Origin: Planctomycetales bacterium
GTDB lineage: Bacteria; 4484-113
Assembly: GCA_030606285.1 (NCBI GenBank)
Contig: JAUWGS010000010.1
Coordinates: forward strand, 1-64,000
Direction of reading: 5' to 3'
Length of the DNA stretch: 64,000 bases
Made by a program: the position numbers and the translations under genes. The first letter of the stretch is position 1; every line of letters starts with the position of its first letter. The notes under the pieces were generated by a model. It worked only from the letters and a program-made list of their open reading frames with translations. It did no database searches and was not told where the DNA came from. Of this stretch, positions 1 through 64,000 are shown in pieces.

Positions 1-23
1 GCGGACTGGGGCCTCGGGCGCAT

Positions 24-98
24 CTGTAGGGCGGTCATTTATGGCCGCCGATGTTTCTTCACCTGAAGAGGCGGCGGGGGTAAACCCCCGCCCTACAG
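24..98. repeat. 75-bp palindromic-ended repeat, intergenic copy
   Basis: The element starts CTGTAGGGCGG and ends CCGCCCTACAG, so its ends are inverted repeats. The left part also forms a hairpin around 34-50. Its first 27 bases differ at one position from 4263-4289, and an element of exactly the same length lies inside a coding gene at 4263-4337. No transposase is near, so if mobile it would be non-autonomous (MITE-like). Confidence 0.75.
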
Positions 99-225
99 GG
101 GATTCGCGCATTTCTGAACCATCACACATACTTGAAAGGGCCGATTCCTACCCTCCACTTACTATTATAGCAGGTTCTGACAAAAAGCGGACACTGTTTT
201 GGGAGGAATTTTGGATTTTACCTGT

Positions 226-250
226 ACGGCGGCCACCCGTGGGCCGCCGT
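226..250. repeat. Palindromic hairpin in repeat-rich intergenic region
   Basis: ACGGCGGCC (226-234) pairs with GGCCGCCGT (242-250) around a 7-nt loop. A related GGCGGG...CCCCGCCCTACAG hairpin follows at 305-330. The stretch 99-440 otherwise holds only such repeats and no convincing gene. Confidence 0.6.
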
Positions 251-356
251 CCCCCGATTTCACGTTATGAAGATGGCGGGGCACACCCTCCGGCACCTGC
301 GGCGTGGCGGGTAAAGGTCCCCGCCCTACAGAAGATGAAGAGCCGGGCTGGTAAGA

Positions 357-385
357 CCCCGCCCCGCCATAGGCGGGCAAGCCTA
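357..385. repeat. 29-nt exact repeat, copy 1
   Basis: The 29 bases here are identical to 13102-13130. The core is the hairpin CCCGCCATAGGCGGG followed by CAAGCCTA. Both copies are intergenic and lie upstream of genes for exported or membrane proteins. Confidence 0.8.
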
Positions 386-442
386 TAGGGGGAATCCACA
401 GAAATCCTCTATTCCGAACACCTACCCCACCGAATCCTTCTG

Positions 443-448
443 TATAAT
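443..448 (+). promoter_or_regulatory. -10 box TATAAT of lptF
   Basis: A perfect TATAAT overlaps the first possible ATG (447). This implies that transcription starts near 455 and translation at the next in-frame ATG, 462. No clear -35 box is seen. Confidence 0.5.
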
Positions 449-461
449 GGTGGCGGCGAAT

Positions 462-1904
462 ATGGGCTTCCCACGATCTCAGCGGTCAACGAAGAATGCG
501 CCCGGTGGAGGCGCTGCACCTATTCGCCTGCGCAGGCGGCTGTTTCGCGTGGTGGACTACTACATATTCTCCGAAGCGTTTCAGCTCTACGCCATCGGCT
601 TCTTCGGCTTTTTAGCCTTCCTCGTCATCAACCAGCTATTCCTCGAAGGCGACCGGTTGCTCAACCCCAATTTCCCGGCACGCGAAATCCTACGCCTTAT
701 CGTGCTCAACATCCCCTACTTCATCACCATGGCGATACCCGTTGCGGTGCTCTTCGGCACGATGATGAGCATGGGGCGGCTATCCAAGGACAACGAGATC
801 GAAGCGATGTTTACCAACGGCATCCACCTCGTGCGACTGTACCTGCCGTTCTTAGTGCTGTCGCTGATGAACGTTATCGTCGTGTTTGTGGTAAACGAAT
901 CGCTCGTACCGCGCGCGGGCGCCGCAGCCGAATTAATCTATAAAAAATACCCGTACCTGCGCGAGCAGCAGGAAACCGAAGTCGACCCCATCATCGTCAA
1001 GCTGCCGAACGGCGCGTTCTTCGCGTCCTCGTTCGTGGACAAGAACACCGGCAGCGCCTTCTACGCGGTCTACGACACGCTCACAATGACGTCGCCGGAA
1101 GACGTGGAGGGCGAGTTTCCGCTGCCGCTCACGCCGCCCGGCGAAGCCCCATCGGGCGCACCGCAGGGGATTATGCCTAAAGCCCATATAACGGAGTCCG
1201 AAACCGGCTCCGAAGGCGCGCTACCGCGTGCGGGAGATCCCGAAGAAACGACGCCAACCGCGCGGTTGCGCACCGGCGAGCTGGCACCGGAGACTGAAGG
1301 CGCACCGGATGCGCCGCAAGATACAGGCAATGATGGCATGCTTTCCGTGACCGCGGAAGGCGCAAAACCACCGCAGCCGATTAGACAACTGTTCCTCGCC
1401 GCCAACGGGCAGATAACCGAGCAGATGCTGGGCGTTTCGCAGCCGTTCATCTACAACGTCGGCGTCGACGGGCTGATCGCCGACCGCGACGAGCGCTCGC
1501 ATATGTCGCTACGGCTCGGCATTCCGCTCAAGGACGTCTTCACCGACATCAAGACGCCGGAGGAGCTTTCGCGCGAGGAGTTGCAGCGTCAGACCGAGGT
1601 GAAGCGCCAGCTCGGCGTAAACCCGGCGAAGGACTCCACGGACTTCTACCTTAAGTTCTCGATTCCGTTCGCGTGCCTGTTCCTTTCGCTGGTGGCGATG
1701 CCGCTTGCGCTTCGGGCGCCGCGCGAGGAGCGCTTGCTGGGCCTGGTAATAACGTTTTTGCTCGTGATGAGCTATTACACGATTTATTACGTAGCGAAGC
1801 TGATGGGATATAACGAAATCGTGCCGCCTGTTTTCGCCGCGTGGATGCAGAACCTGGTGTTTGCGGGAATCGCGGTGTTCATATTCGCGGTGAGCCGGAA
1901 ATGA
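462..1904 (+). CDS. lptF: LptF/LptG (YjgP/YjgQ) family permease, first of pair
   Basis: Inner-membrane permease of the LptB2FG transporter that extracts LPS and passes it to the periplasmic Lpt bridge. Three N-terminal membrane segments (about residues 43-62, 88-112, 127-150) and three C-terminal ones (about 400-480) flank a periplasmic domain, the classic YjgP/YjgQ plan. At 480 residues it is longer than the usual 360-390. The excess is a Pro/Glu/Gly/Thr-rich stretch at about residues 220-305 inside the periplasmic domain. I chose ATG 462 because ATG 447 lies inside the -10 box. The stop codon overlaps the start of the next permease gene (ATGA), so the two are translationally coupled. Which paralogue is F and which G cannot be settled from sequence alone. 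Confidence 0.85.
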   Translation: MGFPRSQRSTKNAPGGGAAPIRLRRRLFRVVDYYIFSEAFQLYAIGFFGFLAFLVINQLFLEGDRLLNPNFPAREILRLIVLNIPYFITMAIPVAVLFGTMMSMGRLSKDNEIEAMFTNGIHLVRLYLPFLVLSLMNVIVVFVVNESLVPRAGAAAELIYKKYPYLREQQETEVDPIIVKLPNGAFFASSFVDKNTGSAFYAVYDTLTMTSPEDVEGEFPLPLTPPGEAPSGAPQGIMPKAHITESETGSEGALPRAGDPEETTPTARLRTGELAPETEGAPDAPQDTGNDGMLSVTAEGAKPPQPIRQLFLAANGQITEQMLGVSQPFIYNVGVDGLIADRDERSHMSLRLGIPLKDVFTDIKTPEELSREELQRQTEVKRQLGVNPAKDSTDFYLKFSIPFACLFLSLVAMPLALRAPREERLLGLVITFLLVMSYYTIYYVAKLMGYNEIVPPVFAAWMQNLVFAGIAVFIFAVSRK

Positions 1905-3178
1905 GATTCTGGCCGTTCAAATCGCGCACGCCGGTCGCCGACAAAATCCTCGGCGGGAAGCGGACGCGCCCGCGACTCCCCAAATGGAAGCCGCCCCGCA
2001 TCGCACCCGGCTTCGTAGCCACAGCGTTCAGGGCTGTCACCGACTGGATGTTCCGCATCCGCTGGAAGCTGCTGACCATCGAGCGCTACATCTTCAGCGA
2101 GGTCTGGACGCACTTTCTGCTCGGCGTGCTGGGATTTACGTTTTTCATGATCATCACGTCCATATTCACGCTGGGCGATAAGATTTTCGGCAAGCACATC
2201 CCGATTTTCACCGTGCTGAAGGTGCTGCTGCTCTCGACGCCGGCGTATCTCGTGCTGGCGATACCGGTGGCGTGCCTGTTCGCCACGCTGATGGCGATGA
2301 ACCGGCTCTCGCGCGACAACGAGCTTACGGCGCTGTACACCAACGGCGTGTCGCTGTACCGCGTGTTTCTGCCGTTTTTGGCGCTGGGCGTTTTCGCGGC
2401 GATGGGGTCTTATTACATTTACGAAAGCGTCGTGCCGCCCAACAACAAAGAGTTCAAGAACACGCTGGTGATTTTCTGGGAGAGCCAGGTCACCGACTTC
2501 ATCAAGCCGCAGATGGTGATTAAGGCGCCGGAGAAGAAGTACTTTTACATCGACGAGGTGAACAAGGAGCTCGGCACGATGACCGGCATCCGGCTCTACG
2601 ACTACGGCGAGGGGCGCAGCTTCCCCCGCGTGTTCCTGGCCGACGACGCGCGGATGATCGAGGGATTCTTGGTGCTCAACAACGTGCGGGTCTACGAGCC
2701 GCAGGCGCGCAACGGGGCGTCGATGGTCTCCGCCGTGACGCCGACGACAAAGGTTGACATTGCGCGCAAGATCCGCGAGTTTTACGCCGAGGACGCGCCG
2801 CAGGAGCTTGCCGTACGCGAGTTGCGCCTGCGCGTGGAGGAGCGCCGCCGGCAAATCGCCGCGCAGCAGCGCACGTCGCGCGTGCAGGAGCTGAAGTACT
2901 TCACCGACAACACCGAGTATTATTTTAAGTTCGCCATTCCATTTGCGAGCATCGTGCTGGTGCTGGTGGCGATGCCCATCAGCATTCGCGGGCCGCGCGA
3001 GGAGCGAAACATCGCGCTTATCTTAAGCTTCCTGCTCGTGATGGCGTATTACTCGCTGTTCTTCGCCTGCCGCACGCTGGGGTATCTGGGGCACATGCCG
3101 GGAATTCTGGCCGGCTGGATTCCCAACGCGTTTTTCTTCGTCGCCTCCATCTTCCTGTTTATCCGCGCGCGGAAGTAA
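1901..3178 (+). CDS. lptG: LptF/LptG (YjgP/YjgQ) family permease, second of pair
   Basis: Second permease subunit of the LPS exporter, 425 residues. It has the same plan: three N-terminal membrane segments, a periplasmic jellyroll-type domain, then three C-terminal segments beginning near the FKFAIPFAS motif, which matches the FSIPFAC of the first gene. Start ATG 1901 overlaps the preceding TGA by 4 nt. A longer in-frame reading from 1841 would overlap lptF heavily and is less likely. The N-terminal 50 residues are basic and cytoplasmic. No lptB ATPase gene is in the window. Confidence 0.85.
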   Translation: MRFWPFKSRTPVADKILGGKRTRPRLPKWKPPRIAPGFVATAFRAVTDWMFRIRWKLLTIERYIFSEVWTHFLLGVLGFTFFMIITSIFTLGDKIFGKHIPIFTVLKVLLLSTPAYLVLAIPVACLFATLMAMNRLSRDNELTALYTNGVSLYRVFLPFLALGVFAAMGSYYIYESVVPPNNKEFKNTLVIFWESQVTDFIKPQMVIKAPEKKYFYIDEVNKELGTMTGIRLYDYGEGRSFPRVFLADDARMIEGFLVLNNVRVYEPQARNGASMVSAVTPTTKVDIARKIREFYAEDAPQELAVRELRLRVEERRRQIAAQQRTSRVQELKYFTDNTEYYFKFAIPFASIVLVLVAMPISIRGPREERNIALILSFLLVMAYYSLFFACRTLGYLGHMPGILAGWIPNAFFFVASIFLFIRARK

Positions 3179-3204
3179 CAAACATTCTGCTAGAATTGTT
3201 ATCG

Positions 3205-3882
3205 ATGAGTGGAAGCAAGCCAGCGGGCTTCACTGTGATGGCAGCGTTTGTCATCGTTGTATTACTCGTCGCTGTAACTACCTGTCAGAAGAAGGTAGAG
3301 GATGAGCGGGTGGAGAAGGAGCCGCGGGCGGCGATGGTGCTAGACGAGGAAGCGCTGGGGCTGGGCGTGAACCTGGGCGACAAGTCCGACAGCGAGCCGA
3401 CGACCGATTACAAGTACGCGTTCAGCTACAAGGTCGGCGACGCGATTGCGGGGCCGGACGCGCCGGTCTTTAGCTACCTCTTCGGCGATTGCCTCGCGGT
3501 CACGTACATCTACCGCGACGACCTGTACGTCATTCAGGGCGTGATGGTGAACGCGTGGATGGACGAACTCTGCCCGCCGAATAAGCGGGTGGATCCGGAG
3601 AAGTACTTTTTTCGGCTGACGGCGCAGGCGAGCAAAGCTCAGCGGCTGTTCCCAAAGATTGCCACAGCGCGCGGCATCGGCATCGGGGATTCGGTCGCGG
3701 AAATTGAGGCGGCGTACGGGCCGCCCGACCAGGTGAACGACGCGGGCTGGTACGCCTACGAGGAGGGGTATTTCAAGCTCATATTTGCGCTCTATGACGG
3801 GCGCGTGGTGATGATTACGCTTATGTCCACGCTGGGCACGCCAAAGGTGCAGCGCACTATTGCGCGCTGCGGCAGCGGATGA
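3205..3882 (+). CDS. Putative lipoprotein of unknown function
   Basis: 225 residues. A hydrophobic N-terminus ends in VTTC, a plausible though not ideal lipobox, so the protein is probably anchored in a membrane. Near the C-terminus the pattern GIGIGDS..EIEAAYGPP resembles the G-D-S-x-x-x-V...YG-P motif of many small SmpA/OmlA-like periplasmic domains, but I do not claim that family. TAGAAT at 3191-3196 sits 8 nt before the chosen ATG 3205; TTG 3196 is an in-frame alternative. It follows lptG by 26 nt and could be co-transcribed. Confidence 0.6.
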   Translation: MSGSKPAGFTVMAAFVIVVLLVAVTTCQKKVEDERVEKEPRAAMVLDEEALGLGVNLGDKSDSEPTTDYKYAFSYKVGDAIAGPDAPVFSYLFGDCLAVTYIYRDDLYVIQGVMVNAWMDELCPPNKRVDPEKYFFRLTAQASKAQRLFPKIATARGIGIGDSVAEIEAAYGPPDQVNDAGWYAYEEGYFKLIFALYDGRVVMITLMSTLGTPKVQRTIARCGSG

Positions 3883-3996
3883 GGATAAGATGCGCGCCCC
3901 GGGGTGGGCGCGGTGGAACAGAATATGGCGAGCGTGGTCAGATAAGTAGCTGCGGAAGCGGTATGGCTTCGGCCATAACCTTTTAGGGGGACGATA

Positions 3997-5781
3997 ATGG
4001 CTGGGAAGACTGTTTTTCGCTTAGTGCAAATGTCGGTGATGCTGGCAGTTCTGCTGGTGCTGAGCACGTGCGGTGGGAAGAGCAAGGGCAACACGCCCAG
4101 CGTTCCGGGGATTGACGCGGCGCAAACGGATGCGCAAACACCGATTGAGATTCCACGCGACGAAACGCTGGCGGAGCTTGAGAGGATGGAATGCCCGGAG
4201 GGTGTGGAAGAAGCGTTGTTTGATGAGTTGAAGGATGCGCTGGTGGAGGCGCTGAAAAATTCCTGTAGGGCGGCCATTTATGGCCGCCGCGATTCTAGCC
4301 GGAAAGATGACGGCGGGGATGAATCCCCGCCCTACAGCGATTCATCCGTGGACGGCGACGGGCACAGCATGCTGTGCCCCTACAAGTCCGTGGCGACACC
4401 CCCTACCGGCGAAGCAAATCGGGTCAATGACCTCACCATCACCGATAATGGCGATGGGACGTTTACGCTTTCGTGGCATTATAAAAACCTCGGCGATTAC
4501 GACCAGAACGGCACGGTCGGCATCTCCGACATCACGCCCCTGGCTATCCACTACGGCGAAGAAGTCGCTGAAGGCGACACCGAGCGCAATAGTATTCAAG
4601 CCGTAGTTGACGGCTCCAGAAACGACATTGTGGACATAGCCGACATCACGCCGGTTGCGATGAATTACGGAATCGAGTGCGTGACGTATTCCATCCGCAG
4701 CGCTTTATCCTACCCCGAAGACATTGAGGAGACCTCGGAGATTAACACGGCTCCGGTAGCGCTCGCGGAAGGCGACGACAGGAAGATTTTCAGTGTGGAA
4801 CTTACCCTAAGCCCGCTTACGTACGTCGCGGTTGCGCCTGTTGACGCGGAGGGCGAATTCGGCGAGCTTTCCAATGCAGTTGAACTTCCACCTGAGCCTT
4901 ACGACACATTTTCATTTGCCATTGTGGCCGATCCGCATATCGATGGGAACGTAGACCATGAGACAGCGTTGAGGATCGCTGTTCAGTGGATTATCGACAA
5001 CAAAGAGAGCAGGGATATTGAACTCGTGTTTATTGTTGGTGATATCGCGTGGGGCGCTGCCGGAGAGCTTAGGAACTTACAGATCGCGAAGGAAATCCTG
5101 GACGCCCTGACTGACGCGGGCGTTCTCTACGTCCCCGTAATGGGCGATAACGAAGTTGCCGCCGGCAGCGAATTGGAGTTCAACGATGTCTTCGGCGTGC
5201 AGTACCAGTACCTTTCAGGCGTGCTTGAGAACTGGCAGAAGGCTGACGTGCCCGTAAGCGGCATGTACCTCCAGAATTTCTCCTTCGACCGTAAACTCGT
5301 TCACTTTGTGGGCGCGGATTTCGTATCGAGAGAAACCGGTGATGAAGGCGGAGAACTCCACGATTTCCCGGGAGGCTCGTGGCAGTGGTTCAAGAACGAT
5401 ATTACAAACAGCCCCAAGCTCAGGGAAGAAAACACAATCGTTCTGACGCACATTGGGATGTTTTGCACGGGAATTCCTGCTGTGGACGAGTTCCTTTTCA
5501 CAGAAGATGAAATGGCCAAGGTAATCGGCTTTCTCGATGCTTACGGAGAGTACGTCGATTCCAACTATTCAGGGCACATCCATCAGAATTTGTATACGGT
5601 AGTACTGTCCGAATCCGGTACGCACCTCTACGATGTGTGGGTAACCGACGAGACCTGGTACGATACGGTCTGGCCGGAGATCGATGACCATGAAACAACC
5701 GTTAGAGTGGTCTCTGTGGATAGCACTGCTACTTCCTTTTCCTACACTCAGGATGTCGTGGACGCTGGGCTACAGGATTGA
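3997..5781 (+). CDS. Lipoprotein with dockerin-like F-hands and metallophosphoesterase domain
   Basis: 594 residues. A signal peptide ends in LSTC (lipobox). Next come a helical segment (about 55-88), a repeat-derived linker (about 90-127), and a conserved TGEANRVNDL segment. A dockerin-like pair of calcium-loop/F-hand repeats follows at about 166-188 (DYDQNGTVGISD) and 203-225 (DGSRNDIVDIAD). The C-terminal part is a calcineurin-type metallophosphoesterase with DPH (310), GD (348), GDNE (382), THIG (483) and GHIH (525), the expected metal ligands. GDNE stands where GNHE is usual. The likely role is a surface- or periplasm-exposed phosphoesterase of unknown substrate. A GGGGGA ribosome site precedes ATG 3997. 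The linker holds palindromic repeats also found between genes, inserted without breaking the frame. The N-terminal half is paralogous to the protein at 49878-53522. Confidence 0.8.
   Translation: MAGKTVFRLVQMSVMLAVLLVLSTCGGKSKGNTPSVPGIDAAQTDAQTPIEIPRDETLAELERMECPEGVEEALFDELKDALVEALKNSCRAAIYGRRDSSRKDDGGDESPPYSDSSVDGDGHSMLCPYKSVATPPTGEANRVNDLTITDNGDGTFTLSWHYKNLGDYDQNGTVGISDITPLAIHYGEEVAEGDTERNSIQAVVDGSRNDIVDIADITPVAMNYGIECVTYSIRSALSYPEDIEETSEINTAPVALAEGDDRKIFSVELTLSPLTYVAVAPVDAEGEFGELSNAVELPPEPYDTFSFAIVADPHIDGNVDHETALRIAVQWIIDNKESRDIELVFIVGDIAWGAAGELRNLQIAKEILDALTDAGVLYVPVMGDNEVAAGSELEFNDVFGVQYQYLSGVLENWQKADVPVSGMYLQNFSFDRKLVHFVGADFVSRETGDEGGELHDFPGGSWQWFKNDITNSPKLREENTIVLTHIGMFCTGIPAVDEFLFTEDEMAKVIGFLDAYGEYVDSNYSGHIHQNLYTVVLSESGTHLYDVWVTDETWYDTVWPEIDDHETTVRVVSVDSTATSFSYTQDVVDAGLQD
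4263..4337. repeat. 75-bp palindromic-ended repeat, copy inside a gene
   Basis: Same ends (CTGTAGGGCGG...CCGCCCTACAG) and same length as 24-98, with the first 27 bases identical except one. It lies inside the phosphoesterase lipoprotein and adds 25 codons with no stop, encoding a low-complexity linker rich in Arg, Ser and Asp. Confidence 0.75.
4360..4379. repeat. Perfect 20-bp palindrome inside a gene
   Basis: GGGCACAGCATGCTGTGCCC is its own reverse complement. It lies 22 bp after the 75-bp element in the same linker, followed by CCTACA as in other repeats of this genome. Confidence 0.7.
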
Positions 5782-5907
5782 GCGAAGAAGGATAATATAG
5801 TGAAAGGGCAAGAGGATCGCAGGAATCGGGACGCATGCTTCGGCACGTTCTCCGAGGCTGTCTGACTCTGGAAGGAGTGACAGGGCAGGGAAACAAGAGA
5901 GTGAAAT

Positions 5908-5963
5908 GACGGGCGGAGACGCCCGTCGCCCAGGGGGAAGGAACTGCCGCCTGGAAAGGCGGC
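5908..5963. repeat. Two tandem perfect hairpins
   Basis: GACGGGCG/CGCCCGTC (5908-5915, 5920-5927) with loop GAGA is followed by GCCGCCT/AGGCGGC (5946-5952, 5957-5963) with loop GGAA. They lie in the 225-bp gap between the phosphoesterase gene and the gene remnants. No T-run follows, so they look like dispersed palindromic repeats rather than an intrinsic terminator. Confidence 0.55.
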
Positions 5964-6006
5964 GGATCCCCAAGGAGTGCGGAAGGGCGGCGCTGGTCAG
6001 CACCGC

Positions 6007-6060
6007 CTACTCATACCGCAGGCTTTCGACGGGGTAGAGGGTGGCGGCGCGGTAAGCACA
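6007..6060 (-). pseudogene. C-terminal tail of an FtsX/MacB-type ABC permease
   Basis: The minus strand reads AATLYPVESLRYE then TAG. This matches the very common C-terminus of FtsX/MacB/LolC permeases (A-x-x-x-x-P-[VI]-E-[AS]-L-R-Y-E). Only about 17 codons remain before the stop of the next fragment, so this is a remnant. Similar short sequences (AGCACCGCCTAC near 5999 and AGCACAGCCTAC near 6055) flank it. Confidence 0.55.
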
Positions 6061-6062
6061 GC

Positions 6063-6480
6063 CTACGGCAGATCAAAGCGCGCGATGCGGTTGGCGACGC
6101 CTTCGAGGATGAGCAGCGCGCCCGCCGTGCCGTCGTAGTAAAGCTCCTGCGGGCCCGCAAGGAATAGCTCCTCCTGCTCCAGCGAAAGCGGCGCGGGCAG
6201 CGGCCAGACGCCGACATCGTAGCCCTCCGGATCCAGCGCAAAGATTGCATCCTCATTGAAACTCGCCGCCAGCAGCGCGTCGTCGGTCAGCAGCATATCG
6301 GAGATGAACGTCTTGCCCGTGCCGATGCGGATGGGATTTGTGCGCCCGCGTTCAATCAGCCAGCTTTCGGTGCTAATCGCATACGCGCGCCCATTCACCA
6401 GGCTTCCCACGAGCAGCCGGCCGCGCTCCTCGTCGTAGAGCAGCGTGCCCGCGCCGACCACGCCGAGGCTCACGATCTTT
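6063..6480 (-). pseudogene. 3' fragment of a propeller-type protein
   Basis: The final 139 or so codons of a minus-strand gene, with short beta-strand repeats (GTLLYDEERGRLLVGS, DMLLTDDALLAAS, LYYDGTAGALLI) typical of WD/NHL-like propellers, ending FDLP. The reading frame continues upstream as far as about 7238, but from about 6480 it is antisense to a clear plus-strand gene fragment. The true 5' part is therefore missing. Confidence 0.6.
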
Positions 6481-6485
6481 TCATC

Positions 6486-7190
6486 GATGGCAGCGGAAAT
6501 CTCTATGTGGCGGGATTCACGGGAAGCTTCGGCGGCAGTCGCGCTTGCGTCCTTAAATACTCCTCCTCCGGGACTCTTCTCTGGCAGAAGACCTGGACCG
6601 GAGGCAGCGGCGAGTATGCCTGGGCGGTTTCCGCTGACGGGAGCGGAAACATCTATGTGGCGGGAAATACCGAGACCTTCAGTGCAGGGGCTTACGACGT
6701 CTTCCTTCTCAAGTACTCTTCCGCCGGAGACCTTCTCTGGCAGAAGACCTGGGGCGGAGCCGAAGACGACGAGCCCTTCGCTCTTTCCTTGGATGGAAGC
6801 GGGAACATCTACGTGACGGGACGGACCGAAAGCTTCGGCACCGGGGATACCGATGTCTTCCTGCTCAAGTATTCCCCTTCCGGAGACCTCCTGACGCAGA
6901 GGACATGGGGCGGGAGCAGCGACGAGAGAGCTCGCTTCCTGTTCGCAGGTGGAAGCGGAATGCTCTACCTTGCGGGAGGCGCGGCGAACGTCTACGGTTC
7001 CTGGAGCACGCCAATCGGCACCACCAATGCGCCATCCGGAACGGAGGGCACTCCGATCGGAACCGAGACTACACCGAGCGGCACTGAAGGAACCCCTACT
7101 GGCATCGAAACCTTCCCCGCGGGAGTTGAAGACGACGGCGGTGGCGGCGGTGACGCCCTCGTAATGAAGATTGACCCATCGGGGTGGTAG
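6486..7190 (+). pseudogene. 3' fragment of an SBBP-repeat propeller protein
   Basis: Reading begins abruptly with the SBBP signature DGSGNLYVAG at 6486, followed by two more full repeats (DGSGNIYVAG, DGSGNIYVTG) with KYSxxGDLLWQKTWGG strands. A Thr/Gly/Pro-rich stretch and GVEDDGGGGGDALVMK come last. The end resembles the C-terminus of the 1214-residue lipoprotein at 49878-53522 (GVIDQGGGGWSDFLLLK), so this is probably the tail of a paralogue that lost its signal peptide and N-terminal domains. GTG 6507 is the first in-frame start-like codon, but there is no ribosome site and no signal peptide. Confidence 0.65.
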
Positions 7191-7232
7191 TTGGTTTTTG
7201 GTTGTTGATTGTTGATTGTTCGTTATTCGTTG
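7190..7232. repeat. Low-complexity GTT/GATT-rich oligonucleotide tract
   Basis: Irregular units such as GTTGATT and TTTGGTTG. The reverse complement of this word set occurs at 13171-13200 (CCAACAACCAAAAACCAGC). It is not coding in any convincing frame. Confidence 0.5.
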
Positions 7233-7249
7233 CTGCAAGGGCTTTAGGG

Positions 7250-7255
7250 TAGAAT
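7250..7255 (+). promoter_or_regulatory. -10 box TAGAAT of hicB
   Basis: TAGAAT lies 21 nt before the hicB ATG, fitting the TAnAAT pattern found upstream of many genes here. Confidence 0.4.
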
Positions 7256-7276
7256 ACTGTTGAGGTCACAGATAGT

Positions 7277-7489
7277 ATGCGACAGGTGATTCTATATCCG
7301 GGCGAAGACGGGTGCTTTGTTGTGGAATGCCCAAGCCTTCCCGGCTGCGTCAGCCAGGGCAAGACTAAGCAAGAGGCTATCCAGAACATAAAGGAAGCCA
7401 TCCACGCTTACATCGCGGCTCTTGCTGAAGACGGGCTGCCGGTTCCGGACGACAAGTTTGAGGCGATCGTACCCGCGATCGCCGAATGA
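7277..7489 (+). CDS. hicB: HicB-family antitoxin
   Basis: 70 residues. The compact HicB/UPF0150 fold is recognisable from Y-P-G-E-D-G-C-F-V-V-E-C-P-S-L-P-G-C-V-S-Q-G, followed by T-x-x-E-A-x-x-N-I-K-E-A-I. This partial RNase-H-like domain neutralises the HicA mRNA interferase and usually autoregulates the operon. It lacks the C-terminal DNA-binding helix-turn-helix of longer HicB proteins. hicA lies 15 nt downstream but is broken, so this is an orphan or decaying antitoxin. Confidence 0.85.
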   Translation: MRQVILYPGEDGCFVVECPSLPGCVSQGKTKQEAIQNIKEAIHAYIAALAEDGLPVPDDKFEAIVPAIAE

Positions 7490-7504
7490 GCCAGAGGCTC
7501 ATAA

Positions 7505-7726
7505 ATGACGAAACTGCCAAGAATATCGGGGCGTCAGTGCCGGAGAGCGCTGGAGCGGGAGGGTTTCTACTTTAAGCGGCAGGAGGGAAGTCACATTATC
7601 CTCAGAAGAGATGAGCCGTTTGCGCAACTGGTTGTGCCCGACCAGTAACTGGATTCGGGAACGCTTCGCGCCATACTGCGTCAAGCGGGAGTGGCGGCTG
7701 AAGAGTTTGTTAGACTTCTCAAGTGA
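7505..7726 (+). pseudogene. hicA: hicA toxin interrupted by a stop codon
   Basis: ATG 7505 opens a typical HicA: a double-stranded-RNA-binding-like fold with the catalytic His in EGSHIIL and then QLVVPD. At 7646-7648 an in-frame TAA replaces the residues normally linking VVPD to LDSGTLRAILRQAG. That C-terminal half follows directly in the same frame to TGA 7724-7726. About one codon also seems to be missing at this point. The truncated 47-residue product would lack the final helix, so toxin activity is probably lost or weak. Confidence 0.85.
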
Positions 7727-7737
7727 GGGAGGCGCCA

Positions 7738-7756
7738 CCACGCGCGGCGCGTGGCC
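7738..7756. repeat. 19-nt palindromic repeat, copy 1
   Basis: CCACGCGCGGCGCGTGGCC matches 15501-15519 at 18 of 19 positions. Both are intergenic. Confidence 0.6.
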
Positions 7757-7765
7757 GGAGGGCAG

Positions 7766-7792
7766 ACAGCTGTCAGCCATCAGCTTTCAGTT
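7766..7792. repeat. CAGCT/ATCAG oligonucleotide tract
   Basis: Words CAGCTGTCAG, CCATCAGC and TTTCAG repeat here. The reverse complements occur at 9898-9927, just next to the tRNA. Confidence 0.45.
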
Positions 7793-8078
7793 CGGATGGG
7801 CCCTGTAGTGTGCGGTCTTGCCTGCCCGCCGAAGTCCCGCAATGCGAGACGAAGGAGGGTGCCGCACCTTTTTCAGGATGTCCCGCGAAACACCGCTGCT
7901 CCAAAGAAGGGAGCGGTGGAGCACGAGCCCCCATCCTACAGTGATTCGTCCCCAGAGAAGGATGTCACCGTATCCCGCGTTTTGCGGGCCGAATCTCGCG
8001 GCAGAGCCGCGTTTTCTGTGGTAAACTCTAGGACTTGCGCTCCTGCGGTACCGTGGGGCGCGAGTAGCTGAAAAAACT
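7793..8078. other. Intergenic region with degraded repeats
   Basis: No supported gene. It holds fragments of the CTACAG-type palindromic family (near 7935-7945) and GC-rich hairpins. A possible -10 TAAACT near 8021 may serve the GGDEF gene. Confidence 0.4.
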
Positions 8079-9689
8079 ATGCCGAAACCGGTGGACAGAC
8101 CGTCGCGTGAAGTTGAGAAGCACTTCAACTTCAACATTCTGAAGAAGCGCATGGCCGCGGTGAACTTGCGGACCGAGCGCAAGCTTCGGCCGCGAATCGT
8201 CCGCAAGATTGCGCTTTCCCTGGTAATCAGGCGCGTCTCGCTGGTCAACCTTGACCCCAAGGCTGAGTGCATCACCCAGCTCAACTGCACGGGCTTCCGC
8301 GGGCGAACCCGCGACCTCAATGCGTCGAACAAGGTGGTTATCCGCGTGGCGAAGGACCGCCGGCCGTTCATTTGCGGCAATATCGAAGACTTCCCAGAGC
8401 TGATATCGCTGTTTAGCAAGAACTACCGCACGCCCGCTTGCGCCGTGCTCCCCCTCACCTTCCAGGACGAACTGGTGGGAATTCTATGCCTGTCGGACCT
8501 CTCAGCAACGCAGCTGCAGGAGTTGAGCCAGCGCCTGGGCGAGCTGGAGTCGGTCTGCGAACAGATAGGGCAGCTGCTCTACCACTGGGAGTTCATACGC
8601 AGCGAGCATCCTGCCGCACCGGCCAGCAAAGACGAGCGCGCGAAATTCTTCATGTTGCTCGACGAGTTCGTCGAGAACATCAATCTCACCTGGGAAACCG
8701 AGAACACAGTCGGCGTCTACAGCAGGCTGCTGTCCGACATTCTCCCGCTGAAATTCTGGGGAATGATCTTCGACCCGCTCGACCGGGGGGAAGAGATCGT
8801 GGTGTGCCTGGCTGACAGGACGAGCGACCAGGAAGTTGAATGGCTTACATCCCATCTCATCCGCTCCTGGCCCAAGCGACCCAATTTGCAGAAATCGGAG
8901 ATCTCGCACGTCCGCGTGCTCGGCGAAGACCTGCTGATTGAGGACAGCGCCGTGAGCCCCGACGAGGGGCAGCGCGTGGAGCTGGCGCCCATCTACCTGG
9001 ACAACAATTTATTCGGGCTGGTTGGTATTGTGGTCCCGCAGACCTTCTCCGTAAGCGAGGACACGCGCCAGTTCATCAAGGTGCTCTCGCATCACCTCGG
9101 CACGCACATCAAGAAGAACTATTTGATGGCGGCCAACGAGGAGATGGACCACCTCGACCGCGTGACGGGTCTCTACAACCAGCGGCACTTCTTCACGGTT
9201 CTGGAGCGCGAGTTCGAGCGGTCGACGCGCTACAACGTGCCATTCTCCGTGCTGTTTTTGGACGTGGACCACTTCAAGGACATCAACGACACGTACGGGG
9301 TCGGGGAGGGACATAACGTGCTGCGCGAGATATCGCGGGTGCTAAAGGTGGCGTTGCGTTCCACGGACAACATCTCGCGCTACTCCGGCGAGCGCTTCGT
9401 AATCGCCTTGACGGAAACCGGCCTCCGGGAGGCGGAGCTGGTGGGCAACCGCATCCGCCGCCTTATAGCTAACCACTCCTTCTTCATCAGCGCAGAGAAC
9501 CTCTTCGTCAAGGTGACAGCCAGCATCGGCGTGACGAGCTTCCTCGACCACCGGCCGCGAAGCGTGGCGCAGTTCATCGAGTTCGCGGACACGGCGCTGT
9601 ACTTCGCCAAGCGCAACGGGCGCAACCAGGTCGTCTCCTACACCTATGTCATCAATTTGATGATGTCCGACGTGGACAGCCAGAGCTAG
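8079..9689 (+). CDS. GAF-type sensor with degenerate GGDEF domain
   Basis: 536 residues, soluble. The N-terminal about 340 residues contain one or two GAF-like sensor segments (LPLTFQDELVGILCLSD near 125-140; a second near 200-335). The C-terminal GGDEF domain begins at DRVTGLYNQRHF (about 360) and includes FLDVDHFKDINDTYG. The catalytic loop reads RYSGERF (about 434) instead of RYGGDEF. The substrate-contacting Gly and the Glu at the fourth position are altered, so diguanylate cyclase activity is uncertain; it may be a c-di-GMP or GTP receptor. It stands alone between repeat regions. Confidence 0.8.
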   Translation: MPKPVDRPSREVEKHFNFNILKKRMAAVNLRTERKLRPRIVRKIALSLVIRRVSLVNLDPKAECITQLNCTGFRGRTRDLNASNKVVIRVAKDRRPFICGNIEDFPELISLFSKNYRTPACAVLPLTFQDELVGILCLSDLSATQLQELSQRLGELESVCEQIGQLLYHWEFIRSEHPAAPASKDERAKFFMLLDEFVENINLTWETENTVGVYSRLLSDILPLKFWGMIFDPLDRGEEIVVCLADRTSDQEVEWLTSHLIRSWPKRPNLQKSEISHVRVLGEDLLIEDSAVSPDEGQRVELAPIYLDNNLFGLVGIVVPQTFSVSEDTRQFIKVLSHHLGTHIKKNYLMAANEEMDHLDRVTGLYNQRHFFTVLEREFERSTRYNVPFSVLFLDVDHFKDINDTYGVGEGHNVLREISRVLKVALRSTDNISRYSGERFVIALTETGLREAELVGNRIRRLIANHSFFISAENLFVKVTASIGVTSFLDHRPRSVAQFIEFADTALYFAKRNGRNQVVSYTYVINLMMSDVDSQS

Positions 9690-9817
9690 CTGCGGGCACT
9701 ACACTTACTCAGTGGGCGTTATTCAGTGGCACGGGCGTCCCGCCAGTGATTCCACGAATTAAACCCGGAGTGGGGGTCTCCAGGTTTACCCGCCACGCCG
9801 AAGGCGCCGGAGGGCCA

Positions 9818-9843
9818 CCACACCTTAATCGCGCGGCCTGGAG
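9818..9843. repeat. 26-nt dispersed repeat, copy 1
   Basis: Matches 55231-55256 at 24 of 26 positions (core CCACACCTTAATCGCGC, then CCTGGAG). It lies between the GGDEF gene and tRNA-Met, next to GTTTACCCGCC repeats and a partial GGCACGGGCGTCCCGCC hairpin near 9729. Confidence 0.6.
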
Positions 9844-9897
9844 ATTTACCCGCCTGTGGAGGGCCGGCGCGTCCAGTATGTGATTTTCTCTTATCTG

Positions 9898-9927
9898 AGG
9901 ACTGATAGCTGACGACTGAAGACTGAA
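9898..9927. repeat. ACTGA/GACTGAAG oligonucleotide tract
   Basis: Repeated words ACTGATAGCTG and ACGACTGAAGACTGAAA abut the 3' end of the tRNA gene. They are complementary to those at 7766-7792. Confidence 0.4.
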
Positions 9928-9928
9928 A

Positions 9929-10000
9929 TAGCGGCGGGCGGAATCGAACCGCCGACTCAACGGTTATGAGCCGTTTGCTCTACCTCTGAGCTACGCCGCC
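9929..10000 (-). tRNA. tRNA-Met (anticodon CAT)
   Basis: On the minus strand: acceptor GGCGGCG/CGCCGCT, D-arm GCTC/GAGC, anticodon arm AACGG-CTCATAA-CCGTT, five-base variable loop, T-arm GGCGG-TTCGATT-CCGCC, discriminator A. The 3' CCA is not encoded. The first pair is G-U rather than the C/A mismatch of typical initiators, so elongator Met (or Ile2 with modified C34) is more likely than fMet. Confidence 0.92.
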
Positions 10001-10010
10001 ACGAAGCGCA

Positions 10011-10038
10011 ATTATAGAATACCACCGATTCAAGTCAA
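10011..10038 (-). promoter_or_regulatory. Consensus sigma-70 type promoter of tRNA-Met
   Basis: Minus strand TTGACT (10033-10038), 16-nt spacer, TATAAT (10011-10016), with the tRNA 5' end 10 nt downstream. Confidence 0.8.
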
Positions 10039-10050
10039 GAATGGGCTTCC

Positions 10051-10108
10051 CTGTAGGGCGGGGGCTCCGTCTTCGACCCTGAGGCTCAGACCCGAAGGGC
10101 GCCCCGCC
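10051..10108. repeat. Long imperfect hairpin of CTGTAGGGCGG family
   Basis: Begins CTGTAGGGCGGGGG and ends GGCGCCCCGCC, with an inner CTTCG/CGAAG pair. The stretch 10109-10265 holds no gene that I can support. Confidence 0.55.
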
Positions 10109-10265
10109 ATGTTTTCTCCCATCACCATTCCTGCCTTCTAAGCAGAAAGCCACAGGTCGGGGGGGAAGAGAGACGGGAGTTCCACAAATGACGGGGGGAG
10201 GTCGGAGACTTCGAACTTACGTACGGCTTGGTGCACTCTTAGTGAATCGGGACTTCACCTAACCA

Positions 10266-10427
10266 TCAGAGCGAGCCCGTATAGAGGGTGTAGTCAAGCA
10301 TGTCCTGCCCCTCAACTGCGAGCAACATCTCCCGAAGGCGAGTAACAGCCTCTGCTGACTCAAGAACATCCTCCGGGATCTCCCCGTAGACTGATTCAAT
10401 CCAAGTTTGCAGGTCTGATGATTCCAT
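10266..10427 (-). CDS. Small acidic protein of unknown function
   Basis: 53 residues from ATG 10427, preceded by GGAGGAG 13 nt upstream. It is acidic and helical with no recognisable domain. It follows the protease gene by 25 nt on the same strand and is probably its operon partner. Confidence 0.55.
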   Translation of the reverse strand: MESSDLQTWIESVYGEIPEDVLESAEAVTRLREMLLAVEGQDMLDYTLYTGSL

Positions 10428-10452
10428 TGTTCTCAGAAGGCTCCTCCGCAAA

Positions 10453-11616
10453 TTATACCACTATCGGTTTGCCTGCCGTCTTTTCCAGCTCCAGCCTCAT
10501 TGGAGTAAGATCGATGTGCTGACCGCATCTAGGACATGTGAGAACTGAGCCCTTCGGATAGCTCATCATCCCTTTTCTATGCTTGACGCCCTTCTTGAAA
10601 TCCACTTGGACAGGTATAACAGCACCGCAGTTGTTGCACTGGACGTCAACGTCAGCGCTTTCTCCAGAAACAGGAGTTACCTGCTGGTGCACTGGAAGGA
10701 GTTGCCTGTATATATGGGATTTCGGGGTCTCATATAGCTTGAAAATGTTCGACCTTTCGAAGGTCATGTACAGCAGCACATAGTATCGCTCTATCGCTTC
10801 CCCAAGTTCACGTTCTGCGGTGAAGTCAGTGACGAGTAGCCTCATCTCAGTAAGGTCTTGCAGTTTGATACACCTGTCATGTGTCTTCCAGCGAGAATGG
10901 TCACAAAGTTGTTCAGCTATTTCACTCGCGCGAGATTCCTTCTCTGCTTCCGTGACTTCCCTGCCATCTGATGTATGCTTGACCCACTTCTGAAACTTGT
11001 AGTGGTGAAGCCAATCAGTAACTAGGTCTTTGGCGAAATCCAGACCATTCCTACAATGCTCCAAGTCGCCCGGGCTTACACCAGCCAAGATAGGAAAGTA
11101 TGCGGCGTTCAACTTATTATTCGCATCGACCACCTCCTCCTTGATCTTCTGTACGCCATCAATGAGTGCTTGGGCTGAGATGATGTTGCCTCTGTGGGAT
11201 ACCTGTGCATCTATAGGACCGAGCGAAGATTCGTGGGACATCAGGATCTCGTCGCCAGACATCGCCAGAATCGTCCCAGCGCTCATAGCTCGACCAGGTA
11301 TTATGAACCCAATGTCCCCGTATCGCCCTCTGAGCAATCTCACGATAGCTTCCACGGCTTCTGCTCTTCCGCCCTCGGTTACCAGCACGATGTCTAGCGC
11401 GCTCCCCTTCAGCTTCGCTAACTGGTCCTTGATAGGCAAGAGGTCGTCGTGGTCAATCATCCTCGGTACTTGCATTGGAAGCCTCTTGGTGCTTGCAGCA
11501 AAAACAAGGACATCCCGTTTCCTTATCTCCGCAATCCGCGACAACTTCTCCATCCTTTCCACGTCAAGCTGCTGGCTATTCATGCGCTTTTCGATGTATT
11601 CCGTGTAATAAGTCAT
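10453..11616 (-). CDS. SDH-type serine protease (SppA/ClpP-like fold)
   Basis: 387 residues. It resembles the serine dehydrogenase proteinase family (crotonase/ClpP fold). The segment DIVLVTEGG marks the oxyanion-type Gly-Gly strand, IPGRAMSAGT carries the candidate nucleophile Ser, and SLGPIDAQV is the conserved helix start. The C-terminal 70 residues add a zinc-ribbon-like module with CNNC and CPRC about 36 residues apart. No signal peptide or membrane segment is visible, so it is probably cytosolic. AAAGGAGG lies 7 nt before the chosen ATG 11616, which decides it over ATG 11622 inside the spacing region. It lies in an AT-richer island with a small partner gene and a broken methyltransferase. 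Confidence 0.75.
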   Translation of the reverse strand: MTYYTEYIEKRMNSQQLDVERMEKLSRIAEIRKRDVLVFAASTKRLPMQVPRMIDHDDLLPIKDQLAKLKGSALDIVLVTEGGRAEAVEAIVRLLRGRYGDIGFIIPGRAMSAGTILAMSGDEILMSHESSLGPIDAQVSHRGNIISAQALIDGVQKIKEEVVDANNKLNAAYFPILAGVSPGDLEHCRNGLDFAKDLVTDWLHHYKFQKWVKHTSDGREVTEAEKESRASEIAEQLCDHSRWKTHDRCIKLQDLTEMRLLVTDFTAERELGEAIERYYVLLYMTFERSNIFKLYETPKSHIYRQLLPVHQQVTPVSGESADVDVQCNNCGAVIPVQVDFKKGVKHRKGMMSYPKGSVLTCPRCGQHIDLTPMRLELEKTAGKPIVV

Positions 11617-11722
11617 ATCCATTCCTCCTTTCACTCGTTCTCAAGGTGCGTGCTTCAGACTCTTCAGCTACATTCACATGCACGCAAGTTGCGGTGTAGC
11701 GTTTAATTCTACCAGACTCAAG

Positions 11723-11728
11723 TATAAT
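11723..11728 (+). promoter_or_regulatory. -10 box TATAAT before methyltransferase remnant
   Basis: TATAAT sits 6 nt before GTG 11735, consistent with a formerly leaderless gene. Confidence 0.5.
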
Positions 11729-11734
11729 TAACCT

Positions 11735-11980
11735 GTGGGGTCACTACAAGCCAATCTCATCTTCGAACCCGGAACCATCTACTGCGGAGACTGCAAAGAC
11801 GTGCTTGCGCAGTTTCCGGAAGAATGCGTTGACCTAATCTACATCGACCCGCCGTTTCATTCGGGAAGAAGCTATGAGGTGCTTTGGGGAGACGTGCAGG
11901 AGAAGCACGCCTTTGAAGACAGATGGGGGGATGTCAAGCGCTACCTAGAGTATATGCGCCCGCACTCACGACACCTGTAG
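11735..11980 (+). pseudogene. N-terminal fragment of a DNA methyltransferase
   Basis: From GTG 11735 about 75 codons match the start of N4/N6-type DNA methyltransferases: IYCGDCKDVLAQFP, then DLIYIDPPFHSGRSY (catalytic motif IV, DPPF), then EDRWGDVKRYLEYMRP. After about 11960 homology stops and a TAG follows at 11978. The SAM-binding motif and target-recognition region are gone, so it cannot be active. The breakpoint abuts the convergent gene ending at 11985. Confidence 0.8.
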
Positions 11981-11984
11981 AGCG

Positions 11985-12434
11985 TCATTCCCCCTCCTCG
12001 AAATCCTCGAAGTCTAGTATTAGCTGTGCGGCTGTTATTGCGAAGTAATCTGCTTTCCACGTAGCTTCAAGTGGTGTAGGAGGAGGGTATCTTATTACGA
12101 TGTCGAGAGACCTCAAATCCTTGATAGCTTCTCTAACATCTCGAACCATTCGATCGATGCGCCGCTTTGTATCGTATGCCCACTCCTTGAACATTTCTCT
12201 GTTCGCCTCGCTTACATCTTTGGCATTGTAGGCATTAGAGTATGTCGCAAGACTTTCAATCATATCCGGTCCCTCTCGTTCCATATATGTAACGGCTTCC
12301 CAATACTCAGACGTAGCCTCAGACTTGGCCTTTTCTACGGGGTCGGTGCACGATGTAGTCACTACTGAGACGATGCTTGAGGCAAGTAAGACGCAAAGCG
12401 ATAGATGCAGTGGTGCTTTGAGTAACCTTCTCAT
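11985..12434 (-). CDS. Putative lipoprotein of unknown function
   Basis: 149 residues from ATG 12434 (GGAGG six nt upstream; ATG 12446 contains the ribosome site and is rejected). A signal peptide ends in VTTSC, a weak lipobox. The rest is alpha-helical and charged with no known domain. It ends head-on to the truncated methyltransferase. Confidence 0.6.
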   Translation of the reverse strand: MRRLLKAPLHLSLCVLLASSIVSVVTTSCTDPVEKAKSEATSEYWEAVTYMEREGPDMIESLATYSNAYNAKDVSEANREMFKEWAYDTKRRIDRMVRDVREAIKDLRSLDIVIRYPPPTPLEATWKADYFAITAAQLILDFEDFEEGE

Positions 12435-12531
12435 TCGAGCCTCCATTTAGTGAGTTGTCGGAACCTTCTCAAGGCTTTTGACCCTACAGTCCACGGCCTA
12501 AGAGGTCGGCACCTCTATCTTATCCATAGCT

Positions 12532-12873
12532 TCACCTCTGCCCATTCATCTCCATCTTCACACCCTCAGGTTCCTGACCACCATTGCTGGCTGTAGGCAG
12601 AGGTCGCTTGAAGAAGAGACGGAAATCTGCCGAGCCATGCGCCGAAACTCTCATCGGGACAGCGGCTACCAACTCCCAACCGTCATTTCCAACATCCTTG
12701 AGGTCGCGAGGGGTCGGATAAACATCCTCTATCCGACCCACGTAATACTCCCACCGAACTGGCTGCGCGGTGTTTCCCGGGTCGCCAGTCGCTGGGAGAT
12801 TAGAGCCTAACGATACCAGGATAAGCAACGAGACCAGAAGCACGATTATTACATTTGCCTGTCTCTTAGTCAT
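12532..12873 (-). CDS. Membrane-anchored DUF4177-like protein
   Basis: 113 residues. An N-terminal hydrophobic helix (residues 7-28) is followed by WEYYVGRIE, then GNDGWELVAAVP and FRLFFKRP. This is the pattern of DUF4177 (W-E-Y...G-x-x-G-W-E-L-V-A-V...F-K-R). Its function is unknown. AGGAGG precedes ATG 12873. Confidence 0.6.
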   Translation of the reverse strand: MTKRQANVIIVLLVSLLILVSLGSNLPATGDPGNTAQPVRWEYYVGRIEDVYPTPRDLKDVGNDGWELVAAVPMRVSAHGSADFRLFFKRPLPTASNGGQEPEGVKMEMNGQR

Positions 12874-13242
12874 TCCGTTGGATTCCTCCTTTCTAGTCGT
12901 GGTTCACGGGTCAAAAGCTCAATAACCGCCCATTCCTCCTGCCCATTGGGACGTCCGGACATCACTCACAGTAGCCCCGGCCTCTGGGCCGGTGCAAACT
13001 GCCGGGTGTCCAGTCTCAAGCGCGACGACAGAGCCTCTGCCAACGGCTATATTCCCGTCAGCTTCCTTATAGCACTTGTTTCAAATCCTGTGAAGTCAGG
13101 TCCCCGCCCCGCCATAGGCGGGCAAGCCTACAGAAGGTGCGGCACGAGACCGCACCCTACAGCATCCCCCGGTCCAACAACCAAAAACCAGCAACCAACA
13201 ACCATCACGGCCCAATTCCTTCACGGCACGCGCAGATTACTC
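12874..13242. other. Repeat-bearing intergenic region
   Basis: No supported gene. It contains a GGCC-centred hairpin near 12975-12995, the 29-nt exact repeat at 13102-13130, a GGTGCGG/CCGCACC hairpin plus CTACAG (13135-13162), and a CAACAACCAAAAACC tract (13171-13205). Confidence 0.5.
13102..13130. repeat. 29-nt exact repeat, copy 2
   Basis: Identical to 357-385. It is followed by CAG, giving the CCTACAG end seen in other repeats here. Confidence 0.8.
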
Positions 13243-13248
13243 TATAAT
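13243..13248 (+). promoter_or_regulatory. -10 box TATAAT of exported protein gene
   Basis: TATAAT 11 nt upstream of ATG 13260, implying a leader of only a few nucleotides. Confidence 0.55.
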
Positions 13249-13259
13249 CGTCTGGCGCA

Positions 13260-14495
13260 ATGGGTCACCGCTATTCCACTAAGCTGTGGTTGCCACCGGC
13301 GTTGCTGCTGGCGTTTATGAGCTGTGCGCTGCTGCTGCTCGCGGCATCGCCGGGTGCTGCGCGCGCGGAGATGAGCGATGCGGCGCACATCGTGTTCAAC
13401 GACGGAAGCCTGATCCTCGACTACGACTGGTGGGACGACGACGAGCTCGTGCTCTACACGGTGAATCCCTATGGCGCCATTATGTGGCTTCACAGGATTA
13501 CGACCGGCGACCGCAAGAAGCTCATCTCGGCGACGGACCTCAGCCGGGTTCTGGGCAAGCACACCGACTGGGAGCGGCTCTCGTTCACCCTCTCGCCCCA
13601 CCGGCGTTACATCTCGTTTTACATCCCGCCGTCCGGCCCGCTGGAAGCGCCATTCTTCAAAGTGGTGGACCTCGAAGCGCCCAGGATCCGCGCGTTCAGC
13701 TTCAGCAAGATGCCGTCAGATTTCGCCGTGGGCCACAGCGTGTGGGACAACACGGACAAGTACGTCTACGTTTCCGCGCAGGAGTTCAGCGCGCCCGAAA
13801 ACGTCGTCAGCCTGGGGCGATTGAGCCTCGAGACCGGCGCGTTCCTACCGCTGGCACTCAAGGAACAGGTGGATCTGATAGACGACATGGCGTACGACCC
13901 GCAGAGCAACGCGATACTGATGGCTGCGCGCAGCTTTGGCGGCGAGTATCCGCGCGGGAACTTCCTGGTCAGGTACTCGCTGAGCGAGAACACAATTACG
14001 AGCATTCATGAAGCGTACCTGTACCGTGGCATCGAGGTCATCGAGACCGGCGAAGTGCTGGTCGCAGCGGTGGTCAAGGAAGCGTTCGGAGGCTCGTTCC
14101 CCGGATTCCTTATGGTGGACGAAACCTTCGATCTGCCCCAGACGCCCGATGAGGGCAAAGCCGCGCGGTACGTCTCGCGCATACTGCTCATCGGTACTGA
14201 GGGCGATCCGGAAGTCCTGCTAAACAGCCAGGATCGCGGCTTCGATTTCGAGCCGGCCCTGTCACCCGACAACGCTTACCTGGCCTTCCTGCGCATGTTC
14301 TACCGGCTACCGTACGCGGTGAGGGTGCGCACGCCGGTAAACGACGTCTTCTTGTGTTTGAAGGAACGGCACGGAGCGCAGGAATACGTCGTGATGCAGG
14401 GCGCGGAGAGCTACAAGTTCTCTCCCGGCGCACGCCTGCTCGCGGCCCGCTTCCGCGACCGGAGTTTCCTGACGCTCTTTGAGCTGCCGCAGTAG
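13260..14495 (+). CDS. Exported beta-propeller-like protein
   Basis: 411 residues. A cleavable signal peptide (hydrophobic 11-32, ending AARA) leads into repeated strands of the TolB/WD type (LSFTLSPHRRYISFYIPPSG, FEPALSPDNAYLAFLRMF, YKFSPGARLLAARF). The S-P-x-x-x-Y-x-x-F repeats are typical of PD40-like blades. It is probably periplasmic or secreted; its ligand is unknown. No cysteine lipobox is placed at the cleavage site. Confidence 0.65.
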   Translation: MGHRYSTKLWLPPALLLAFMSCALLLLAASPGAARAEMSDAAHIVFNDGSLILDYDWWDDDELVLYTVNPYGAIMWLHRITTGDRKKLISATDLSRVLGKHTDWERLSFTLSPHRRYISFYIPPSGPLEAPFFKVVDLEAPRIRAFSFSKMPSDFAVGHSVWDNTDKYVYVSAQEFSAPENVVSLGRLSLETGAFLPLALKEQVDLIDDMAYDPQSNAILMAARSFGGEYPRGNFLVRYSLSENTITSIHEAYLYRGIEVIETGEVLVAAVVKEAFGGSFPGFLMVDETFDLPQTPDEGKAARYVSRILLIGTEGDPEVLLNSQDRGFDFEPALSPDNAYLAFLRMFYRLPYAVRVRTPVNDVFLCLKERHGAQEYVVMQGAESYKFSPGARLLAARFRDRSFLTLFELPQ

Positions 14496-14517
14496 CTTGC
14501 GTGGCGCGCAGGCCGCG

Positions 14518-15201
14518 CTAGAACAGCGACCAGGTGTAGCTCAGGCCGCCCGCGATATCTTCCATGTCGATCAGGCCAACGTCCAGCGAAAGCCCCGACG
14601 CGGAGAACCGCGCGCCCAGATTGATGTACTTTTTCGTGCCCTCGGCGATGATTGAGAACTGCGGGTGAAGCTTCAGCTCGCCGCCGACGAGTAAACCGTC
14701 GCTGTAGAATCCTCCGCCGTAACCGGCATTAACCGACAGCCCGATCTGGCTGGACGCCAGCGGGCCCGACAGGTTGAAGCTCTTACTGACCAGCAGGTAC
14801 GGCGTGATTTCCTGCTGGTCGAGCATGTCGACAACGCCGCCAACGAACGCGAACGGCTGGAGCGAGGATTCGTTGCTTATGATGAACTTTCCGTTCAGCA
14901 GCGTAGCGCCGCCGCTCGTGTCGCTGTCCATCGCAGAAACGCCGAACTCAAGCGCGGGAATGGGGCTGTAGCTGGCAGCGTACACGCTGGTTCCGCCATC
15001 GACTCCGTATTCTGCCAGCGCGCCGGACAGGTCGAAGAAATGCGCCGAAAACGCAAGGCCGGAGATGCCGTTGGCCTGGGCGTCGGGCGTCAGGATGAGA
15101 CCGGAGGGTCCCAGGTAGCTCGGCATCGCAGGCGCGGCGAAACTCGCCGACAGCAGCACTGCACAAATGGTTAGAACACCCAGAAACAGCCTTCCTCTCA
15201 T
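14518..15201 (-). CDS. Outer-membrane beta-barrel-like protein (YjbH-like start)
   Basis: 227 residues with a signal peptide (cleavage near SFA-AP). The mature start YLGPSGLILTPDA resembles the G-x-[ST]-G-L-I-x-T-P-x-A entry of YjbH-type barrel proteins. Alternating amphipathic strands follow, and the chain ends SYTWSLF with a terminal Phe, as in BAM-inserted outer-membrane proteins. It supports a diderm envelope. It is convergent with the preceding gene (22 nt apart). Confidence 0.65.
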   Translation of the reverse strand: MRGRLFLGVLTICAVLLSASFAAPAMPSYLGPSGLILTPDAQANGISGLAFSAHFFDLSGALAEYGVDGGTSVYAASYSPIPALEFGVSAMDSDTSGGATLLNGKFIISNESSLQPFAFVGGVVDMLDQQEITPYLLVSKSFNLSGPLASSQIGLSVNAGYGGGFYSDGLLVGGELKLHPQFSIIAEGTKKYINLGARFSASGLSLDVGLIDMEDIAGGLSYTWSLF

Positions 15202-15663
15202 CTGATTCCCTCCGTACAGTTAGTTGATTCTACCGTCTCGGAGTGCAAAGTGTCAATAACTTGTTGATAACTCGGTGACTTTTCACGGAGTTCTGAGCTT
15301 CGTCAACTCAGATTCCCACCTTGTCAACAGCGGGTAAACGGGCGAATAGGATGGCCTACCCTCACGCTCTCGCGCTGAGCTGGAACGTGCGGCAAGCGAG
15401 CGCGCGGTTCGTTGATGGTGTGAGCAGACCTTTGCCGGGCGCTTTAGGCAAGGAATCAACACGGCCCCGCGCGTGGATAAACTGTTGAACCTGGGGATAA
15501 CCACGCGTGGCGCGTGGCCTAAGTTCGCGTGGGAGTTCGCGGGTCACCCTACAGGCTATTCCCCTGGCTGCGGGCCCCTGTTTACTCGCTTCCCCCTCCT
15601 ACGTCCCACTCCCTGCTCCCACGCCCCAATGTTGCATATGTCTCCGAACAGTGCAGGTAGAGG
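15202..15663. other. Intergenic region with DnaA-box-like words and repeats
   Basis: No gene supported. Three 9-mers, each one mismatch from TGTGGATAA (the reverse of a DnaA box), lie at 15262-15270, 15472-15480 and 15492-15500 in the same orientation. A palindromic repeat lies at 15501-15519 and a truncated CCCTACAG repeat near 15547. Confidence 0.4.
15501..15519. repeat. 19-nt palindromic repeat, copy 2
   Basis: CCACGCGTGGCGCGTGGCC, one mismatch from 7738-7756. Confidence 0.6.
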
Positions 15664-16524
15664 CTAGAAGTTCAGGTAGTAGGACCTTTGAAACCAGTCA
15701 GCGAGCTCGTCCAGTCCGCCAAGAGCGAAAACGCCGACAGCTACGACGATTACTATTATCCCCAGAAGACCGCCCAGCCCATACCAGAGATCTTCCTCCC
15801 GCTGGAATGCGTGGAAACTGGGCCAGCGCAGTCCTTTCCAGCGCATTCGCCGCGACCAATACCCCAGCAGGAGCACATATGCCGCAGTCAGCCAGCCTGC
15901 ACCGATGTAGACGTATCCCGCCACAATGGACGGTTCCGCTCCGGGACCCTGCAGCGGAAGCTCCATATCCCAGGGACGATTCAGGAGAACAAGCCCGACG
16001 TGGAAGCAAATGAGCGCTATCGTCGGCGGACAGAAAAGGCAGGCAAGGGCCACCACAATGAAAGCCCACATCGGCAGTCCGAGCAGTGCGACCGGTATCA
16101 GCACAAGCGCCATAGGCAGAAGGAACGGCCAGGAGACGCGGTTTAACACGTACAGACCGCAAATGGTACCCAGAGAGTACCCACGAAGGAAATCCCTGTT
16201 TTCATCTGTAAGTGAGTGGACCATCTTCGTGATCAGCTGCTTCTCGCTGCCGGAGACGTCAGTTTCGGGGAGGAGATCCGTCAAGTACGCGGAATCCATG
16301 TTGTCGGCGTGTTTCCCGTAATCCCTGATAGAGTCGCTACCCCCATCCGCAGGCATTGCATGCGCATCCTCAGTGTCATCACGCTTTGCGGGACGGGTCG
16401 CGGCCCTGCTGCGCCTGCTTTCGAGGCGTTTCAGCTTCTCTCCCAGAAGTTCAAAGCCCGGTTTGCGCGGCGCATCTGCGCGACCATCCGCGCCGCCTTT
16501 CTCTGGGCGTTTGATCTCGTCCAC
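15664..16524 (-). CDS. Multi-pass membrane protein of unknown function
   Basis: 286 residues. The N-terminal 110 are hydrophilic, charged and probably cytosolic. About five hydrophobic segments follow (about 118-137, 140-160, 165-185, 200-222, 250-275). No family is recognised. GTG 16524 is chosen, with GAGGTG upstream. It lies 18 nt after the stop of the gene at 16543-16938 and probably shares its transcript. Confidence 0.55.
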   Translation of the reverse strand: MDEIKRPEKGGADGRADAPRKPGFELLGEKLKRLESRRSRAATRPAKRDDTEDAHAMPADGGSDSIRDYGKHADNMDSAYLTDLLPETDVSGSEKQLITKMVHSLTDENRDFLRGYSLGTICGLYVLNRVSWPFLLPMALVLIPVALLGLPMWAFIVVALACLFCPPTIALICFHVGLVLLNRPWDMELPLQGPGAEPSIVAGYVYIGAGWLTAAYVLLLGYWSRRMRWKGLRWPSFHAFQREEDLWYGLGGLLGIIVIVVAVGVFALGGLDELADWFQRSYYLNF

Positions 16525-16542
16525 CAGACTTTCACCTCGCGG

Positions 16543-16938
16543 CTATCTCAGATACCAGAACTCCGCGAACACAGCCAACAAGACAATCGGTGAGCCGACC
16601 ACCAGCAGCAACACTCCCAGGCAGCCGGACTTCGCTTTAGGCTCCTTCTTCTCTGAGTCCAGAAGACCCTCCGTGCTCTCCTTGTATTCCTTTGTTTTCT
16701 TGGTGACACGCTGGGCGGCGTCCCACGGCTGGGGAGCGCCAGTGTCTTTGCGCTTGTACTGCTTGCGGTCAAAGTGGTTACCCGTCCCGACCTTGAGCGG
16801 CCTTCCGCTGTATTTGGAACTCTCTTCAGCAGCCCGTTCCTGTTCCGTCTTGGATAACTTCTTGATTACGCTTTCGTCAGGCGCGCGTATTGGTTTACGT
16901 CGTCTGGAACTGCCCCCCGGTTTTTGACGTTCTTCCAC
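16543..16938 (-). CDS. Small basic protein with C-terminal membrane anchor
   Basis: 131 residues from GTG 16938, with GGAGG six nt upstream; a longer reading from ATG 16986 would start inside the promoter (minus-strand TATACT at 16978-16983). It is Lys/Arg/Glu-rich and disordered, then one hydrophobic helix (about 107-127) and a short tail, a tail-anchored layout. First gene of a two-gene unit with the multi-pass membrane protein. Function unknown. Confidence 0.5.
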   Translation of the reverse strand: MEERQKPGGSSRRRKPIRAPDESVIKKLSKTEQERAAEESSKYSGRPLKVGTGNHFDRKQYKRKDTGAPQPWDAAQRVTKKTKEYKESTEGLLDSEKKEPKAKSGCLGVLLLVVGSPIVLLAVFAEFWYLR

Positions 16939-17047
16939 CTTCGACCTCCGAAACCTGCTTACTTTGGGTTGCCACAAGTATAGCACCGCAAAGGTATGCT
17001 TGAGAAGTGTGTTGGCAGCCGTTTGTCTCTATGGTAAACTAAACGTG

Positions 17048-17476
17048 ATGGGCAAGGAAGGTATCGAGAAACTGTGTCGGCGTCTGGCGGTGGAGCGCGC
17101 CCGCACCTTGCGGACTATCGGCCGAGCGATAGAAGAAAACGATCTGCTGATGCCATCCGGCACGGATGACCTGAGTGTGATGGACATCCTTGAGCTCATA
17201 GCGACTTCAGACACGGAATTCACCAGCGACGCAGTTTTGCTAAAGGGGACCTCGCAAGTCGGCCCATTCCTGCACCCGCTGTACTTCATTCGCGTAGCGT
17301 CGGAAAGTCGGGGCAAGCTCCTGACCGAGCTTTCATCCATGACGGATGAAGACCTTGACCGGCCCTACCTCAGCACTGGCATGACCGTGCGTAAGGTCGT
17401 CGAAGAGCTTATCACCGACGAGTGCGAGCATCTGCGCCCGGCGCTGGAACGCTACATCGAATCAAAGGGTAACTAG
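17048..17476 (+). CDS. DinB-like helical bundle protein
   Basis: 142 residues from ATG 17048. It is all helical. The C-terminal motif TVRKVVEELITDECEHL resembles the last helix of DinB/YfiT-type metal-binding bundles (V-x-x-x-x-E-H-x-x-H). Only part of the histidine triad is evident, so the assignment is weak. It is divergently transcribed from the small anchored protein. A TAAACT box lies about 8 nt upstream. Confidence 0.45.
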   Translation: MGKEGIEKLCRRLAVERARTLRTIGRAIEENDLLMPSGTDDLSVMDILELIATSDTEFTSDAVLLKGTSQVGPFLHPLYFIRVASESRGKLLTELSSMTDEDLDRPYLSTGMTVRKVVEELITDECEHLRPALERYIESKGN

Positions 17477-17573
17477 CGGGGGCTCATTCAGTCCAGCCAT
17501 CGGTATCGTGGACTCTTCCGCGCGTAACCACAGCCCTAAATGCGCCTGCTCCGCTGGAATTATCAGACCCGTC

Positions 17574-18707
17574 TCATAGTCCCTGCTTCTTCAGAAGATT
17601 CTGAAGGCGTTTGATTTCTTTATGGAAATCGACCTTCGGATAGTTCACTTTCGTATTGAAGCCAAGCTCTTCAAGCGTCGCGACAAGCGCGGCAACATCC
17701 TCTCTCCTCATCCGATATGTACCAATCTTGAATTCCCGCGGGCTGACGAAATCCTCCACAGGACCCGGGAGCTCCCCGGTGCTGTAGTAGCCTGCCAGGA
17801 GCGACTGCCGCTCTTCATACCTCGAAAGGTACGCGAGCGACTCGTCACTAAGCGAAGACCTGTCCTTGAAAACTTGTGTCAGCGAAAAGACGAACACACT
17901 CTCAGGCGGGCTCACGCCCAATTCAGCAGCTACCGCTCTCAGCCAGGCGAGGTTGATGACATTGCTATTTACCCATCCCGCATCGTATGGCATCCCGCGT
18001 TTCTCAGCAGTTGCCAGGCGACCTTGTCGGTCGACTTCTGTCAGCTCGCGCGTAGCAACACCTGACACCTCTGCGGGAATCGTCACCAGACGCATCGGTA
18101 AGCCCTCTTCTCCGTCGGGGGTCTCAGTAACAGGGAAGGCAAGAGTCAGCTCGACCTCGGTATTCACCAGGTCCTTCAACTCGAAACCTGCTTGACTGAG
18201 CTCCAGCGCTGTCTTTCGTCCCAGAAAGACCTGCGGCCTGTCCTCCGCCAATGGCGGCTCGCCGATCACACAGTCTTCGCACTTAAGATTCCGCCAGTAG
18301 GAAGGGCTGAAGTAGTTCGCGTGCGAAAAGAGAGCCTGCTCCTCCAAAAAAAGCCTTGCATGAAGCAACCATAAGAAATGCGTCTCAAACCCACAAGGCT
18401 GGCGAAACGAGCTACCAGGGAGCTTCTGGCACAACATCTCCTCAAGAGCCAGAACGCTGAAGCCTGTCTCGCCATCAGCGCGCCGCACGAATGGCATGGG
18501 TAGTGGTACAGACTCAGCAACCTGTTTCGATGGAGTAATGGTCACGTATATCGGCCAGAGCTTTGCGTTCCACTCGCTCTGTTCGGCAGCCTGCAGATGC
18601 CTTAGCCCCCCTGAGAGATATAGTGCTGCTATCAGCCCGATGGCGAGAATAGCACCCAGAGCGATTACGAAACGCCAACCGCTCACATATTGTCTCCGAC
18701 CAGTCAT
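17574..18707 (-). CDS. Membrane-anchored protein, possible MacB-like periplasmic domain
   Basis: 377 residues. One N-terminal membrane helix (about 12-32) is followed by a long extracytoplasmic part. The stretch VFLGRKTALELSQAGFELKDLVNTEVELTLAF (given by positions about 180-212) has the G-x-x-x-A-x-x-L...G-x-x-I/V pattern of the MacB/FtsX periplasmic core domain. The four-helix permease part is absent, so this is only a weak resemblance. A C-terminal helical region (about 330-377) follows. It starts 13 nt after the stop of the next upstream gene, so the two form an operon. Confidence 0.45.
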   Translation of the reverse strand: MTGRRQYVSGWRFVIALGAILAIGLIAALYLSGGLRHLQAAEQSEWNAKLWPIYVTITPSKQVAESVPLPMPFVRRADGETGFSVLALEEMLCQKLPGSSFRQPCGFETHFLWLLHARLFLEEQALFSHANYFSPSYWRNLKCEDCVIGEPPLAEDRPQVFLGRKTALELSQAGFELKDLVNTEVELTLAFPVTETPDGEEGLPMRLVTIPAEVSGVATRELTEVDRQGRLATAEKRGMPYDAGWVNSNVINLAWLRAVAAELGVSPPESVFVFSLTQVFKDRSSLSDESLAYLSRYEERQSLLAGYYSTGELPGPVEDFVSPREFKIGTYRMRREDVAALVATLEELGFNTKVNYPKVDFHKEIKRLQNLLKKQGL

Positions 18708-18719
18708 CCGTACTCCCTG

Positions 18720-19652
18720 CTACATCATCAGCTCATCAAAGACCCCGTTGAGTATCAGAATGGGATGTTCTACCATCTCCAGTGAAAGCTGTTCCCCCTG
18801 GAAGCTACCGGACACAGTAACTTCATCGCCCGACCTTTCGATGTAAATGTCGTACACTACATCTTCACCATCAGTGTCGACAAGATGAGTTACTCCTTCG
18901 TCATAGGAGGTCGCAAAGGTATTGTCGTCAAGATTCTGATAAGGAAGGACTACGAAGGTGTCCTGTCGCAATCCAAAGAGCACCATCATATGGAACATTA
19001 CGAGAGTTTGTGGCGGCGTGAGTTCCTCAAGTGAAGGATAATACTCGCTTCGCCTCTGAACAAGCACCTGGTAGTTGCTTAAGTCAAGCGGGTCATCCGG
19101 GTCGTCCGGCTCGAGACCACCATAGATGCTGCTCAGGATTCCGGCGACACTGACGTCATACTCATACTCCTCAAGTCCATACAATGCGTGGCAAAGTGCT
19201 TTATATTGGTCCCCGAAGCTGTTGAACTTTGCAGTGTCTTCTGGAGACATTATCCCGGTGGGTTCCCACCACCATTTACCCGGCCATGGGGGAGAGATGG
19301 GGTCAGGAATGAACCAGTGTTCGTGCGGGTCCAATATAGTTGGAAGCAGGAGCCAGGCACCATCAGTGTCTTGCCAATACGGCTCCCCCGGATCATACTG
19401 GCCGTTGCCGTTCTCATCGATATACAAACCGTCTTCTCCATGATCATTCAGCAGATGTGTGTCACCATTCTCGTCTACTAAATAATGGCTGCAGTAGTCC
19501 GGCGAGCCTTCTTCATCATCGTGAAAGATGTAACGTAACGTGATCTCTACCTTGCAGAAAGGAGGGAACCACGCTCGCGCGACTAGACCAGTACTCACAA
19601 GAAGCAGTGCCAACGCCAATACATACAGCAATTGCCATACTGGCTTTTTCAT
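18720..19652 (-). CDS. Exported protein with calcium-loop motif
   Basis: 310 residues with a signal peptide (hydrophobic 8-24, ending ARA). Near residues 75-95 the acidic pattern DENGNGQYDPGEPYWQD matches D-x-N-x-N-G-x-Y-D-x-G-E-x-Y-x-D calcium-binding loops common in secreted bacterial proteins. The remainder is not recognised. The codon composition is AT-richer than the neighbours, hinting at acquisition. A strong promoter (19688-19716) lies upstream. Confidence 0.55.
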   Translation of the reverse strand: MKKPVWQLLYVLALALLLVSTGLVARAWFPPFCKVEITLRYIFHDDEEGSPDYCSHYLVDENGDTHLLNDHGEDGLYIDENGNGQYDPGEPYWQDTDGAWLLLPTILDPHEHWFIPDPISPPWPGKWWWEPTGIMSPEDTAKFNSFGDQYKALCHALYGLEEYEYDVSVAGILSSIYGGLEPDDPDDPLDLSNYQVLVQRRSEYYPSLEELTPPQTLVMFHMMVLFGLRQDTFVVLPYQNLDDNTFATSYDEGVTHLVDTDGEDVVYDIYIERSGDEVTVSGSFQGEQLSLEMVEHPILILNGVFDELMM

Positions 19653-19687
19653 CGTTGAATCATCCTGTTGTTCAATCTTGCAGTAAC

Positions 19688-19716
19688 ATTATGTAATAGC
19701 TTACTGTTCATGTCAA
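19688..19716 (-). promoter_or_regulatory. Strong sigma-70 type promoter
   Basis: Minus strand TTGACA (19711-19716), exactly 17-nt spacer, CATAAT (19688-19693), leading to ATG 19652 about 36 nt further on. It drives the exported protein and probably the following gene. Confidence 0.75.
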
Positions 19717-19737
19717 ATGGCAAAAGCTGTTGGAAGC

Positions 19738-21537
19738 CTACGCCAGGTTTTTGATGACGAATCCGCCGAAGGCGTCGTCGTCGCGCTCGAGCTCCAGTTT
19801 GCGCGCACCCGCAGTGGCGTAGGTCATCCCCGGCATCTCAAAGACGCTTCCGCACAGCGCCACAACCCAGCCGGGGCCGCCCGCGTAGCGAACTTTAGTT
19901 ACCGTTATCGGCCTCCCTGTCGGGTCGCCGCGGTATTTCGCGTCATCGGTGATTGAATACTGCGTCTTGCTCATGCAAACGTTGAGCATGGGCTCGTGCA
20001 AAGCTTCAATGCACGCCATAGCCGAGTCAACGCCACGCCCGTACCGCACTTCCCCAGCGCGGTAGATCTCGCGGGCGACCATCTCGATGATGGCCTTGAG
20101 ATTCATCGTGCGCGGGTACAGCAGACGGAAGTTCTTCGCGGTTTTTTCGTGGGTCTTGCTGATGGAGTCGAGGACGGTCTCGGCCAGCTCCTCGGCTCCC
20201 TTCGGGCCGTCGGCATAGCCTGAATGCACCGCGCAGGGCGCACCGATTTCATCCCGCACGTATCCGACAATCGCATCGATCTCGGCTTCAGTGTTGAAGC
20301 TGAAGCGGTTTACCGCGACGACGACCGGGATATTGTATTTGCGCAGGTTCTCCACGTGTATGCGTAGATTCCACATTCCGGCAAGACAGCCCTCCACGCT
20401 ATCGGGGAAGCGAAAGAGCCGCTGCTCGCGCCTGGACTTGCCCGTCGGCTCCATGCCTCCCTGATATTTCAGGTCGCGCGTCGAGCAGACGATGACGGCA
20501 CAGGATGGATGCCGTCCCGTTGTCCGGCAAACGATATCGAGGAACTTCTGCGCGCCGAGATCCGCTGCGAAGCCGCCTTCGGTGACCACGTAGTCGCAGG
20601 CCTTCACCGCCGTCTCCAGCGCCACCACCGACGAGTTGCCGTGCGCGATATTGGCGAACGGGCCGGTGTGGATGAAGACGCCGTTGCCGGCCAGAGTCTG
20701 CACGATGTTTGGGTTGAGCGCGTGCAGCAGTATTGCCAGCATCGCGCCGACCGCGTCGATCTTCTGCGCGGTTATTAGCTCCCCGCTGTTGTATTGGCCG
20801 ATTGCGATGCGGCCCAGACGGCGGCGCAGGTCGTCGATGCCGGTCGCCAAGCCCAGCGTGGCCATCACTTCGCTCGCTGCCGTAATGACGTAGCGCGACT
20901 TCAGCCGCATATTCTCATCGATGTACTTCCCGGACGCCGACAGGCGGATCTGGCGAACGCTGCGGTCTACCATATCCACCGCACGCGGCCAGAAGAAGCG
21001 CTTCAGATTCACGCCGCGCCGGTTCTTACCCTCGTAGGCGTAAGCCATGCCCATGGCGAACAACAGGTTGTGCGCGGCACCGACGGCGTGGATGTCGCCC
21101 GTGAAGTGCATATTAATGTCTTCCATCGGGATGACCTGCGAGTAGCCGCCGCCCGCGGCGCCGCCCTTCATCCCCAGCACGGGGCCCATTGAAGGCTCGC
21201 GCAGCACAGCGGTGGCCTTCTGCTTCGGGCTGCCCTTGCGTCCCAGCACACGGTTGAGAGCGTCGGTGAGTACTATCGTTGTCAGCGTCTTGCCGCTGCC
21301 CTTCGGTGTGGGCGTCATCGCGGTGGTAATGATGATGTGCCCGTCGGGGCGGCGCTTGAGATGCCGCTGCACCTGCGTGCCATCAATCTTGGCGATGCGG
21401 TGACCGTAGGAGTAAAACTCCTCCGGATCGGTCGGCAGGCCCATGTCGCCAGCCACCTGCTCGATGGGCCGGGCTTGAGCGAGCGCATCGGCGGCTATCA
21501 AATAACTCGGCGGCGTAGGATGCTTGATTCTAATCAT
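19738..21537 (-). CDS. fhs: Formate--tetrahydrofolate ligase (divergent)
   Basis: Joins formate to tetrahydrofolate with ATP to give 10-formyl-THF, in one-carbon metabolism and the methyl branch of the Wood-Ljungdahl pathway. The signature GMKGGAAGGGYSQVIPMED is intact, as are REPSMGP and DINMHFTGD. At 599 residues it is longer than the usual about 555. The nucleotide loop is TPKGSGKTLTT where TPxGEGKTTTT is typical, and the second signature reads STRDLKYQGG instead of ATxRALKxHGG. It is therefore a divergent member, though probably still a ligase. AAGGGG lies 7 nt before ATG 21537. Confidence 0.88.
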   Translation of the reverse strand: MIRIKHPTPPSYLIAADALAQARPIEQVAGDMGLPTDPEEFYSYGHRIAKIDGTQVQRHLKRRPDGHIIITTAMTPTPKGSGKTLTTIVLTDALNRVLGRKGSPKQKATAVLREPSMGPVLGMKGGAAGGGYSQVIPMEDINMHFTGDIHAVGAAHNLLFAMGMAYAYEGKNRRGVNLKRFFWPRAVDMVDRSVRQIRLSASGKYIDENMRLKSRYVITAASEVMATLGLATGIDDLRRRLGRIAIGQYNSGELITAQKIDAVGAMLAILLHALNPNIVQTLAGNGVFIHTGPFANIAHGNSSVVALETAVKACDYVVTEGGFAADLGAQKFLDIVCRTTGRHPSCAVIVCSTRDLKYQGGMEPTGKSRREQRLFRFPDSVEGCLAGMWNLRIHVENLRKYNIPVVVAVNRFSFNTEAEIDAIVGYVRDEIGAPCAVHSGYADGPKGAEELAETVLDSISKTHEKTAKNFRLLYPRTMNLKAIIEMVAREIYRAGEVRYGRGVDSAMACIEALHEPMLNVCMSKTQYSITDDAKYRGDPTGRPITVTKVRYAGGPGWVVALCGSVFEMPGMTYATAGARKLELERDDDAFGGFVIKNLA

Positions 21538-21624
21538 ACGGATTCCCCTTGCTTGTAGTATTGTCCGCGGAATTCATTATAGAATATGAGCACTTCGTCC
21601 GATGGCATACACGGGAGGAATACT

Positions 21625-22140
21625 ATGAACGACATAGACAATCAGGGAATGCCCACCCCCAGCGAGCTTCTGGCCCGGCAGTTTAAGTTCGCCCGCGACT
21701 CGACCATTACGCTGCTCGGTGAGTTCGACGAGGAGACCGCGCGCTGGCGCCCGACACCGCACAACAACAACGCGCTGTGGCTTGCCGGCCACCTGTTTAT
21801 GGGCACCAGTGACTTCCGGCAGATGCTCGGGTGGCCCGAGCGGGAAGGCGGCCCCGAAGTTGACCAGGACTTCAACATGGGTGGCTTCTTTCACGAGGAC
21901 AAGGACTACCCGTCCTTTGCCGCATTCGCCAACGCACTCATCGCTGAACGCGATGAGCTAGTTGAAGCCATCAAAGGAATGACCGCAGAAGACCTGGCCA
22001 AGCCAACGGAGGGGCCGCTGGCGGGTCTCTGTCCGCAGCACGTGGATTTGGTCTCGCTGATGATTGCGCACGAAAACCTCCACAACGGGCAGCTCTATTT
22101 CCTGCGCCGGGGACTGGGCAAGGAGCCCTTGATCAAGTAG
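21625..22140 (+). CDS. DinB family protein
   Basis: 171 residues from ATG 21625, with GGGAGGA upstream; an earlier ATG at 21586 overlaps the -10 region (TATAGAAT about 21576-21583) and is rejected. A four-helix DinB bundle with metal-type histidines: ALWLAGHL (about residue 53) and HENLHNGQL (about 151-155). Members bind divalent metal and often act as thiol-dependent transferases; no specific substrate is suggested. It is followed after 3 nt by a methyltransferase gene. Confidence 0.75.
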   Translation: MNDIDNQGMPTPSELLARQFKFARDSTITLLGEFDEETARWRPTPHNNNALWLAGHLFMGTSDFRQMLGWPEREGGPEVDQDFNMGGFFHEDKDYPSFAAFANALIAERDELVEAIKGMTAEDLAKPTEGPLAGLCPQHVDLVSLMIAHENLHNGQLYFLRRGLGKEPLIK

Positions 22141-22143
22141 GCC

Positions 22144-22758
22144 GTGAATTCCGAGCAACGGAAGAAGTCGCTTTTCTTCGACCGTCTGGCCGAGGAATGG
22201 GCCGGGCACGGCTACGACGCCGACGAAGTCCACCGCGTCATCGAACTCATCGAGCGCAGCGGCATCCAGCCCGGCTGGCGCATCCTGGAGCCGGGCTGCG
22301 GGCCGGGCCTGATAACGCCGCTGATTGCCGAGCGAGTGGGCTTTGACGGCTACGTCCTGGCGCTGGACATCAGCCCGGTGATGGTGAAGCACTGCAGGAA
22401 GCGCACGGATGAACTCCGGCAGGTGCAGGTTGAGCTGGGCGCGATTGAAGACCTGGAGGGCCACCGGGGTAAGTTTGACCTCGTCTTCTGCTTCAACTCG
22501 TTCCCGCACTTCTGCGACCGCGACCGGGCATTGCAGGTGGCCGCCGAGTGCCTACCGCTTCGCGGAAAGCTGGTGATAGCGCACAGCAACTCGCGGCAGC
22601 GGGTAAACGAGATCCATATGCGCGCCGGAGAGCCGGTGAAGCGCGACGTGCTGCCGGAGCCGCGCGCACTGCGAAGGCTAGTTGAATCGCACGGCTTCAA
22701 GGTGTTGGAGCTTCACGACGGCCACGACAGCTTCTTCCTCTCGGCAAAGAAGCGGTAA
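22144..22758 (+). CDS. Class I SAM-dependent methyltransferase
   Basis: 204 residues from GTG 22144. A Rossmann-type methyltransferase with motif I EPGCGPGLITPLIA (about 43-56), acidic strand-2 end ALDIS (about 75) and motif IV-like FDLVFCFNSFPHF. Family: Methyltransf_11/25 type, substrate unknown. It is coupled to the DinB gene by a 3-nt gap. Confidence 0.8.
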   Translation: MNSEQRKKSLFFDRLAEEWAGHGYDADEVHRVIELIERSGIQPGWRILEPGCGPGLITPLIAERVGFDGYVLALDISPVMVKHCRKRTDELRQVQVELGAIEDLEGHRGKFDLVFCFNSFPHFCDRDRALQVAAECLPLRGKLVIAHSNSRQRVNEIHMRAGEPVKRDVLPEPRALRRLVESHGFKVLELHDGHDSFFLSAKKR

Positions 22759-22777
22759 GGACGCCGGTATCCGATGC

Positions 22778-22783
22778 TATAAT
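22778..22783 (+). promoter_or_regulatory. -10 box TATAAT of large lipoprotein gene
   Basis: TATAAT 63 nt before ATG 22847, a longer leader than most genes here. Confidence 0.5.
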
Positions 22784-22846
22784 CACCGCGCCGGGAAGTG
22801 AACACTGGGGTAGGTTTCCCCCTCTAAAGTTTCGAGGGCTTTACCG

Positions 22847-25800
22847 ATGAAAAGACACATCATCCGTCTGATGCTGGCGATATGCGGTCTGGCGATGGCG
22901 GTTGCACTCGCAGCCTGCCAGAGCGTCGGCCCGTCCGGAAAGGCAGTGAGCCGTACTGAGCCGGAGAAAACCGCCGAGGAGCTGCGCGAATCCGAGCACG
23001 GCCCCACCGAGGAACGTGCGCTGGTGACGCGTTTCGGCACGGAAATCTCTTTCCGGCAGTGCAAGGTCGTGTTCCCCACGGGCGCTTTCAGCGAGGACAT
23101 TTATGTCGCAATTACCTTCCCCGAGGATGCGCCGGAAGGCACCGTCACCGAGTCCGCCTACAGCATTACTCCGGAAACCGTGCCTCTGGGCAAGCCGGCG
23201 TTGCTGTCCCTGCATTACTTCGACGACGACCTTGAAGCCGGCGAGGATGAAAACGACATCAAACTCGTCCGGCTCACAGAGGGCATATGGATGCCGGTCG
23301 GCGATTTTACGCTGGACATCTACAACAACATCGTCACCGCCGGCATTGACCGTCTGGGAGTATTTGCGCTGATGGTCATTGCGCCGCGCACGCCGCTCAT
23401 AAACGATCCTCCCGTTGCCCGCATCTCGTACGAAATAATTCTGCCCGGTGAGGAAGAGGAGATGCCTGCAGAGGAGCCCACTGCGGAAGAAGAAGTTCCC
23501 GTAGAAACTGAAGAGGGAGATGTTGACGAAGTAATCGAAGAGCCCGTAAAGCCCGTAGAGCCGGAAGCCGAAGGACCGCTGGAGGCTCCAGCCGACGGCG
23601 TGCCGCTGGTCGCCAACCCGGTGCCGATCGGAGCCGAAGAGGAAGGACTGCCCGGAGAGGAGAATGCAGTTGAGGGGGAAGCGCCTGCACGTGCTGCGCC
23701 GGCTGAGGAACTGGATGATGCGAAGGCCGTCGAGCCGGAGGATACGGCTCAAAAGCAGCGCGAGAGTTTCCTGGTTGAGACTCCCGAGGAGCCAACGAAG
23801 CCTGAGCCGACGACCGGCGCAACCGTGGAGTTTTCGGGCGCGGAGTCATCCGACCCCGATGGAAAGATACTGCGCTACATCTGGGATTTCAATGCTGACG
23901 GCGTGGCTGACCGCGTATCCAGCACGCCCGAAGCCACACGTGAATATGATACTTACGGATCGTTTCTCACAATCCTGCAGGTCGAGGACGACGCGCAGCC
24001 GGTAGGCCGAGATGTAACATTTGCCGCATTTGAGATCCCGCGCGACCCGCTGGCTCCGAAACTGCCTTTCAAAGTGAATTCGGTGGCCTTCCCCGCGGAG
24101 GTGGAAAGCGGGGGCAAGGTCGTGCTCGGCGTGGCTGTTACAGGCGGGGAACCGCCCTACACCTTCGGCTGGACTTTCAGCGACGGCACCACCGCCGATG
24201 AGCAGGCGGTCATTCTCATTCCCGGCCGCAAAGGTGAACTCACGGGCAATCTAACCGTTACCGACTCGTCGGGCAGAACTGTCCAGCGGACTGTTTCGGC
24301 GGACATTATCTCAGCCCCGTCCGGCGTGGAGGGTAAGCCTGAGGTGAAGGTGCGCCCGAACCGGGTCTATCTTGACGTTCCTGGCAAGGTCCAGTTCGAA
24401 GCCACGGTGAGCGGCGCCCGCGAGCCGGTGACGCTGCTGGTGGACCCGGGCTTTGGCGAACCGCTGACTACGGAAGATAAGGCGTTCACACTAAGCTTCG
24501 CCAACGCCGGCTACTACATCGTGACCGTTACAGCCACAGACCGTGCAGGCCGTGGCGCCAAAACCTTCGTGCCTATTGCGGTGACAGCGGGCGAGACCGG
24601 GGATTCAGGCATCTACACCGGCGCAGGCAGATTATCCTTCGCCGTTGAATATGAAGAAAGCGGATGGACTGTGCGGTTCGAAGCGGCCGGTGCGGGCAAG
24701 AAAACGAAGCTGCACTGGGAATTCGGCGATGGGACTGCAAGTGATGAGCGCAGCCCGAAAAAGGCCTACGCGCGCGCTGACGAGTACCGCGTCCGGCTGA
24801 CCGCAGACGACGGTTTCGAGCGCCGCTTCGCCGAACGGACTGTGCCGGTGGGCGGTGGAGAGCTGGCGGCGGCAATAGACCTTCCACCCGTCATGCGCGG
24901 AATGGTCCCCTTTGGGCTGACACCGCACGCTGTGGTTACGGGCGGCAAGTTCCCCCTGTTCTTCCGCTGGACGCTCGGAGAGCTTTTCAGTGAAGAGGAA
25001 TATCCCGAGTTCGTGCTGGCAAAGCCCGGCTCCCACAAGCTTCAGCTTACGGTCGGCGATGCCAGCGGCGATACGTACGACACGTATCCTGTATCCGTGG
25101 AAGTAAGCAGGACTCCGAAGAAGTTCAGGTATCCGGTGGCGTACTTCGCGGCAGCCGAGGACGGGGAAGTCAGCGTGAAGCTGTCCGAATACGACGGAAG
25201 CAGTGAATGCGCATTCGTAATCGGCCCGGAGAATCCCACGGATGTCGCACTTGCGCCGCAGGGCACCGCAATCGCGCTTCTGGCCGACGGCGGATTTGTG
25301 GCGTACGACCTGGCCGGCGGGCGCGAGATAATGAGCTTCGCCCCCAGCCGGGGGAAGGTTACGGAAGTGTTCCTGACCAGCGCGCAGGAGCTTCTTGCCT
25401 TCAACATCGAGAATGATAAAGGCGTGCAAGGCTATCTTCGCAGCGAGGCATCGGGCATATTGCCCATCAGCGAACGCAGTGAGCGCGTGGTTGACATCAC
25501 TCCGGACGGCTCGGCGATTCTGCTGGCGTCGGACAAAGGCGTGCGGATGTTTTACGTGGACACGTTTACCGGCGGGCTTAGCAGCAGTTCTGACATTTTC
25601 GGTGAGGCGACAGGTGGAGTCCTTACCGCTGGCGCTGAAAGCGCGTTCCTGCTGGGGCTGGACGGCGATGTGTACCAGGTGGCCACGGGATCGGGCGAAC
25701 GATGGCGGCTGACTCACGACGGAAACGCAAAGGAGTCCCTTCAGGTCAGCGACGACGGCACGACCATTGCCTACTCGCTTCAGACCGGCGACATCATCAT

Positions 25801-26110
25801 TATCCGGCCAAGAGGAGAATCCCCCGGTATGCCGGTGAACCTGACTGCACTCAACGGTTTCGAAAGCCGCAACTGGCAGCTATCGCCGGACGGGCGGCTG
25901 GTCCTTGCATACGGTTCGGCAGACGAAACAAGCGGCCTATATATGCTCAACCTGGAGGTGGATCTGCAATCTGCCGGTGCGGAAGAACTCGCACCGAGCT
26001 TCTACGCTGAGAGCACACCCACGTTCACCATGAGCGGGCACAGAGACCATTTCGATGTTCTGCTGACGCAGAAGAAGCCTACTCTGGAGGAAGAAGAGAC
26101 AGAACTCTAA
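22847..26110 (+). CDS. Large lipoprotein with PKD-type domains and propeller
   Basis: 1087 residues. A signal peptide ends in LAAC (lipobox, Cys24). A ZU5-like beta domain (about 60-170) precedes an acidic Pro/Glu linker (about 195-320). A PKD domain follows (about 325-390, with SSDPDGKILRYIWDFN). Further PKD/Ig-like repeats run to about 770 (FGWTFSDGT, LHWEFGDGT, FFRWTLGE). A C-terminal WD/PD40-like propeller (about 785-1065) completes it. It is probably surface-exposed, with a scaffold or binding role. The end overlaps the convergent CYTH-like gene by 32 nt. Confidence 0.75.
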   Translation: MKRHIIRLMLAICGLAMAVALAACQSVGPSGKAVSRTEPEKTAEELRESEHGPTEERALVTRFGTEISFRQCKVVFPTGAFSEDIYVAITFPEDAPEGTVTESAYSITPETVPLGKPALLSLHYFDDDLEAGEDENDIKLVRLTEGIWMPVGDFTLDIYNNIVTAGIDRLGVFALMVIAPRTPLINDPPVARISYEIILPGEEEEMPAEEPTAEEEVPVETEEGDVDEVIEEPVKPVEPEAEGPLEAPADGVPLVANPVPIGAEEEGLPGEENAVEGEAPARAAPAEELDDAKAVEPEDTAQKQRESFLVETPEEPTKPEPTTGATVEFSGAESSDPDGKILRYIWDFNADGVADRVSSTPEATREYDTYGSFLTILQVEDDAQPVGRDVTFAAFEIPRDPLAPKLPFKVNSVAFPAEVESGGKVVLGVAVTGGEPPYTFGWTFSDGTTADEQAVILIPGRKGELTGNLTVTDSSGRTVQRTVSADIISAPSGVEGKPEVKVRPNRVYLDVPGKVQFEATVSGAREPVTLLVDPGFGEPLTTEDKAFTLSFANAGYYIVTVTATDRAGRGAKTFVPIAVTAGETGDSGIYTGAGRLSFAVEYEESGWTVRFEAAGAGKKTKLHWEFGDGTASDERSPKKAYARADEYRVRLTADDGFERRFAERTVPVGGGELAAAIDLPPVMRGMVPFGLTPHAVVTGGKFPLFFRWTLGELFSEEEYPEFVLAKPGSHKLQLTVGDASGDTYDTYPVSVEVSRTPKKFRYPVAYFAAAEDGEVSVKLSEYDGSSECAFVIGPENPTDVALAPQGTAIALLADGGFVAYDLAGGREIMSFAPSRGKVTEVFLTSAQELLAFNIENDKGVQGYLRSEASGILPISERSERVVDITPDGSAILLASDKGVRMFYVDTFTGGLSSSSDIFGEATGGVLTAGAESAFLLGLDGDVYQVATGSGERWRLTHDGNAKESLQVSDDGTTIAYSLQTGDIIIIRPRGESPGMPVNLTALNGFESRNWQLSPDGRLVLAYGSADETSGLYMLNLEVDLQSAGAEELAPSFYAESTPTFTMSGHRDHFDVLLTQKKPTLEEEETEL

Positions 26111-26723
26111 GCCCGTAACGGTACTTCGACTCGGTGGAAGGCGACAGGGAGTAATGCTCCTCCAGGAAGTCCTTCACTTTGACGAGTTCCTCCATCCCGA
26201 TACCGTGGTCCTCAATCTCCAGGTAATTGACAGTATGGATCTTGCTTGAGTCACCGGGATCGCGGAACTTTACCATGTCGTACGAAACATTCAGCACCTC
26301 GCCTTCGGCGCCCAGGTCAAACTCCTTGCTCGTCTCTTCTGCAGCCAGCCGGAGAAACGCAGGTTCGTCCATAAAAGAGCTGGTGAGTCCGCTGAAGAAC
26401 TTCACGACTTCGTCAAGTTCGTGGACCTCAACCTTGAGCTTGAGCTTGAGTTCCTCCCGGATAAGTATTTCCGGATGTTCCTCCAGCGGGAACTTGAAGG
26501 TCAAGCGTGTGCCCTCCCCCGCGTAGAGGTTGTCCAGTTTGCGCCTGAACCGGAAGGAAGAATTGTGCCGCAGCAGGTAGTAGCTCTTTGTGTCCACGTA
26601 GATGTCGCGCACGTGCGTCAGCCCGTCACGCAGCACCGGCAGGCCAAAGCGGTCTGATATCGTCTGCACCACCTTGCCCGTATCAACGTTGGCATTCGGG
26701 AATTCTGTTTCAATCTCTTTCAC
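26079..26723 (-). CDS. CYTH/VTC-like triphosphate-tunnel domain protein
   Basis: 214 residues. The N-terminal KEIETEF, then DIYVDTKSYYLLRHNSSFRFRRK and TFKFP, follow the CYTH pattern (E-x-E-x-K; Y-x-D-T...L-R-x-R). Late strands YLEIEDHG and SKYRYGL also fit. CYTH enzymes hydrolyse triphosphates or make cAMP; VTC-type members make polyphosphate. The first motif ends with Glu rather than Lys, so activity is uncertain. Its 3' end overlaps the lipoprotein gene on the other strand. Confidence 0.65.
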   Translation of the reverse strand: MKEIETEFPNANVDTGKVVQTISDRFGLPVLRDGLTHVRDIYVDTKSYYLLRHNSSFRFRRKLDNLYAGEGTRLTFKFPLEEHPEILIREELKLKLKVEVHELDEVVKFFSGLTSSFMDEPAFLRLAAEETSKEFDLGAEGEVLNVSYDMVKFRDPGDSSKIHTVNYLEIEDHGIGMEELVKVKDFLEEHYSLSPSTESKYRYGLRVLSLLPPE

Positions 26724-26846
26724 GATTAACTCCCACCTGGGATTGGTGTATTCTACCCGAAAAGCGGAACAGCACTACAGGTGCGCGAAATCAAGGCAGG
26801 CAGAAACAGCCCACCGCCGCCCCGCTTAGTCCGCGCCGCAATCGGT

Positions 26847-26852
26847 TAGAAT
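26847..26852 (+). promoter_or_regulatory. -10 box TAGAAT of cohesin-like lipoprotein gene
   Basis: TAGAAT 87 nt before ATG 26940. The intervening leader contains an inverted repeat at 26887-26905. Confidence 0.4.
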
Positions 26853-26886
26853 ATAGAGGAGAAACGAACAAGGCTCGTTGATATTC

Positions 26887-26905
26887 GTCTATCTAGATGA
26901 TAGAC
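26887..26905. promoter_or_regulatory. Inverted repeat in leader
   Basis: GTCTATC-TAGAT-GATAGAC, a 7-bp perfect inverted repeat between the -10 box and the start codon. It may be an operator or an mRNA hairpin. Confidence 0.4.
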
Positions 26906-26939
26906 TGAAACCGGGCAACGAATCAGGAGCGGCATAGGT

Positions 26940-29090
26940 ATGCGAAAAATGCATTTATTTCATGCGATCGGTCTGCTGATCATCTTCACCACGGCTATAG
27001 CGTGCACCAGCAGCAGCACCACGACCCGGACCAACCCCAGCTACGATAGGGATTACAGCAGCCAGACCCGCAGCCGTCAGAGCAGTCAGACGGGTTCTGG
27101 CGAGGGCTTCCCGGAGGAAACCTACCATCCTCCAGTGACACTCATGATGGTGTCAATGACGACCGGTGAAGTACTTGAAGGCGAATCCTATCCTGTTATC
27201 GCTGTGGTGGATAATCCCGAGAACCGCGACCTGACGTATAGGTGGTCGGTGGAAGACGGCAAACTCGGAGAGCTTCCGGAAGGCATGCGCGGCGAAATGC
27301 TCGACTTCGAGAACGAACTGCGCACCAACAAGGGCGTTTCAAGCCAGGCGACTGAAGGGGAAGCTGCTGCGGAAGGAGTTCCTCCCGCGCCTGAAGCGGA
27401 GGGCATGGAAGGTCCTCCCGAAGGCGTACCCGCCCCGGCGCAGCCTCCGTCCGCGAGAACCGAAGACCAAAAGGCCAGATCCAAGCCTGCGCCCAAGCCA
27501 TCCGCCGAATCCGAACCAGCGGCTGAGACTGAGACCGAAACACAACCCGAAGGCGTTGAGAGCGCCGGGGCTCTGGAGCAGCCGGAGCAACCCGCCGAGG
27601 AGCCTGAAGAAGTTGTAGAAGGCGGTGAGACTACGCCGGTCAAAGACAACGGCGGCGAGGAGCCCGAGGACGGCGAGGCTCCCATCGTGGCGATGAACCT
27701 GATCCGGTACGCAGCGCTTGGGTCGGACGATGCGGATGAAGGCGAGGACTGGCCGGAACCGCAGCCCAAGGACACTGACGAGGGCGCTGCTGCGGAGGAG
27801 CTGCCTGAACAGGTGGATGAGCCGGGTGACACCGAGGCGACCGAAGATACCGATGAAGAGGAGACCGTCGAGGAAGAGCTTGCAGCGGAGGAACTGGCTG
27901 CGCGTGAAGCGATGGCCGATCAGGAAGAAACCGAAAGCACGGTCGAAGAAGTCGGCGAAACCGCTGAGAGCTTCGAGGGCTTCAAGCCAACCGTGGGTGA
28001 AGGCCGACTGGTCGAGCCTGTGGTGGAGCCGGAAGAAGACGAGGATGAGGACACGTTGCTGGACGCGGCACCATCGCTGGTCACCATAGAAACCGATAAG
28101 CCCTATGCGCTGTGGACACCCCCGGGGCTGGGCTCGTACACCATACTCTGCATCGTGCTCGACGACAAGGGCAACGAGGTGACGCCGGAGCGTTCGTTCC
28201 CCGTCACGGTGACCAAGCCTGAGCCGAAGACCGAACTGGTATGGAATACATCCCAGAAGCTCTACGAAGACGATTATCTCGTCGTGGAAGTGCGGGTTAA
28301 AAACGTACCGAGCTACGCCAAAGGGCTGTTCACGCTGAAATTCAACCCGGTTGAGCTGTCCTTCCGACTGGTGGAAACGGGCGATTTCTTCGCGGACGAT
28401 TACCGAACCTCGCTGTTTTACGCCCAGCCACCCAACGATCCGAGCAAGGTTACGGTGGCGATTGCGGCTGAAGAAATCGGCTTGCCCAAGGGTGACGGCG
28501 TCGCCGCCAGAGCTATATTCAAGGTTAAGGACACACTGAACGATCCGAGCCAGCTGGATATCTCCGAAGTAATGACTGAGGAGTCACGGTACATTCTGGA
28601 CGCCGAAGGCATCAACGTGCTTCCGCTCGTTGTCGAGCACCCCATCTACGCAACCGAATGGACGGAGCCGCCCGCACGACCACAGCAATCACGCACCGAG
28701 ACAAGGACCGACGGGTCTGGCGTGCCATCCACTCCTGAACCGCCGGGCTCTGCACGACCATCCGGCGGCGGAAGCTCCGGCCAGCCCAGCGTGGGCACGG
28801 AGAGCGGCACGAGTTCGCAGAATGAAACAGGGAGGCTCGCGGGAGAAGAATCCCAAGATGAGGGAACGATCTCTCCAGAGAATCCTCGCCTGGCTTCACC
28901 GGATGACGGTTCAGGCGTTATGGGACCTGAAGCCGAGCTAGCTATGCTGCAAGCGGACCGGGAACGCATCCTCGCTGACGAAAACATCTCCGACGAAGAA
29001 CGGCAGAAGCAGCTCGAGTTTTTGGACCTGCGGATTCAGCAGCTGCAAGGAGGCTCTGACAGCCCTATCCATGTAGTGATACCCGGGTAG
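26940..29090 (+). CDS. Lipoprotein with acidic linker and cohesin-like domain
   Basis: 716 residues. The signal peptide ends in AIAC (lipobox). A Ser/Thr-rich segment and an Ig-like domain (about 60-115, LTYRWSVEDGKLG) precede a very acidic Glu/Pro/Ala linker (about 135-380). A second Ig-like strand set follows (about 385-425). Residues about 430-570 look like a cohesin domain: DYLVVEVRVKNVPS...GLFTLKFNPVELSF...GDGVAARAIFKVKD. The tail is Pro/Gly/Ser-rich with a helical end. It is probably a surface anchor or receptor; a dockerin-like partner might be the lipoproteins at 3997 or 49878. A 10-bp hairpin follows the stop. Confidence 0.7.
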   Translation: MRKMHLFHAIGLLIIFTTAIACTSSSTTTRTNPSYDRDYSSQTRSRQSSQTGSGEGFPEETYHPPVTLMMVSMTTGEVLEGESYPVIAVVDNPENRDLTYRWSVEDGKLGELPEGMRGEMLDFENELRTNKGVSSQATEGEAAAEGVPPAPEAEGMEGPPEGVPAPAQPPSARTEDQKARSKPAPKPSAESEPAAETETETQPEGVESAGALEQPEQPAEEPEEVVEGGETTPVKDNGGEEPEDGEAPIVAMNLIRYAALGSDDADEGEDWPEPQPKDTDEGAAAEELPEQVDEPGDTEATEDTDEEETVEEELAAEELAAREAMADQEETESTVEEVGETAESFEGFKPTVGEGRLVEPVVEPEEDEDEDTLLDAAPSLVTIETDKPYALWTPPGLGSYTILCIVLDDKGNEVTPERSFPVTVTKPEPKTELVWNTSQKLYEDDYLVVEVRVKNVPSYAKGLFTLKFNPVELSFRLVETGDFFADDYRTSLFYAQPPNDPSKVTVAIAAEEIGLPKGDGVAARAIFKVKDTLNDPSQLDISEVMTEESRYILDAEGINVLPLVVEHPIYATEWTEPPARPQQSRTETRTDGSGVPSTPEPPGSARPSGGGSSGQPSVGTESGTSSQNETGRLAGEESQDEGTISPENPRLASPDDGSGVMGPEAELAMLQADRERILADENISDEERQKQLEFLDLRIQQLQGGSDSPIHVVIPG

Positions 29091-29094
29091 CAAC

Positions 29095-29118
29095 GCGGGA
29101 GTATTTTGATACTCTCGC
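29095..29118. terminator. Hairpin after cohesin-like gene
   Basis: GCGGGAGTAT (29095-29104) pairs with ATACTCTCGC (29109-29118) around a TTTG loop, with one G-U pair. It begins 4 nt after the stop, between the convergent lipoprotein and SRP RNA genes. There is no long T-run, so termination is inferred from position. Confidence 0.5.
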
Positions 29119-29158
29119 TGGCTTGCCTTCTCTGTATGCAGGCAGGCGCAATCAAGCA

Positions 29159-29255
29159 CCGGGGAATGACCGCGGCGCAGGTTACTGCCTGCTTAGGGCT
29201 GCTACCTTCCGGTCCTGACCCGGTTCACAGCGCAACCTCGCACGGGTTCCCCGGC
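29159..29255 (-). ncRNA. ffs: Small signal recognition particle RNA (4.5S)
   Basis: The minus strand carries the universal SRP core GGTCAGGACCGGAAGGTAGC followed by AGCCC. The ends pair (CCGGGGAA 29247-29254 with TTCCCCGG 29159-29166), giving an about 97-nt bacterial hairpin without an Alu domain. It binds Ffh and targets membrane and exported proteins. Confidence 0.93.
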
Positions 29256-29263
29256 TTGAGCTT

Positions 29264-29269
29264 ATTGTA
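29264..29269 (-). promoter_or_regulatory. -10 box TACAAT of SRP RNA
   Basis: Minus-strand TACAAT 8 nt before the RNA 5' end. Confidence 0.55.
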
Positions 29270-29374
29270 GCAAACACAGGGCTTACGCACTACCGCGATG
29301 ATTACAGCATCAGCTTGCAGGCCATGCAGCCTACCATTGCCGTCATCGCCACCTTGCCCTACAATAAGGGCGCG

Positions 29375-30241
29375 ATGCCCCTTTCGCGCGAGACTGTGGT
29401 TATCCTCGGCTCGGGCCAGATCGGCCGGGCGCTGCACCGCGAGCTAGTGCAGCGGGAATGCGCTGGCTGCACCCTGCTGGCGCACGACGAAGCTGACGTC
29501 ACCGACATTGAGTCGCTGCGAGACAGCGTTGCTCCGCTCGAACCCACAATAATCTTTCACACTGCGGCTTTCACCAAAGTGAACGAATGCGAGCGCAATC
29601 CGGGACTGGCGTTTGCCATAAACGCCCGGGGGACTGCCAACGTCGTTGAACTCGCCCGGGACATAGGCGCGCGAGTGGTCTATTTTTCAACCGACTACGT
29701 GTTTCCGGGTAAAGCTGCGGGAACCTGCGACGAAGATGATCCACCCCAGCCGCTGAATGTCTACGGCGCAAGTAAACTCAAGGGTGAGGAGATCGCAGGC
29801 GAATACGATGGCAGCATCGTAGTCCGAACGGCTGAAGTGTTCGCTGCTACCGGTCGCAACTTCCCGCTGGCGATTCTCGCGAAGTACCGTGAGGGACAGA
29901 AGGTGCCTGTCGTGAACGATGAGTACGCCACACCCACGTATGCCCCCCATTTCGCATCGGCTGTACTGGACCTTGTGGCTGTGGCGGAACATCCCATCTA
30001 CCACCTGCGCGGTCCGGAGGAGCTGACTTACTACGATTTCGCGCAACGCATCTTTGCCGCAGCCGGGCTGCCGGCGAATGCGCTTGTAGCCACCACCACA
30101 GAGAGGCTCGCACTGCCAGCGAAACGACCGATGCGGGCCGTGCTTTCGATGGATCGCTACCTGGCTCACGGCCTTCCTTCAATGCCCGCGCTGGACGAAG
30201 CGATCAGCGACTTCCTGCACCGCGCGCACCCGTCGGTTTAA
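29375..30241 (+). CDS. rfbD: dTDP-4-dehydrorhamnose reductase (RmlD) family
   Basis: 288 residues, an extended short-chain dehydrogenase. The NAD(P) loop is GSGQIGRAL near the N-terminus. FHTAAFTKVNECE, STDYVF and the catalytic Y-x-x-x-K in VYGASKLKGEE are all present. In RmlD enzymes this step finishes dTDP-L-rhamnose for surface polysaccharide; no other rml genes are adjacent. ATG 29375 is chosen because TACAAT lies at 29360-29365, and an earlier TTG 29315 would precede the promoter. Confidence 0.82.
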   Translation: MPLSRETVVILGSGQIGRALHRELVQRECAGCTLLAHDEADVTDIESLRDSVAPLEPTIIFHTAAFTKVNECERNPGLAFAINARGTANVVELARDIGARVVYFSTDYVFPGKAAGTCDEDDPPQPLNVYGASKLKGEEIAGEYDGSIVVRTAEVFAATGRNFPLAILAKYREGQKVPVVNDEYATPTYAPHFASAVLDLVAVAEHPIYHLRGPEELTYYDFAQRIFAAAGLPANALVATTTERLALPAKRPMRAVLSMDRYLAHGLPSMPALDEAISDFLHRAHPSV

Positions 30242-30287
30242 CACGGCATTGCCGAAAGAGATATTGAGCCGTAGCATGAAGCAGCAT

Positions 30288-31568
30288 CTAGCCCGATGGC
30301 AGATAGCGGACGTCGGCGCGCCCGACACTGATGCCAGTCTGAAACTTTTCACCCGCCAGCGTAACGCCGTCTACGCGAAGCTGTCCTTCGGCGCCATAGA
30401 GCACTGCGAAGGCATCAGCCGCCGGGAAGATGGCCAGCCCGTAGAAGTCGGATGGCAGCTCGCTGTTGCACAGCTCAACCACTTCACCGGTCGCAGTATC
30501 CAGCCGCAGTAAAGAAAGCTCCGATGGCTTGGCGTCGGGGGCTTCGTCAACCAGGCTCAAGCGTGCGAAGTAGATGCCGTCGGCGCCCATCGTGAAGTAC
30601 ATATCCATAAGCTCGTCGGGGCGCGGATTTGCCAAATCATAGCGCTTGCTGATGGCAAGACTCTCTCGGTTGAAGCGCCACACTTCAGAGCACTCGGCTA
30701 GATTGTCCTCCGGGTCCTCGCCTTTATGCGATAGCATGTAGACAACAAGATACAGATCCTCGCCCAGTGCCATCAAATCCACCAGGCTCAATGCTAAAAG
30801 CCCGTCAAGATCGCCTGCTGGAACTTCAAAATCCTCACCTGTGCCCCGGCCAAGCAGCTTCTCTGTATCGAAGATGAGAGCAAGCTCATCGTCAGTGACT
30901 CGGTACACATAATCCGAAGGCACTGTTTCGTCCACCAGATGCAGGTAGGCGCTGCCTCCGGGACTGAACCTCAGATCGCGAAGCACGAGTCGCCTTTGCT
31001 CAGCGGGGACGCCCACCAGCGCAGCCTTTCCCGTGTCGCGGTCAATCGATAGCAACTGGAAGCCCTCGTCCAGCGCACTCGCGCGGTAGCCTCCCGCAAG
31101 AATCTTCCTGCCAGGAGGCACAAACCCTACCAGCGACACATAGAAGTCGTCGCCCGCAAGGGTGCGTAGGTCGTACCATTCCTCACCAGCGCTATCATCA
31201 GTGCTGCCCGCAGGCTCTCCCGGCGGCACGACGCCTACAGATCCGCCGTGCGCCAGCGCCAATTCGCCCGTCGACGCATTGACGTCAAAGACGCCAACCG
31301 GAACCTGTTCGCTGCCGCGCTCTGAAAGTGTACGCAACGGGTTGTCCTGCCGCAGCATACGGAGACGGCCACCCGTCACGAAAACGAGCGCGCGCGTCGC
31401 TGAAACGTGCTCGTCCACGGCAAGGTTGGTGGAAGGAAAGCCTGCCTCTTCCGCTCCCTCCGGCTGCCGGCAGCTGCCCGCGGCAAGCACCACCAGCACC
31501 GCTAATGCAAGTGTGCAACGTACAGCCCAGCCACGGGTGAAGCTTTCTGCATTCGTGCTAAAGCTCAT
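30288..31568 (-). CDS. Lipoprotein with propeller-like repeats
   Basis: 426 residues from ATG 31568, which overlaps the end of the upstream gene by 11 nt. The signal peptide ends in AAGSC (lipobox). The mature part has repeated beta strands (TRALVFVTGGRLRML, LRDLRFSPGGSAYLHLVD, LYLVVYMLSHKG) typical of a propeller, much like the exported protein at 13260. Function unknown. It is translationally coupled to the gene before it, suggesting a shared complex. Confidence 0.6.
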   Translation of the reverse strand: MSFSTNAESFTRGWAVRCTLALAVLVVLAAGSCRQPEGAEEAGFPSTNLAVDEHVSATRALVFVTGGRLRMLRQDNPLRTLSERGSEQVPVGVFDVNASTGELALAHGGSVGVVPPGEPAGSTDDSAGEEWYDLRTLAGDDFYVSLVGFVPPGRKILAGGYRASALDEGFQLLSIDRDTGKAALVGVPAEQRRLVLRDLRFSPGGSAYLHLVDETVPSDYVYRVTDDELALIFDTEKLLGRGTGEDFEVPAGDLDGLLALSLVDLMALGEDLYLVVYMLSHKGEDPEDNLAECSEVWRFNRESLAISKRYDLANPRPDELMDMYFTMGADGIYFARLSLVDEAPDAKPSELSLLRLDTATGEVVELCNSELPSDFYGLAIFPAADAFAVLYGAEGQLRVDGVTLAGEKFQTGISVGRADVRYLPSG

Positions 31569-32544
31569 CGAACCACCCGCGAGACCTGTCCACGTCAACA
31601 CTGGACGCTGGGCGGATCCACCAACGCTGTGCCCGTTGAATTGTAAGCAGGCGCAGAGTCTCTTCCTCCGCATCTCGATGAAGCCCCGGGTAATAGTCGC
31701 TCAGCGTCTCCCGAAGCCCGACCATTTTCACAATTTGGTCTTCGGCCACAAATGCCACGTAGATTACGAACGGGTGCCTGACGTCGCCGTATTCGTAGAA
31801 AAAGCGCGGCAGGTAAGCCTCGAAGGTGAGAACGTAGTCCCCATCGCGCCTGGGCCCCAGCTTCTCATCCCAGCAGGCGTCATACTCCTGATAATCGTCG
31901 CCGGGATCGATCACCACATCGCGCTCCTCTTCCATCTCACCCACGATCCGAACCGTGATCGGCGCTTCGGCAGCCTTTTCCAGCCGGAACAGAACCCGGC
32001 ATTCAACGGCGTTTCCGGGCTCCAGATACGTGCGCTCGTTGTATCTCGCAGGCTGCATCCAGAAGTCCAGCACCTCGACGCGCGGAAGCTCCCGCCCTTT
32101 CACCAGGAAGAAACACTCCTGCTTGACATCCGGCGCGTCCGGCAGCGCCAGTTCGACATAGAGCTTGACCTTGTGGTCGCCGAATACCTTGCGCAGGTCC
32201 AGCATTTCCGGCAAGGTCACCTCGTAGCGCCCGGGCTCCAGTTTCATCTTTTCCTTCTTCTTCGCGAGAACCTTGCCTTGAGAGGACATGGTTACGAAGG
32301 CGGTGAGCTTTCGCTCACCCACGAATCCGCGCACTTCGAAACGCAGATACGCGTCAATGTGGCGCACTTCGGGATAAGTGTACGCAGACGAGAGTTTGTT
32401 GGCCGTGCCCTCGTGAGGAAAGGCATACATCTCTTCCACAACGATTTCCGGGTGCACCACCGTTGCCGTCGTTGCCTGCGCCGCTGTTGTGCAAAAGAGA
32501 AACTGGAGAACGAACACCACGAAAAGTGATAGATAACACCTCAT
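31558..32544 (-). CDS. Exported protein with beta-rich domains, unknown function
   Basis: 328 residues from ATG 32544. A signal peptide (hydrophobic 5-17, ending AAQA) is followed by a beta-sandwich-like region (AYLRFEVRGFVGERKLTAF, LKLEPGRYEVTLPE type strands) and a second one near 180-280. It resembles no family that I can name. It is in an operon with the following lipoprotein, and the large TIG/PKD lipoprotein gene ends upstream of it. Confidence 0.55.
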   Translation of the reverse strand: MRCYLSLFVVFVLQFLFCTTAAQATTATVVHPEIVVEEMYAFPHEGTANKLSSAYTYPEVRHIDAYLRFEVRGFVGERKLTAFVTMSSQGKVLAKKKEKMKLEPGRYEVTLPEMLDLRKVFGDHKVKLYVELALPDAPDVKQECFFLVKGRELPRVEVLDFWMQPARYNERTYLEPGNAVECRVLFRLEKAAEAPITVRIVGEMEEERDVVIDPGDDYQEYDACWDEKLGPRRDGDYVLTFEAYLPRFFYEYGDVRHPFVIYVAFVAEDQIVKMVGLRETLSDYYPGLHRDAEEETLRLLTIQRAQRWWIRPASSVDVDRSRGWFDEL

Positions 32545-32644
32545 GGCTAACACCCACCTGTGATTCCAGCGCTAAACCCCATAGAACCGAGGGGAGCGTT
32601 CCCGCCCCCCTCGCGATTGCGTGCCATGCCTAATGCAGTATTCC

Positions 32645-35287
32645 CTACGGCACCGTCACGCCCAGAATCCGCAGCTCGTTAGAGATGATGCCGGAGTTCG
32701 CGAAGCTCTCCGCGAACGGGCTGGTCTTTGACCCAACCCACAAATACACTCTCCATTCTCCGGGAGCAGGAACTACAACAACAGTACCAACGACTCCGGG
32801 GCTAGGATCACGAGCCCAGTAGCCAACATTACCGTTCTGGTATATTCCATTGAGATCAAAGGTTAGGGAATTCTGGCCCGGAAGGATAGTGATGGAGATT
32901 CCGCCGGGAAGCAGGTAGTTGTCGCCGTCAATGCCGTCGCCGTTCCTATCGTAGATCCACTGGCCGCCGCCTTGAAGATCAGCCGGGAACGAACAGAACA
33001 GGTAAGCCTTGGTGCCGATGTAATCCCCGACCTGAGGCGGAGTGCCGTCGTTGAAGTTGATTGTAATACTACCATCCATAGTAGGCGGCGACGGAACCGC
33101 AACGTAGCCAAACAGCACAGGCGCGGCTACCAGCTTGGTAGGCGAGACGATGGGGTCTTTGCCGCTTGCAGCGTCGAACACGATACCCACATCCCCGCCG
33201 ATGGCACTGGACACATCAGGTGCGCGGAACTGGATGAAGTTGTCCGTCCACCCGGCACACTCGTCAGATCCAAGAAGGATCTGAAAGGGCGAGTCAGCCG
33301 AATGGTTGAGCTGCAGGATATGGCCGTGGGAGGTAGCCAGCTGGCCGGCAAGCAGGTTGAAGCCCGCGATAGTCACCTTGCTTCCACCCCTCACGCGATA
33401 CGCGTATGGCCGACCCCCCAACGTGTAGAGCGGCCACTGCCGCTTGGCGAAAGTCTCCATGTCGCCAAGGTTTACGTCATCCAGAATCGGAATGAACGAC
33501 TCGTCGAAGTTGTAAACGACGTTAAGGTAATGCCCGAAATACTCGCCGACCTCGTCGTTCGGTCTGAAGTCTGCAGGCGTACCACCCGCATCGAGTTCAA
33601 CTATGCTTATGTCACGGATGACAGGTTCACCGAGCGCCACCACCATGATGGATTGCCCGGTTATTGACGTGCGGCCGCCGGTAGCGTCAGTCGCGCGAAC
33701 CGAAGTCGTGTAAGTGCCGGCAGAGTGGTATGTATGATCAAACGAGGTCGTGCTGACGACACCGTCCTTCGGCTCTGTCTCGTCATCGCCGTAGTCGATG
33801 AGCACGGAGTAGGGACCTACCCCTCCGCCGACGCCCACGCTGAACTCGAACGTTGTGTCGTTGGCGACGCCGGCCGTGTAATCAACGTCCAGCGTGACCT
33901 GTACGGGGCTGTAGACATTCACGATGATGGAATTCGTAGAGACCTGAGGGGTGCTGCCTCCAGTTCTCACTGTGACTTCCAGCGGAATACCGGCGTCAGA
34001 GTTCAGGCTTGGAAGCCGGTCAATCGTGATCATGGAGTTGGACCAGCTTGTGATACCGCCGCTCACTGTGGTCGATCCCTGACCGGACGCACCAGCCGGG
34101 GGAGTCAAAATGACGCTCCCCACGTCGGTGCCGAAGTCGCGCCCGTAAACCTGCATCTTTTGCCCGACCTCCAGCACGTCCGGAATCACCGCGGAGAGGA
34201 AGGGAACCGCGTCTACGATGAACGCGCGCGGAGACTCGGCGGGAATCCCGCCGACAAGGACTCTGATGAGATTCGTCGTCGCGCCTTGAGGAATGACGGC
34301 GACAATCTCTGTGTCCAACCAGGTAATTATCTGCAGTTGCAGTCCGCCGATGGTAACAACGGACACTCCGCGCGAATACCCGAAGTTTACACCTGTGATA
34401 GTCACTCCGGTCCCTGCGGGCCCCCTCTCCGGGCTGATCGTACTAATGAGCGGAGCGTCCGACCCGGGGGGCACCGGTAACGGGTTGAACAGGAAGTTGG
34501 AGTTGGAGTCCACACCGCTCACGGTGACAATTACTGGGCCGGAGACAATCGGGATGTCGGGTTCGCCTGCAGGAACTATGACCTGAATACTCGTGGCACT
34601 CCACAACTCCCGTGGTTCGCCATTCAGATACTCCGTCACAACGGCGGCAGGAATCCGCGCGTCGTCCTTTCGCGTGAAGGTCACCAATGAGTCGTCACGC
34701 GATGCGCCGAAATTGAAGCCATAGACGGTCATGCGCGAACCCATCGATGCGGTGTCGTGCGAAAGATGGACAATCAGCGGCTCTCCGGTTGGCGGTCCTT
34801 CGCCGATGAAAAGCTGGGCGTTCGTCCCGCTCTGACTTGAGAGCGTGCCCACAGTCACAACGACGATTCCGCTCTCAGCGTTCTCGGGCACCAACACTTC
34901 AATGACCGTATCGCCCCAGGAGACTACGTCGAAACGCCTTCCGCCTATCGTCACCAGGGAGCTGGACTCCTCTTCATCACCGAAGTACAGACCTGTAACG
35001 GTAACGGTCTGCCCTACGTTGGTGACTCGTGGAGAGATGGCAACAATGATGGGGCGATTCGATACCCTCCCCTGCTCGGTCTCGAGCTCCTCAGGTGGAG
35101 GCACGATAATGTCTTCGCCACCGCCACCACACGAGAATGCAAGCCCCATAGTCATTGCGAGAATGACGACAGATATGAAGACTAATCCAAGGGACCTCAA
35201 GTTTTGCCGGTTTCTGGCGCTCAATGCAGGTTCCTCCTCAGCCGGTTTCCCAACTAACCAATTGATTATAGGTAATCGGCCATCCAT
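32645..35287 (-). CDS. Large lipoprotein with IPT/TIG and PKD domains
   Basis: 880 residues. A 35-residue polar N-terminus precedes the hydrophobic stretch ending LAFSC-GGGG, an unusual long n-region for a lipoprotein signal. At least four IPT/TIG repeats follow (about 75-165, 165-270, 280-365, 365-460), each of the form I-x-x-x-S/P...G-x-x-V-T-V-T-G-x-x-F-G. A PKD domain (about 470-550, VLIDYGDDE...FDHTYHSAGTYTTSVRATD) and beta-rich C-terminal domains complete it. It probably extends from the cell surface. ATG 35287 is used; TTG 35293 is possible. Minus-strand TATAAT lies at about 35320. Confidence 0.7.
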   Translation of the reverse strand: MDGRLPIINWLVGKPAEEEPALSARNRQNLRSLGLVFISVVILAMTMGLAFSCGGGGEDIIVPPPEELETEQGRVSNRPIIVAISPRVTNVGQTVTVTGLYFGDEEESSSLVTIGGRRFDVVSWGDTVIEVLVPENAESGIVVVTVGTLSSQSGTNAQLFIGEGPPTGEPLIVHLSHDTASMGSRMTVYGFNFGASRDDSLVTFTRKDDARIPAAVVTEYLNGEPRELWSATSIQVIVPAGEPDIPIVSGPVIVTVSGVDSNSNFLFNPLPVPPGSDAPLISTISPERGPAGTGVTITGVNFGYSRGVSVVTIGGLQLQIITWLDTEIVAVIPQGATTNLIRVLVGGIPAESPRAFIVDAVPFLSAVIPDVLEVGQKMQVYGRDFGTDVGSVILTPPAGASGQGSTTVSGGITSWSNSMITIDRLPSLNSDAGIPLEVTVRTGGSTPQVSTNSIIVNVYSPVQVTLDVDYTAGVANDTTFEFSVGVGGGVGPYSVLIDYGDDETEPKDGVVSTTSFDHTYHSAGTYTTSVRATDATGGRTSITGQSIMVVALGEPVIRDISIVELDAGGTPADFRPNDEVGEYFGHYLNVVYNFDESFIPILDDVNLGDMETFAKRQWPLYTLGGRPYAYRVRGGSKVTIAGFNLLAGQLATSHGHILQLNHSADSPFQILLGSDECAGWTDNFIQFRAPDVSSAIGGDVGIVFDAASGKDPIVSPTKLVAAPVLFGYVAVPSPPTMDGSITINFNDGTPPQVGDYIGTKAYLFCSFPADLQGGGQWIYDRNGDGIDGDNYLLPGGISITILPGQNSLTFDLNGIYQNGNVGYWARDPSPGVVGTVVVVPAPGEWRVYLWVGSKTSPFAESFANSGIISNELRILGVTVP

Positions 35288-35366
35288 TTTCAACTAATCG
35301 CGCGACAGGGTCGTGCGCTCTTATTATACCCGCGCTATCGCGCGTATACAACGAGTCCTGTCGGAG

Positions 35367-37997
35367 CTAAACGTTGCCAGCGATTATCACGACATAACCA
35401 TCAGGCGCGAAGTTGCTGCGAAACGCTGCGTTTACCTCTTCCAGTGTCAGCCCGTTGACAATCTGTTGATATCGCTGGAAGTAGTCTATGCCCAGGTCGT
35501 AGTGGGCTATCTCTGCAAAGGCGCTGGCAATGGCGCCGATGTTATTCAGCCTTACAACGAAATTGCCGGTCAGATAGGACTTCGCCCTGTTTAGCTCCAG
35601 CTCTGTGGCTCCCTCATCGTACATCCTCCGCCACTCAGCCAGTGCCAGATCTGTGGCCTGCTCCACATTGTCGGGATTCACCTGGATGTAGATTACCCAC
35701 GGCCCACTGCCCCGGCCTGCGCCCGTGAAACTGTAGCTACCGTAGGTCAGGCCCGCGACTGCGCGCAGCCTGTCGTTCAGGCGCGAGGCGAAATCGCCCC
35801 CGAAGATGTAGTTTGCCACTGCCGCAGCGTAATAGTCGGGCGCCAGACGTGTTATGCCAGGGCGCATCACCAGAATGGTGGCGTTCGAGCGGCCCGGCAT
35901 TTCGAGCTTCACCTGATCCCGGTCCAGCTTGCGGGTATCTCTGGACCGCATGTACAAAGGCTCGTCGTTCACCACCCCACCAGACCATTCTCCAAGCTTC
36001 CCGGTGATGAGATCAATCATTTGCCCGGAGTCCATGTCACCGGCTATCGACAGAACTGCGCCTTCCGGTACCGCGTAAAGGCTGTGGAAATCGACCATTT
36101 CCTGACGCGTGATGGTTTGAACTGTCTCCGTCCTGCCGCTCACCGGCGTGCCGTAGGGATGGTCCAGGCCGTACAGCATCGTGCGTCCGTGCCTGTACGC
36201 CCGCTCAAAAGTGTCGTCCTCCATGCGGCTGATGGTGTTGAGCGTATGCGCGCGAACGCGGTCAACTTGCTCCTGCGGAAACGCCGGCTGCATAAGCTCT
36301 TCCGCTAGCAGGCCGACCAGCTTCCGGACATCCTCAGCCAAACACCTCCCGCCAAAGGCGACGTACTCACGGTTAGCTTGGAAGGACAGGCCCATGCCGT
36401 TGTCCTCCAGCAATTCGGCAATCTGGAGTTTAGCGCGAGCCTTAGTTCCTTCTGAGAGCATCCGAGCGGTCATATATGCCAGCCCGGCCTTGCCTTCGGG
36501 CTCGAACACGCTGCCACAGCGAATGCGCCCCGAGATGGCTACAGTCGAGTTGTAGTGGCTCTCCTTGACGAGCACAAGCATGCCATTAGGCAGGCGACGT
36601 TCGACCACATTCTCCGCATCAAGCGGTGCGCGCCCACGAGGGGCATCACTTGCAGCCGGACGACCAGCCATAGCCGCACTGCGGTGCGGTGGTTCAGCCA
36701 TCGAAGCCATCGAGCTGCCGTCCGCCGCACCGGTGCTCTCACCGGAGCGAACACCCTGGTAATAGCCCACGGTGGAATTGTCTGTAGTCAGGTAGTGACC
36801 TGCAACTCGCCGCACGTCTTCGTCCGATACCGCCTCGATCCCTGGAAGGTAGCAGTCGATGTCCCGGTAAGAAGAAGCCAGCTCGAAGGTCAGGATCGCA
36901 TCGGCCTCATCCTCCACAGAGTCCCGGCTGTAGACGAAACCGGCACGGGCTTGCTTCTTGGCGCGCTTGAGCTCCTGCTCCGCAACCCCCTCGGCAGCGA
37001 TACGCTCGATTTCCTCAATAGCCGACTTCTCAGCGTCCTCAAGCGCAGTGCCTTCGTTGAGTGCGACGCTGACAAGGAACAAGAACGGATCACAATGAGT
37101 GAAGCAGCCACTGGATGCGCCCACTGCTCCCGCCCTGCCGGACTCAACCAAACGCTGATACAGCCTGCATGTACGCCCGCCCCCAAGTACATTCGCCAGC
37201 ACGTCCAGAGCATAGGCATCAGGATGGCGACTGCTGGGCGCATGCCAACCAATGAGAAGGTAATCGTTGTTTCCTGTACGGCGCAAAATCAGACGACGCT
37301 GTCCCTGCTGGGGCGGCTCACAGGGAATGCGTGAAATCACATCACCGCCGGATGGTATGGCAGCGAAATGCTTCTCGATGCTGGCCAGCATCTCATCGGG
37401 CTCGAAATCACCAACGGCTACGACCAGCGCATTGTCCGGACGGTAGTGGCGGTCATAGTATTCACGCACCTGGTCTACCGTCATGCGCTCCACATCACTG
37501 CTCCAACCGATTGTCGGAATCGCGTAGGGATGAGCGACAAAAGCTGTTGCGCGAAGGCTCTTGTAGAGCAGGGCCGGCGGTGAGTCGTCGCTTTGCTCAA
37601 GCTCGTTTCTCACTACCACTACTTCACTGGCGTGCTCTTCTGCGTCGAACGCGAGATTCCGCATCCGGTCAGCCTCAAGCTCAAGCGCCAGCTCTATCTT
37701 GTCCGCTGGAACAATTTCGTAGTAAACAGTCTTGTCCACCCACGTGTATGCATTGTTGTCTGCACCGATAAGAGTGAGGAGACGGTCGAACTCGCCGGTG
37801 GGATGCTTGTGAGTTCCCTTGAACATCCCGTGTTCGAGCAAATGCGATATGCCGGTGATACCGGGCCGCTCGTGCTTGCTGCCCACCCGGTATGCGATGC
37901 TAAGCGAGATAATGGGCGCAACGCGATTCTGCTTCAGCAGAATCAGGAGGCCGTTACCCAGCCGGTGCTCAGTGATGTTCTCCACGTTCAGCGCCAT
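35367..37997 (-). CDS. M16 family zinc peptidase, two fused halves
   Basis: 876 residues from ATG 37997. The N-terminal half carries the inverted zinc motif HLLEH (about residue 50) and the downstream LELEADRM glutamate. The second half (from about 440) repeats the fold without HxxEH and keeps TYGSYSFTGAGRGSG, as in the inactive partner domain. Together they form the clam-shell of pitrilysin/PqqL-like enzymes that degrade short peptides. No signal peptide is apparent, so it is probably cytosolic. A longer in-frame N-terminus overlaps the dehydrogenase gene and is rejected. Confidence 0.85.
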   Translation of the reverse strand: MALNVENITEHRLGNGLLILLKQNRVAPIISLSIAYRVGSKHERPGITGISHLLEHGMFKGTHKHPTGEFDRLLTLIGADNNAYTWVDKTVYYEIVPADKIELALELEADRMRNLAFDAEEHASEVVVVRNELEQSDDSPPALLYKSLRATAFVAHPYAIPTIGWSSDVERMTVDQVREYYDRHYRPDNALVVAVGDFEPDEMLASIEKHFAAIPSGGDVISRIPCEPPQQGQRRLILRRTGNNDYLLIGWHAPSSRHPDAYALDVLANVLGGGRTCRLYQRLVESGRAGAVGASSGCFTHCDPFLFLVSVALNEGTALEDAEKSAIEEIERIAAEGVAEQELKRAKKQARAGFVYSRDSVEDEADAILTFELASSYRDIDCYLPGIEAVSDEDVRRVAGHYLTTDNSTVGYYQGVRSGESTGAADGSSMASMAEPPHRSAAMAGRPAASDAPRGRAPLDAENVVERRLPNGMLVLVKESHYNSTVAISGRIRCGSVFEPEGKAGLAYMTARMLSEGTKARAKLQIAELLEDNGMGLSFQANREYVAFGGRCLAEDVRKLVGLLAEELMQPAFPQEQVDRVRAHTLNTISRMEDDTFERAYRHGRTMLYGLDHPYGTPVSGRTETVQTITRQEMVDFHSLYAVPEGAVLSIAGDMDSGQMIDLITGKLGEWSGGVVNDEPLYMRSRDTRKLDRDQVKLEMPGRSNATILVMRPGITRLAPDYYAAAVANYIFGGDFASRLNDRLRAVAGLTYGSYSFTGAGRGSGPWVIYIQVNPDNVEQATDLALAEWRRMYDEGATELELNRAKSYLTGNFVVRLNNIGAIASAFAEIAHYDLGIDYFQRYQQIVNGLTLEEVNAAFRSNFAPDGYVVIIAGNV

Positions 37998-38089
37998 ATC
38001 CGTTCGCCTGGCGGAATCCCCACAATGCCCGCCGACGCTCAAAACAGCCTTAGTTCGTCTCCGTCCTTTAGCCCAGGTAATCCTCCACT

Positions 38090-39100
38090 TCAGTATCCGG
38101 CCTGGCAGTCCACAACTTCTTCGAGCGGCTCTCCGGCCAGATGGCGGCGGAGATTGCGCGCGAAGAGCGCCGATTGCCGCTCCCAGAAGTGCGGTGAGAC
38201 TGCGGCCACGTGCGGAGAAATCAGCACATTCGGCGCCTTCCACAGGGGCGACCCCGGCGGCAGAGGCTCTTCAGCAAACACGTCCAGCACGGCACCGCCC
38301 AGCCAGCCGTCTTTCTCCCAGCGTCCGTTCCGCTCATTGTAGCCAAGCGCCCGCATCAGCGCTGCTTCATCAGTAGTGCATCCACGGCCAATGCTGGCAA
38401 AGACCGCGCCGGGTTTCATCCAACCGAACACCTCAGCACTGAAGAATCCGTCAGTCTCATCGGTGGCCGCCAGGGCATTGATGGCCAAATCGCACTGTGG
38501 CAGCATTTCCCGGATTCCTTCATCCGTGAAAACCTCATCGGCACTCTGCGCCGGGAGCTGACGGCGCCTGTAGACCATAATCCGGCTGCCCAGCAAATGG
38601 AGAACAGCCGCCAGGCGGCTGCCAATAGCACCGTACCCGAATACTCCCACGGTCATCGTGGAGAATTCTCTCAGTTCGCGCCAGAGATCCCAGTATTCAT
38701 CCCGTCCCCAGTGATGCTTGCGCTGATGGTCGCCGAGTCCGGGCAGCCGCCTGAAGAAGCCCAGAAGCATGCCCAACAGATGCTCCACAACAACCGGTGC
38801 GTTCACAACCGCTGAATTGGTGAGCGTTATACCGTAGCGGGCAACCTCGCTAAAGCTGCTGCCGCGGATTCCAGCGGCGCAGGAGTGAAACCATTTGAGG
38901 TTTGATGCCAGCGCCATAATATCCGGCTCAAGCTGCCAGCCCCAGATCACCTCCGCATCTGCCGCACGACGGAAGTAGTCGCGCCGTTGCCGATTCCAGT
39001 GGAACTCCACAGAAGGGAACTCGTCAATCAGTTTCGAAAGAAGCTCTGGCGGTAGCGACCAAGCGGGATGCTCAACGGCCAGATTGGCTACGACCAGCAT
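38090..39100 (-). CDS. D-isomer-specific 2-hydroxyacid dehydrogenase
   Basis: 336 residues. The NAD-binding loop is GVFGYGAIGSRLA. Further motifs are CDLAINALAATDET, a variant of the usual NxLPxTxxT segment, ASIGRG, and catalytic His in ISPHVAA. It acts on an unidentified 2-keto or 2-hydroxy acid with NAD(P)H. The C-terminus ends about 92 nt upstream of the M16 gene on the same strand. Confidence 0.82.
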   Translation of the reverse strand: MLVVANLAVEHPAWSLPPELLSKLIDEFPSVEFHWNRQRRDYFRRAADAEVIWGWQLEPDIMALASNLKWFHSCAAGIRGSSFSEVARYGITLTNSAVVNAPVVVEHLLGMLLGFFRRLPGLGDHQRKHHWGRDEYWDLWRELREFSTMTVGVFGYGAIGSRLAAVLHLLGSRIMVYRRRQLPAQSADEVFTDEGIREMLPQCDLAINALAATDETDGFFSAEVFGWMKPGAVFASIGRGCTTDEAALMRALGYNERNGRWEKDGWLGGAVLDVFAEEPLPPGSPLWKAPNVLISPHVAAVSPHFWERQSALFARNLRRHLAGEPLEEVVDCQAGY

Positions 39101-39169
39101 GGGTAAGTTATAACATGCAGCACCTGGATACTGCCGTCCAAGTTGGCAGTGAGCGAACGCGTGAGCAGA

Positions 39170-39718
39170 CTACTGATAGGCTTCCGGCCCTGCGCCTGAC
39201 GCTCCAGCCTGGTGGGCAAGGAAGTCCTCCATCTCTGGAGTGATTTCCTCCGGATGCATATCCGGGTCCACTGCAATCCAGTATGTGTCATCGCACTCAG
39301 TACAGCGAACCTGGACCCTCTCAACAGTCCTGGTCTGCCGCAAACCGGCTTCCTCTTCCCAGCTGGTGGCCGTCTCTGATTGAACGATTCCGGTCAAGAG
39401 TTCGTGTGCAGTACGATGGCGGCACACCTGACACACCCTCTGGAAGGTCTTGCCCTGAATCAGACCTGAACGCGGCACCCAGGAAAAGTCGTCACCGGTC
39501 CCGGTGCCGTTGCATACCCGGCAGACCGCTTTGTCATTGCCGATCAAACCGCGCCCACCGCAGTATTTGCACTCAGGCATCTTGACTATGTGTCCCTTGC
39601 CCCCGCACTTCGGGCATGTAACCGGCGTTTGCCGTTTGACCAGGCCAAGGAACGACACAGTCTCAATGAACGTAATGCCCGTGCCCCCGCAATCCGCGCA
39701 TTTTTCCTTTACGAGCAT
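39170..39718 (-). CDS. DnaJ-type zinc-finger protein without J domain
   Basis: 182 residues from ATG 39718 (GAAAGGA upstream; TAAACT-like -10 near 39747). Four CxxCxGxG-type units (CADCGGTG, CPKCGGKG, CKYCGGRG, CRVCNGTG) match the DnaJ cysteine-rich domain, which binds two zinc ions and helps hold unfolded protein. No J domain or DnaJ C-terminal domain is present. A further CQVC and CTEC pair follows. The role may be thiol/disulfide or client binding; the target is unknown. Confidence 0.7.
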   Translation of the reverse strand: MLVKEKCADCGGTGITFIETVSFLGLVKRQTPVTCPKCGGKGHIVKMPECKYCGGRGLIGNDKAVCRVCNGTGTGDDFSWVPRSGLIQGKTFQRVCQVCRHRTAHELLTGIVQSETATSWEEEAGLRQTRTVERVQVRCTECDDTYWIAVDPDMHPEEITPEMEDFLAHQAGASGAGPEAYQ

Positions 39719-39934
39719 CGTCCTTTCGCACCCCCTAGTCTTAGTACATAGTTTACCACAGTCCGCCGCGTGCCAGTACCTGCTGCCTGGAGCACAGCGC
39801 AAGTCAAACTTACCATCTGAAACGCTTCTAACCAGACAGATGGGTACAGGAGTGCTCGAAGTGCCGTGTGACGCGGATGAAACCCCAATCACTTGAGTAT
39901 CGGCGGCTTGACCCACTTCGCTCCCGGTGGGGCG

Positions 39935-40582
39935 CTACTGGGTGGACTGCTTTGGCACCTTCACACTGAGCTTGCGAAGCCGCCCGTCGCTCTTACTGAA
40001 CTTGGCTGTGACCTCCATCGTTCTAGCGAGGTTGAACTGAATACCTTCCTCAGTCTTGATGGGCGGGAGCAAGAACCACGCGAATATCTTGTTTTCGAGC
40101 ACAACGAAGCGTGCGGCCGGTTTACCGAAAAGCTCGATCAGATCGTCCGGCTCCAGGTTCTCAAGCTCAGTTCCCCCAAACTCAACGTCCCCACCACCTT
40201 CCATGTCAGCCCATTTGCTGAGCGTAAGTGTCACCGACGTTATGATACTGTCGTTGGAGCTAATCTTCAGCGTTCCTTGAGAGTCGATAGGAGTGTTCGC
40301 CCGTCCGAGCGGCACGTAATATTCAGCACTCTTGCTCGTGCCGAATTCACTGGTGACACGTGGTCGTCCGAGGAAGGCGATGGTTCGGTCGAAGTTCCCA
40401 CCCAGGCGGATTCCCACTCCGAAATCCTCTGCAAGCAGCAACACACGAGCCTCTGTGAATTCCTTCTGACTTGTGCCGAATGCCGATTGCAGATCGATTG
40501 TGCCGGTCAGCACCAGAGCGGCAACAATGGCCACGATGACCAGTATCACCAAAGCTCTAACCACTAACTTCAAGCATCTCAC
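39935..40582 (-). CDS. Membrane-anchored protein of unknown function
   Basis: 215 residues from GTG 40582. One N-terminal hydrophobic helix (about 8-28), then a beta-rich extracytoplasmic domain. No family recognised. GAGGTG precedes the start. It is AT-richer than the surrounding genes. Confidence 0.5.
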   Translation of the reverse strand: MRCLKLVVRALVILVIVAIVAALVLTGTIDLQSAFGTSQKEFTEARVLLLAEDFGVGIRLGGNFDRTIAFLGRPRVTSEFGTSKSAEYYVPLGRANTPIDSQGTLKISSNDSIITSVTLTLSKWADMEGGGDVEFGGTELENLEPDDLIELFGKPAARFVVLENKIFAWFLLPPIKTEEGIQFNLARTMEVTAKFSKSDGRLRKLSVKVPKQSTQ

Positions 40583-40677
40583 CTCTACATGCTATTAGAC
40601 AACCGAACCGAGTAATTGTTCACTCGGGGGACAATTTGCTTGCTGGCGAAGACCTTGCTCACTGCACCTGCCATTCC

Positions 40678-41223
40678 CTACTGCTTGAACTCCCAGGGCA
40701 CCTTGTGGAACGTGCGGGGGTAGACCTCACGCGCCAACCTCTCGTAGACGCCCTTGAAGTGAAGCCAGTCCTTCTTGTAGTTCTCAGAGATTGTGATGCT
40801 CAACGTCTTCGCCGGTACTCCAACGGCTATCATCTCCTCTGGCACTTCGAAACCGTTGCGTACCACCGCTCCTTCCGCGACGACCGCCCAGCGTTTCACA
40901 ATCGCCCAGTCGCTCACAATGGCTCCCATCCCAATTATGGCGTAGTCCTCGACCGTGCAGTTGTGAAGTATTGAGCCATGTCCAACGGTTACATGGGAGC
41001 CCACGCGGGTGATTTCACCCGGGCGTGCGTGTATCACGCAATTATCCTCCACACTGGTGCCATTACCGATCTCTATCCGCCCGTAATCACCGCGGATTCT
41101 GGCGCCGGCGGCGATGTAAGTGCTCTGCCCGATTACCACGTTACCGATGACGGTAGCAGAATCACAAACATAGGTGCCGCTGCCGATTTCGGGGACGAAC
41201 CCGTCAATCTCATAGACGGCCAT
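40678..41223 (-). CDS. Gamma-carbonic-anhydrase-like left-handed beta-helix protein
   Basis: 181 residues. Hexapeptide repeats (IGNVVI, IAAGAR, IEIGNG) form a left-handed beta helix. Histidines in NCVIHAR and TVGHGSILHN occupy the zinc-ligand positions of the YrdA/PaaY group. Many members are of unproven activity. ATG 41223; divergent from corA. Confidence 0.82.
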   Translation of the reverse strand: MAVYEIDGFVPEIGSGTYVCDSATVIGNVVIGQSTYIAAGARIRGDYGRIEIGNGTSVEDNCVIHARPGEITRVGSHVTVGHGSILHNCTVEDYAIIGMGAIVSDWAIVKRWAVVAEGAVVRNGFEVPEEMIAVGVPAKTLSITISENYKKDWLHFKGVYERLAREVYPRTFHKVPWEFKQ

Positions 41224-41288
41224 AGAGGTTTACTCCATCACGCAACTCAATGGGTTATACCCAGAATCGCCCGGTCAGAACAGCCGGA

Positions 41289-41318
41289 TTGCGTTCGTAG
41301 AGGATTCTCGACTAGAAT
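41289..41318 (+). promoter_or_regulatory. Promoter of corA giving a leaderless mRNA
   Basis: TTGCGT (41289-41294), 18-nt spacer, TAGAAT (41313-41318). The start codon at 41325 is 7 nt after the -10 box, where transcription should begin. Confidence 0.6.
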
Positions 41319-41324
41319 TGCCCC

Positions 41325-42404
41325 ATGCGGATACCTGTCAGTGGCTTTCGCATTGTCGGCGAACACATTGAGCGGATTGCACCGGGCACAATGGAAGATG
41401 TCGTGGCGCACGTCCGCTCGCCCGAGTTCGTCTGGCTGGATTTAGACCTGCAGAATGCGCCGGTGGCGGAAGTGGTCGAGCTGCTGGAGGATCGCCTGGA
41501 TTTCCATCCTCTCGTCGTTGAAGAGTGCGTAACTCCGGATGTCTACCAGCCCAAGGCAGAAGAAGAGAGCGGCTACAAATTCTTCATCTTTCATTACTTC
41601 CGCGAGGGGCGCAAAGGCTACCTGAAAGCCAGCGAAGTCAACGTGTATCTGGGCGAGAACTTCGTGATGACACTGCACCGCAGTGCCATTCCAACTTACC
41701 TGGTACAGTTCGCTCAGAACCTGCCGGAAGACCTTTTCCTGTTTAAAGACAAGTCGGTCATCTTTCTCTACCACATCCTGGATGTGCTCATTGACGATTA
41801 CTTTCGCACGCTGAACCTCATCCAGAACCGTGGCGACGAGATCGAATTCAGTATGCTCGCCCCCGCAGACCTGCCGGCTCCGGTTAGCAAAGAACAGCGA
41901 CTCCGGCTGAGACGGCTGAAGAAAAAAGACCAGCTGGCGCTAATGAAGGAGATCCTCGCTCAGCGCCACAACCTTGCGCTGATGCGGAAGTCCCTGCAGA
42001 TGGAACTCTCCATCCTCCGAGAACAGGTCGAGGCATACGAAGAGCCGGCAACTCCCCTCGCTATCCCGGACGAGGAGCGTGAGGAGATCGTCGTGTACCT
42101 CGGAGGGCTGGTCAACCATATCGAGCAGGCGTTGCAGATTGTCGAGCAGGAACGCGAGATACTGACCCAGATCCTTGAACTTCACTCCATTGTGCTGAAT
42201 ACACGCAGCAACGAGGTGATGCGGGTCCTGACCGTCTTCGCCGCCATATTCATTCCGCTCATGTTCATCACCAGCTTTTACGGAATGAACCTGCAACGCA
42301 TCCATGGCGAAGACTGGAGCGGCTTCATCTGGTTGCTTGATTTGATTATGCTGGCTGTGGCTAGCGGCATGCTATATTACTTCCACCGAAAGGACTGGCT
42401 CTAG
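41325..42404 (+). CDS. corA: CorA family magnesium/divalent metal channel
   Basis: 359 residues. A long soluble N-terminal domain, then a stalk helix (about 185-290) and two C-terminal membrane helices. The signature YGMN is in FITSFYGMNLQ (about 316-319). It forms a pentameric channel for Mg2+ (or Co2+/Ni2+). No ribosome site is visible, fitting leaderless translation. It is followed after 3 nt by the phosphatase gene. Confidence 0.9.
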   Translation: MRIPVSGFRIVGEHIERIAPGTMEDVVAHVRSPEFVWLDLDLQNAPVAEVVELLEDRLDFHPLVVEECVTPDVYQPKAEEESGYKFFIFHYFREGRKGYLKASEVNVYLGENFVMTLHRSAIPTYLVQFAQNLPEDLFLFKDKSVIFLYHILDVLIDDYFRTLNLIQNRGDEIEFSMLAPADLPAPVSKEQRLRLRRLKKKDQLALMKEILAQRHNLALMRKSLQMELSILREQVEAYEEPATPLAIPDEEREEIVVYLGGLVNHIEQALQIVEQEREILTQILELHSIVLNTRSNEVMRVLTVFAAIFIPLMFITSFYGMNLQRIHGEDWSGFIWLLDLIMLAVASGMLYYFHRKDWL

Positions 42405-42407
42405 TCA

Positions 42408-43877
42408 TTGGCTGAAGAACCTCTAAACAGTGCGGAGGACCGAACCGACCCGTTCCTCGAAGCTCCGGCGCCGCCGTCAAGCGAGGAATTGCTGACGGAA
42501 ACGGGCGGGGCGAGCCTCGTTCGCATCCGGCGGGGCGACCACACTCAGCTTCGGTGGACGCACGACAGTCCGCCGCATTTCCTCGATGACCTGCTGCCGG
42601 GACTGCCGGATTTCCTGCCGGGCTGCGAGGACTTGTTGCTGCAGGAATTTGGCTACACCGCCAGCGACTTCGACTTCACGGTCGGCGACGCTGTATCTCA
42701 GCTCACGGCCACGGATATGCTCCCTCTGCTGGCGCAAGCATACGAGCTCTGCCGACAATTGGGTGCGCGCGGCGGGCTCGGAGTGCCGGCGTTCGAACCG
42801 GAACGCCTGTACCTGTGGAATCAGGACCGCAGCTGGCTTCCGGGATTGAACGACTTCCGGCTCCGGTTCTATCACCTCGAAGACCTTTCACCGGACGCGG
42901 AGCAGTTCGCGCTCGTATCAGGGCTTGCAGAGTGGTTCCAGCCAATTCTTAGCGAGCGTGCGAAGGACGCAGGAAGCCTGGCGGACAACCTGGAGGCCCT
43001 TGTTGCCTTCGCAGAGACCGTCGCCTCAGACCCGTCTCAATTCGACAGCATCGCCCTGCGCCTCAGAGTTGCGCTGGAGGTTGCAGCGAGAACGGATGTT
43101 GGCCTTAAGCGCGGCAACAACGAGGACGCGTATCTTCTTCTGAATAGCCGCCTGGAGGGCGCAGGGGAGTCATCCTCGCTTTTCGCGGTGGCGGACGGTA
43201 TGGGCGGCCACAATGCGGGCGAAGTTGCCTCTTCGTTGTGCATGGAGCTTCTACGCTTTTACTCGGGCCTGTGGCCCCTCGCCCGGAGCAGCCGCAAGCG
43301 CTCTGTGGTCCCGTTCATCTCGAAGCACCTGAAGGCTATCAACGAAGAGATATACGAGACCGCGGCTGCAAGCGCTGAGCATGCGGGAATGGGGACTACT
43401 CTAACCGGCGTGTTCTCCACCTGTTACGGCGATTTGAAGTCAGGTGTTCCGCTCGTTTCGCTGAACAACTACATCTTCCACGTGGGTGATTCACGCGCTT
43501 TCGCCCTGAACGGCGCTGAACTAAGGCCTCTCACCCGCGACCATTCATACGTGCAGCAGCTCATCGACTCAGGTGCGCTAACGGAGGACGAGGCGTATGA
43601 ACATCCCCGGCGCAACGTCATATCGCAAGGTATAGGAATCGAGCCTGAAGTTAAGCCGGATGTCGCCTGTTTCGGGCTGCCGCTGGACGCTTACACTGTT
43701 ATCTGCTCGGACGGACTGACTGACCTTGTAAGAAAGCCCCGTCTGATTGAACTCGCCGGGGAGGCGGAGTCCGCCGATTCTCTCGCTGACGCTCTGGTGC
43801 GCGAAGCGCTGGTCGAAGGCGGCAAGGATAACGTTACCCTGATAGTCCTAGCGCCTCGTGTAACATTCGAAAAATGA
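42408..43877 (+). CDS. PP2C-family protein serine/threonine phosphatase
   Basis: 489 residues. The N-terminal about 220 residues are not recognised. The C-terminal PP2C/Stp-type domain has all metal motifs: GLKRGNNEDA (about 231), VADGMGGH (about 262), HVGDSRAF (about 357), SDGLTDLV (about 433) and KDNVTLIV (about 472). It removes phosphate from Hanks-type kinase substrates; no kinase is in the window. Start taken as TTG 42408, 3 nt after the corA stop; this is the least certain part. Confidence 0.85.
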   Translation: MAEEPLNSAEDRTDPFLEAPAPPSSEELLTETGGASLVRIRRGDHTQLRWTHDSPPHFLDDLLPGLPDFLPGCEDLLLQEFGYTASDFDFTVGDAVSQLTATDMLPLLAQAYELCRQLGARGGLGVPAFEPERLYLWNQDRSWLPGLNDFRLRFYHLEDLSPDAEQFALVSGLAEWFQPILSERAKDAGSLADNLEALVAFAETVASDPSQFDSIALRLRVALEVAARTDVGLKRGNNEDAYLLLNSRLEGAGESSSLFAVADGMGGHNAGEVASSLCMELLRFYSGLWPLARSSRKRSVVPFISKHLKAINEEIYETAAASAEHAGMGTTLTGVFSTCYGDLKSGVPLVSLNNYIFHVGDSRAFALNGAELRPLTRDHSYVQQLIDSGALTEDEAYEHPRRNVISQGIGIEPEVKPDVACFGLPLDAYTVICSDGLTDLVRKPRLIELAGEAESADSLADALVREALVEGGKDNVTLIVLAPRVTFEK

Positions 43878-43928
43878 CAGGCCGCCGCGTCTGAGGCCTG
43901 AATACACATATTGGCTAAGGAGGAAAAG

Positions 43929-44648
43929 ATGATCTGGCAGGAATGCGCGAAAACACTGACTGAGACTCTCGGCCTCAAAGACCATATTATCGCCCTCACC
44001 TACACCTACGACGATATTGAAGGTGCAAGCGGCGACCGCTGCCGAGTCTGTACCGCACTGATGCAGGCGCACCACGGCGACACGATAGCACTGACGGCTG
44101 AGAACTCCACGTGCCCCGGCGGCACGTGGCACCTGGGGCTCGGCGACCCTCCCAGCGGCGAAGCCGGCAAAGCGCTGATGAACTTCCTGGTCCATGGCGA
44201 GAAGCTTGCGTGTAGCTACGCGACGTTCCACCGGATGATGGCGCTCACATCCCCGCCGCCAAAGGGCGTTGCAGACCATATAGTCTTCGCGCCAATGGAC
44301 ACTATACCGCTGGAACCGGATCTCGCCATCTTCATCGTAAATGCTGAACAAACCTGCCGCCTGCTCACGCTGTACAGCTACTTTACCGGCAAAGCGCCCA
44401 GGACTGAGATGATGGGTTCGGGATGCCACATGGCGGTTGCCTATCCGCTGGTCTCAGGCGAGATGAACGTCAGCTTCTCCGACTGGACGGCACGCCCGAT
44501 GATGAAGATGCAGCCGGATGAACTCATCGTGAGTGTGCCTTACCACTTGCTGCCTGGAATCATCGAGGCCATCCCGCGCTGCACCGCCGGCACCGCCGAA
44601 GGACGTCCGATTTCCGACTTTATGCCCGGCCAGTCAGTCGACGATTAA
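43929..44648 (+). CDS. DUF169 family protein
   Basis: 239 residues from ATG 43929 (TAAGGAGGA five nt upstream). The pattern fits DUF169: conserved Cys-rich starts (DRCRVCTALMQA, STCPGGTWHLGLG), a KGVADHIVFAP strand, and a late MGSGCHMAVAYPL segment. The biochemical role is not established; these proteins often sit near redox genes. The next gene, a flavin disulfide reductase, is consistent with that. Confidence 0.72.
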   Translation: MIWQECAKTLTETLGLKDHIIALTYTYDDIEGASGDRCRVCTALMQAHHGDTIALTAENSTCPGGTWHLGLGDPPSGEAGKALMNFLVHGEKLACSYATFHRMMALTSPPPKGVADHIVFAPMDTIPLEPDLAIFIVNAEQTCRLLTLYSYFTGKAPRTEMMGSGCHMAVAYPLVSGEMNVSFSDWTARPMMKMQPDELIVSVPYHLLPGIIEAIPRCTAGTAEGRPISDFMPGQSVDD

Positions 44649-44725
44649 GACCAACCTTAGCAGACGTAACTGCATCCTAACGTTTGCGGAGACCGTTACA
44701 ATGGCATGGCGGCGCGGCAGTATGA

Positions 44726-44920
44726 GATAATCAGCGCGTGGGAGATGCTGTGTGGAAGAAGTGACGGGGATAACTGCCGTCGGACGCCAGAGAAAGCGTT
44801 TGTAAGGCATAGCCGTTCAGTCCTTAACATGTTCGAACAGCGTTGCCACCGGTCAGCTTCCGGTGCGAACGTAACATCATAGGCGCAAGACGCCTGAATA
44901 CAAACTGACGAAAGGAGTTA
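44726..44920 (+). promoter_or_regulatory. Long structured 5' leader (candidate riboswitch)
   Basis: A -10-like GATAAT at 44726-44731 lies 195 nt before the next start codon, unlike the short leaders elsewhere. Potential stems: GACGG/CCGTC (44763-44767, 44777-44781), ACGC/GCGT (44784-44787, 44796-44799), GTTCG/CGAAC (44831-44835, 44866-44870) enclosing CACCGG/CCGGTG (44847-44852, 44860-44865), and GGCG/CGCC (44882-44885, 44891-44894) just before the ribosome site. I match it to no known riboswitch class. Confidence 0.4.
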
Positions 44921-44925
44921 CCATC

Positions 44926-46284
44926 ATGAAGAAGATGGACGTAATCGTTGTTGGAGGCAGTGCTGCGGGATTGACGGCAGCAATTACCTGCCGACGACAC
45001 TATCCGAAGAAGAGTGTTCTGGTCATCAGGAAGGAAAAGCAGGTAATGGTTCCCTGCGGGATACCCTATATCTTCGGGACTCTGGGCAGCCCGGAGGATA
45101 ATGTTATTCCCGACTCAGCTCTTGAAAAGAACGGTATCGAACTCGCCATCGCTGAAGTCACCAGTATTGACCGGACGAAGCGCACACTGAGAACTGATAA
45201 CGGTGAAGAGTTCGCATACGAGAAGCTGGTCCTGGCAACTGGTTCAGTGCCTATGATCCCTCCGATCCCCGGCGCGGACCTCGAGAACGTCTTCGTCGTG
45301 AAGAAAGACCTCCCACATCTGCAGAAGATGCTTGACCGACTGAACGAATCATCCAACCTGGTGATTGTGGGGGGCGGCTTTATTGGCGCCGAGTTCGCCG
45401 ATGAGTGCCGGAAGAACCGCGATATCAAGATTACGATAGCAGAGATGCTGCCGCGCTGCCTGATGCTGAGCTACGACGAGGAGATATGCGCGATTGCGGA
45501 GCAAATCGAACGGGAACAAGGGATCGACATCAGGGCGCCCGAGAAGGTGGAAGCCTTCCTGGGAGACGGCGCAGTTAAGGCGGTGAAGCTCGCGAACGGT
45601 GAGGAACTTAAGGCCGATATGGTTATTCTGGGGATTGGGTGCGCCCCAAATGCGCGACTTGCAGAGAAGGCGGAACTAGAGCTTGGCCCAACTGGAGGAA
45701 TCCAAGTAAACCGCTACATGCAAACCAGCGACGACGATGTCTTCGCCTGCGGCGATTGTGCTGAGAAGGTCTCCTTCTTTGACGGCAAGCCTTCCGTTCT
45801 CAAGCTTGCCTCCACAGCAACCAGAGAGGCGCGCATAGCCGGCGCGAATCTCTTCGGAATGAGCCGCGTCAACGAGGGCGTCATCGGCGTCTGGTCAACC
45901 GTGCTGGCCGACACCGCCTTTGCGCTCGCGGGACTCTCGGTAAGGGAGGCGCTTGAGAAAGGCTACAATGTTGTGATAGGGCAAGCCGAAGGACCCAATC
46001 GGCACCCGGGAAACATGCCCGAAGCAGCGAATCTAATGGTTAAACTGGTCTTCGAGCGGGGAACTCGCATTATTCTCGGAGGACAGGTCGTTGGCGCCAA
46101 GTGCGCCGGCGAACTCATCAACACCATTAGTGCCTGCATCCACGAGAAGATGACTGCCGACGAGGTCGCGCTTTTCGCTATGGGGACACACCCGGCACTT
46201 ACCGCTTCGCCCATCGCGTACCAGCTCACAAACGCTGCTGAAATGGCGATAAAGGCTGCCAGCTCGGGCCAGCCCCTGCGCTAA
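44926..46284 (+). CDS. FAD/NAD-dependent disulfide reductase (CoA-disulfide reductase/NADH oxidase type)
   Basis: 452 residues. FAD loop VVGGSAAGLTAA at the N-terminus, and the redox Cys in VPCGIPYI (about 45) as in NADH oxidase and CoA-disulfide reductase. The NAD loop is VIVGGGFIGAEFAD (about 145-158), with VFACGDCAE for FAD and a C-terminal dimerisation domain. It reduces a disulfide, polysulfide or oxygen with NAD(P)H. AAAGGAG precedes ATG 44926. It sits next to the DUF169 gene but has its own leader. Confidence 0.85.
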   Translation: MKKMDVIVVGGSAAGLTAAITCRRHYPKKSVLVIRKEKQVMVPCGIPYIFGTLGSPEDNVIPDSALEKNGIELAIAEVTSIDRTKRTLRTDNGEEFAYEKLVLATGSVPMIPPIPGADLENVFVVKKDLPHLQKMLDRLNESSNLVIVGGGFIGAEFADECRKNRDIKITIAEMLPRCLMLSYDEEICAIAEQIEREQGIDIRAPEKVEAFLGDGAVKAVKLANGEELKADMVILGIGCAPNARLAEKAELELGPTGGIQVNRYMQTSDDDVFACGDCAEKVSFFDGKPSVLKLASTATREARIAGANLFGMSRVNEGVIGVWSTVLADTAFALAGLSVREALEKGYNVVIGQAEGPNRHPGNMPEAANLMVKLVFERGTRIILGGQVVGAKCAGELINTISACIHEKMTADEVALFAMGTHPALTASPIAYQLTNAAEMAIKAASSGQPLR

Positions 46285-46403
46285 ATAGATTAACTCATCG
46301 CTTCACTATAAAGGGGGCACGGAAGTGTGCAGCTTGAGCGCGCGCAGTTGAACCGCCCACCGAGACGCAGCTCTCGCCCTCGCAGAACACGGGGGTTTCA
46401 GGA

Positions 46404-46409
46404 TATAAT
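46404..46409 (+). promoter_or_regulatory. -10 box TATAAT of TPR protein gene
   Basis: TATAAT 19 nt before ATG 46429, with GGGAGGA between. Confidence 0.55.
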
Positions 46410-46428
46410 AGGTGAAGGGAGGACGGAA

Positions 46429-47574
46429 ATGCCATGTAAAAGGGCAACGGGATTCAGAAACTGCGCGCTCGCAAGTGTTGCGCTCTGCTGCGTGATCATA
46501 CTCCTTTCGCCAGCGCTGGGCATCACTGCTAGTGCAGATGCTGACACATACAGCTTCGTGGATACAGTCTCTTTGGCTTTGAAGGGCGGAGAACTCTCGG
46601 AGCAGGAAGCGCAGCAGCTTGAGGAGGAAGTGAAAGACAATCCAGAGAACCTTCCCGCGCGAATCCAACTCCTCGGATATTACTCGCGTAGAAGATTCGA
46701 CTCCGATGATGCGTGCAAGGCGCGGCAAGAGCACATCCTATGGATTATCCAGCATCATCCCGACTCCGAAATAGCCGGACTGCCCTACACGGACCTAAAT
46801 CCGGTGTTGGATGGGAAGTCGTATTACAAGGCAAAAGAGCTATGGCTCAAACAGGTTAAGAACCACAGCGAGAATGCGAAAGTTCTCGGGAATGCTGCTA
46901 ATTTCTTCTTGCACTACGACGAAGAATTGTCGGAAATGTATCTGAAAGAAGCGCAAACGCTTGAACCGAAAAATCCCGATTGGCCTAAGCGACTGGGATT
47001 TTTTTATATGCTCCAAAGCAGGGGGGAGCATCCCGCTGAGAGGAAGAGCGAGACTGCGCGGAAAGCGTTGAAGCAATACGAGAAGGCCTCCAGTCTCAGC
47101 CCAAAGGCGATAGACAGATTCTATTTGCTTTCAGACCTCGCCGAAGCTGCATTCGAGGCCCAAAAAATCAAGAAGGCTCAAAGCTACGCAAGGGAGCTGC
47201 TTGAAATATCACCTGAACACAAGGACGACTGGAACTATGGAAACGCTATCCACAACGGCAATACCGTCCTTGGTCGAATCGCTATCCGACGAGGCGATGC
47301 CGAGCGGGCCGCTGACTTCTTGCTCAAGGCAGGCGCAACACCGGGTTCGCCTCAGCTTAATTCTTTCGGACCCGATTTCGTCTTGGCAAAGGAACTCCTG
47401 GAGAAAGGCGAAAAGAAAACGGTAATCGAGTATCTGAAGCTCTGCAAGAACTTCTGGAAAGAAGACGTTCTCGATAGGTGGATAAGGATGATCGAGGCGG
47501 ATATCGAACCGGATTTCGAGAGACATTGGTCAATCGATGATTGGGAGCCTCCAGGCTCTGCTAATGGCGGATAG
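46429..47574 (+). CDS. Exported TPR-like protein
   Basis: 381 residues from ATG 46429; earlier in-frame codons lie upstream of the -10 box. The signal peptide (hydrophobic about 12-28) ends ASA. The mature part is all helical with TPR-like units (AKVLGNAANFFLHYDEELSEMYLKEAQ region; YEKASSLSPKAIDRFYLLSDLAEAAF region). Probably a periplasmic interaction scaffold. The composition is AT-richer than trmD downstream. Confidence 0.6.
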   Translation: MPCKRATGFRNCALASVALCCVIILLSPALGITASADADTYSFVDTVSLALKGGELSEQEAQQLEEEVKDNPENLPARIQLLGYYSRRRFDSDDACKARQEHILWIIQHHPDSEIAGLPYTDLNPVLDGKSYYKAKELWLKQVKNHSENAKVLGNAANFFLHYDEELSEMYLKEAQTLEPKNPDWPKRLGFFYMLQSRGEHPAERKSETARKALKQYEKASSLSPKAIDRFYLLSDLAEAAFEAQKIKKAQSYARELLEISPEHKDDWNYGNAIHNGNTVLGRIAIRRGDAERAADFLLKAGATPGSPQLNSFGPDFVLAKELLEKGEKKTVIEYLKLCKNFWKEDVLDRWIRMIEADIEPDFERHWSIDDWEPPGSANGG

Positions 47575-47696
47575 GGCATTCGAGCCACCGCGGAAATGCC
47601 CACCGTCTTTAACCAGAACGCCTGTACCTCGGAGTGCCTGACTCGCTCTGCACTTCGCGAGCGCCGGTGTTCTCGCAGTTCTCCTACCCCATCCGC

Positions 47697-47702
47697 TACA
47701 AT
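47697..47702 (+). promoter_or_regulatory. -10 box TACAAT of trmD
   Basis: TACAAT 6 nt before GTG 47709, predicting a leaderless trmD mRNA. Confidence 0.5.
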
Positions 47703-47708
47703 ATCCCT

Positions 47709-48443
47709 GTGGAGTTTGTTGTTATCACTATCTTCCCGGAGTTCGTGGAGCAGGTATTCAAGTGGGGTATCCTGCGCCGCGCCGTGGAAACCGGCAAAGT
47801 GTCCTACCGGCTGGTGGACCCGCGCGAGTTCACAGCCAACAAGCACAAGAGCATCGACGACGTGGCTTACGGCGGAAGGCCGGGAATGGTGATGATGTGC
47901 GAGCCCATTTTCCTGGCGATGGAAGCGCTGAAAGCACAGGACGTCCTGAAGGAAAGCCGCAGGTTCATTCATCTCACGCCCACCGGGCGGCTGTTTAACT
48001 GGGAGATAGCGGAGCAGCTCGCGGGCAACGACCAGCTCATCCTGCTTGTCGGGCGCTACGAGGGCGTTGACCAGCGCGTGATTGATACGTTCGCCGATGA
48101 CGAGATCTCCATCGGTGACTACGTGCTTTCGGGCGGGGAACTGGCGGCGATGGTGCTTACGGATGCTGTGGCGCGGTTCATCCCCGAGGTCGTGGGCAAC
48201 GAGCGCAGCGTCGCCCAGGACAGCTTCTCCACAGGTTTGCTCGACCATCCGCACTACACGCGGCCAGCCGATTTCAAGGGAATGAAAGCGCCGGAGGTGC
48301 TGCTTTCCGGCAACCATGCGGAGATCGAGAAGTGGCGGCGCGAGCAGGCTGAACAGCTTACGCGGCGGAAGCGTCCAGATTTGTGGGAGCGCCACATCTC
48401 CGGGAAATCGGACGGGACGGGCAGGCGTTCCGGCGGGAAATGA
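47709..48443 (+). CDS. trmD: tRNA (guanine-N1)-methyltransferase TrmD
   Basis: 244 residues. Methylates G37 of tRNAs reading CNN codons, which prevents frameshifting. The SPOUT knot is clear: [13 protein letters not shown] (about 112-125) and [14 protein letters not shown] (about 131-145). N-terminal [10 protein letters not shown] is characteristic. Start GTG 47709 is chosen from family alignment; an upstream in-frame TTG/GTG region precedes the promoter. The usual neighbour rimM is absent, but rplS follows as in many bacteria. Confidence 0.93.
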
Positions 48444-48444
48444 G

Positions 48445-48450
48445 CTATAA
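48445..48450 (+). promoter_or_regulatory. -10 box TATAAT of rplS
   Basis: TATAAT directly after the trmD stop and 24 nt before ATG 48475, so rplS has its own promoter. TAAGGAG is the ribosome site. Confidence 0.6.
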
Positions 48451-48474
48451 TCCCCGTTCGCTAAGGAGACGGGC

Positions 48475-48912
48475 ATGACGGTCAAACCTGAAGTCGCGGA
48501 ATACGAAAAAATTATGCTCAAGGAGCCGGACGCCGTTCCGGACATCCATCCGGGTGACACCGTGCGCGTGCACATAAACTTCTACGAGTCGCCAAAGGGC
48601 GTTGTCGCAGCTGGCCCTAAGAAGATCCACCGTATCGCCGCGAAAGGCAAGATATCCCGTGGCGAGGTTAAGGTCGAGCGCGTGCAGGTTTTTGAGGGCA
48701 CGGTCATCGGCGTGAAAGGCAGCGGTTCACGCAAGAAGCTCACCGTTCGCAAGATCGCCAGTGGCGTGGGTGTGGAGAAGACGTGGTTCGTTCATTCGCG
48801 CAAGATAAGCAAGATTGAGATCATTCGGCACGCAAAGGTGCGCCGGGCCAAGCTGGGCTTCCTGCGCCACCGTGTGGGCAAGGCCACCCGCCTCAAAGAA
48901 CGACGAGTCTGA
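48475..48912 (+). CDS. rplS: 50S ribosomal protein L19, with insertion
   Basis: 145 residues, against about 115-120 normally. The family core is clear: HPGDTVRVH, RVQVFEGTVI, TVRKIASGVGVEKTW, VRRAKLGFLR, GKATRLKER. The extra residues (about 39-66, Lys/Gly-rich) split the first beta hairpin before ERVQVFEG. L19 sits at the interface of the two subunits. lepB follows after 8 nt. Confidence 0.93.
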   Translation: MTVKPEVAEYEKIMLKEPDAVPDIHPGDTVRVHINFYESPKGVVAAGPKKIHRIAAKGKISRGEVKVERVQVFEGTVIGVKGSGSRKKLTVRKIASGVGVEKTWFVHSRKISKIEIIRHAKVRRAKLGFLRHRVGKATRLKERRV

Positions 48913-48920
48913 CAACGAAC

Positions 48921-49766
48921 ATGGCTAAATCGAGAGCTCGTGTAAGAAGCGACCGCATCCGGGAGATATCGTTCTCCTCCCAGCGCATCAAGGCCGACGG
49001 CCGCAGTTCGTGCGAAGTGCGCATCAAGCTGGCACCGGGCTATGCCGAGCGCTTCGACCTCAGGCTTACCGCGGGCAGCTTCGCTCCAGACCAGACCGTG
49101 CGTGAGGTAAGCCTTCAGCCCGAAAACGACGAAGTTGCATTCCACATCTACGCGCCGCGCATTCCGCGAAGCGGCTTCCTGCTGGCGGAAGGCCTGAAAG
49201 CTCCGCTACAGTTCTCGCCGGCGAACCTATCACAGTATCTGGCGTTCGACCTCATCCCGACGCTCTTCTTCGCCGTGGTCTTCGCGCTCATCATCCGCAG
49301 CTTTGCAGTCGCCAGCTTCTATATCCCCAGCGGCAGCATGGAGCCGACGCTTCTGGAAAGCGACCGCCTTATCGCTGACAGGCTTTCCTACACCTTCCAT
49401 CTGCGCGAGCCCAAGCGCGGCGACATCATCATCTTCCGGTTCCCCAACGACCCCAAGGTGGACTACATAAAGCGCGTGATTGCGCTGCCCGGCGAGACCG
49501 TGGAGATCCACAACCGGCAGGTCTTCGTCAACGGCGAGCCGCTTAGTGAAAGCTACACCGCGGAGGCTCCGCGCTACGATATGCCGCCAAGGGAGGTGCC
49601 GGACGGCGAGTACTTCGTTTTAGGCGACAACCGCAACCGCAGCCGGGATTCGCACATCTGGGGCTTCGTGCCGGAAAGTAACCTCGTGGGCGAAGCGCTG
49701 TTCATATACTGGCCGCTGAACCGCGTCAGCATGATCCGCAATCCGTACCAGCAGGGCACGGACTAG
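48921..49766 (+). CDS. lepB: Signal peptidase I with N-terminal extension
   Basis: 281 residues. Removes signal peptides at the outer face of the inner membrane. The catalytic Ser is in PSGSMEPTL (about 138) and Lys in YIKRVIALPG (about 183). Box E is FVLGDNRNRSRDSHIWGFV. The single membrane helix is at about 112-132. The first about 105 residues form a beta-rich domain that ordinary signal peptidases lack at this position. It shares an operon with rplS. Confidence 0.92.
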   Translation: MAKSRARVRSDRIREISFSSQRIKADGRSSCEVRIKLAPGYAERFDLRLTAGSFAPDQTVREVSLQPENDEVAFHIYAPRIPRSGFLLAEGLKAPLQFSPANLSQYLAFDLIPTLFFAVVFALIIRSFAVASFYIPSGSMEPTLLESDRLIADRLSYTFHLREPKRGDIIIFRFPNDPKVDYIKRVIALPGETVEIHNRQVFVNGEPLSESYTAEAPRYDMPPREVPDGEYFVLGDNRNRSRDSHIWGFVPESNLVGEALFIYWPLNRVSMIRNPYQQGTD

Positions 49767-49841
49767 CCGCTTCTGCTGTCTCGCGCTTCTCAATCTACGC
49801 GCCTAACGTTCAAGGGCCGCTTCTGCACGCTTTAGGATGGG

Positions 49842-49847
49842 TAGAAT
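49842..49847 (+). promoter_or_regulatory. -10 box TAGAAT of dockerin/propeller lipoprotein gene
   Basis: TAGAAT 30 nt before GTG 49878; AAGGGAGGA lies between. Confidence 0.5.
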
Positions 49848-49877
49848 AGGGGTGAACGCCCTGTAAGGGAGGACGAT

Positions 49878-52800
49878 GTGTCAAGGCTATTCAGGCTTAG
49901 TGTTATCGCTGCGGTGCTATTGGCTGCGCTTGCTCTCGCCGCGTGCGGGAGCAAGAAGACACGGCTGGTGCCGCAACTCGCATCGGAAGGAACCCCGCCA
50001 ACTCTGACGCAACCCGCAACGGCGGTTTCCCTCGACGACGCGCTTACCGAACTCGACGCGCTTCCTACGCCGGAGGGCGTGGATGAAGCGCTGTTTGCGG
50101 AATTGAAGGAAGCGCTGCAGGACGCGCTGAGTGATTCCTGTAGGGCGGGGACAATCACCGGTGGCACGGGCGTCCCGCCCGTGATTCAGGTGGTTCGCAG
50201 GCGAGACGCCTGCGCCACCAAACTAACTTCCACTCCCCCCACCGGCGAAGCCAACCGGGTCAACGACCTCGGCATCACCGACAACGGCGACGGCACGTTC
50301 ACGCTTTCCTGGCACTACCGCAACCTCGGCGACTACGACCAGAATGGCACTGTCGCCGTAGAAGACATAATCCCACTGGCGTTACACTATGGCGAGGAAG
50401 TTCTGTATCACCGCCACAACTCGCTGCAAGCGGTCATTGATGGGTCCAACAACGGTTGTATTGGAATCGAAGACATCACGCCGATTGCAGTGCATCTTAC
50501 AGAGGACGTGCACCATTACGCTGTAGAGGGCGCGTCCTCAGCCGACGAGCCGTGGGAATGGATACGGGATGTGGCGCTGGAAGAGGGCACAGGCGAAGGA
50601 CGGAAGACCTACGAAGCCATACTGGACGATGCCATATACCAGTGGTACCGCGTTGTGACGGTTGACGCTGAAGGTAATCGGGCTGCCTACAGCACAAGTG
50701 TTTGGCTTCAATTTGGCCCCGCCGCGCCTTTAGTGACTAGAGTGTCTCCCACACTGCTACTCGCTGGTGCGGAAGCTTCGTTTAAGGCTACTGTAAAAGG
50801 AACCGGCCCCTTCGACTACGAGTGGGAATTCGGCGATGCGGCAACGCCCAGCGAATCGAACGATCCCGAGCCGACAGTTACAATAGGTCCGGCAGGACAG
50901 CATGTATGTCGTGTGCGCGTGTCCAACGATTACGGCACACACCTTTTCACGTTCTCAGTCACCGTGTCAGCGGATTACGGCGACTGGCGGATGGAGGGGA
51001 GAGATGCGCAACATACGCGCTGCAGCCCCTTCATCGGGCCATCCTCGCCAGTCGTGAAGTGGATGCTGCCTTTCGAAGTGACGTCCAGCGGCGGGAGGGA
51101 AGGCTCGTTTAACGCCTTAGGAACTATCTACATCCTCTGCCGCAGTCACAGCTTATATGCAGTTAACCCTTGGGGAATGATTGAATGGGATCATGAACTG
51201 CGGAATACCCTCGCAGTGACACCTGCCGTCGCTGCTGACGGTACTATCTATGCGCCTGACATGTATCACACCATAAGTGCGTTTAGTCCTGACGGCACCG
51301 TTAAATGGAATTTCGCGCCTGGCCTGGGTGGGTACTGGTCCAGTCCAACCATCGGTGTAGACGGCACAATCTACGCGGTTCATGGACTGTCGAGCAACAG
51401 CTATCTCTACGCCATCACCCCTGAGGGCGACACGCTGTGGACCTGCAGTCTTGAGGGCGGGGAGCCTGCTTGCCCCGCCCTAGCATCCGATAGAACAGTT
51501 TATATCGGCACTAACGCATACGAACTCAGCCATGAGAATGGGGGATACATATACACGGGTTATCTACACGCGATAGGCGCTCCGGGGAACCTGAAATGGA
51601 GTTACAGCGTAGAAGACCGTATTCGTTCTGGAGTATCAGTCGGAAAAGACGGAACAATCTACTTAGGATGCAACGATAACCATATCTACGCGATAAATCC
51701 TGATGGCAGCTTGAAATGGCTCTCCGAAGTAAGCGATGACGTCAAAGGGGGGCCTGCAATCGCTAAAGACGGAACAATATTGATTAGCTGCCGCAATGGT
51801 CGATTGCACGCCCTAAGCCCCGACGGTACTCCCAAATGGGAACGCGAGCACTGCGGCAGCTCTCATCCAGTAATCGATGCCGATGGCTGTATATACGCTA
51901 GTAGCAGCCGGCAAGTGGTAGCACTGCATCCCGACGGAACGCTGAAGTGGCAGTTCGACATTGACAACAGTCTGGGCGGGAACACAGGTATAAGTATGGC
52001 CTTAGACGGGTCGCTTTACGTGCACTTTCCCAATGGCGAACTCTACGCCTTTTCTGGTTGTGAACAGGTTCCTCTGGCAATCTCATCGGTCTCTCCCCAA
52101 AACGGACTCGCTAGCAAGCCAACGGCATTCAGCTTCATCTACAGCGGGAGCACACCCACCGAGTACTTCTGGGATTTTGGCGGCGGAGCTGAACCGAGTA
52201 CTTCAGAAGAAGAGAACCCGATTGTTACGCTGGGAACGGTTGGAGAGTACGACGCTTCACTGACCATTCGCAACGAGTATAACGAGGATATATTCCCTTT
52301 CACGCTCACGGTAAGAGAAGTTCCCCACGAGCCGTGGGTGCACACCTGGGGCACCGAGCGGTACGAATACGCTAGCGCTCTGGCAGTAGATTGCTCTGGT
52401 AGCATTTGGGTTGCTGGGAGCACAGCACTACTTAAGTATAGTCCTTGTGGCGAACTGATTCTCGCCAACTCATGGGAATATGACAGTTACGGTAGTTTGA
52501 TCCCTAGTGGTATCGTGATGGACACGAGCGGATATGCCTACATTGTGGTGTATGGAACCGGTGTTGCTGGTGTATTGCTGCTCAGGTTCGACCAAGCGGG
52601 CAGCCTGCTATGGAATCGAACCTGGACCGGGCACGCGGATAGTGCTTACGGGATGACGCTGGATGAATTCGGGAATGCTCTTGTCGTGGGTGAAACGTTC
52701 AAAGACACCGGATGGTTCCCCGACATCATGCTGCTGAAATACGATTCAGAAGGCAACCTGCTATTCTCCAAGGCCTTGCGAATGGAGCTTATCCAATCTG

Positions 52801-53522
52801 CTACCTCGGCCACACATAGTGGGGCGCGATTATACGTCGTTGGTCTTGATGCTGGATGGGGGTATTGCCGAGGATTAGTGGCAGCCTTTGACTGCGAAGG
52901 CCAGTTCTTATGGGGACGATACTGTGAAAACGCACCTGAACTGACTACGGTAGGAGTTGATAGCGCTGGAAACCTTTATACTGCTGGCCGCTGCTATTTC
53001 AACGATTCTTACGGTATCCTGCTGTTTAAAATCAACGGAGAGGGCAGTGTTCTATGGAGCAAACTGTTATGCTCTCCAACGAACTCCTACAGCGTAAGCG
53101 ACATCATTACCAACGAAACAGGAGATCTCTACATTGTGGGGAGCAGCGTTTCTACGCTCGATCCAGACTCCCCCCGGGGGCTGCTTTTCCTCAAATTGAG
53201 TGCCGAGGGTCGCGTACTCCGGAGCATGAAGTGGCAGCCTGTGGACCCTCAGAGCGATGGAGCATCGGGATACGCGCTATGCGTTGACGGTGAGGATGTT
53301 TACATTGCGGGGGGCGCACCTAACATCGCTGCCTGCTGGCATAACGTGGTCACACTCGCGCTGCCACTTTCGGTATCTCTGATCCCCTTTGACGGCGCTG
53401 TTGAAGAGGTCACAGGTTCTGAGGGATCACTCGAACTCACAGAAAGCCCGGTCCAAGGCGTAATCGACCAGGGGGGAGGCGGATGGAGCGATTTCCTCCT
53501 CCTCAAGAACTACCCGCCTTAG
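49878..53522 (+). CDS. Large lipoprotein: dockerin-like, PKD, PQQ-type and SBBP propellers
   Basis: 1214 residues. The lipobox is LAAC. A helical segment (about 52-88) precedes a repeat-derived linker (about 88-118), then TGEANRVNDL. Two dockerin-like F-hands follow at about 150-172 (DYDQNGTVAVED) and 185-207 (DGSNNGCIGIED). PKD-1 is at about 284-355. A PQQ-type propeller lies at about 371-731, with repeats of DGTIYxxxxDxxLYAIxPDGxLKW. PKD-2 is at about 737-811. An SBBP-type propeller runs about 821-1160, and the end is Gly-rich. It is probably a surface adhesin or binding scaffold. The N-terminal third is paralogous to 3997-5781. The C-terminus matches the orphan fragment at 6486-7190. Confidence 0.8.
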   Translation: MSRLFRLSVIAAVLLAALALAACGSKKTRLVPQLASEGTPPTLTQPATAVSLDDALTELDALPTPEGVDEALFAELKEALQDALSDSCRAGTITGGTGVPPVIQVVRRRDACATKLTSTPPTGEANRVNDLGITDNGDGTFTLSWHYRNLGDYDQNGTVAVEDIIPLALHYGEEVLYHRHNSLQAVIDGSNNGCIGIEDITPIAVHLTEDVHHYAVEGASSADEPWEWIRDVALEEGTGEGRKTYEAILDDAIYQWYRVVTVDAEGNRAAYSTSVWLQFGPAAPLVTRVSPTLLLAGAEASFKATVKGTGPFDYEWEFGDAATPSESNDPEPTVTIGPAGQHVCRVRVSNDYGTHLFTFSVTVSADYGDWRMEGRDAQHTRCSPFIGPSSPVVKWMLPFEVTSSGGREGSFNALGTIYILCRSHSLYAVNPWGMIEWDHELRNTLAVTPAVAADGTIYAPDMYHTISAFSPDGTVKWNFAPGLGGYWSSPTIGVDGTIYAVHGLSSNSYLYAITPEGDTLWTCSLEGGEPACPALASDRTVYIGTNAYELSHENGGYIYTGYLHAIGAPGNLKWSYSVEDRIRSGVSVGKDGTIYLGCNDNHIYAINPDGSLKWLSEVSDDVKGGPAIAKDGTILISCRNGRLHALSPDGTPKWEREHCGSSHPVIDADGCIYASSSRQVVALHPDGTLKWQFDIDNSLGGNTGISMALDGSLYVHFPNGELYAFSGCEQVPLAISSVSPQNGLASKPTAFSFIYSGSTPTEYFWDFGGGAEPSTSEEENPIVTLGTVGEYDASLTIRNEYNEDIFPFTLTVREVPHEPWVHTWGTERYEYASALAVDCSGSIWVAGSTALLKYSPCGELILANSWEYDSYGSLIPSGIVMDTSGYAYIVVYGTGVAGVLLLRFDQAGSLLWNRTWTGHADSAYGMTLDEFGNALVVGETFKDTGWFPDIMLLKYDSEGNLLFSKALRMELIQSATSATHSGARLYVVGLDAGWGYCRGLVAAFDCEGQFLWGRYCENAPELTTVGVDSAGNLYTAGRCYFNDSYGILLFKINGEGSVLWSKLLCSPTNSYSVSDIITNETGDLYIVGSSVSTLDPDSPRGLLFLKLSAEGRVLRSMKWQPVDPQSDGASGYALCVDGEDVYIAGGAPNIAACWHNVVTLALPLSVSLIPFDGAVEEVTGSEGSLELTESPVQGVIDQGGGGWSDFLLLKNYPP
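50138..50219. repeat. Composite palindromic repeats inside a gene
   Basis: CTGTAGGGCGGGG is followed from 50160 by a unit bounded by GGTGGCACGGG and GCGCCACC. It contains two hairpins, GGGCG-TCC-CGCCC and CGCAGGCG-AGA-CGCCTGCG. A partial intergenic copy of the first hairpin lies near 9729. The insertion keeps the frame and encodes the linker before the dockerin-like domain. Confidence 0.7.
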
Positions 53523-53565
53523 ACGAATCACCAACCAACGCAGCGCACACAGCAATTAAGCCCAC

Positions 53566-54381
53566 TCACGGCAATCTCATGACTTTGGCGATGTAGTCAA
53601 AGGCAATGGTGGTGCGGTAGCCGAACCAGGTCACGGTCGCGCCGTCGATTTTATAAAGCCCGTCGTTGCGCACGCAGGCAAGGTCCGCAAATTCTTCGCG
53701 GAACTCATCGATGTCGCTAAATTTAAACTTGTACGGCTCGTCGGGGAAGAACACCGCCTCCGGGTCGTACTCGCGGATGAAGTCTGCGTCAATCATCGGG
53801 TAGCGCTTCTGGATGGGCGGTATGACCGGCGTAAGCCCCGCCTGCGTCAGCAGGTCGTAGATGTACGTGTCCCGCGAAACGGTCATATACGGATCTTTCC
53901 ACACCAGGTGCAGCACGCGGCGAAACGTGTAGTCCGCCTTGGCGCCCGCCACCGTCTCGCGCCCCTGCGCAATCTGCGCCACCATCTCTTCCGCCTTTTC
54001 GCTGCATCCGGTAAGCGCGCCCAGGTCGGTTATCAGCTGCGCGGCTTCGTCAACCTTCACCACGAACGAGACGTGCACCGGCGCAATCTCCCGCAGCTCC
54101 TCTACGACGTCCTTTTCGTTTTCTTCCTTGTTGCAGAGAATGAGGTCGGGCTCCAGCTCGCGGATGAGGTCGATGTCAGGATCCTTCGGCCCACCAACAC
54201 GCGTTTTCTTCTTGTACATCGACCACGGACGCTCGCAGAACTTCGTGATGCCAACTAGCTGGTCTTCCGCGCCGAGATAATGCAGCGTCTCCGATTCGGA
54301 CGGCACGAGCGAGACGATGCGCTCGGCGGGCTGCGCAAGCTCAACGAAGGTATCGTCGAAGTTGGCGACGCGGATTCTCAT
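53566..54381 (-). CDS. Helical-backbone metal-receptor protein (BtuF-like), no signal peptide
   Basis: 271 residues. The fold of vitamin B12/iron-siderophore binding proteins: AERIVSLVPSESETLHYLGAEDQLVGIT, then DLILCNKE and EPDLI elements, with a C-terminal lobe. Family members are periplasmic, but this one starts at the mature domain with no signal sequence and has no permease or ATPase gene nearby. It may be a cytosolic cobalamin- or metal-binding protein. It lies 6 nt after the B3/4 gene on the same strand. Confidence 0.7.
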   Translation of the reverse strand: MRIRVANFDDTFVELAQPAERIVSLVPSESETLHYLGAEDQLVGITKFCERPWSMYKKKTRVGGPKDPDIDLIRELEPDLILCNKEENEKDVVEELREIAPVHVSFVVKVDEAAQLITDLGALTGCSEKAEEMVAQIAQGRETVAGAKADYTFRRVLHLVWKDPYMTVSRDTYIYDLLTQAGLTPVIPPIQKRYPMIDADFIREYDPEAVFFPDEPYKFKFSDIDEFREEFADLACVRNDGLYKIDGATVTWFGYRTTIAFDYIAKVMRLP

Positions 54382-54387
54382 TGCGCC

Positions 54388-55071
54388 CTACTCTGTCGTC
54401 ACGACGCGCGTCTGCGTGCCATCGGCTCCGGCGAACTTGCGGGTGAGATCCGCCCATTCGCCGAGTATCTGCTCCATATGCAGCTCGTTAACGAGCTTGG
54501 GGCATCCGTAGACCACGGCGAGCGCGCTCGTGGTGTCGTCCGCGAGCTTTGCGAACTGCGAATCCTTGATGGGGCTTCCCATCGCCTTGGACGCGCCACC
54601 GTAGGAATCGGCAACGACGACCAAGCCCGTCAGGTCAAGCTCCTGCCCCGACGGGTTGAATACGTAGCGCTCCTTTTCGTAGCCCAGCCGCAGGTGCACC
54701 TCGCCGGAGAACTTACCCGTGTCCACCACGCTCATCGGCAGGAAGTGGCGCAGCGATAGCAGATTGTTGATGTCAACGAGATTATTCACGAAGTGAAACT
54801 CTCCGCTTTCGGCAAGGTCGCGCAAGAGGTATTCGCTCGCCGGACGGTTGCGTCCGCTGGGCTTGAACCCGCCCTGGCGCAGCGTGTCGCGGATGCCGCT
54901 AACGAATTTTTCGGGCATCTCAACGCCGCGCGCCACGTAGTCGTTCACCAGTTGCGATATCTCGTCTAAGAGTCCCGGTGGGCTTTCCTTGAGCTCGACC
55001 GCCTCAAAAAGCACCAGTCCCAGCCGGCACGCGTAGCCATCCAGCTCAACCTGGACGTCTTTTAGTTCCAT
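54388..55071 (-). CDS. B3/4 (PheT-like) domain protein
   Basis: 227 residues. The pattern NRPASEYLLRDL...NNLVDINNLLSLRHFLPMSVVD is the core of the B3/B4 domain found in the phenylalanyl-tRNA synthetase beta chain and in free-standing proteins. Those may edit misacylated tRNA or bind amino acids; the function here is unproven. First gene of a two-gene unit with the BtuF-like protein. Confidence 0.75.
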   Translation of the reverse strand: MELKDVQVELDGYACRLGLVLFEAVELKESPPGLLDEISQLVNDYVARGVEMPEKFVSGIRDTLRQGGFKPSGRNRPASEYLLRDLAESGEFHFVNNLVDINNLLSLRHFLPMSVVDTGKFSGEVHLRLGYEKERYVFNPSGQELDLTGLVVVADSYGGASKAMGSPIKDSQFAKLADDTTSALAVVYGCPKLVNELHMEQILGEWADLTRKFAGADGTQTRVVTTE

Positions 55072-55150
55072 GCGCCCATTCTAGCACGCGGCACGCGATG
55101 TCTTTTGCCTCTTTCAAGTACGCGGTGCTGACTAGCGCCGCTCCTAATAG

Positions 55151-55168
55151 CCGGGCTAGTGAGCCCGG
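55151..55168. repeat. Perfect 7-bp hairpin
   Basis: CCGGGCT-AGTG-AGCCCGG followed by CCTACC. It lies upstream of the B3/4 gene in the 227-bp gap 55072-55298, which holds only repeats. Confidence 0.5.
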
Positions 55169-55230
55169 CCTACCCAGCTCGTCTAATATACAAGGGTGGG
55201 GCTAAAAATGGAGTGGTGACCTCTAGGTCG

Positions 55231-55256
55231 CCACACCTTAATCGCGCAACCTGGAG
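55231..55256. repeat. 26-nt dispersed repeat, copy 2
   Basis: 24 of 26 bases match 9818-9843. Confidence 0.6.
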
Positions 55257-55272
55257 GTCGCGCGTCCGGATT

Positions 55273-55298
55273 GTAGGGCGGGGTCTCCGCGCCCCGCC
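55273..55298. repeat. Palindromic repeat abutting a stop codon
   Basis: TGTAGGGCGGGG and CCCCGCC form a 7-bp stem. The last base lies next to the TAA of the following minus-strand gene, so the hairpin would be at the very 3' end of that message. There is no T-run. Confidence 0.55.
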
Positions 55299-56483
55299 TT
55301 ATTCTTCAGTCTCAATAACCGTAACCTCGCAGCCGAGGTAGTCCGTGAAGTAATGCTGCGTCTCCCCATCGGGCTCCAGGTAGTGTGTGTGCTCGGGCAC
55401 GAAATCTATACGCCACATCCCCGGCTCCACCGCCTTAAATTCCATATTGAACAGCGGTCCGCTGGTTCCTGCTGGCGCGCCGATGGGGTTTGGGCCTCTC
55501 GGAGAGATGCTCCACCCGAGCCGCCCATTCAGCCAGAATAATACATCGTTCGGGACGAAAATAGAGTCAGAGAATGCATCCCAGAATGTACCGTCTTCCT
55601 CCCACGTAACGCCACCAGGCGACCCCAAATCCCAACTCAGCGTTCTGTAGCGCATACCTTCGCACGGCAAAAGCTCTATGCCGTCGAAGTACGCCACCGG
55701 ATATAGGATGTCGTACACGGAGACTTCTATAAGAACGGTTTCGCCCAGGCCGACAGTGGCAGCGTTCGGCTGTATCACGATGCTGCCCGGCTGAGGGTGA
55801 AATCCATAAACAATACCTGTTGCCTCGCCGCGAGTCTGATAGTATCCGTTGTCAAGCGTAATCCGTATAGTCGCGTATACGTCCCAAAGCATGTGGTTAG
55901 TGACAGTCACCTCATATGGCCCGGAATCCAGCGGCACAGTCATGGTGGTTGGCTCGACAGTGATACCTTCTCCTTCAATAACCTCAATGGTGACAACGAC
56001 TTCGTTGCCTATTCCCCAGTCGGAAACAGAGAAGATGACTGTAGCCGGATTGCCCCAGTAAAAAGTTGGCTCCATTTCAAACCATGGGTCAAGGTCGTAT
56101 CCCGGGCCAACCTGGTACTCGACCTGAACCATGTCCGCGTTACCGTCGGCGTCGGTTACGGTGAGTGTGCAGGTGTAAAACGCGCAACGCGTCATCGAGT
56201 AGTTAAGCAGAATGACCGGGGGCCGAGGGACGCTCGATTCATTGGGATTAGCGCCGCCGCCGAAATCCCAGTCCCAGGAGACAACCGGAGACCCGCTGGT
56301 CTCAGCGGAGAATGTAAATAGCGAAAAGCCGTGGACATCGCCCGATGGCACATCCACCGACACGATGCTCGGCCCGACACGAACAGCCCACGGCCACCGG
56401 CTTGGAGAGCTGTCGTTCCCGCCGCATGCGCTCAGGGCGGCTGCTGCGACTGCAACTACCACGAGCGTCCAGAAGCCTTTCAT
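55299..56483 (-). CDS. Lipoprotein with PKD and cohesin-like domains
   Basis: 394 residues. The lipobox is LSAC (Cys20). A PKD domain lies at about 45-125 (VSWDWDFGGGANP, YTCTLTVTDADGN). An Ig-like region (about 125-230) follows. The C-terminal domain (about 232-390) begins GSIVIQPNAATVGLGETVLIEV and continues with YFDGIELL, LFNMEFKAVEPG. This is the layout of a cohesin-like carbohydrate/dockerin-binding fold. Surface exposure is likely. Confidence 0.65.
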   Translation of the reverse strand: MKGFWTLVVVAVAAAALSACGGNDSSPSRWPWAVRVGPSIVSVDVPSGDVHGFSLFTFSAETSGSPVVSWDWDFGGGANPNESSVPRPPVILLNYSMTRCAFYTCTLTVTDADGNADMVQVEYQVGPGYDLDPWFEMEPTFYWGNPATVIFSVSDWGIGNEVVVTIEVIEGEGITVEPTTMTVPLDSGPYEVTVTNHMLWDVYATIRITLDNGYYQTRGEATGIVYGFHPQPGSIVIQPNAATVGLGETVLIEVSVYDILYPVAYFDGIELLPCEGMRYRTLSWDLGSPGGVTWEEDGTFWDAFSDSIFVPNDVLFWLNGRLGWSISPRGPNPIGAPAGTSGPLFNMEFKAVEPGMWRIDFVPEHTHYLEPDGETQHYFTDYLGCEVTVIETEE

Positions 56484-56588
56484 CTTCTCCCTCCTCGGAA
56501 GGACTCAACTACATTCTACCAGAACCCGCCTGTACTCTCATTTCGACCTCACGCGACGAGCGAGCGCCCCGGAATACTGCGCAGGTTG

Positions 56589-56594
56589 TAGAAT
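56589..56594 (+). promoter_or_regulatory. -10 box TAGAAT of nitroreductase gene
   Basis: TAGAAT 30 nt before ATG 56625; GGGAGG is the ribosome site. Confidence 0.45.
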
Positions 56595-56624
56595 ATCTGC
56601 GGGTACACCAGCCGGGAGGGCATT

Positions 56625-57149
56625 ATGAATAACGCACCGGAAACGATTCAGATTATCTTTCAGCGGCAGAGCTGCCGCTACTTCCTGAGCGACGAGCTTC
56701 CTGAGGAGCACCTGAAGCTGCTGCTTGAATGTATGCGCTGGGCGCCCAGCGCGGGCAATATGCAGCCGTGGCGGTTTTACGTTGTGCGCGACGACGAGCG
56801 CAAGCAGGCGCTGGTAGCTTCAGCCTACGGCCAGCGGTTCATCGCCGACGCGCCCGTCGTTATCGTCGTGTGCGCGGTGGCGGACGAGAGCGCAGCGAGC
56901 TACGGCCCGCGCGGGGCGACGCTGTATTGCCTGCAGGACACGGCCGCGGCGGTGCAGAACCTGCTGCTTGCGGCGACCGCGCTGGGCTACGGCACGTGCT
57001 GGATCGGCGCGTTTGACGAACACGCTGCAGCAGAAGCGCTCAAGCTCCCGCAGCGCGAACGCCCCGTCGCTATGATTCCAGTCGGCAAACCCCGCCGCAT
57101 GGGTTCCCGTACGAACCGCCGCCCGCGCAGCGAGATTATGGTAGAGTAG
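56625..57149 (+). CDS. Nitroreductase family flavoprotein
   Basis: 174 residues. Binds FMN and reduces nitro, quinone or related compounds with NAD(P)H. RQSCRYF (FMN phosphate contact, about 12-18), APSAGNMQPWRFYVV and the GYGTCWIGAF C-terminal motif are typical. The short length fits the small subgroup. The next gene starts 36 nt downstream. Confidence 0.88.
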   Translation: MNNAPETIQIIFQRQSCRYFLSDELPEEHLKLLLECMRWAPSAGNMQPWRFYVVRDDERKQALVASAYGQRFIADAPVVIVVCAVADESAASYGPRGATLYCLQDTAAAVQNLLLAATALGYGTCWIGAFDEHAAAEALKLPQRERPVAMIPVGKPRRMGSRTNRRPRSEIMVE

Positions 57150-57185
57150 GCACTGCGAGAGCAAGGCTCCCGCAGGAGGGATTCA

Positions 57186-58328
57186 ATGAGGTTCCTCAGG
57201 ATTGGCCTCAAGAACTGGCGCAACTTCCAGGATGTGAATGTCGAACTTCAACGCCGCGTCTTCATTGCCGGCCCCAATGCCTCGGGGAAATCGAATTTCC
57301 TTGACGCGTTCAGGTTTCTGAGGGACATTGCCGCTAAGGGCGGAGGCTTGCGAGAGGCCGTGGACAGGCGGGGAGGCGTTTCGAAGATTCGCTGCCTTGC
57401 CGCTCGACGCTATTCGGATATCACGGTCGAAGTAGAGATTGGCAATGGCGCGGATGGCCCGGCTTGGTTTTACAAGCTGGTATTCAGTCAAGATTCACAA
57501 CGACGCGCTGTGATTAAGGAAGAAGTGGTTCGGCGAGGTCAAGAGGAGATTCTAAAGCGTCCTGACAATGATGATAAGCAAGACCGTGAACGCTTAGCTC
57601 AAACTCACCTTGAGCAGGTGAGTGCTAATACGAGGTTTCGCGAGGTAGCCGGCTTCTTCAACGAGGTGCGCTACCTCCACATCGTGCCGCAACTCGTCAG
57701 AGCTCCCGAGCGATACTTAGGGCGAGGAGGAGATCCATATGGAAGTGATTTCCTAGAGCAAGTCGCAGCCAAACATAAGCGTACTTGGGAGTCTAGACTT
57801 CGTCGAATAGCGAAAGCACTTAGGGTGGCAGTGCCGCAGCTAACAGAACTAAAGCTTGATCGCGATGAGCGAGGAGCCCCTCACCTGTCAGGGAGGTATG
57901 AACACTGGCGTCCTCATGGTGCCTGGCAAATGGAGGATCAGTTTTCCGACGGCACACTAAGGCTTTTAGGACTCCTTTGGGCAGTGCTTGACGGTGGCGG
58001 ACCTCTTTTACTCGAAGAGCCAGAGCTATCCCTGCATCCTGACGTTGTGAAGCATATCGCCCAGATGTTGGCCAGGCTTAGTAGGAAGACTGGTCGCCAG
58101 ATTGTGGTCAGCACCCACTCGAGCGACCTGCTGCGCGATCCTGGTATTGGCGCAGACGAAGTGCTGTTACTAATTCCAAGTGAAGAAGGTACTCGCGTTG
58201 AATTGGCAGCGAGCGATCATCAGATTGTCACATTGCTTAAAAGTGGTCTCAGTATAGCTGATGCAGCACTTCCGAAGACGGCGCCGAAGGACGCAGCGCA
58301 ACTGGCTATGTTTGGGGACATCAAGTGA
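57186..58328 (+). CDS. AAA family ATPase (SMC/OLD-like, AAA_21 type)
   Basis: 380 residues. Walker A GPNASGKSN (about 28-36), a Walker B-type LLLEEPELSLHP (about 273-284) and an H-loop STHSSDLL (about 308). The mid region is helical. Such compact ATPases commonly pair with nuclease or TOPRIM effectors in anti-phage systems. Here the downstream gene overlaps by 4 nt (GTGA), so the two proteins are likely made together. The pair is AT-richer than the flanks, a sign of transfer. Confidence 0.8.
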   Translation: MRFLRIGLKNWRNFQDVNVELQRRVFIAGPNASGKSNFLDAFRFLRDIAAKGGGLREAVDRRGGVSKIRCLAARRYSDITVEVEIGNGADGPAWFYKLVFSQDSQRRAVIKEEVVRRGQEEILKRPDNDDKQDRERLAQTHLEQVSANTRFREVAGFFNEVRYLHIVPQLVRAPERYLGRGGDPYGSDFLEQVAAKHKRTWESRLRRIAKALRVAVPQLTELKLDRDERGAPHLSGRYEHWRPHGAWQMEDQFSDGTLRLLGLLWAVLDGGGPLLLEEPELSLHPDVVKHIAQMLARLSRKTGRQIVVSTHSSDLLRDPGIGADEVLLLIPSEEGTRVELAASDHQIVTLLKSGLSIADAALPKTAPKDAAQLAMFGDIK

Positions 58329-58912
58329 TTCACCGGGTAACGGCAGCCGTTGAGGGCTTGGTCGACGAAGCGGTTGTCTCGGTCTTGTGTCGTGAAGTTC
58401 GAGTAGAGTTAGGACCGGTCTACGGAAAGCAGGGGAAAAACTACATCGATAGAAAGCTAAGGGGTTTCAACAACGCTGCTAAGTATGCTGATTGGCTCGT
58501 TCTTCGCGACATGAACCACGATGCCAGTTGTGCCCCGGAGCTAAAGACTCGCCTACTACCACAGCCAGCAACTAATATGAAGTTTCGAATAGCGGTCCGC
58601 GAAGTGGAAGCCTGGCTGCTTGCTGACCGCAAGCGGTTTGCACGCTACTTGAGCGTCCCACAATCATCGCTGCCCACAGCCCCAGAATCGCTGGATAGCC
58701 CAAAGCAGGAGGTTGTAAGACTTGCCTCCATGTCCAGACGACGGGCCATCCGGGAGGACATGATGCCTAGCCCCGGAAGTGGTACACGTGAAGGACCGGC
58801 TTATGCCTCCAGACTGGTCGAGTTCGTATACGAGCAGTGGGATCCCTTTGAGGCAGCCAAACGCAGTGACAGCCTTTCTCGCTGTATTAGGAGCCTCGGA
58901 GAGTTGAGCTAA
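58325..58912 (+). CDS. DUF4276-like, TOPRIM-type putative nuclease
   Basis: 195 residues from GTG 58325. The N-terminal AAVEGLVDEAV supplies the TOPRIM-type Glu (residue 10). WLVLRDMNHD (about 57-66) supplies the acidic pair, and AVREVEAWLLADRKRFA (about 90-106) matches the DUF4276 core. It is probably a metal-dependent nuclease effector working with the ATPase; this is inference from pairing and motifs. Confidence 0.65.
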   Translation: MIHRVTAAVEGLVDEAVVSVLCREVRVELGPVYGKQGKNYIDRKLRGFNNAAKYADWLVLRDMNHDASCAPELKTRLLPQPATNMKFRIAVREVEAWLLADRKRFARYLSVPQSSLPTAPESLDSPKQEVVRLASMSRRRAIREDMMPSPGSGTREGPAYASRLVEFVYEQWDPFEAAKRSDSLSRCIRSLGELS

Positions 58913-58998
58913 CAACCTCATCGCGCAAAACAGCTACTGCGGACGGCCTTTCTTTGACATGCTCACGGAACGCGACCCGCAAACCGCGATGCACCGTC

Positions 58999-59004
58999 TA
59001 TAAT
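58999..59004 (+). promoter_or_regulatory. -10 box TATAAT of nucleotidyltransferase gene
   Basis: TATAAT 12 nt before ATG 59017. Confidence 0.55.
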
Positions 59005-59016
59005 TATCTCGCACCT

Positions 59017-59958
59017 ATGAAAGCAATCATCCCAGTAGCGGGCGAAGGGCGGCGGTTGCAGCCGCTCACTGCCGTTCAGCCAAAGGCGCTGCTGCAGGTC
59101 GCAGATAAACCCGTGCTGGGGCACATTCTCGCGCGGGTGGAAAGCGCAGGCGTCACCGATGTCATCCTCGTGGTCAGCGACAGGAGCGCACCAATTGAGG
59201 ATTTCGTCCACAGCGAGTTCCCACGCATCCGCCTGACGCTGGTGCGCCAGGAAGAGCCGCTCGGCCTGGGGCACGCTGTCTGGCTCACGCGCGAAGCCGC
59301 CGCCGGAGACGAGCTGCTAATCGTCTACGGCGACACCATCGTCTACGCCGACCTTGCGCCCGCGCTGAACACCGATGCCGACGGCGCAATCGGTGTGCGC
59401 GAAGTAAAAGACCCGCGCCGTTTCGGTGTCGTGATTGAGGAGAGCGGGCGCATCACGCGCCTGGTGGAGAAGCCCGACGAGCCCATCTCCCATCTCGCCA
59501 TCGTCGGCGTGAACTGCATCCGCGACAGCAACGCGCTTTTCGATGCGCTCGACTTTATCGTGCGCAACAACCTCCGCACGCGCGGCGAGATTCAACTCAC
59601 CGACGCTTTCCAGCGCATGCTCGACGCGGGAAACCGCCTTGTCTCATTCCCCATAGACAAGTGGCACGATTGCGGCACGCCGGAAGCGCTGCTTGAGACC
59701 AACCGGCACCTGCTCGGCAAACTGACGCACAAGCCGCAGAGCGAGGGCTGCGAGTTCACGCCGCCTGTCTACATCGCGCCCACAGCATCAGCAAAGGACT
59801 CGAAGATTGGCCCGCACGTGGCCATCGCCGCCGGCGTGCAGGTGCGAAACTGCGTGCTAAAGGACTGCATAGTCAACGAAAACGCGCAGCTCAACAACTG
59901 CAACCTGACGAACCGCATCATCGCCTACAGCGAAGAGATTCATCGCCCACCGCTGTAG
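59017..59958 (+). CDS. Sugar-1-phosphate nucleotidyltransferase
   Basis: 313 residues from ATG 59017 (an upstream in-frame ATG precedes the promoter). MKAIIPVAGEGRRLQPLT is the nucleotide-binding signature of glucose-1-phosphate thymidylyl/uridylyltransferases, followed by PKALLQVADKP. C-terminal hexapeptide repeats form a left-handed helix. It activates a hexose for surface glycan; with rfbD at 29375 it could feed a dTDP-sugar route, but they are far apart. Confidence 0.85.
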   Translation: MKAIIPVAGEGRRLQPLTAVQPKALLQVADKPVLGHILARVESAGVTDVILVVSDRSAPIEDFVHSEFPRIRLTLVRQEEPLGLGHAVWLTREAAAGDELLIVYGDTIVYADLAPALNTDADGAIGVREVKDPRRFGVVIEESGRITRLVEKPDEPISHLAIVGVNCIRDSNALFDALDFIVRNNLRTRGEIQLTDAFQRMLDAGNRLVSFPIDKWHDCGTPEALLETNRHLLGKLTHKPQSEGCEFTPPVYIAPTASAKDSKIGPHVAIAAGVQVRNCVLKDCIVNENAQLNNCNLTNRIIAYSEEIHRPPL

Positions 59959-59973
59959 CCCTGCCGCCGGTGA

Positions 59974-59979
59974 TATAAT
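59974..59979 (+). promoter_or_regulatory. -10 box TATAAT of exchanger gene
   Basis: TATAAT 26 nt before ATG 60006, with GGGGGAGG between. Confidence 0.5.
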
Positions 59980-60005
59980 CCTGCACGTTCAACGACGGGG
60001 GAGGT

Positions 60006-61148
60006 ATGGCCGAAGCGCACCAAAAGGGCATCGCGACATGGGCATGGGTAATGCTCGCAGGCTTCGTGCTGTGGGTGCTGGTGCTCGCTGCGCACCTGCT
60101 GCACTTCATCCCCGAAGAGCTTACGCTCGGGCCGCTGATTGCGTTATCCGCGCTGCATCTGCTCGCGGGCCTGGCCCTTATTCAGGGCGCGTGCGAAGCG
60201 CTCATCCTGGGCGTTGAACGGCTTGGCGCGCGCTATCGCTGGGACAGCTTCATCGCTGGCACAGTCGGTGAAATCGTCAGCACGCTCCCCGAGTTCGTCG
60301 TCATCATCTTCATTGTCCAGGTGGACGCGCTGGCGGCGTTCCTCATCGCGGTCGTTACCATCTACAACAACGCGCTCGTGTTTAGCGTGTACTCCTTCTT
60401 CCTGCCCAAAGACGTGAAGGGCAAGTTCCTGATGCCGGAGCCAATCACACGCGCCGGCACAGAGGTACTCATCGCCGGCAGCGGCATTGCGCTCGTCCTC
60501 GGCCTTGTCTTCCTGACGCTGCGCACCGAAACCCACAAGTCCGAGCTGGTAGGCATAGACCTGGGGCTTATCGCAATCATTCTCTTCGTTGTATTCGGCT
60601 ATTACCTGCATTCGCTGATGCGGTATTACGCAAAGACCGACCAGGAGAAAAAAGCGACGCTCGATCCGGCTTCCCGAAGAACCGGCTGGATTGCCATCGG
60701 CGTGATGTTCGCCATCGGTATCCTGGGAGCATTCCTCGGCGGCCACTCGGTCTCGGAGTTCGCCGACGCCGCCCTTAACCGGATGAAGCTCCCTCAAGTG
60801 CCTACAGCCCTCATACTTGCGTTCTTCGCCGGCATCAGCGAGTACATAATCGTCTATAAGGCGCACAAGCGCGGTCTGATGGGCATTGCGCTTTCAAACG
60901 TGTTCGGCGGGATAACGCAGGTCATGTTCCTGGTCCTCCCGTTCACCCTCACGGTGATTGCCCTGAGTGGCTGCATCATACCCATCAGCTTTGTGACCAC
61001 CATTGTGCTCCTGTTGCTTTTCCCGGTGTTTTTCGTGTTGTTCGAATACCTGGAAGAGGATCACACGCTCAACAACCTGGACGCTGCTGGAATGGTGGGA
61101 ATATTCGTCCTCATCCTGTATGTATTGTTGTTTATGAGCGGCGCCTAG
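60006..61148 (+). CDS. CaCA-family cation exchanger
   Basis: 380 residues with about ten membrane segments. Two inverted alpha repeats are visible: GTVGEIVSTLPEFVVIIF (about 86-103) and FFAGISEYIIVYKA with SNVFGGITQVM (about 273-308). These carry the acidic and Ser/Asn residues that bind cations in Na+/Ca2+ and H+/Ca2+ antiporters. The second repeat keeps SE rather than PE. Exports Ca2+ (inference). Confidence 0.75.
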   Translation: MAEAHQKGIATWAWVMLAGFVLWVLVLAAHLLHFIPEELTLGPLIALSALHLLAGLALIQGACEALILGVERLGARYRWDSFIAGTVGEIVSTLPEFVVIIFIVQVDALAAFLIAVVTIYNNALVFSVYSFFLPKDVKGKFLMPEPITRAGTEVLIAGSGIALVLGLVFLTLRTETHKSELVGIDLGLIAIILFVVFGYYLHSLMRYYAKTDQEKKATLDPASRRTGWIAIGVMFAIGILGAFLGGHSVSEFADAALNRMKLPQVPTALILAFFAGISEYIIVYKAHKRGLMGIALSNVFGGITQVMFLVLPFTLTVIALSGCIIPISFVTTIVLLLLFPVFFVLFEYLEEDHTLNNLDAAGMVGIFVLILYVLLFMSGA

Positions 61149-61199
61149 CCGCACTTGCGAAATGCCGGTGCGCGAACAACACAAAGAGCGAGTTTATTG

Positions 61200-61205
61200 T
61201 AGAAT
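61200..61205 (+). promoter_or_regulatory. -10 box TAGAAT of acetyltransferase gene
   Basis: TAGAAT 28 nt before ATG 61234, preceded by TTTATTG. Confidence 0.45.
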
Positions 61206-61233
61206 CAGTGGGGCTGCCTTGTTGGAGGGCTAA

Positions 61234-61932
61234 ATGCCGATAGAATACCGGCCAATGGACAAGGACTACGTTCTTCCCGTCTGTCCAATGGTCTTGCTGA
61301 ACGGGCCGTTAGACCGAGCCGATCCGGTTAGCCACGCGAGCTTTGTTTCAGACTGCCCGATGGTCAACGAGGCATTCTTCCGGCGATACATCGAGGAATA
61401 CGGAACCTGCGCCTATCTGGCATGGGACCGTTACTCTCTGGTCGGCGCGACCGTGTTCTTCCCGCTGACAGACCTGCCGCCCAAGGCTGGCAAGGTATAC
61501 GGCATTGACGAATACCCCCAGCGATGGTTTGATGCGCTCAACAAGGAAAAGGGCACGATGATGATGACCTGCACCACAGTCGCGCCGCAGTACCGCGATT
61601 ACGGGATAGGGCGCAGGCTGCTGGAGTCTGCTATCGGCTGGATGAGACGCAACCGCTGGCTGCGAGCCGTGAAGCTGGGTGTGCCTTCGGAACTCTACGG
61701 CTTCTCGCGCCACTTCGACCTTACGTTCTGGGAGGGCCTGGGCTTCAGGGTGTTCCGCATCGTGGACCGGACCAGCGCCGAGCCCTGGGCCAGCCGCGAG
61801 AAAGCCAAACTGCTGCACAGCTACGAAAGGGGAGAGTTTCTGGCAAAGGGCATAGATTTCAGCGCTGTGCTGAATGAGCGCGGATGGCAGGGCATTCTGG
61901 GAGTCCACGACCTGGAGATGCGCTTTGGCTAG
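61234..61932 (+). CDS. GNAT family N-acetyltransferase
   Basis: 232 residues. The acetyl-CoA motif VAPQYRDYGIGRRLLESAIGW (about 111-131; core R-x-x-G-I-G) is clear and is followed by LGFRVFRIVDR. Substrate unknown. GGAGGG precedes ATG 61234. Its TAG overlaps the TAG of the convergent gene within a single CTAG. Confidence 0.78.
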   Translation: MPIEYRPMDKDYVLPVCPMVLLNGPLDRADPVSHASFVSDCPMVNEAFFRRYIEEYGTCAYLAWDRYSLVGATVFFPLTDLPPKAGKVYGIDEYPQRWFDALNKEKGTMMMTCTTVAPQYRDYGIGRRLLESAIGWMRRNRWLRAVKLGVPSELYGFSRHFDLTFWEGLGFRVFRIVDRTSAEPWASREKAKLLHSYERGEFLAKGIDFSAVLNERGWQGILGVHDLEMRFG

Positions 61933-62540
61933 TACGTACGCGATTGCCCGGAAACGGGCTTCCCCAGGCGAAGCACCAAGAAATACTTCTCGTAACGCGC
62001 GACCGCCTGCTTGTCCCTCATGCTCTTCGCGACATGCAGCATATCGCGCACGTATTTGATGGCCTGATCGCGCTGGCCTGAAAGCAGGAACCGTTCGACA
62101 TTGGAGTCTTTTTCGTCCTCCGTTATATCCGTGTCAATCTTGATTGCGCTGATGGTCTCCAGGTCGCGCTTTGTCAGCGGACGCGGCGTGGCCCTGTGAT
62201 GCCTCATATGGTGCCGGTACTGCCAGAACCAGAACTCGTCCGCTCGCGAAACCCGCGTCCGCGCCCAGGTGATCGCGTTTGCCAGCATCCTTGCGCCGAT
62301 GTATGCGAAGAGCACCAACGGGCTGATGAGCAGGAAGGCCAGCATCAGCGCGGTGGCGCCCATAAAGTCAAAGAAGTCAAACGAATCCCACCAGAGCCAC
62401 AGAGCGCTAAGTCCCAGCACGATGAGCACGAGCATGAAAACAAGGCCGATTATGTCCGAATCGAACTTCTCCGGGATGTAGATGTACCAGGGAGTGAGTA
62501 TGCACTCCAGTATCTCATCTTTTAGTGATGCGGCAAGCAC
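61929..62540 (-). CDS. Membrane protein of unknown function
   Basis: 203 residues from GTG 62540, with minus-strand TAGAAT about 30 nt upstream. Two hydrophobic segments (about 30-52, 58-85), then a charged cytosolic helical C-terminus. No family recognised. Confidence 0.5.
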   Translation of the reverse strand: MLAASLKDEILECILTPWYIYIPEKFDSDIIGLVFMLVLIVLGLSALWLWWDSFDFFDFMGATALMLAFLLISPLVLFAYIGARMLANAITWARTRVSRADEFWFWQYRHHMRHHRATPRPLTKRDLETISAIKIDTDITEDEKDSNVERFLLSGQRDQAIKYVRDMLHVAKSMRDKQAVARYEKYFLVLRLGKPVSGQSRTY

Positions 62541-62588
62541 GGCCTGTCCCCTCTTCGGCTACGCTATTCTACCCTCTTTCGCGACAGG

Positions 62589-62608
62589 GTGCATACCGAC
62601 CAGATACG
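62589..62608. repeat. 20-nt direct repeat, left copy
   Basis: GTGCATACCGACCAGATACG, one mismatch from 63603-63622. The two copies flank the gene at 62823-63587. Confidence 0.65.
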
Positions 62609-62822
62609 GGTGTGGGGAATCGTATGCCGAGCGAAGCTAAGACTTGGCAGCAGGGGATTGGAATCTAGAGAGATGTATTCGGGGTTTCTTGCAGAATATC
62701 GTTCGATTCGGATTGCGGACTGTAGCAGCGCACGGTATACTGCTAGGAGGATTTTGAAGAACACATCATTGACCCAGAACGCGTTCCCGAGGAGACAACG
62801 GGGCACGTTCAGAAGGTGGAAG

Positions 62823-63587
62823 ATGCCCACGACGATATCAAGGAGAATGAGAAGCAAGCCCCGTCGTGCGCTCTTGGCTTGCCTCTGGCTGCTCACGCTA
62901 GTGGCTGCAGTTAGCCTGGTAAGCTTCACCGGTTCTGCCGTGGAGAGGGTGCTTACCCCCGACTACGCGGTTCTCACTGACTATACATACAAAGGTGAAG
63001 AGAGTGACATTCGTTATGAGTTCCAGGTCGAGCGGACGGGTGAAGTCCATAGAGTACTGATGTGCACCTATTACCAGGGTGAGCCAAGGGTGAAGGACCT
63101 TCCTGTGTTCACGGAGCCCCAGGACGTGAGCGGCAAGTACGTTGAGATTGCCGACGCCATACTTCTCTCGGACGGTGCGGCAGCAGTCCTCATAGCTGAG
63201 AGATACAGGTTATTCTCGCTTGTAGCAGACCGTCTTTGTGGAGTTATCGAGCTTATTCAACTTACCGGCGCTGGTTCTGTGTCAGGTGCCAAGGTCATAG
63301 AGCACAAGGGGCTGATTTATGTCGCATACGCGGCTTTGCCGGGAAACCACTGGAGAAACAAGGAGTTCATATATACCCAGATTCGATACCGTGTCAGGAC
63401 TTACCCCGGCAGGTGGACGAAGGAAAGAATCCTCTACAGCTCGCCTGACCCTTTCAACTATCCCGTTCATCTGCAATGGATTCAGAGTGATGAAGGGCTT
63501 TCGCTTTCTGCGCATGCCGAGCGGTTTGAAAACGCTCCCGATTTGGAAGTCACTCTTTCGGTGCTCGATGAAGAGCCAGGGGCGTGA
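62823..63587 (+). CDS. Membrane-anchored or exported protein of unknown function
   Basis: 254 residues if ATG 62823 is used (GAAGGTGG just upstream); ATG 62847 is an alternative, and the frame is open back to 62589. A basic N-terminus and hydrophobic stretch (about 18-38) indicate export. The mature part is beta-rich with propeller-like strands (VLTDYTYKGEESDIRYEF, LIYVAYAALPGN). No family recognised. Flanked by a 20-nt direct repeat. Confidence 0.5.
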   Translation: MPTTISRRMRSKPRRALLACLWLLTLVAAVSLVSFTGSAVERVLTPDYAVLTDYTYKGEESDIRYEFQVERTGEVHRVLMCTYYQGEPRVKDLPVFTEPQDVSGKYVEIADAILLSDGAAAVLIAERYRLFSLVADRLCGVIELIQLTGAGSVSGAKVIEHKGLIYVAYAALPGNHWRNKEFIYTQIRYRVRTYPGRWTKERILYSSPDPFNYPVHLQWIQSDEGLSLSAHAERFENAPDLEVTLSVLDEEPGA

Positions 63588-63602
63588 TAGGATAATGCCA
63601 TC

Positions 63603-63622
63603 GTGCATGCCGACCAGATACG
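63603..63622. repeat. 20-nt direct repeat, right copy
   Basis: GTGCATGCCGACCAGATACG; see the left copy at 62589-62608. Confidence 0.65.
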
Positions 63623-63680
63623 CTAGGCGCAGGCGTAAGTCGGCTGATGTGAACTGCACGGCCAGACTCATAATCCCCAC

Positions 63681-64000
63681 CTAATACTCCCCCCGTTCGA
63701 TGCGCAGGATGTATTTGCGCAACAGCTCTATCGCATCAGTATCGCCAGCTACCTCAGCGTCCTCGAGCCGCTTCTCAGCAAGCCCCAGCGCTTCCCGCAC
63801 TTCCCCCAATCGGAGCATCCTCTCCAGCTCCACATCCACCTCTATCTCCACGCCAGTCTCGCCCGGCTCCGACTTACCGTCAGCCTTCGCACCGCCCATA
63901 ACCGAGGGTAATCCCAGCTTCTCGGCAGCCGCCTTCGGGTCTGTCGTTGTCACATGGCGCCCGAAACTTGGCGCTTCATCTTCCGGAAGCTTGCGGCCGG
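63681..64000 (-). CDS. C-terminal part of an unrecognised protein (cut by window edge)
   Basis: The minus-strand frame is open from the window end to TAG at 63681-63683, about 105 codons. The segment FGRHVTTTDPKAAAEKLGL reads through a GTG at 63953, so that codon need not be the start. The last 50 residues form a charged helix, possibly TPR-like (GEVREALGLAEKRLEDAE). Function unknown. Confidence 0.5.
   Translation of the reverse strand, partial: GRKLPEDEAPSFGRHVTTTDPKAAAEKLGLPSVMGGAKADGKSEPGETGVEIEVDVELERMLRLGEVREALGLAEKRLEDAEVAGDTDAIELLRKYILRIERGEY

Follow-up and report, generated by a model that had tools for sequence, protein, structure and literature searches.

In-frame GTAG-type REP elements at one linker position in a large lipoprotein family, apparently copied among paralogues, in the genome of a Planctomycetales bacterium

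Palindromic repeats lying in frame within proteins are already known, both as intragenic GTAG REPs (Di Nocera et al. 2013, PMC3733652) and as Rickettsia palindromic elements (RPEs; PMC10969869). The signature of GTAG REPs is a GTAG tag placed before hairpins; those located within ORFs are in frame, occur mostly as inverted dimers and add 20-30 residues, and tolerance of linkers or loops was proposed for them (PMC3733652). Repeats of this class are recognised by TnpA-REP/RAYT, and CT is the dinucleotide cleaved in vitro by the TnpA-REP of E. coli (PMC8266576). In-frame REPs have so far been reported as scattered, puzzling exceptions.

The DNA analyzed here (hereafter the window) is a stretch of 64,000 nucleotides, corresponding to C20:1-64000 of a metagenome assembly of 2.30 Mb in 36 contigs (G000). 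An ORF on its forward strand (3997-5781, 594 aa), with paralogous matches in the same genome, was recognised as a lipoprotein gene consisting of a signal peptide with lipobox (LSTC), a helical prefix, a linker, a dockerin-like module and a unique C-terminal region. Based on paralogue alignment, the prefix module (signal peptide plus a helix ending in KDALVEAL) spans 3997-4257, while the dockerin-like module, named by resemblance only and containing two DYDQNGTVGISDITPLAIHYG-type repeats, spans 4390-4896 according to both its sequence and the alignment. Between them, the whole expanded linker (4258-4389) comprises 44 residues, compared with 7 in the insert-free members of the family. No Pfam or NCBIfam family was matched at its cut-off by the window protein in profile searches, nor did the prefix or the dockerin-like module exceed the cut-off of any model from these two collections, and Rfam matches on the window were limited to tRNA and SRP RNA.

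The linker contains a 75-bp element (4263-4337) with ends CTGTAGGGCGG/CCGCCCTACAG, which has no stop in the frame of the ORF and encodes approximately 25 residues. A preliminary description of this DNA had likened it, in its ends, length and left hairpin, to an intergenic element at 24-98 of the forward strand, and alignment bore this out: the two are identical at 55 of 75 positions overall and at 26 of 27 in the left hairpin, with the differences concentrated in the spacer. At both ends of the linker element the tetranucleotide GTAG stands directly 5' of a short palindrome, giving REP unit A1 (TGTAGGGCGGCC-ATTTAT-GGCCGCC; 4264-4288, forward strand) and REP unit A2 (TGTAGGGCGGGG-ATTCAT-CCCCGCC; 4312-4336, reverse strand), separated by a 23-bp spacer. 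When folded as single-stranded DNA, the element formed a pair of hairpins enclosed by its base-paired ends (z = -4.0; none of 200 shuffles was as good). The element is a GTAG-type REP doublet, REPIN-like in structure, and is referred to as type A. The gain of 25 stop-free codons described earlier holds for this doublet, but the insert is longer, since a second in-frame REP (unit K, an exact GTAGGGGCACAGCATGCTGTGCCC; 4360-4383, reverse strand) begins 22 bp downstream of it. Likewise, the comparison with Rickettsia holds for a palindromic repeat being in frame, whereas identity with a Rickettsia palindromic element proper (CGTC tag or approximately 150-bp sequence; PMC3733652) was ruled out by the GTAG tag and the 75-bp length, and the closest precedent is therefore that of the intragenic GTAG REPs.

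The genome search for further copies, which had been proposed as a check, recovered 26 full type A copies and none in a reversed control, together with 92 + 81 half motifs (8 + 6 in the control). The full copies have 73-76 bp between their outer motifs, constant ends and varied spacers of approximately 23-26 bp; in a comparison limited to occupied sites, their flanks showed no constant target-site duplication of the kind that would mark a MITE of a DDE transposase. In an unbiased sample of 383 kb (all of C12 and C17 plus C8:1-40000), perfect GC-rich hairpins were immediately preceded on their 5' side by GTAG more often than by any other tetranucleotide (in 49 of 428 cases, a 35-fold enrichment over background). 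The 59 merged REP elements of this sample were mostly intergenic (48), with two partly genic and nine inside genes predicted with a codon model as part of this analysis, in line with the earlier proposal that a mobile-type palindromic repeat had come to serve as an in-frame linker. Four of the nine lie in the family linker described below, two at doubtful gene starts, and three in a single gene on the reverse strand (C12:104012-107140, locus L177). The latter encodes a protein of 1043 aa with, by eye, a cyclase-like start and ATPase and TPR-like parts, in which C- and K-type REPs are in frame at two or three sites that appear to separate domains; the family linker is thus not the sole coding site.

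Among intergenic A copies, those with identical spacers share at least one flank. The copy at 24-98 recurs with matching flanks at C19:25 and C30:331, and a second such set comprises C8:9922, C12:153964 and C34:167, where C12:153964 has only its left flank in common with the other two. This sharing of one flank suggests that REPs between genes have likewise been breakpoints of recombination.

RAYT genes were searched with the NCBIfam model NF047646 (cut-off 80). Those on C25 (92 bits) and C29 (88 bits) were over the cut-off, the one on C30 was just under it (76.2 bits), and further RAYT fragments were detected at C26 and C15. The C29 gene is flanked by two halves of an F element, one of the linker types described below, and K units lie to either side of the C30 gene, with an additional one inside its reading frame and A/B-type units beyond the flanking ones. 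This in-frame K-type REP (locus L018, ORF 1108-1710 in the locus) reads APRAQHAVPLR and may account for the score of the C30 protein just below the family cut-off.

The window lipoprotein has 72 paralogous matches in its own genome, and 62 family ORFs were found in the genome stretches examined; dockerin-like lipoproteins are very greatly expanded in G000, at approximately 60 loci. Members consist of a signal peptide, a helical prefix ending in KDALxEAL, the linker, the sequence (K)(F/L)(V/A)STPPTGEANRV and the dockerin-like module, downstream of which they differ strongly. In insert-free members the linker is always 7 residues long (AKGVSKI and similar), while repeat-derived inserts are present in 27 of approximately 41 members (25 members plus two that start inside the insert at contig ends, C22 and C27), at one fixed position between prefix and module. 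Filled linkers have 16-50 residues where complete, that of C16 being interrupted by a contig end.

At least nine insert types (A to I) were distinguished, in varying orientation and frame. Type A is found in the window gene, C11 and C16 and, with other spacers and in the opposite orientation, in C9 and C17. Other types are B (TGTAGGGCGCGC), D (GGGTAGGCGGGGC...GCCCGGCCTACCC, which also occurs as a D/A hybrid), E (GGAGTCGCGAC), I (TGTAGGGGCAATTCACGAATTGCCC), and the further repeat-derived inserts F and G, the edges of F (CACGAACAAT...GGAATGGGCAAA) consisting of non-REP bases. A second family member in the window (49887-53519, forward strand; PQQ_2, PKD and SBBP domains downstream) has an in-frame linker (50138-50219, forward strand) in which half an A element precedes an inverted doublet of type C (GGTGGCACGGGCG...CGCCTGCGCCACC). 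Type H, a CCCTAATCCC-like tandem, is not a REP; at C30:14066-16045, C35:6987-9671 and C12:24462-27284 it takes the form of a CCCTAATCCCTCATCCCTAA-like tandem that lacks a hairpin. Nor are the tandem tails of the E and I inserts REPs, and tails of this kind follow the REPs in the linkers of C26:120482 and C36. Repeat types found in linkers also make up an intergenic cluster at 55150-55298 of the window, where D-, G- and A-type units lie side by side between two minus-strand ORFs. If elements were as dense in linkers as they are between genes (0.92 per kb), the 41 linkers, each 21-60 bp long, would be expected to contain 0.8-2.3 elements, against the at least nine distinct types observed (P from 2e-7 to 6e-4, in a post hoc comparison that takes types as independent events).

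The same linker is filled in related genomes. In G001, of the same genus, it contains E in three genes, B, a D-like element, and D2+K, and in G002, of the same family, a C-like doublet in three genes, so that REP-filled linkers were observed in three genomes; G007 and G009, of the same class, have other repeats at this position. Best reciprocal pairs between G000 and G001, at 51-61% identity and some of them possibly not strict orthologues, included filled and empty states in both directions: the F-filled C17:161908 and the G-filled C29:310059 are paired with empty G001 genes (C21 and C109, respectively), and the empty C33 with a D-like-filled gene (G001 C69). In the pair C26:120482/G001 C49 both linkers are filled and have the left E hairpin in common, while several well-conserved pairs are empty on both sides. 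The comparison with insert-free counterparts that had been called for was therefore possible for these members, but not for the window gene itself: its unique C-terminal part has no homologue in G001 or G002, so a strict insert-free orthologue is not demonstrable.

Gene pairs with the same insert type were 92-100% identical across the insert DNA, whereas the fourfold-degenerate sites to the left and right of shared inserts were mostly 27-70% identical. The clear exception was C11/C16, in which the prefixes match too (97% at fourfold sites). For F and G, 15-bp windows on the left side were 93-100% identical beside the insert and mostly 33-80% farther out, and on the right side they had fallen to 53-87% in most cases within 15-30 bp, scattered windows being higher; identity falls within approximately 15-45 bp of the insert. 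Copies of the window A element at 98.7-100% identity were found only in linkers (C11 and C16; partial in C22 and C27 at contig ends), those outside linkers being at most 87% identical, and the entire D, F, G, H and A+K inserts, non-REP edges included, had matches at 90% or more in linkers only. B and E inserts have intergenic relatives at 92-95%, and for these two types repeated insertion is as good an explanation as copying. Conversely, near-identical prefixes (86-93% at fourfold sites) are followed by different linkers (C29:2, D; C29:312727, D/A hybrid; C26:120482, E), and A, B, C or F linkers are found next to modules that are closely related to one another. On the prefix tree, linker types showed no clustering (18 changes, compared with 19.3 in shuffles; p = 0.18); on the module tree the clustering was weak (16 changes, compared with 19.8; p = 0.003).

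Near-identical inserts between strongly diverged flanks imply that linkers were copied among paralogues, beyond a single insertion. After REP insertion, the inserts appear to have passed from paralogue to paralogue, probably by recombination. The conserved sequences just outside the insert (GGATGCGCTGGGGGAGGCGCT on the left, TCCACYCCNCCNACCGGCGA on the right) are plausible homology arms, and gene conversion through them would be the simplest account of the copying. We consider it likely, and the best explanation of the data, that REPs entered the family linker, survived in frame and were then copied between paralogues. GTAG-type REP doublets and related palindromes would thus have come to lie in the short linker that joins the prefix to the dockerin-like module, presumably inserted by the resident RAYT transposases at CT sites; only in-frame, stop-free outcomes would have survived selection, and a REP-made linker, once present, could spread among paralogues, with the conserved arms serving for recombination or gene conversion.

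Alternatively, each linker copy could be a separate transposition into a preferred target at this conserved site, with no copying between paralogues. A and B elements start with CT-GTAG, which fits the cleavage at CT by TnpA-REP in vitro (PMC8266576), different types are found in both orientations at one site, and the intergenic B and E copies mentioned above are close to the linker copies. However, the non-REP bases on both sides belong to the shared inserts, as in F; complete F, G, H and D inserts are found at 90% or more nowhere outside linkers, and fresh intergenic copies would be expected from active transposition. As an account of the whole pattern, separate transposition is unlikely. 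A possible extension of the copying model is that the REP-filled linker acts in active diversification, RAYT nicking at linker REPs promoting recombination between paralogues and thereby reshuffling linkers and adjoining domains throughout this large surface-lipoprotein family; we regard this as a tentative idea and a decidedly doubtful one.

An assembly artefact, in which short repeats joined unrelated gene halves, had to be considered: the genomes were assembled from metagenomes, and in three cases (C16, C22 and C27) the A+K linker is cut by the end of its contig. Permuted joins among the genes that share a linker would nevertheless keep the count of diverged prefixes and modules beside that linker; as swapped joins leave the same set of diverged flanks, misassembly is unable to create the discordance. 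All inserts are, moreover, in frame, and the pattern recurs in the independently assembled G001 and G002, which makes an artefact very improbable. Very improbable as well is a single old insertion per type, passed on by gene duplication while the flanking domains diverged fast. The left hairpin common to the E linker of C26 and its G001 counterpart, as well as the linker and prefix shared by C11 and C16, would agree with it, but protein-level divergence alone does not explain near-saturated fourfold sites beside inserts that are 98-100% identical, and the near-identical prefixes with different linkers point the other way. Plain vertical duplication was rejected on the fourfold divergence.

That the peptide itself was selected, its likeness to intergenic repeats being incidental or secondary, is scarcely tenable: although the absence of stops and a high content of S, P, G, R and D, as is common in linkers, would agree with it, the inserts score as non-coding by the genome's own codon model (-3 to +2, vs. 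+13 to +36 for the flanks), and one and the same REP is translated in more than one frame and orientation (CRAAIYG, CRAGIYP or SVGRGF for type A; GHSMLCPYK in the window gene and AQHAVP in the C30 RAYT gene for type K). No particular peptide is thus conserved, and no sign was seen of the protein-level constraint on linker residues that would have spoken against a repeat origin. Linker elements are 62, 75, 76, 77 or 82 bp long, with the frame restored by flanking bases; the divisibility by 3 pointed out earlier is true of the 75-bp window element but is no rule. The AlphaFold model obtained for four sequences (pLDDT 40) was too poor to show linker disorder. The default reading, and the most likely one, is that the insert would be a flexible spacer which is tolerated, varies in length and separates the membrane-anchored prefix from the exposed module.

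In the searchable literature, which leaves subscription papers mostly outside, no report was found of many REP types filling, and being exchanged at, one gene-family linker. With approximately 27 inserts that arose naturally at a single position, and with insert-free paralogues and relatives to serve as controls, this family opens three questions to study: by what route REPs get into coding DNA, whether recombination among gene copies is driven by RAYT-associated repeats, and how selfish repeats are converted by bacteria into protein linkers. The inserts also carry a warning, as identical peptide stretches in such proteins reflect copying of DNA repeats and not common descent or function.

Compared with the known systems, the intragenic GTAG REPs resemble the inserts described here in their GTAG-tagged hairpins and in-frame location within ORFs, but they are found in scattered single genes (repair, tRNA and other enzymes) rather than at one site in dozens of paralogues. 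Different REPs at about one site were reported only for recB of two Xanthomonas species (PMC3733652), in contrast with at least nine types and copying between genes in the present case. REPINs (Bertels and Rainey 2011, PMC3116915) share the hairpin unit, the inverted REP doublet with variable spacer, and RAYT genes that are, as here, flanked by REPs; yet nearly all of the SBW25 16-mers lie outside genes (only 14 of 1,067 overlap one; PMC3116915), whereas here a coding linker is a main site. RPEs are likewise palindromic repeats in frame in proteins, but they are CGTC-tagged or approximately 150 bp long and lie in unrelated metabolic genes (PMC3733652, PMC10969869), while the elements described here are GTAG-tagged, approximately 75 bp long and located in one gene family.
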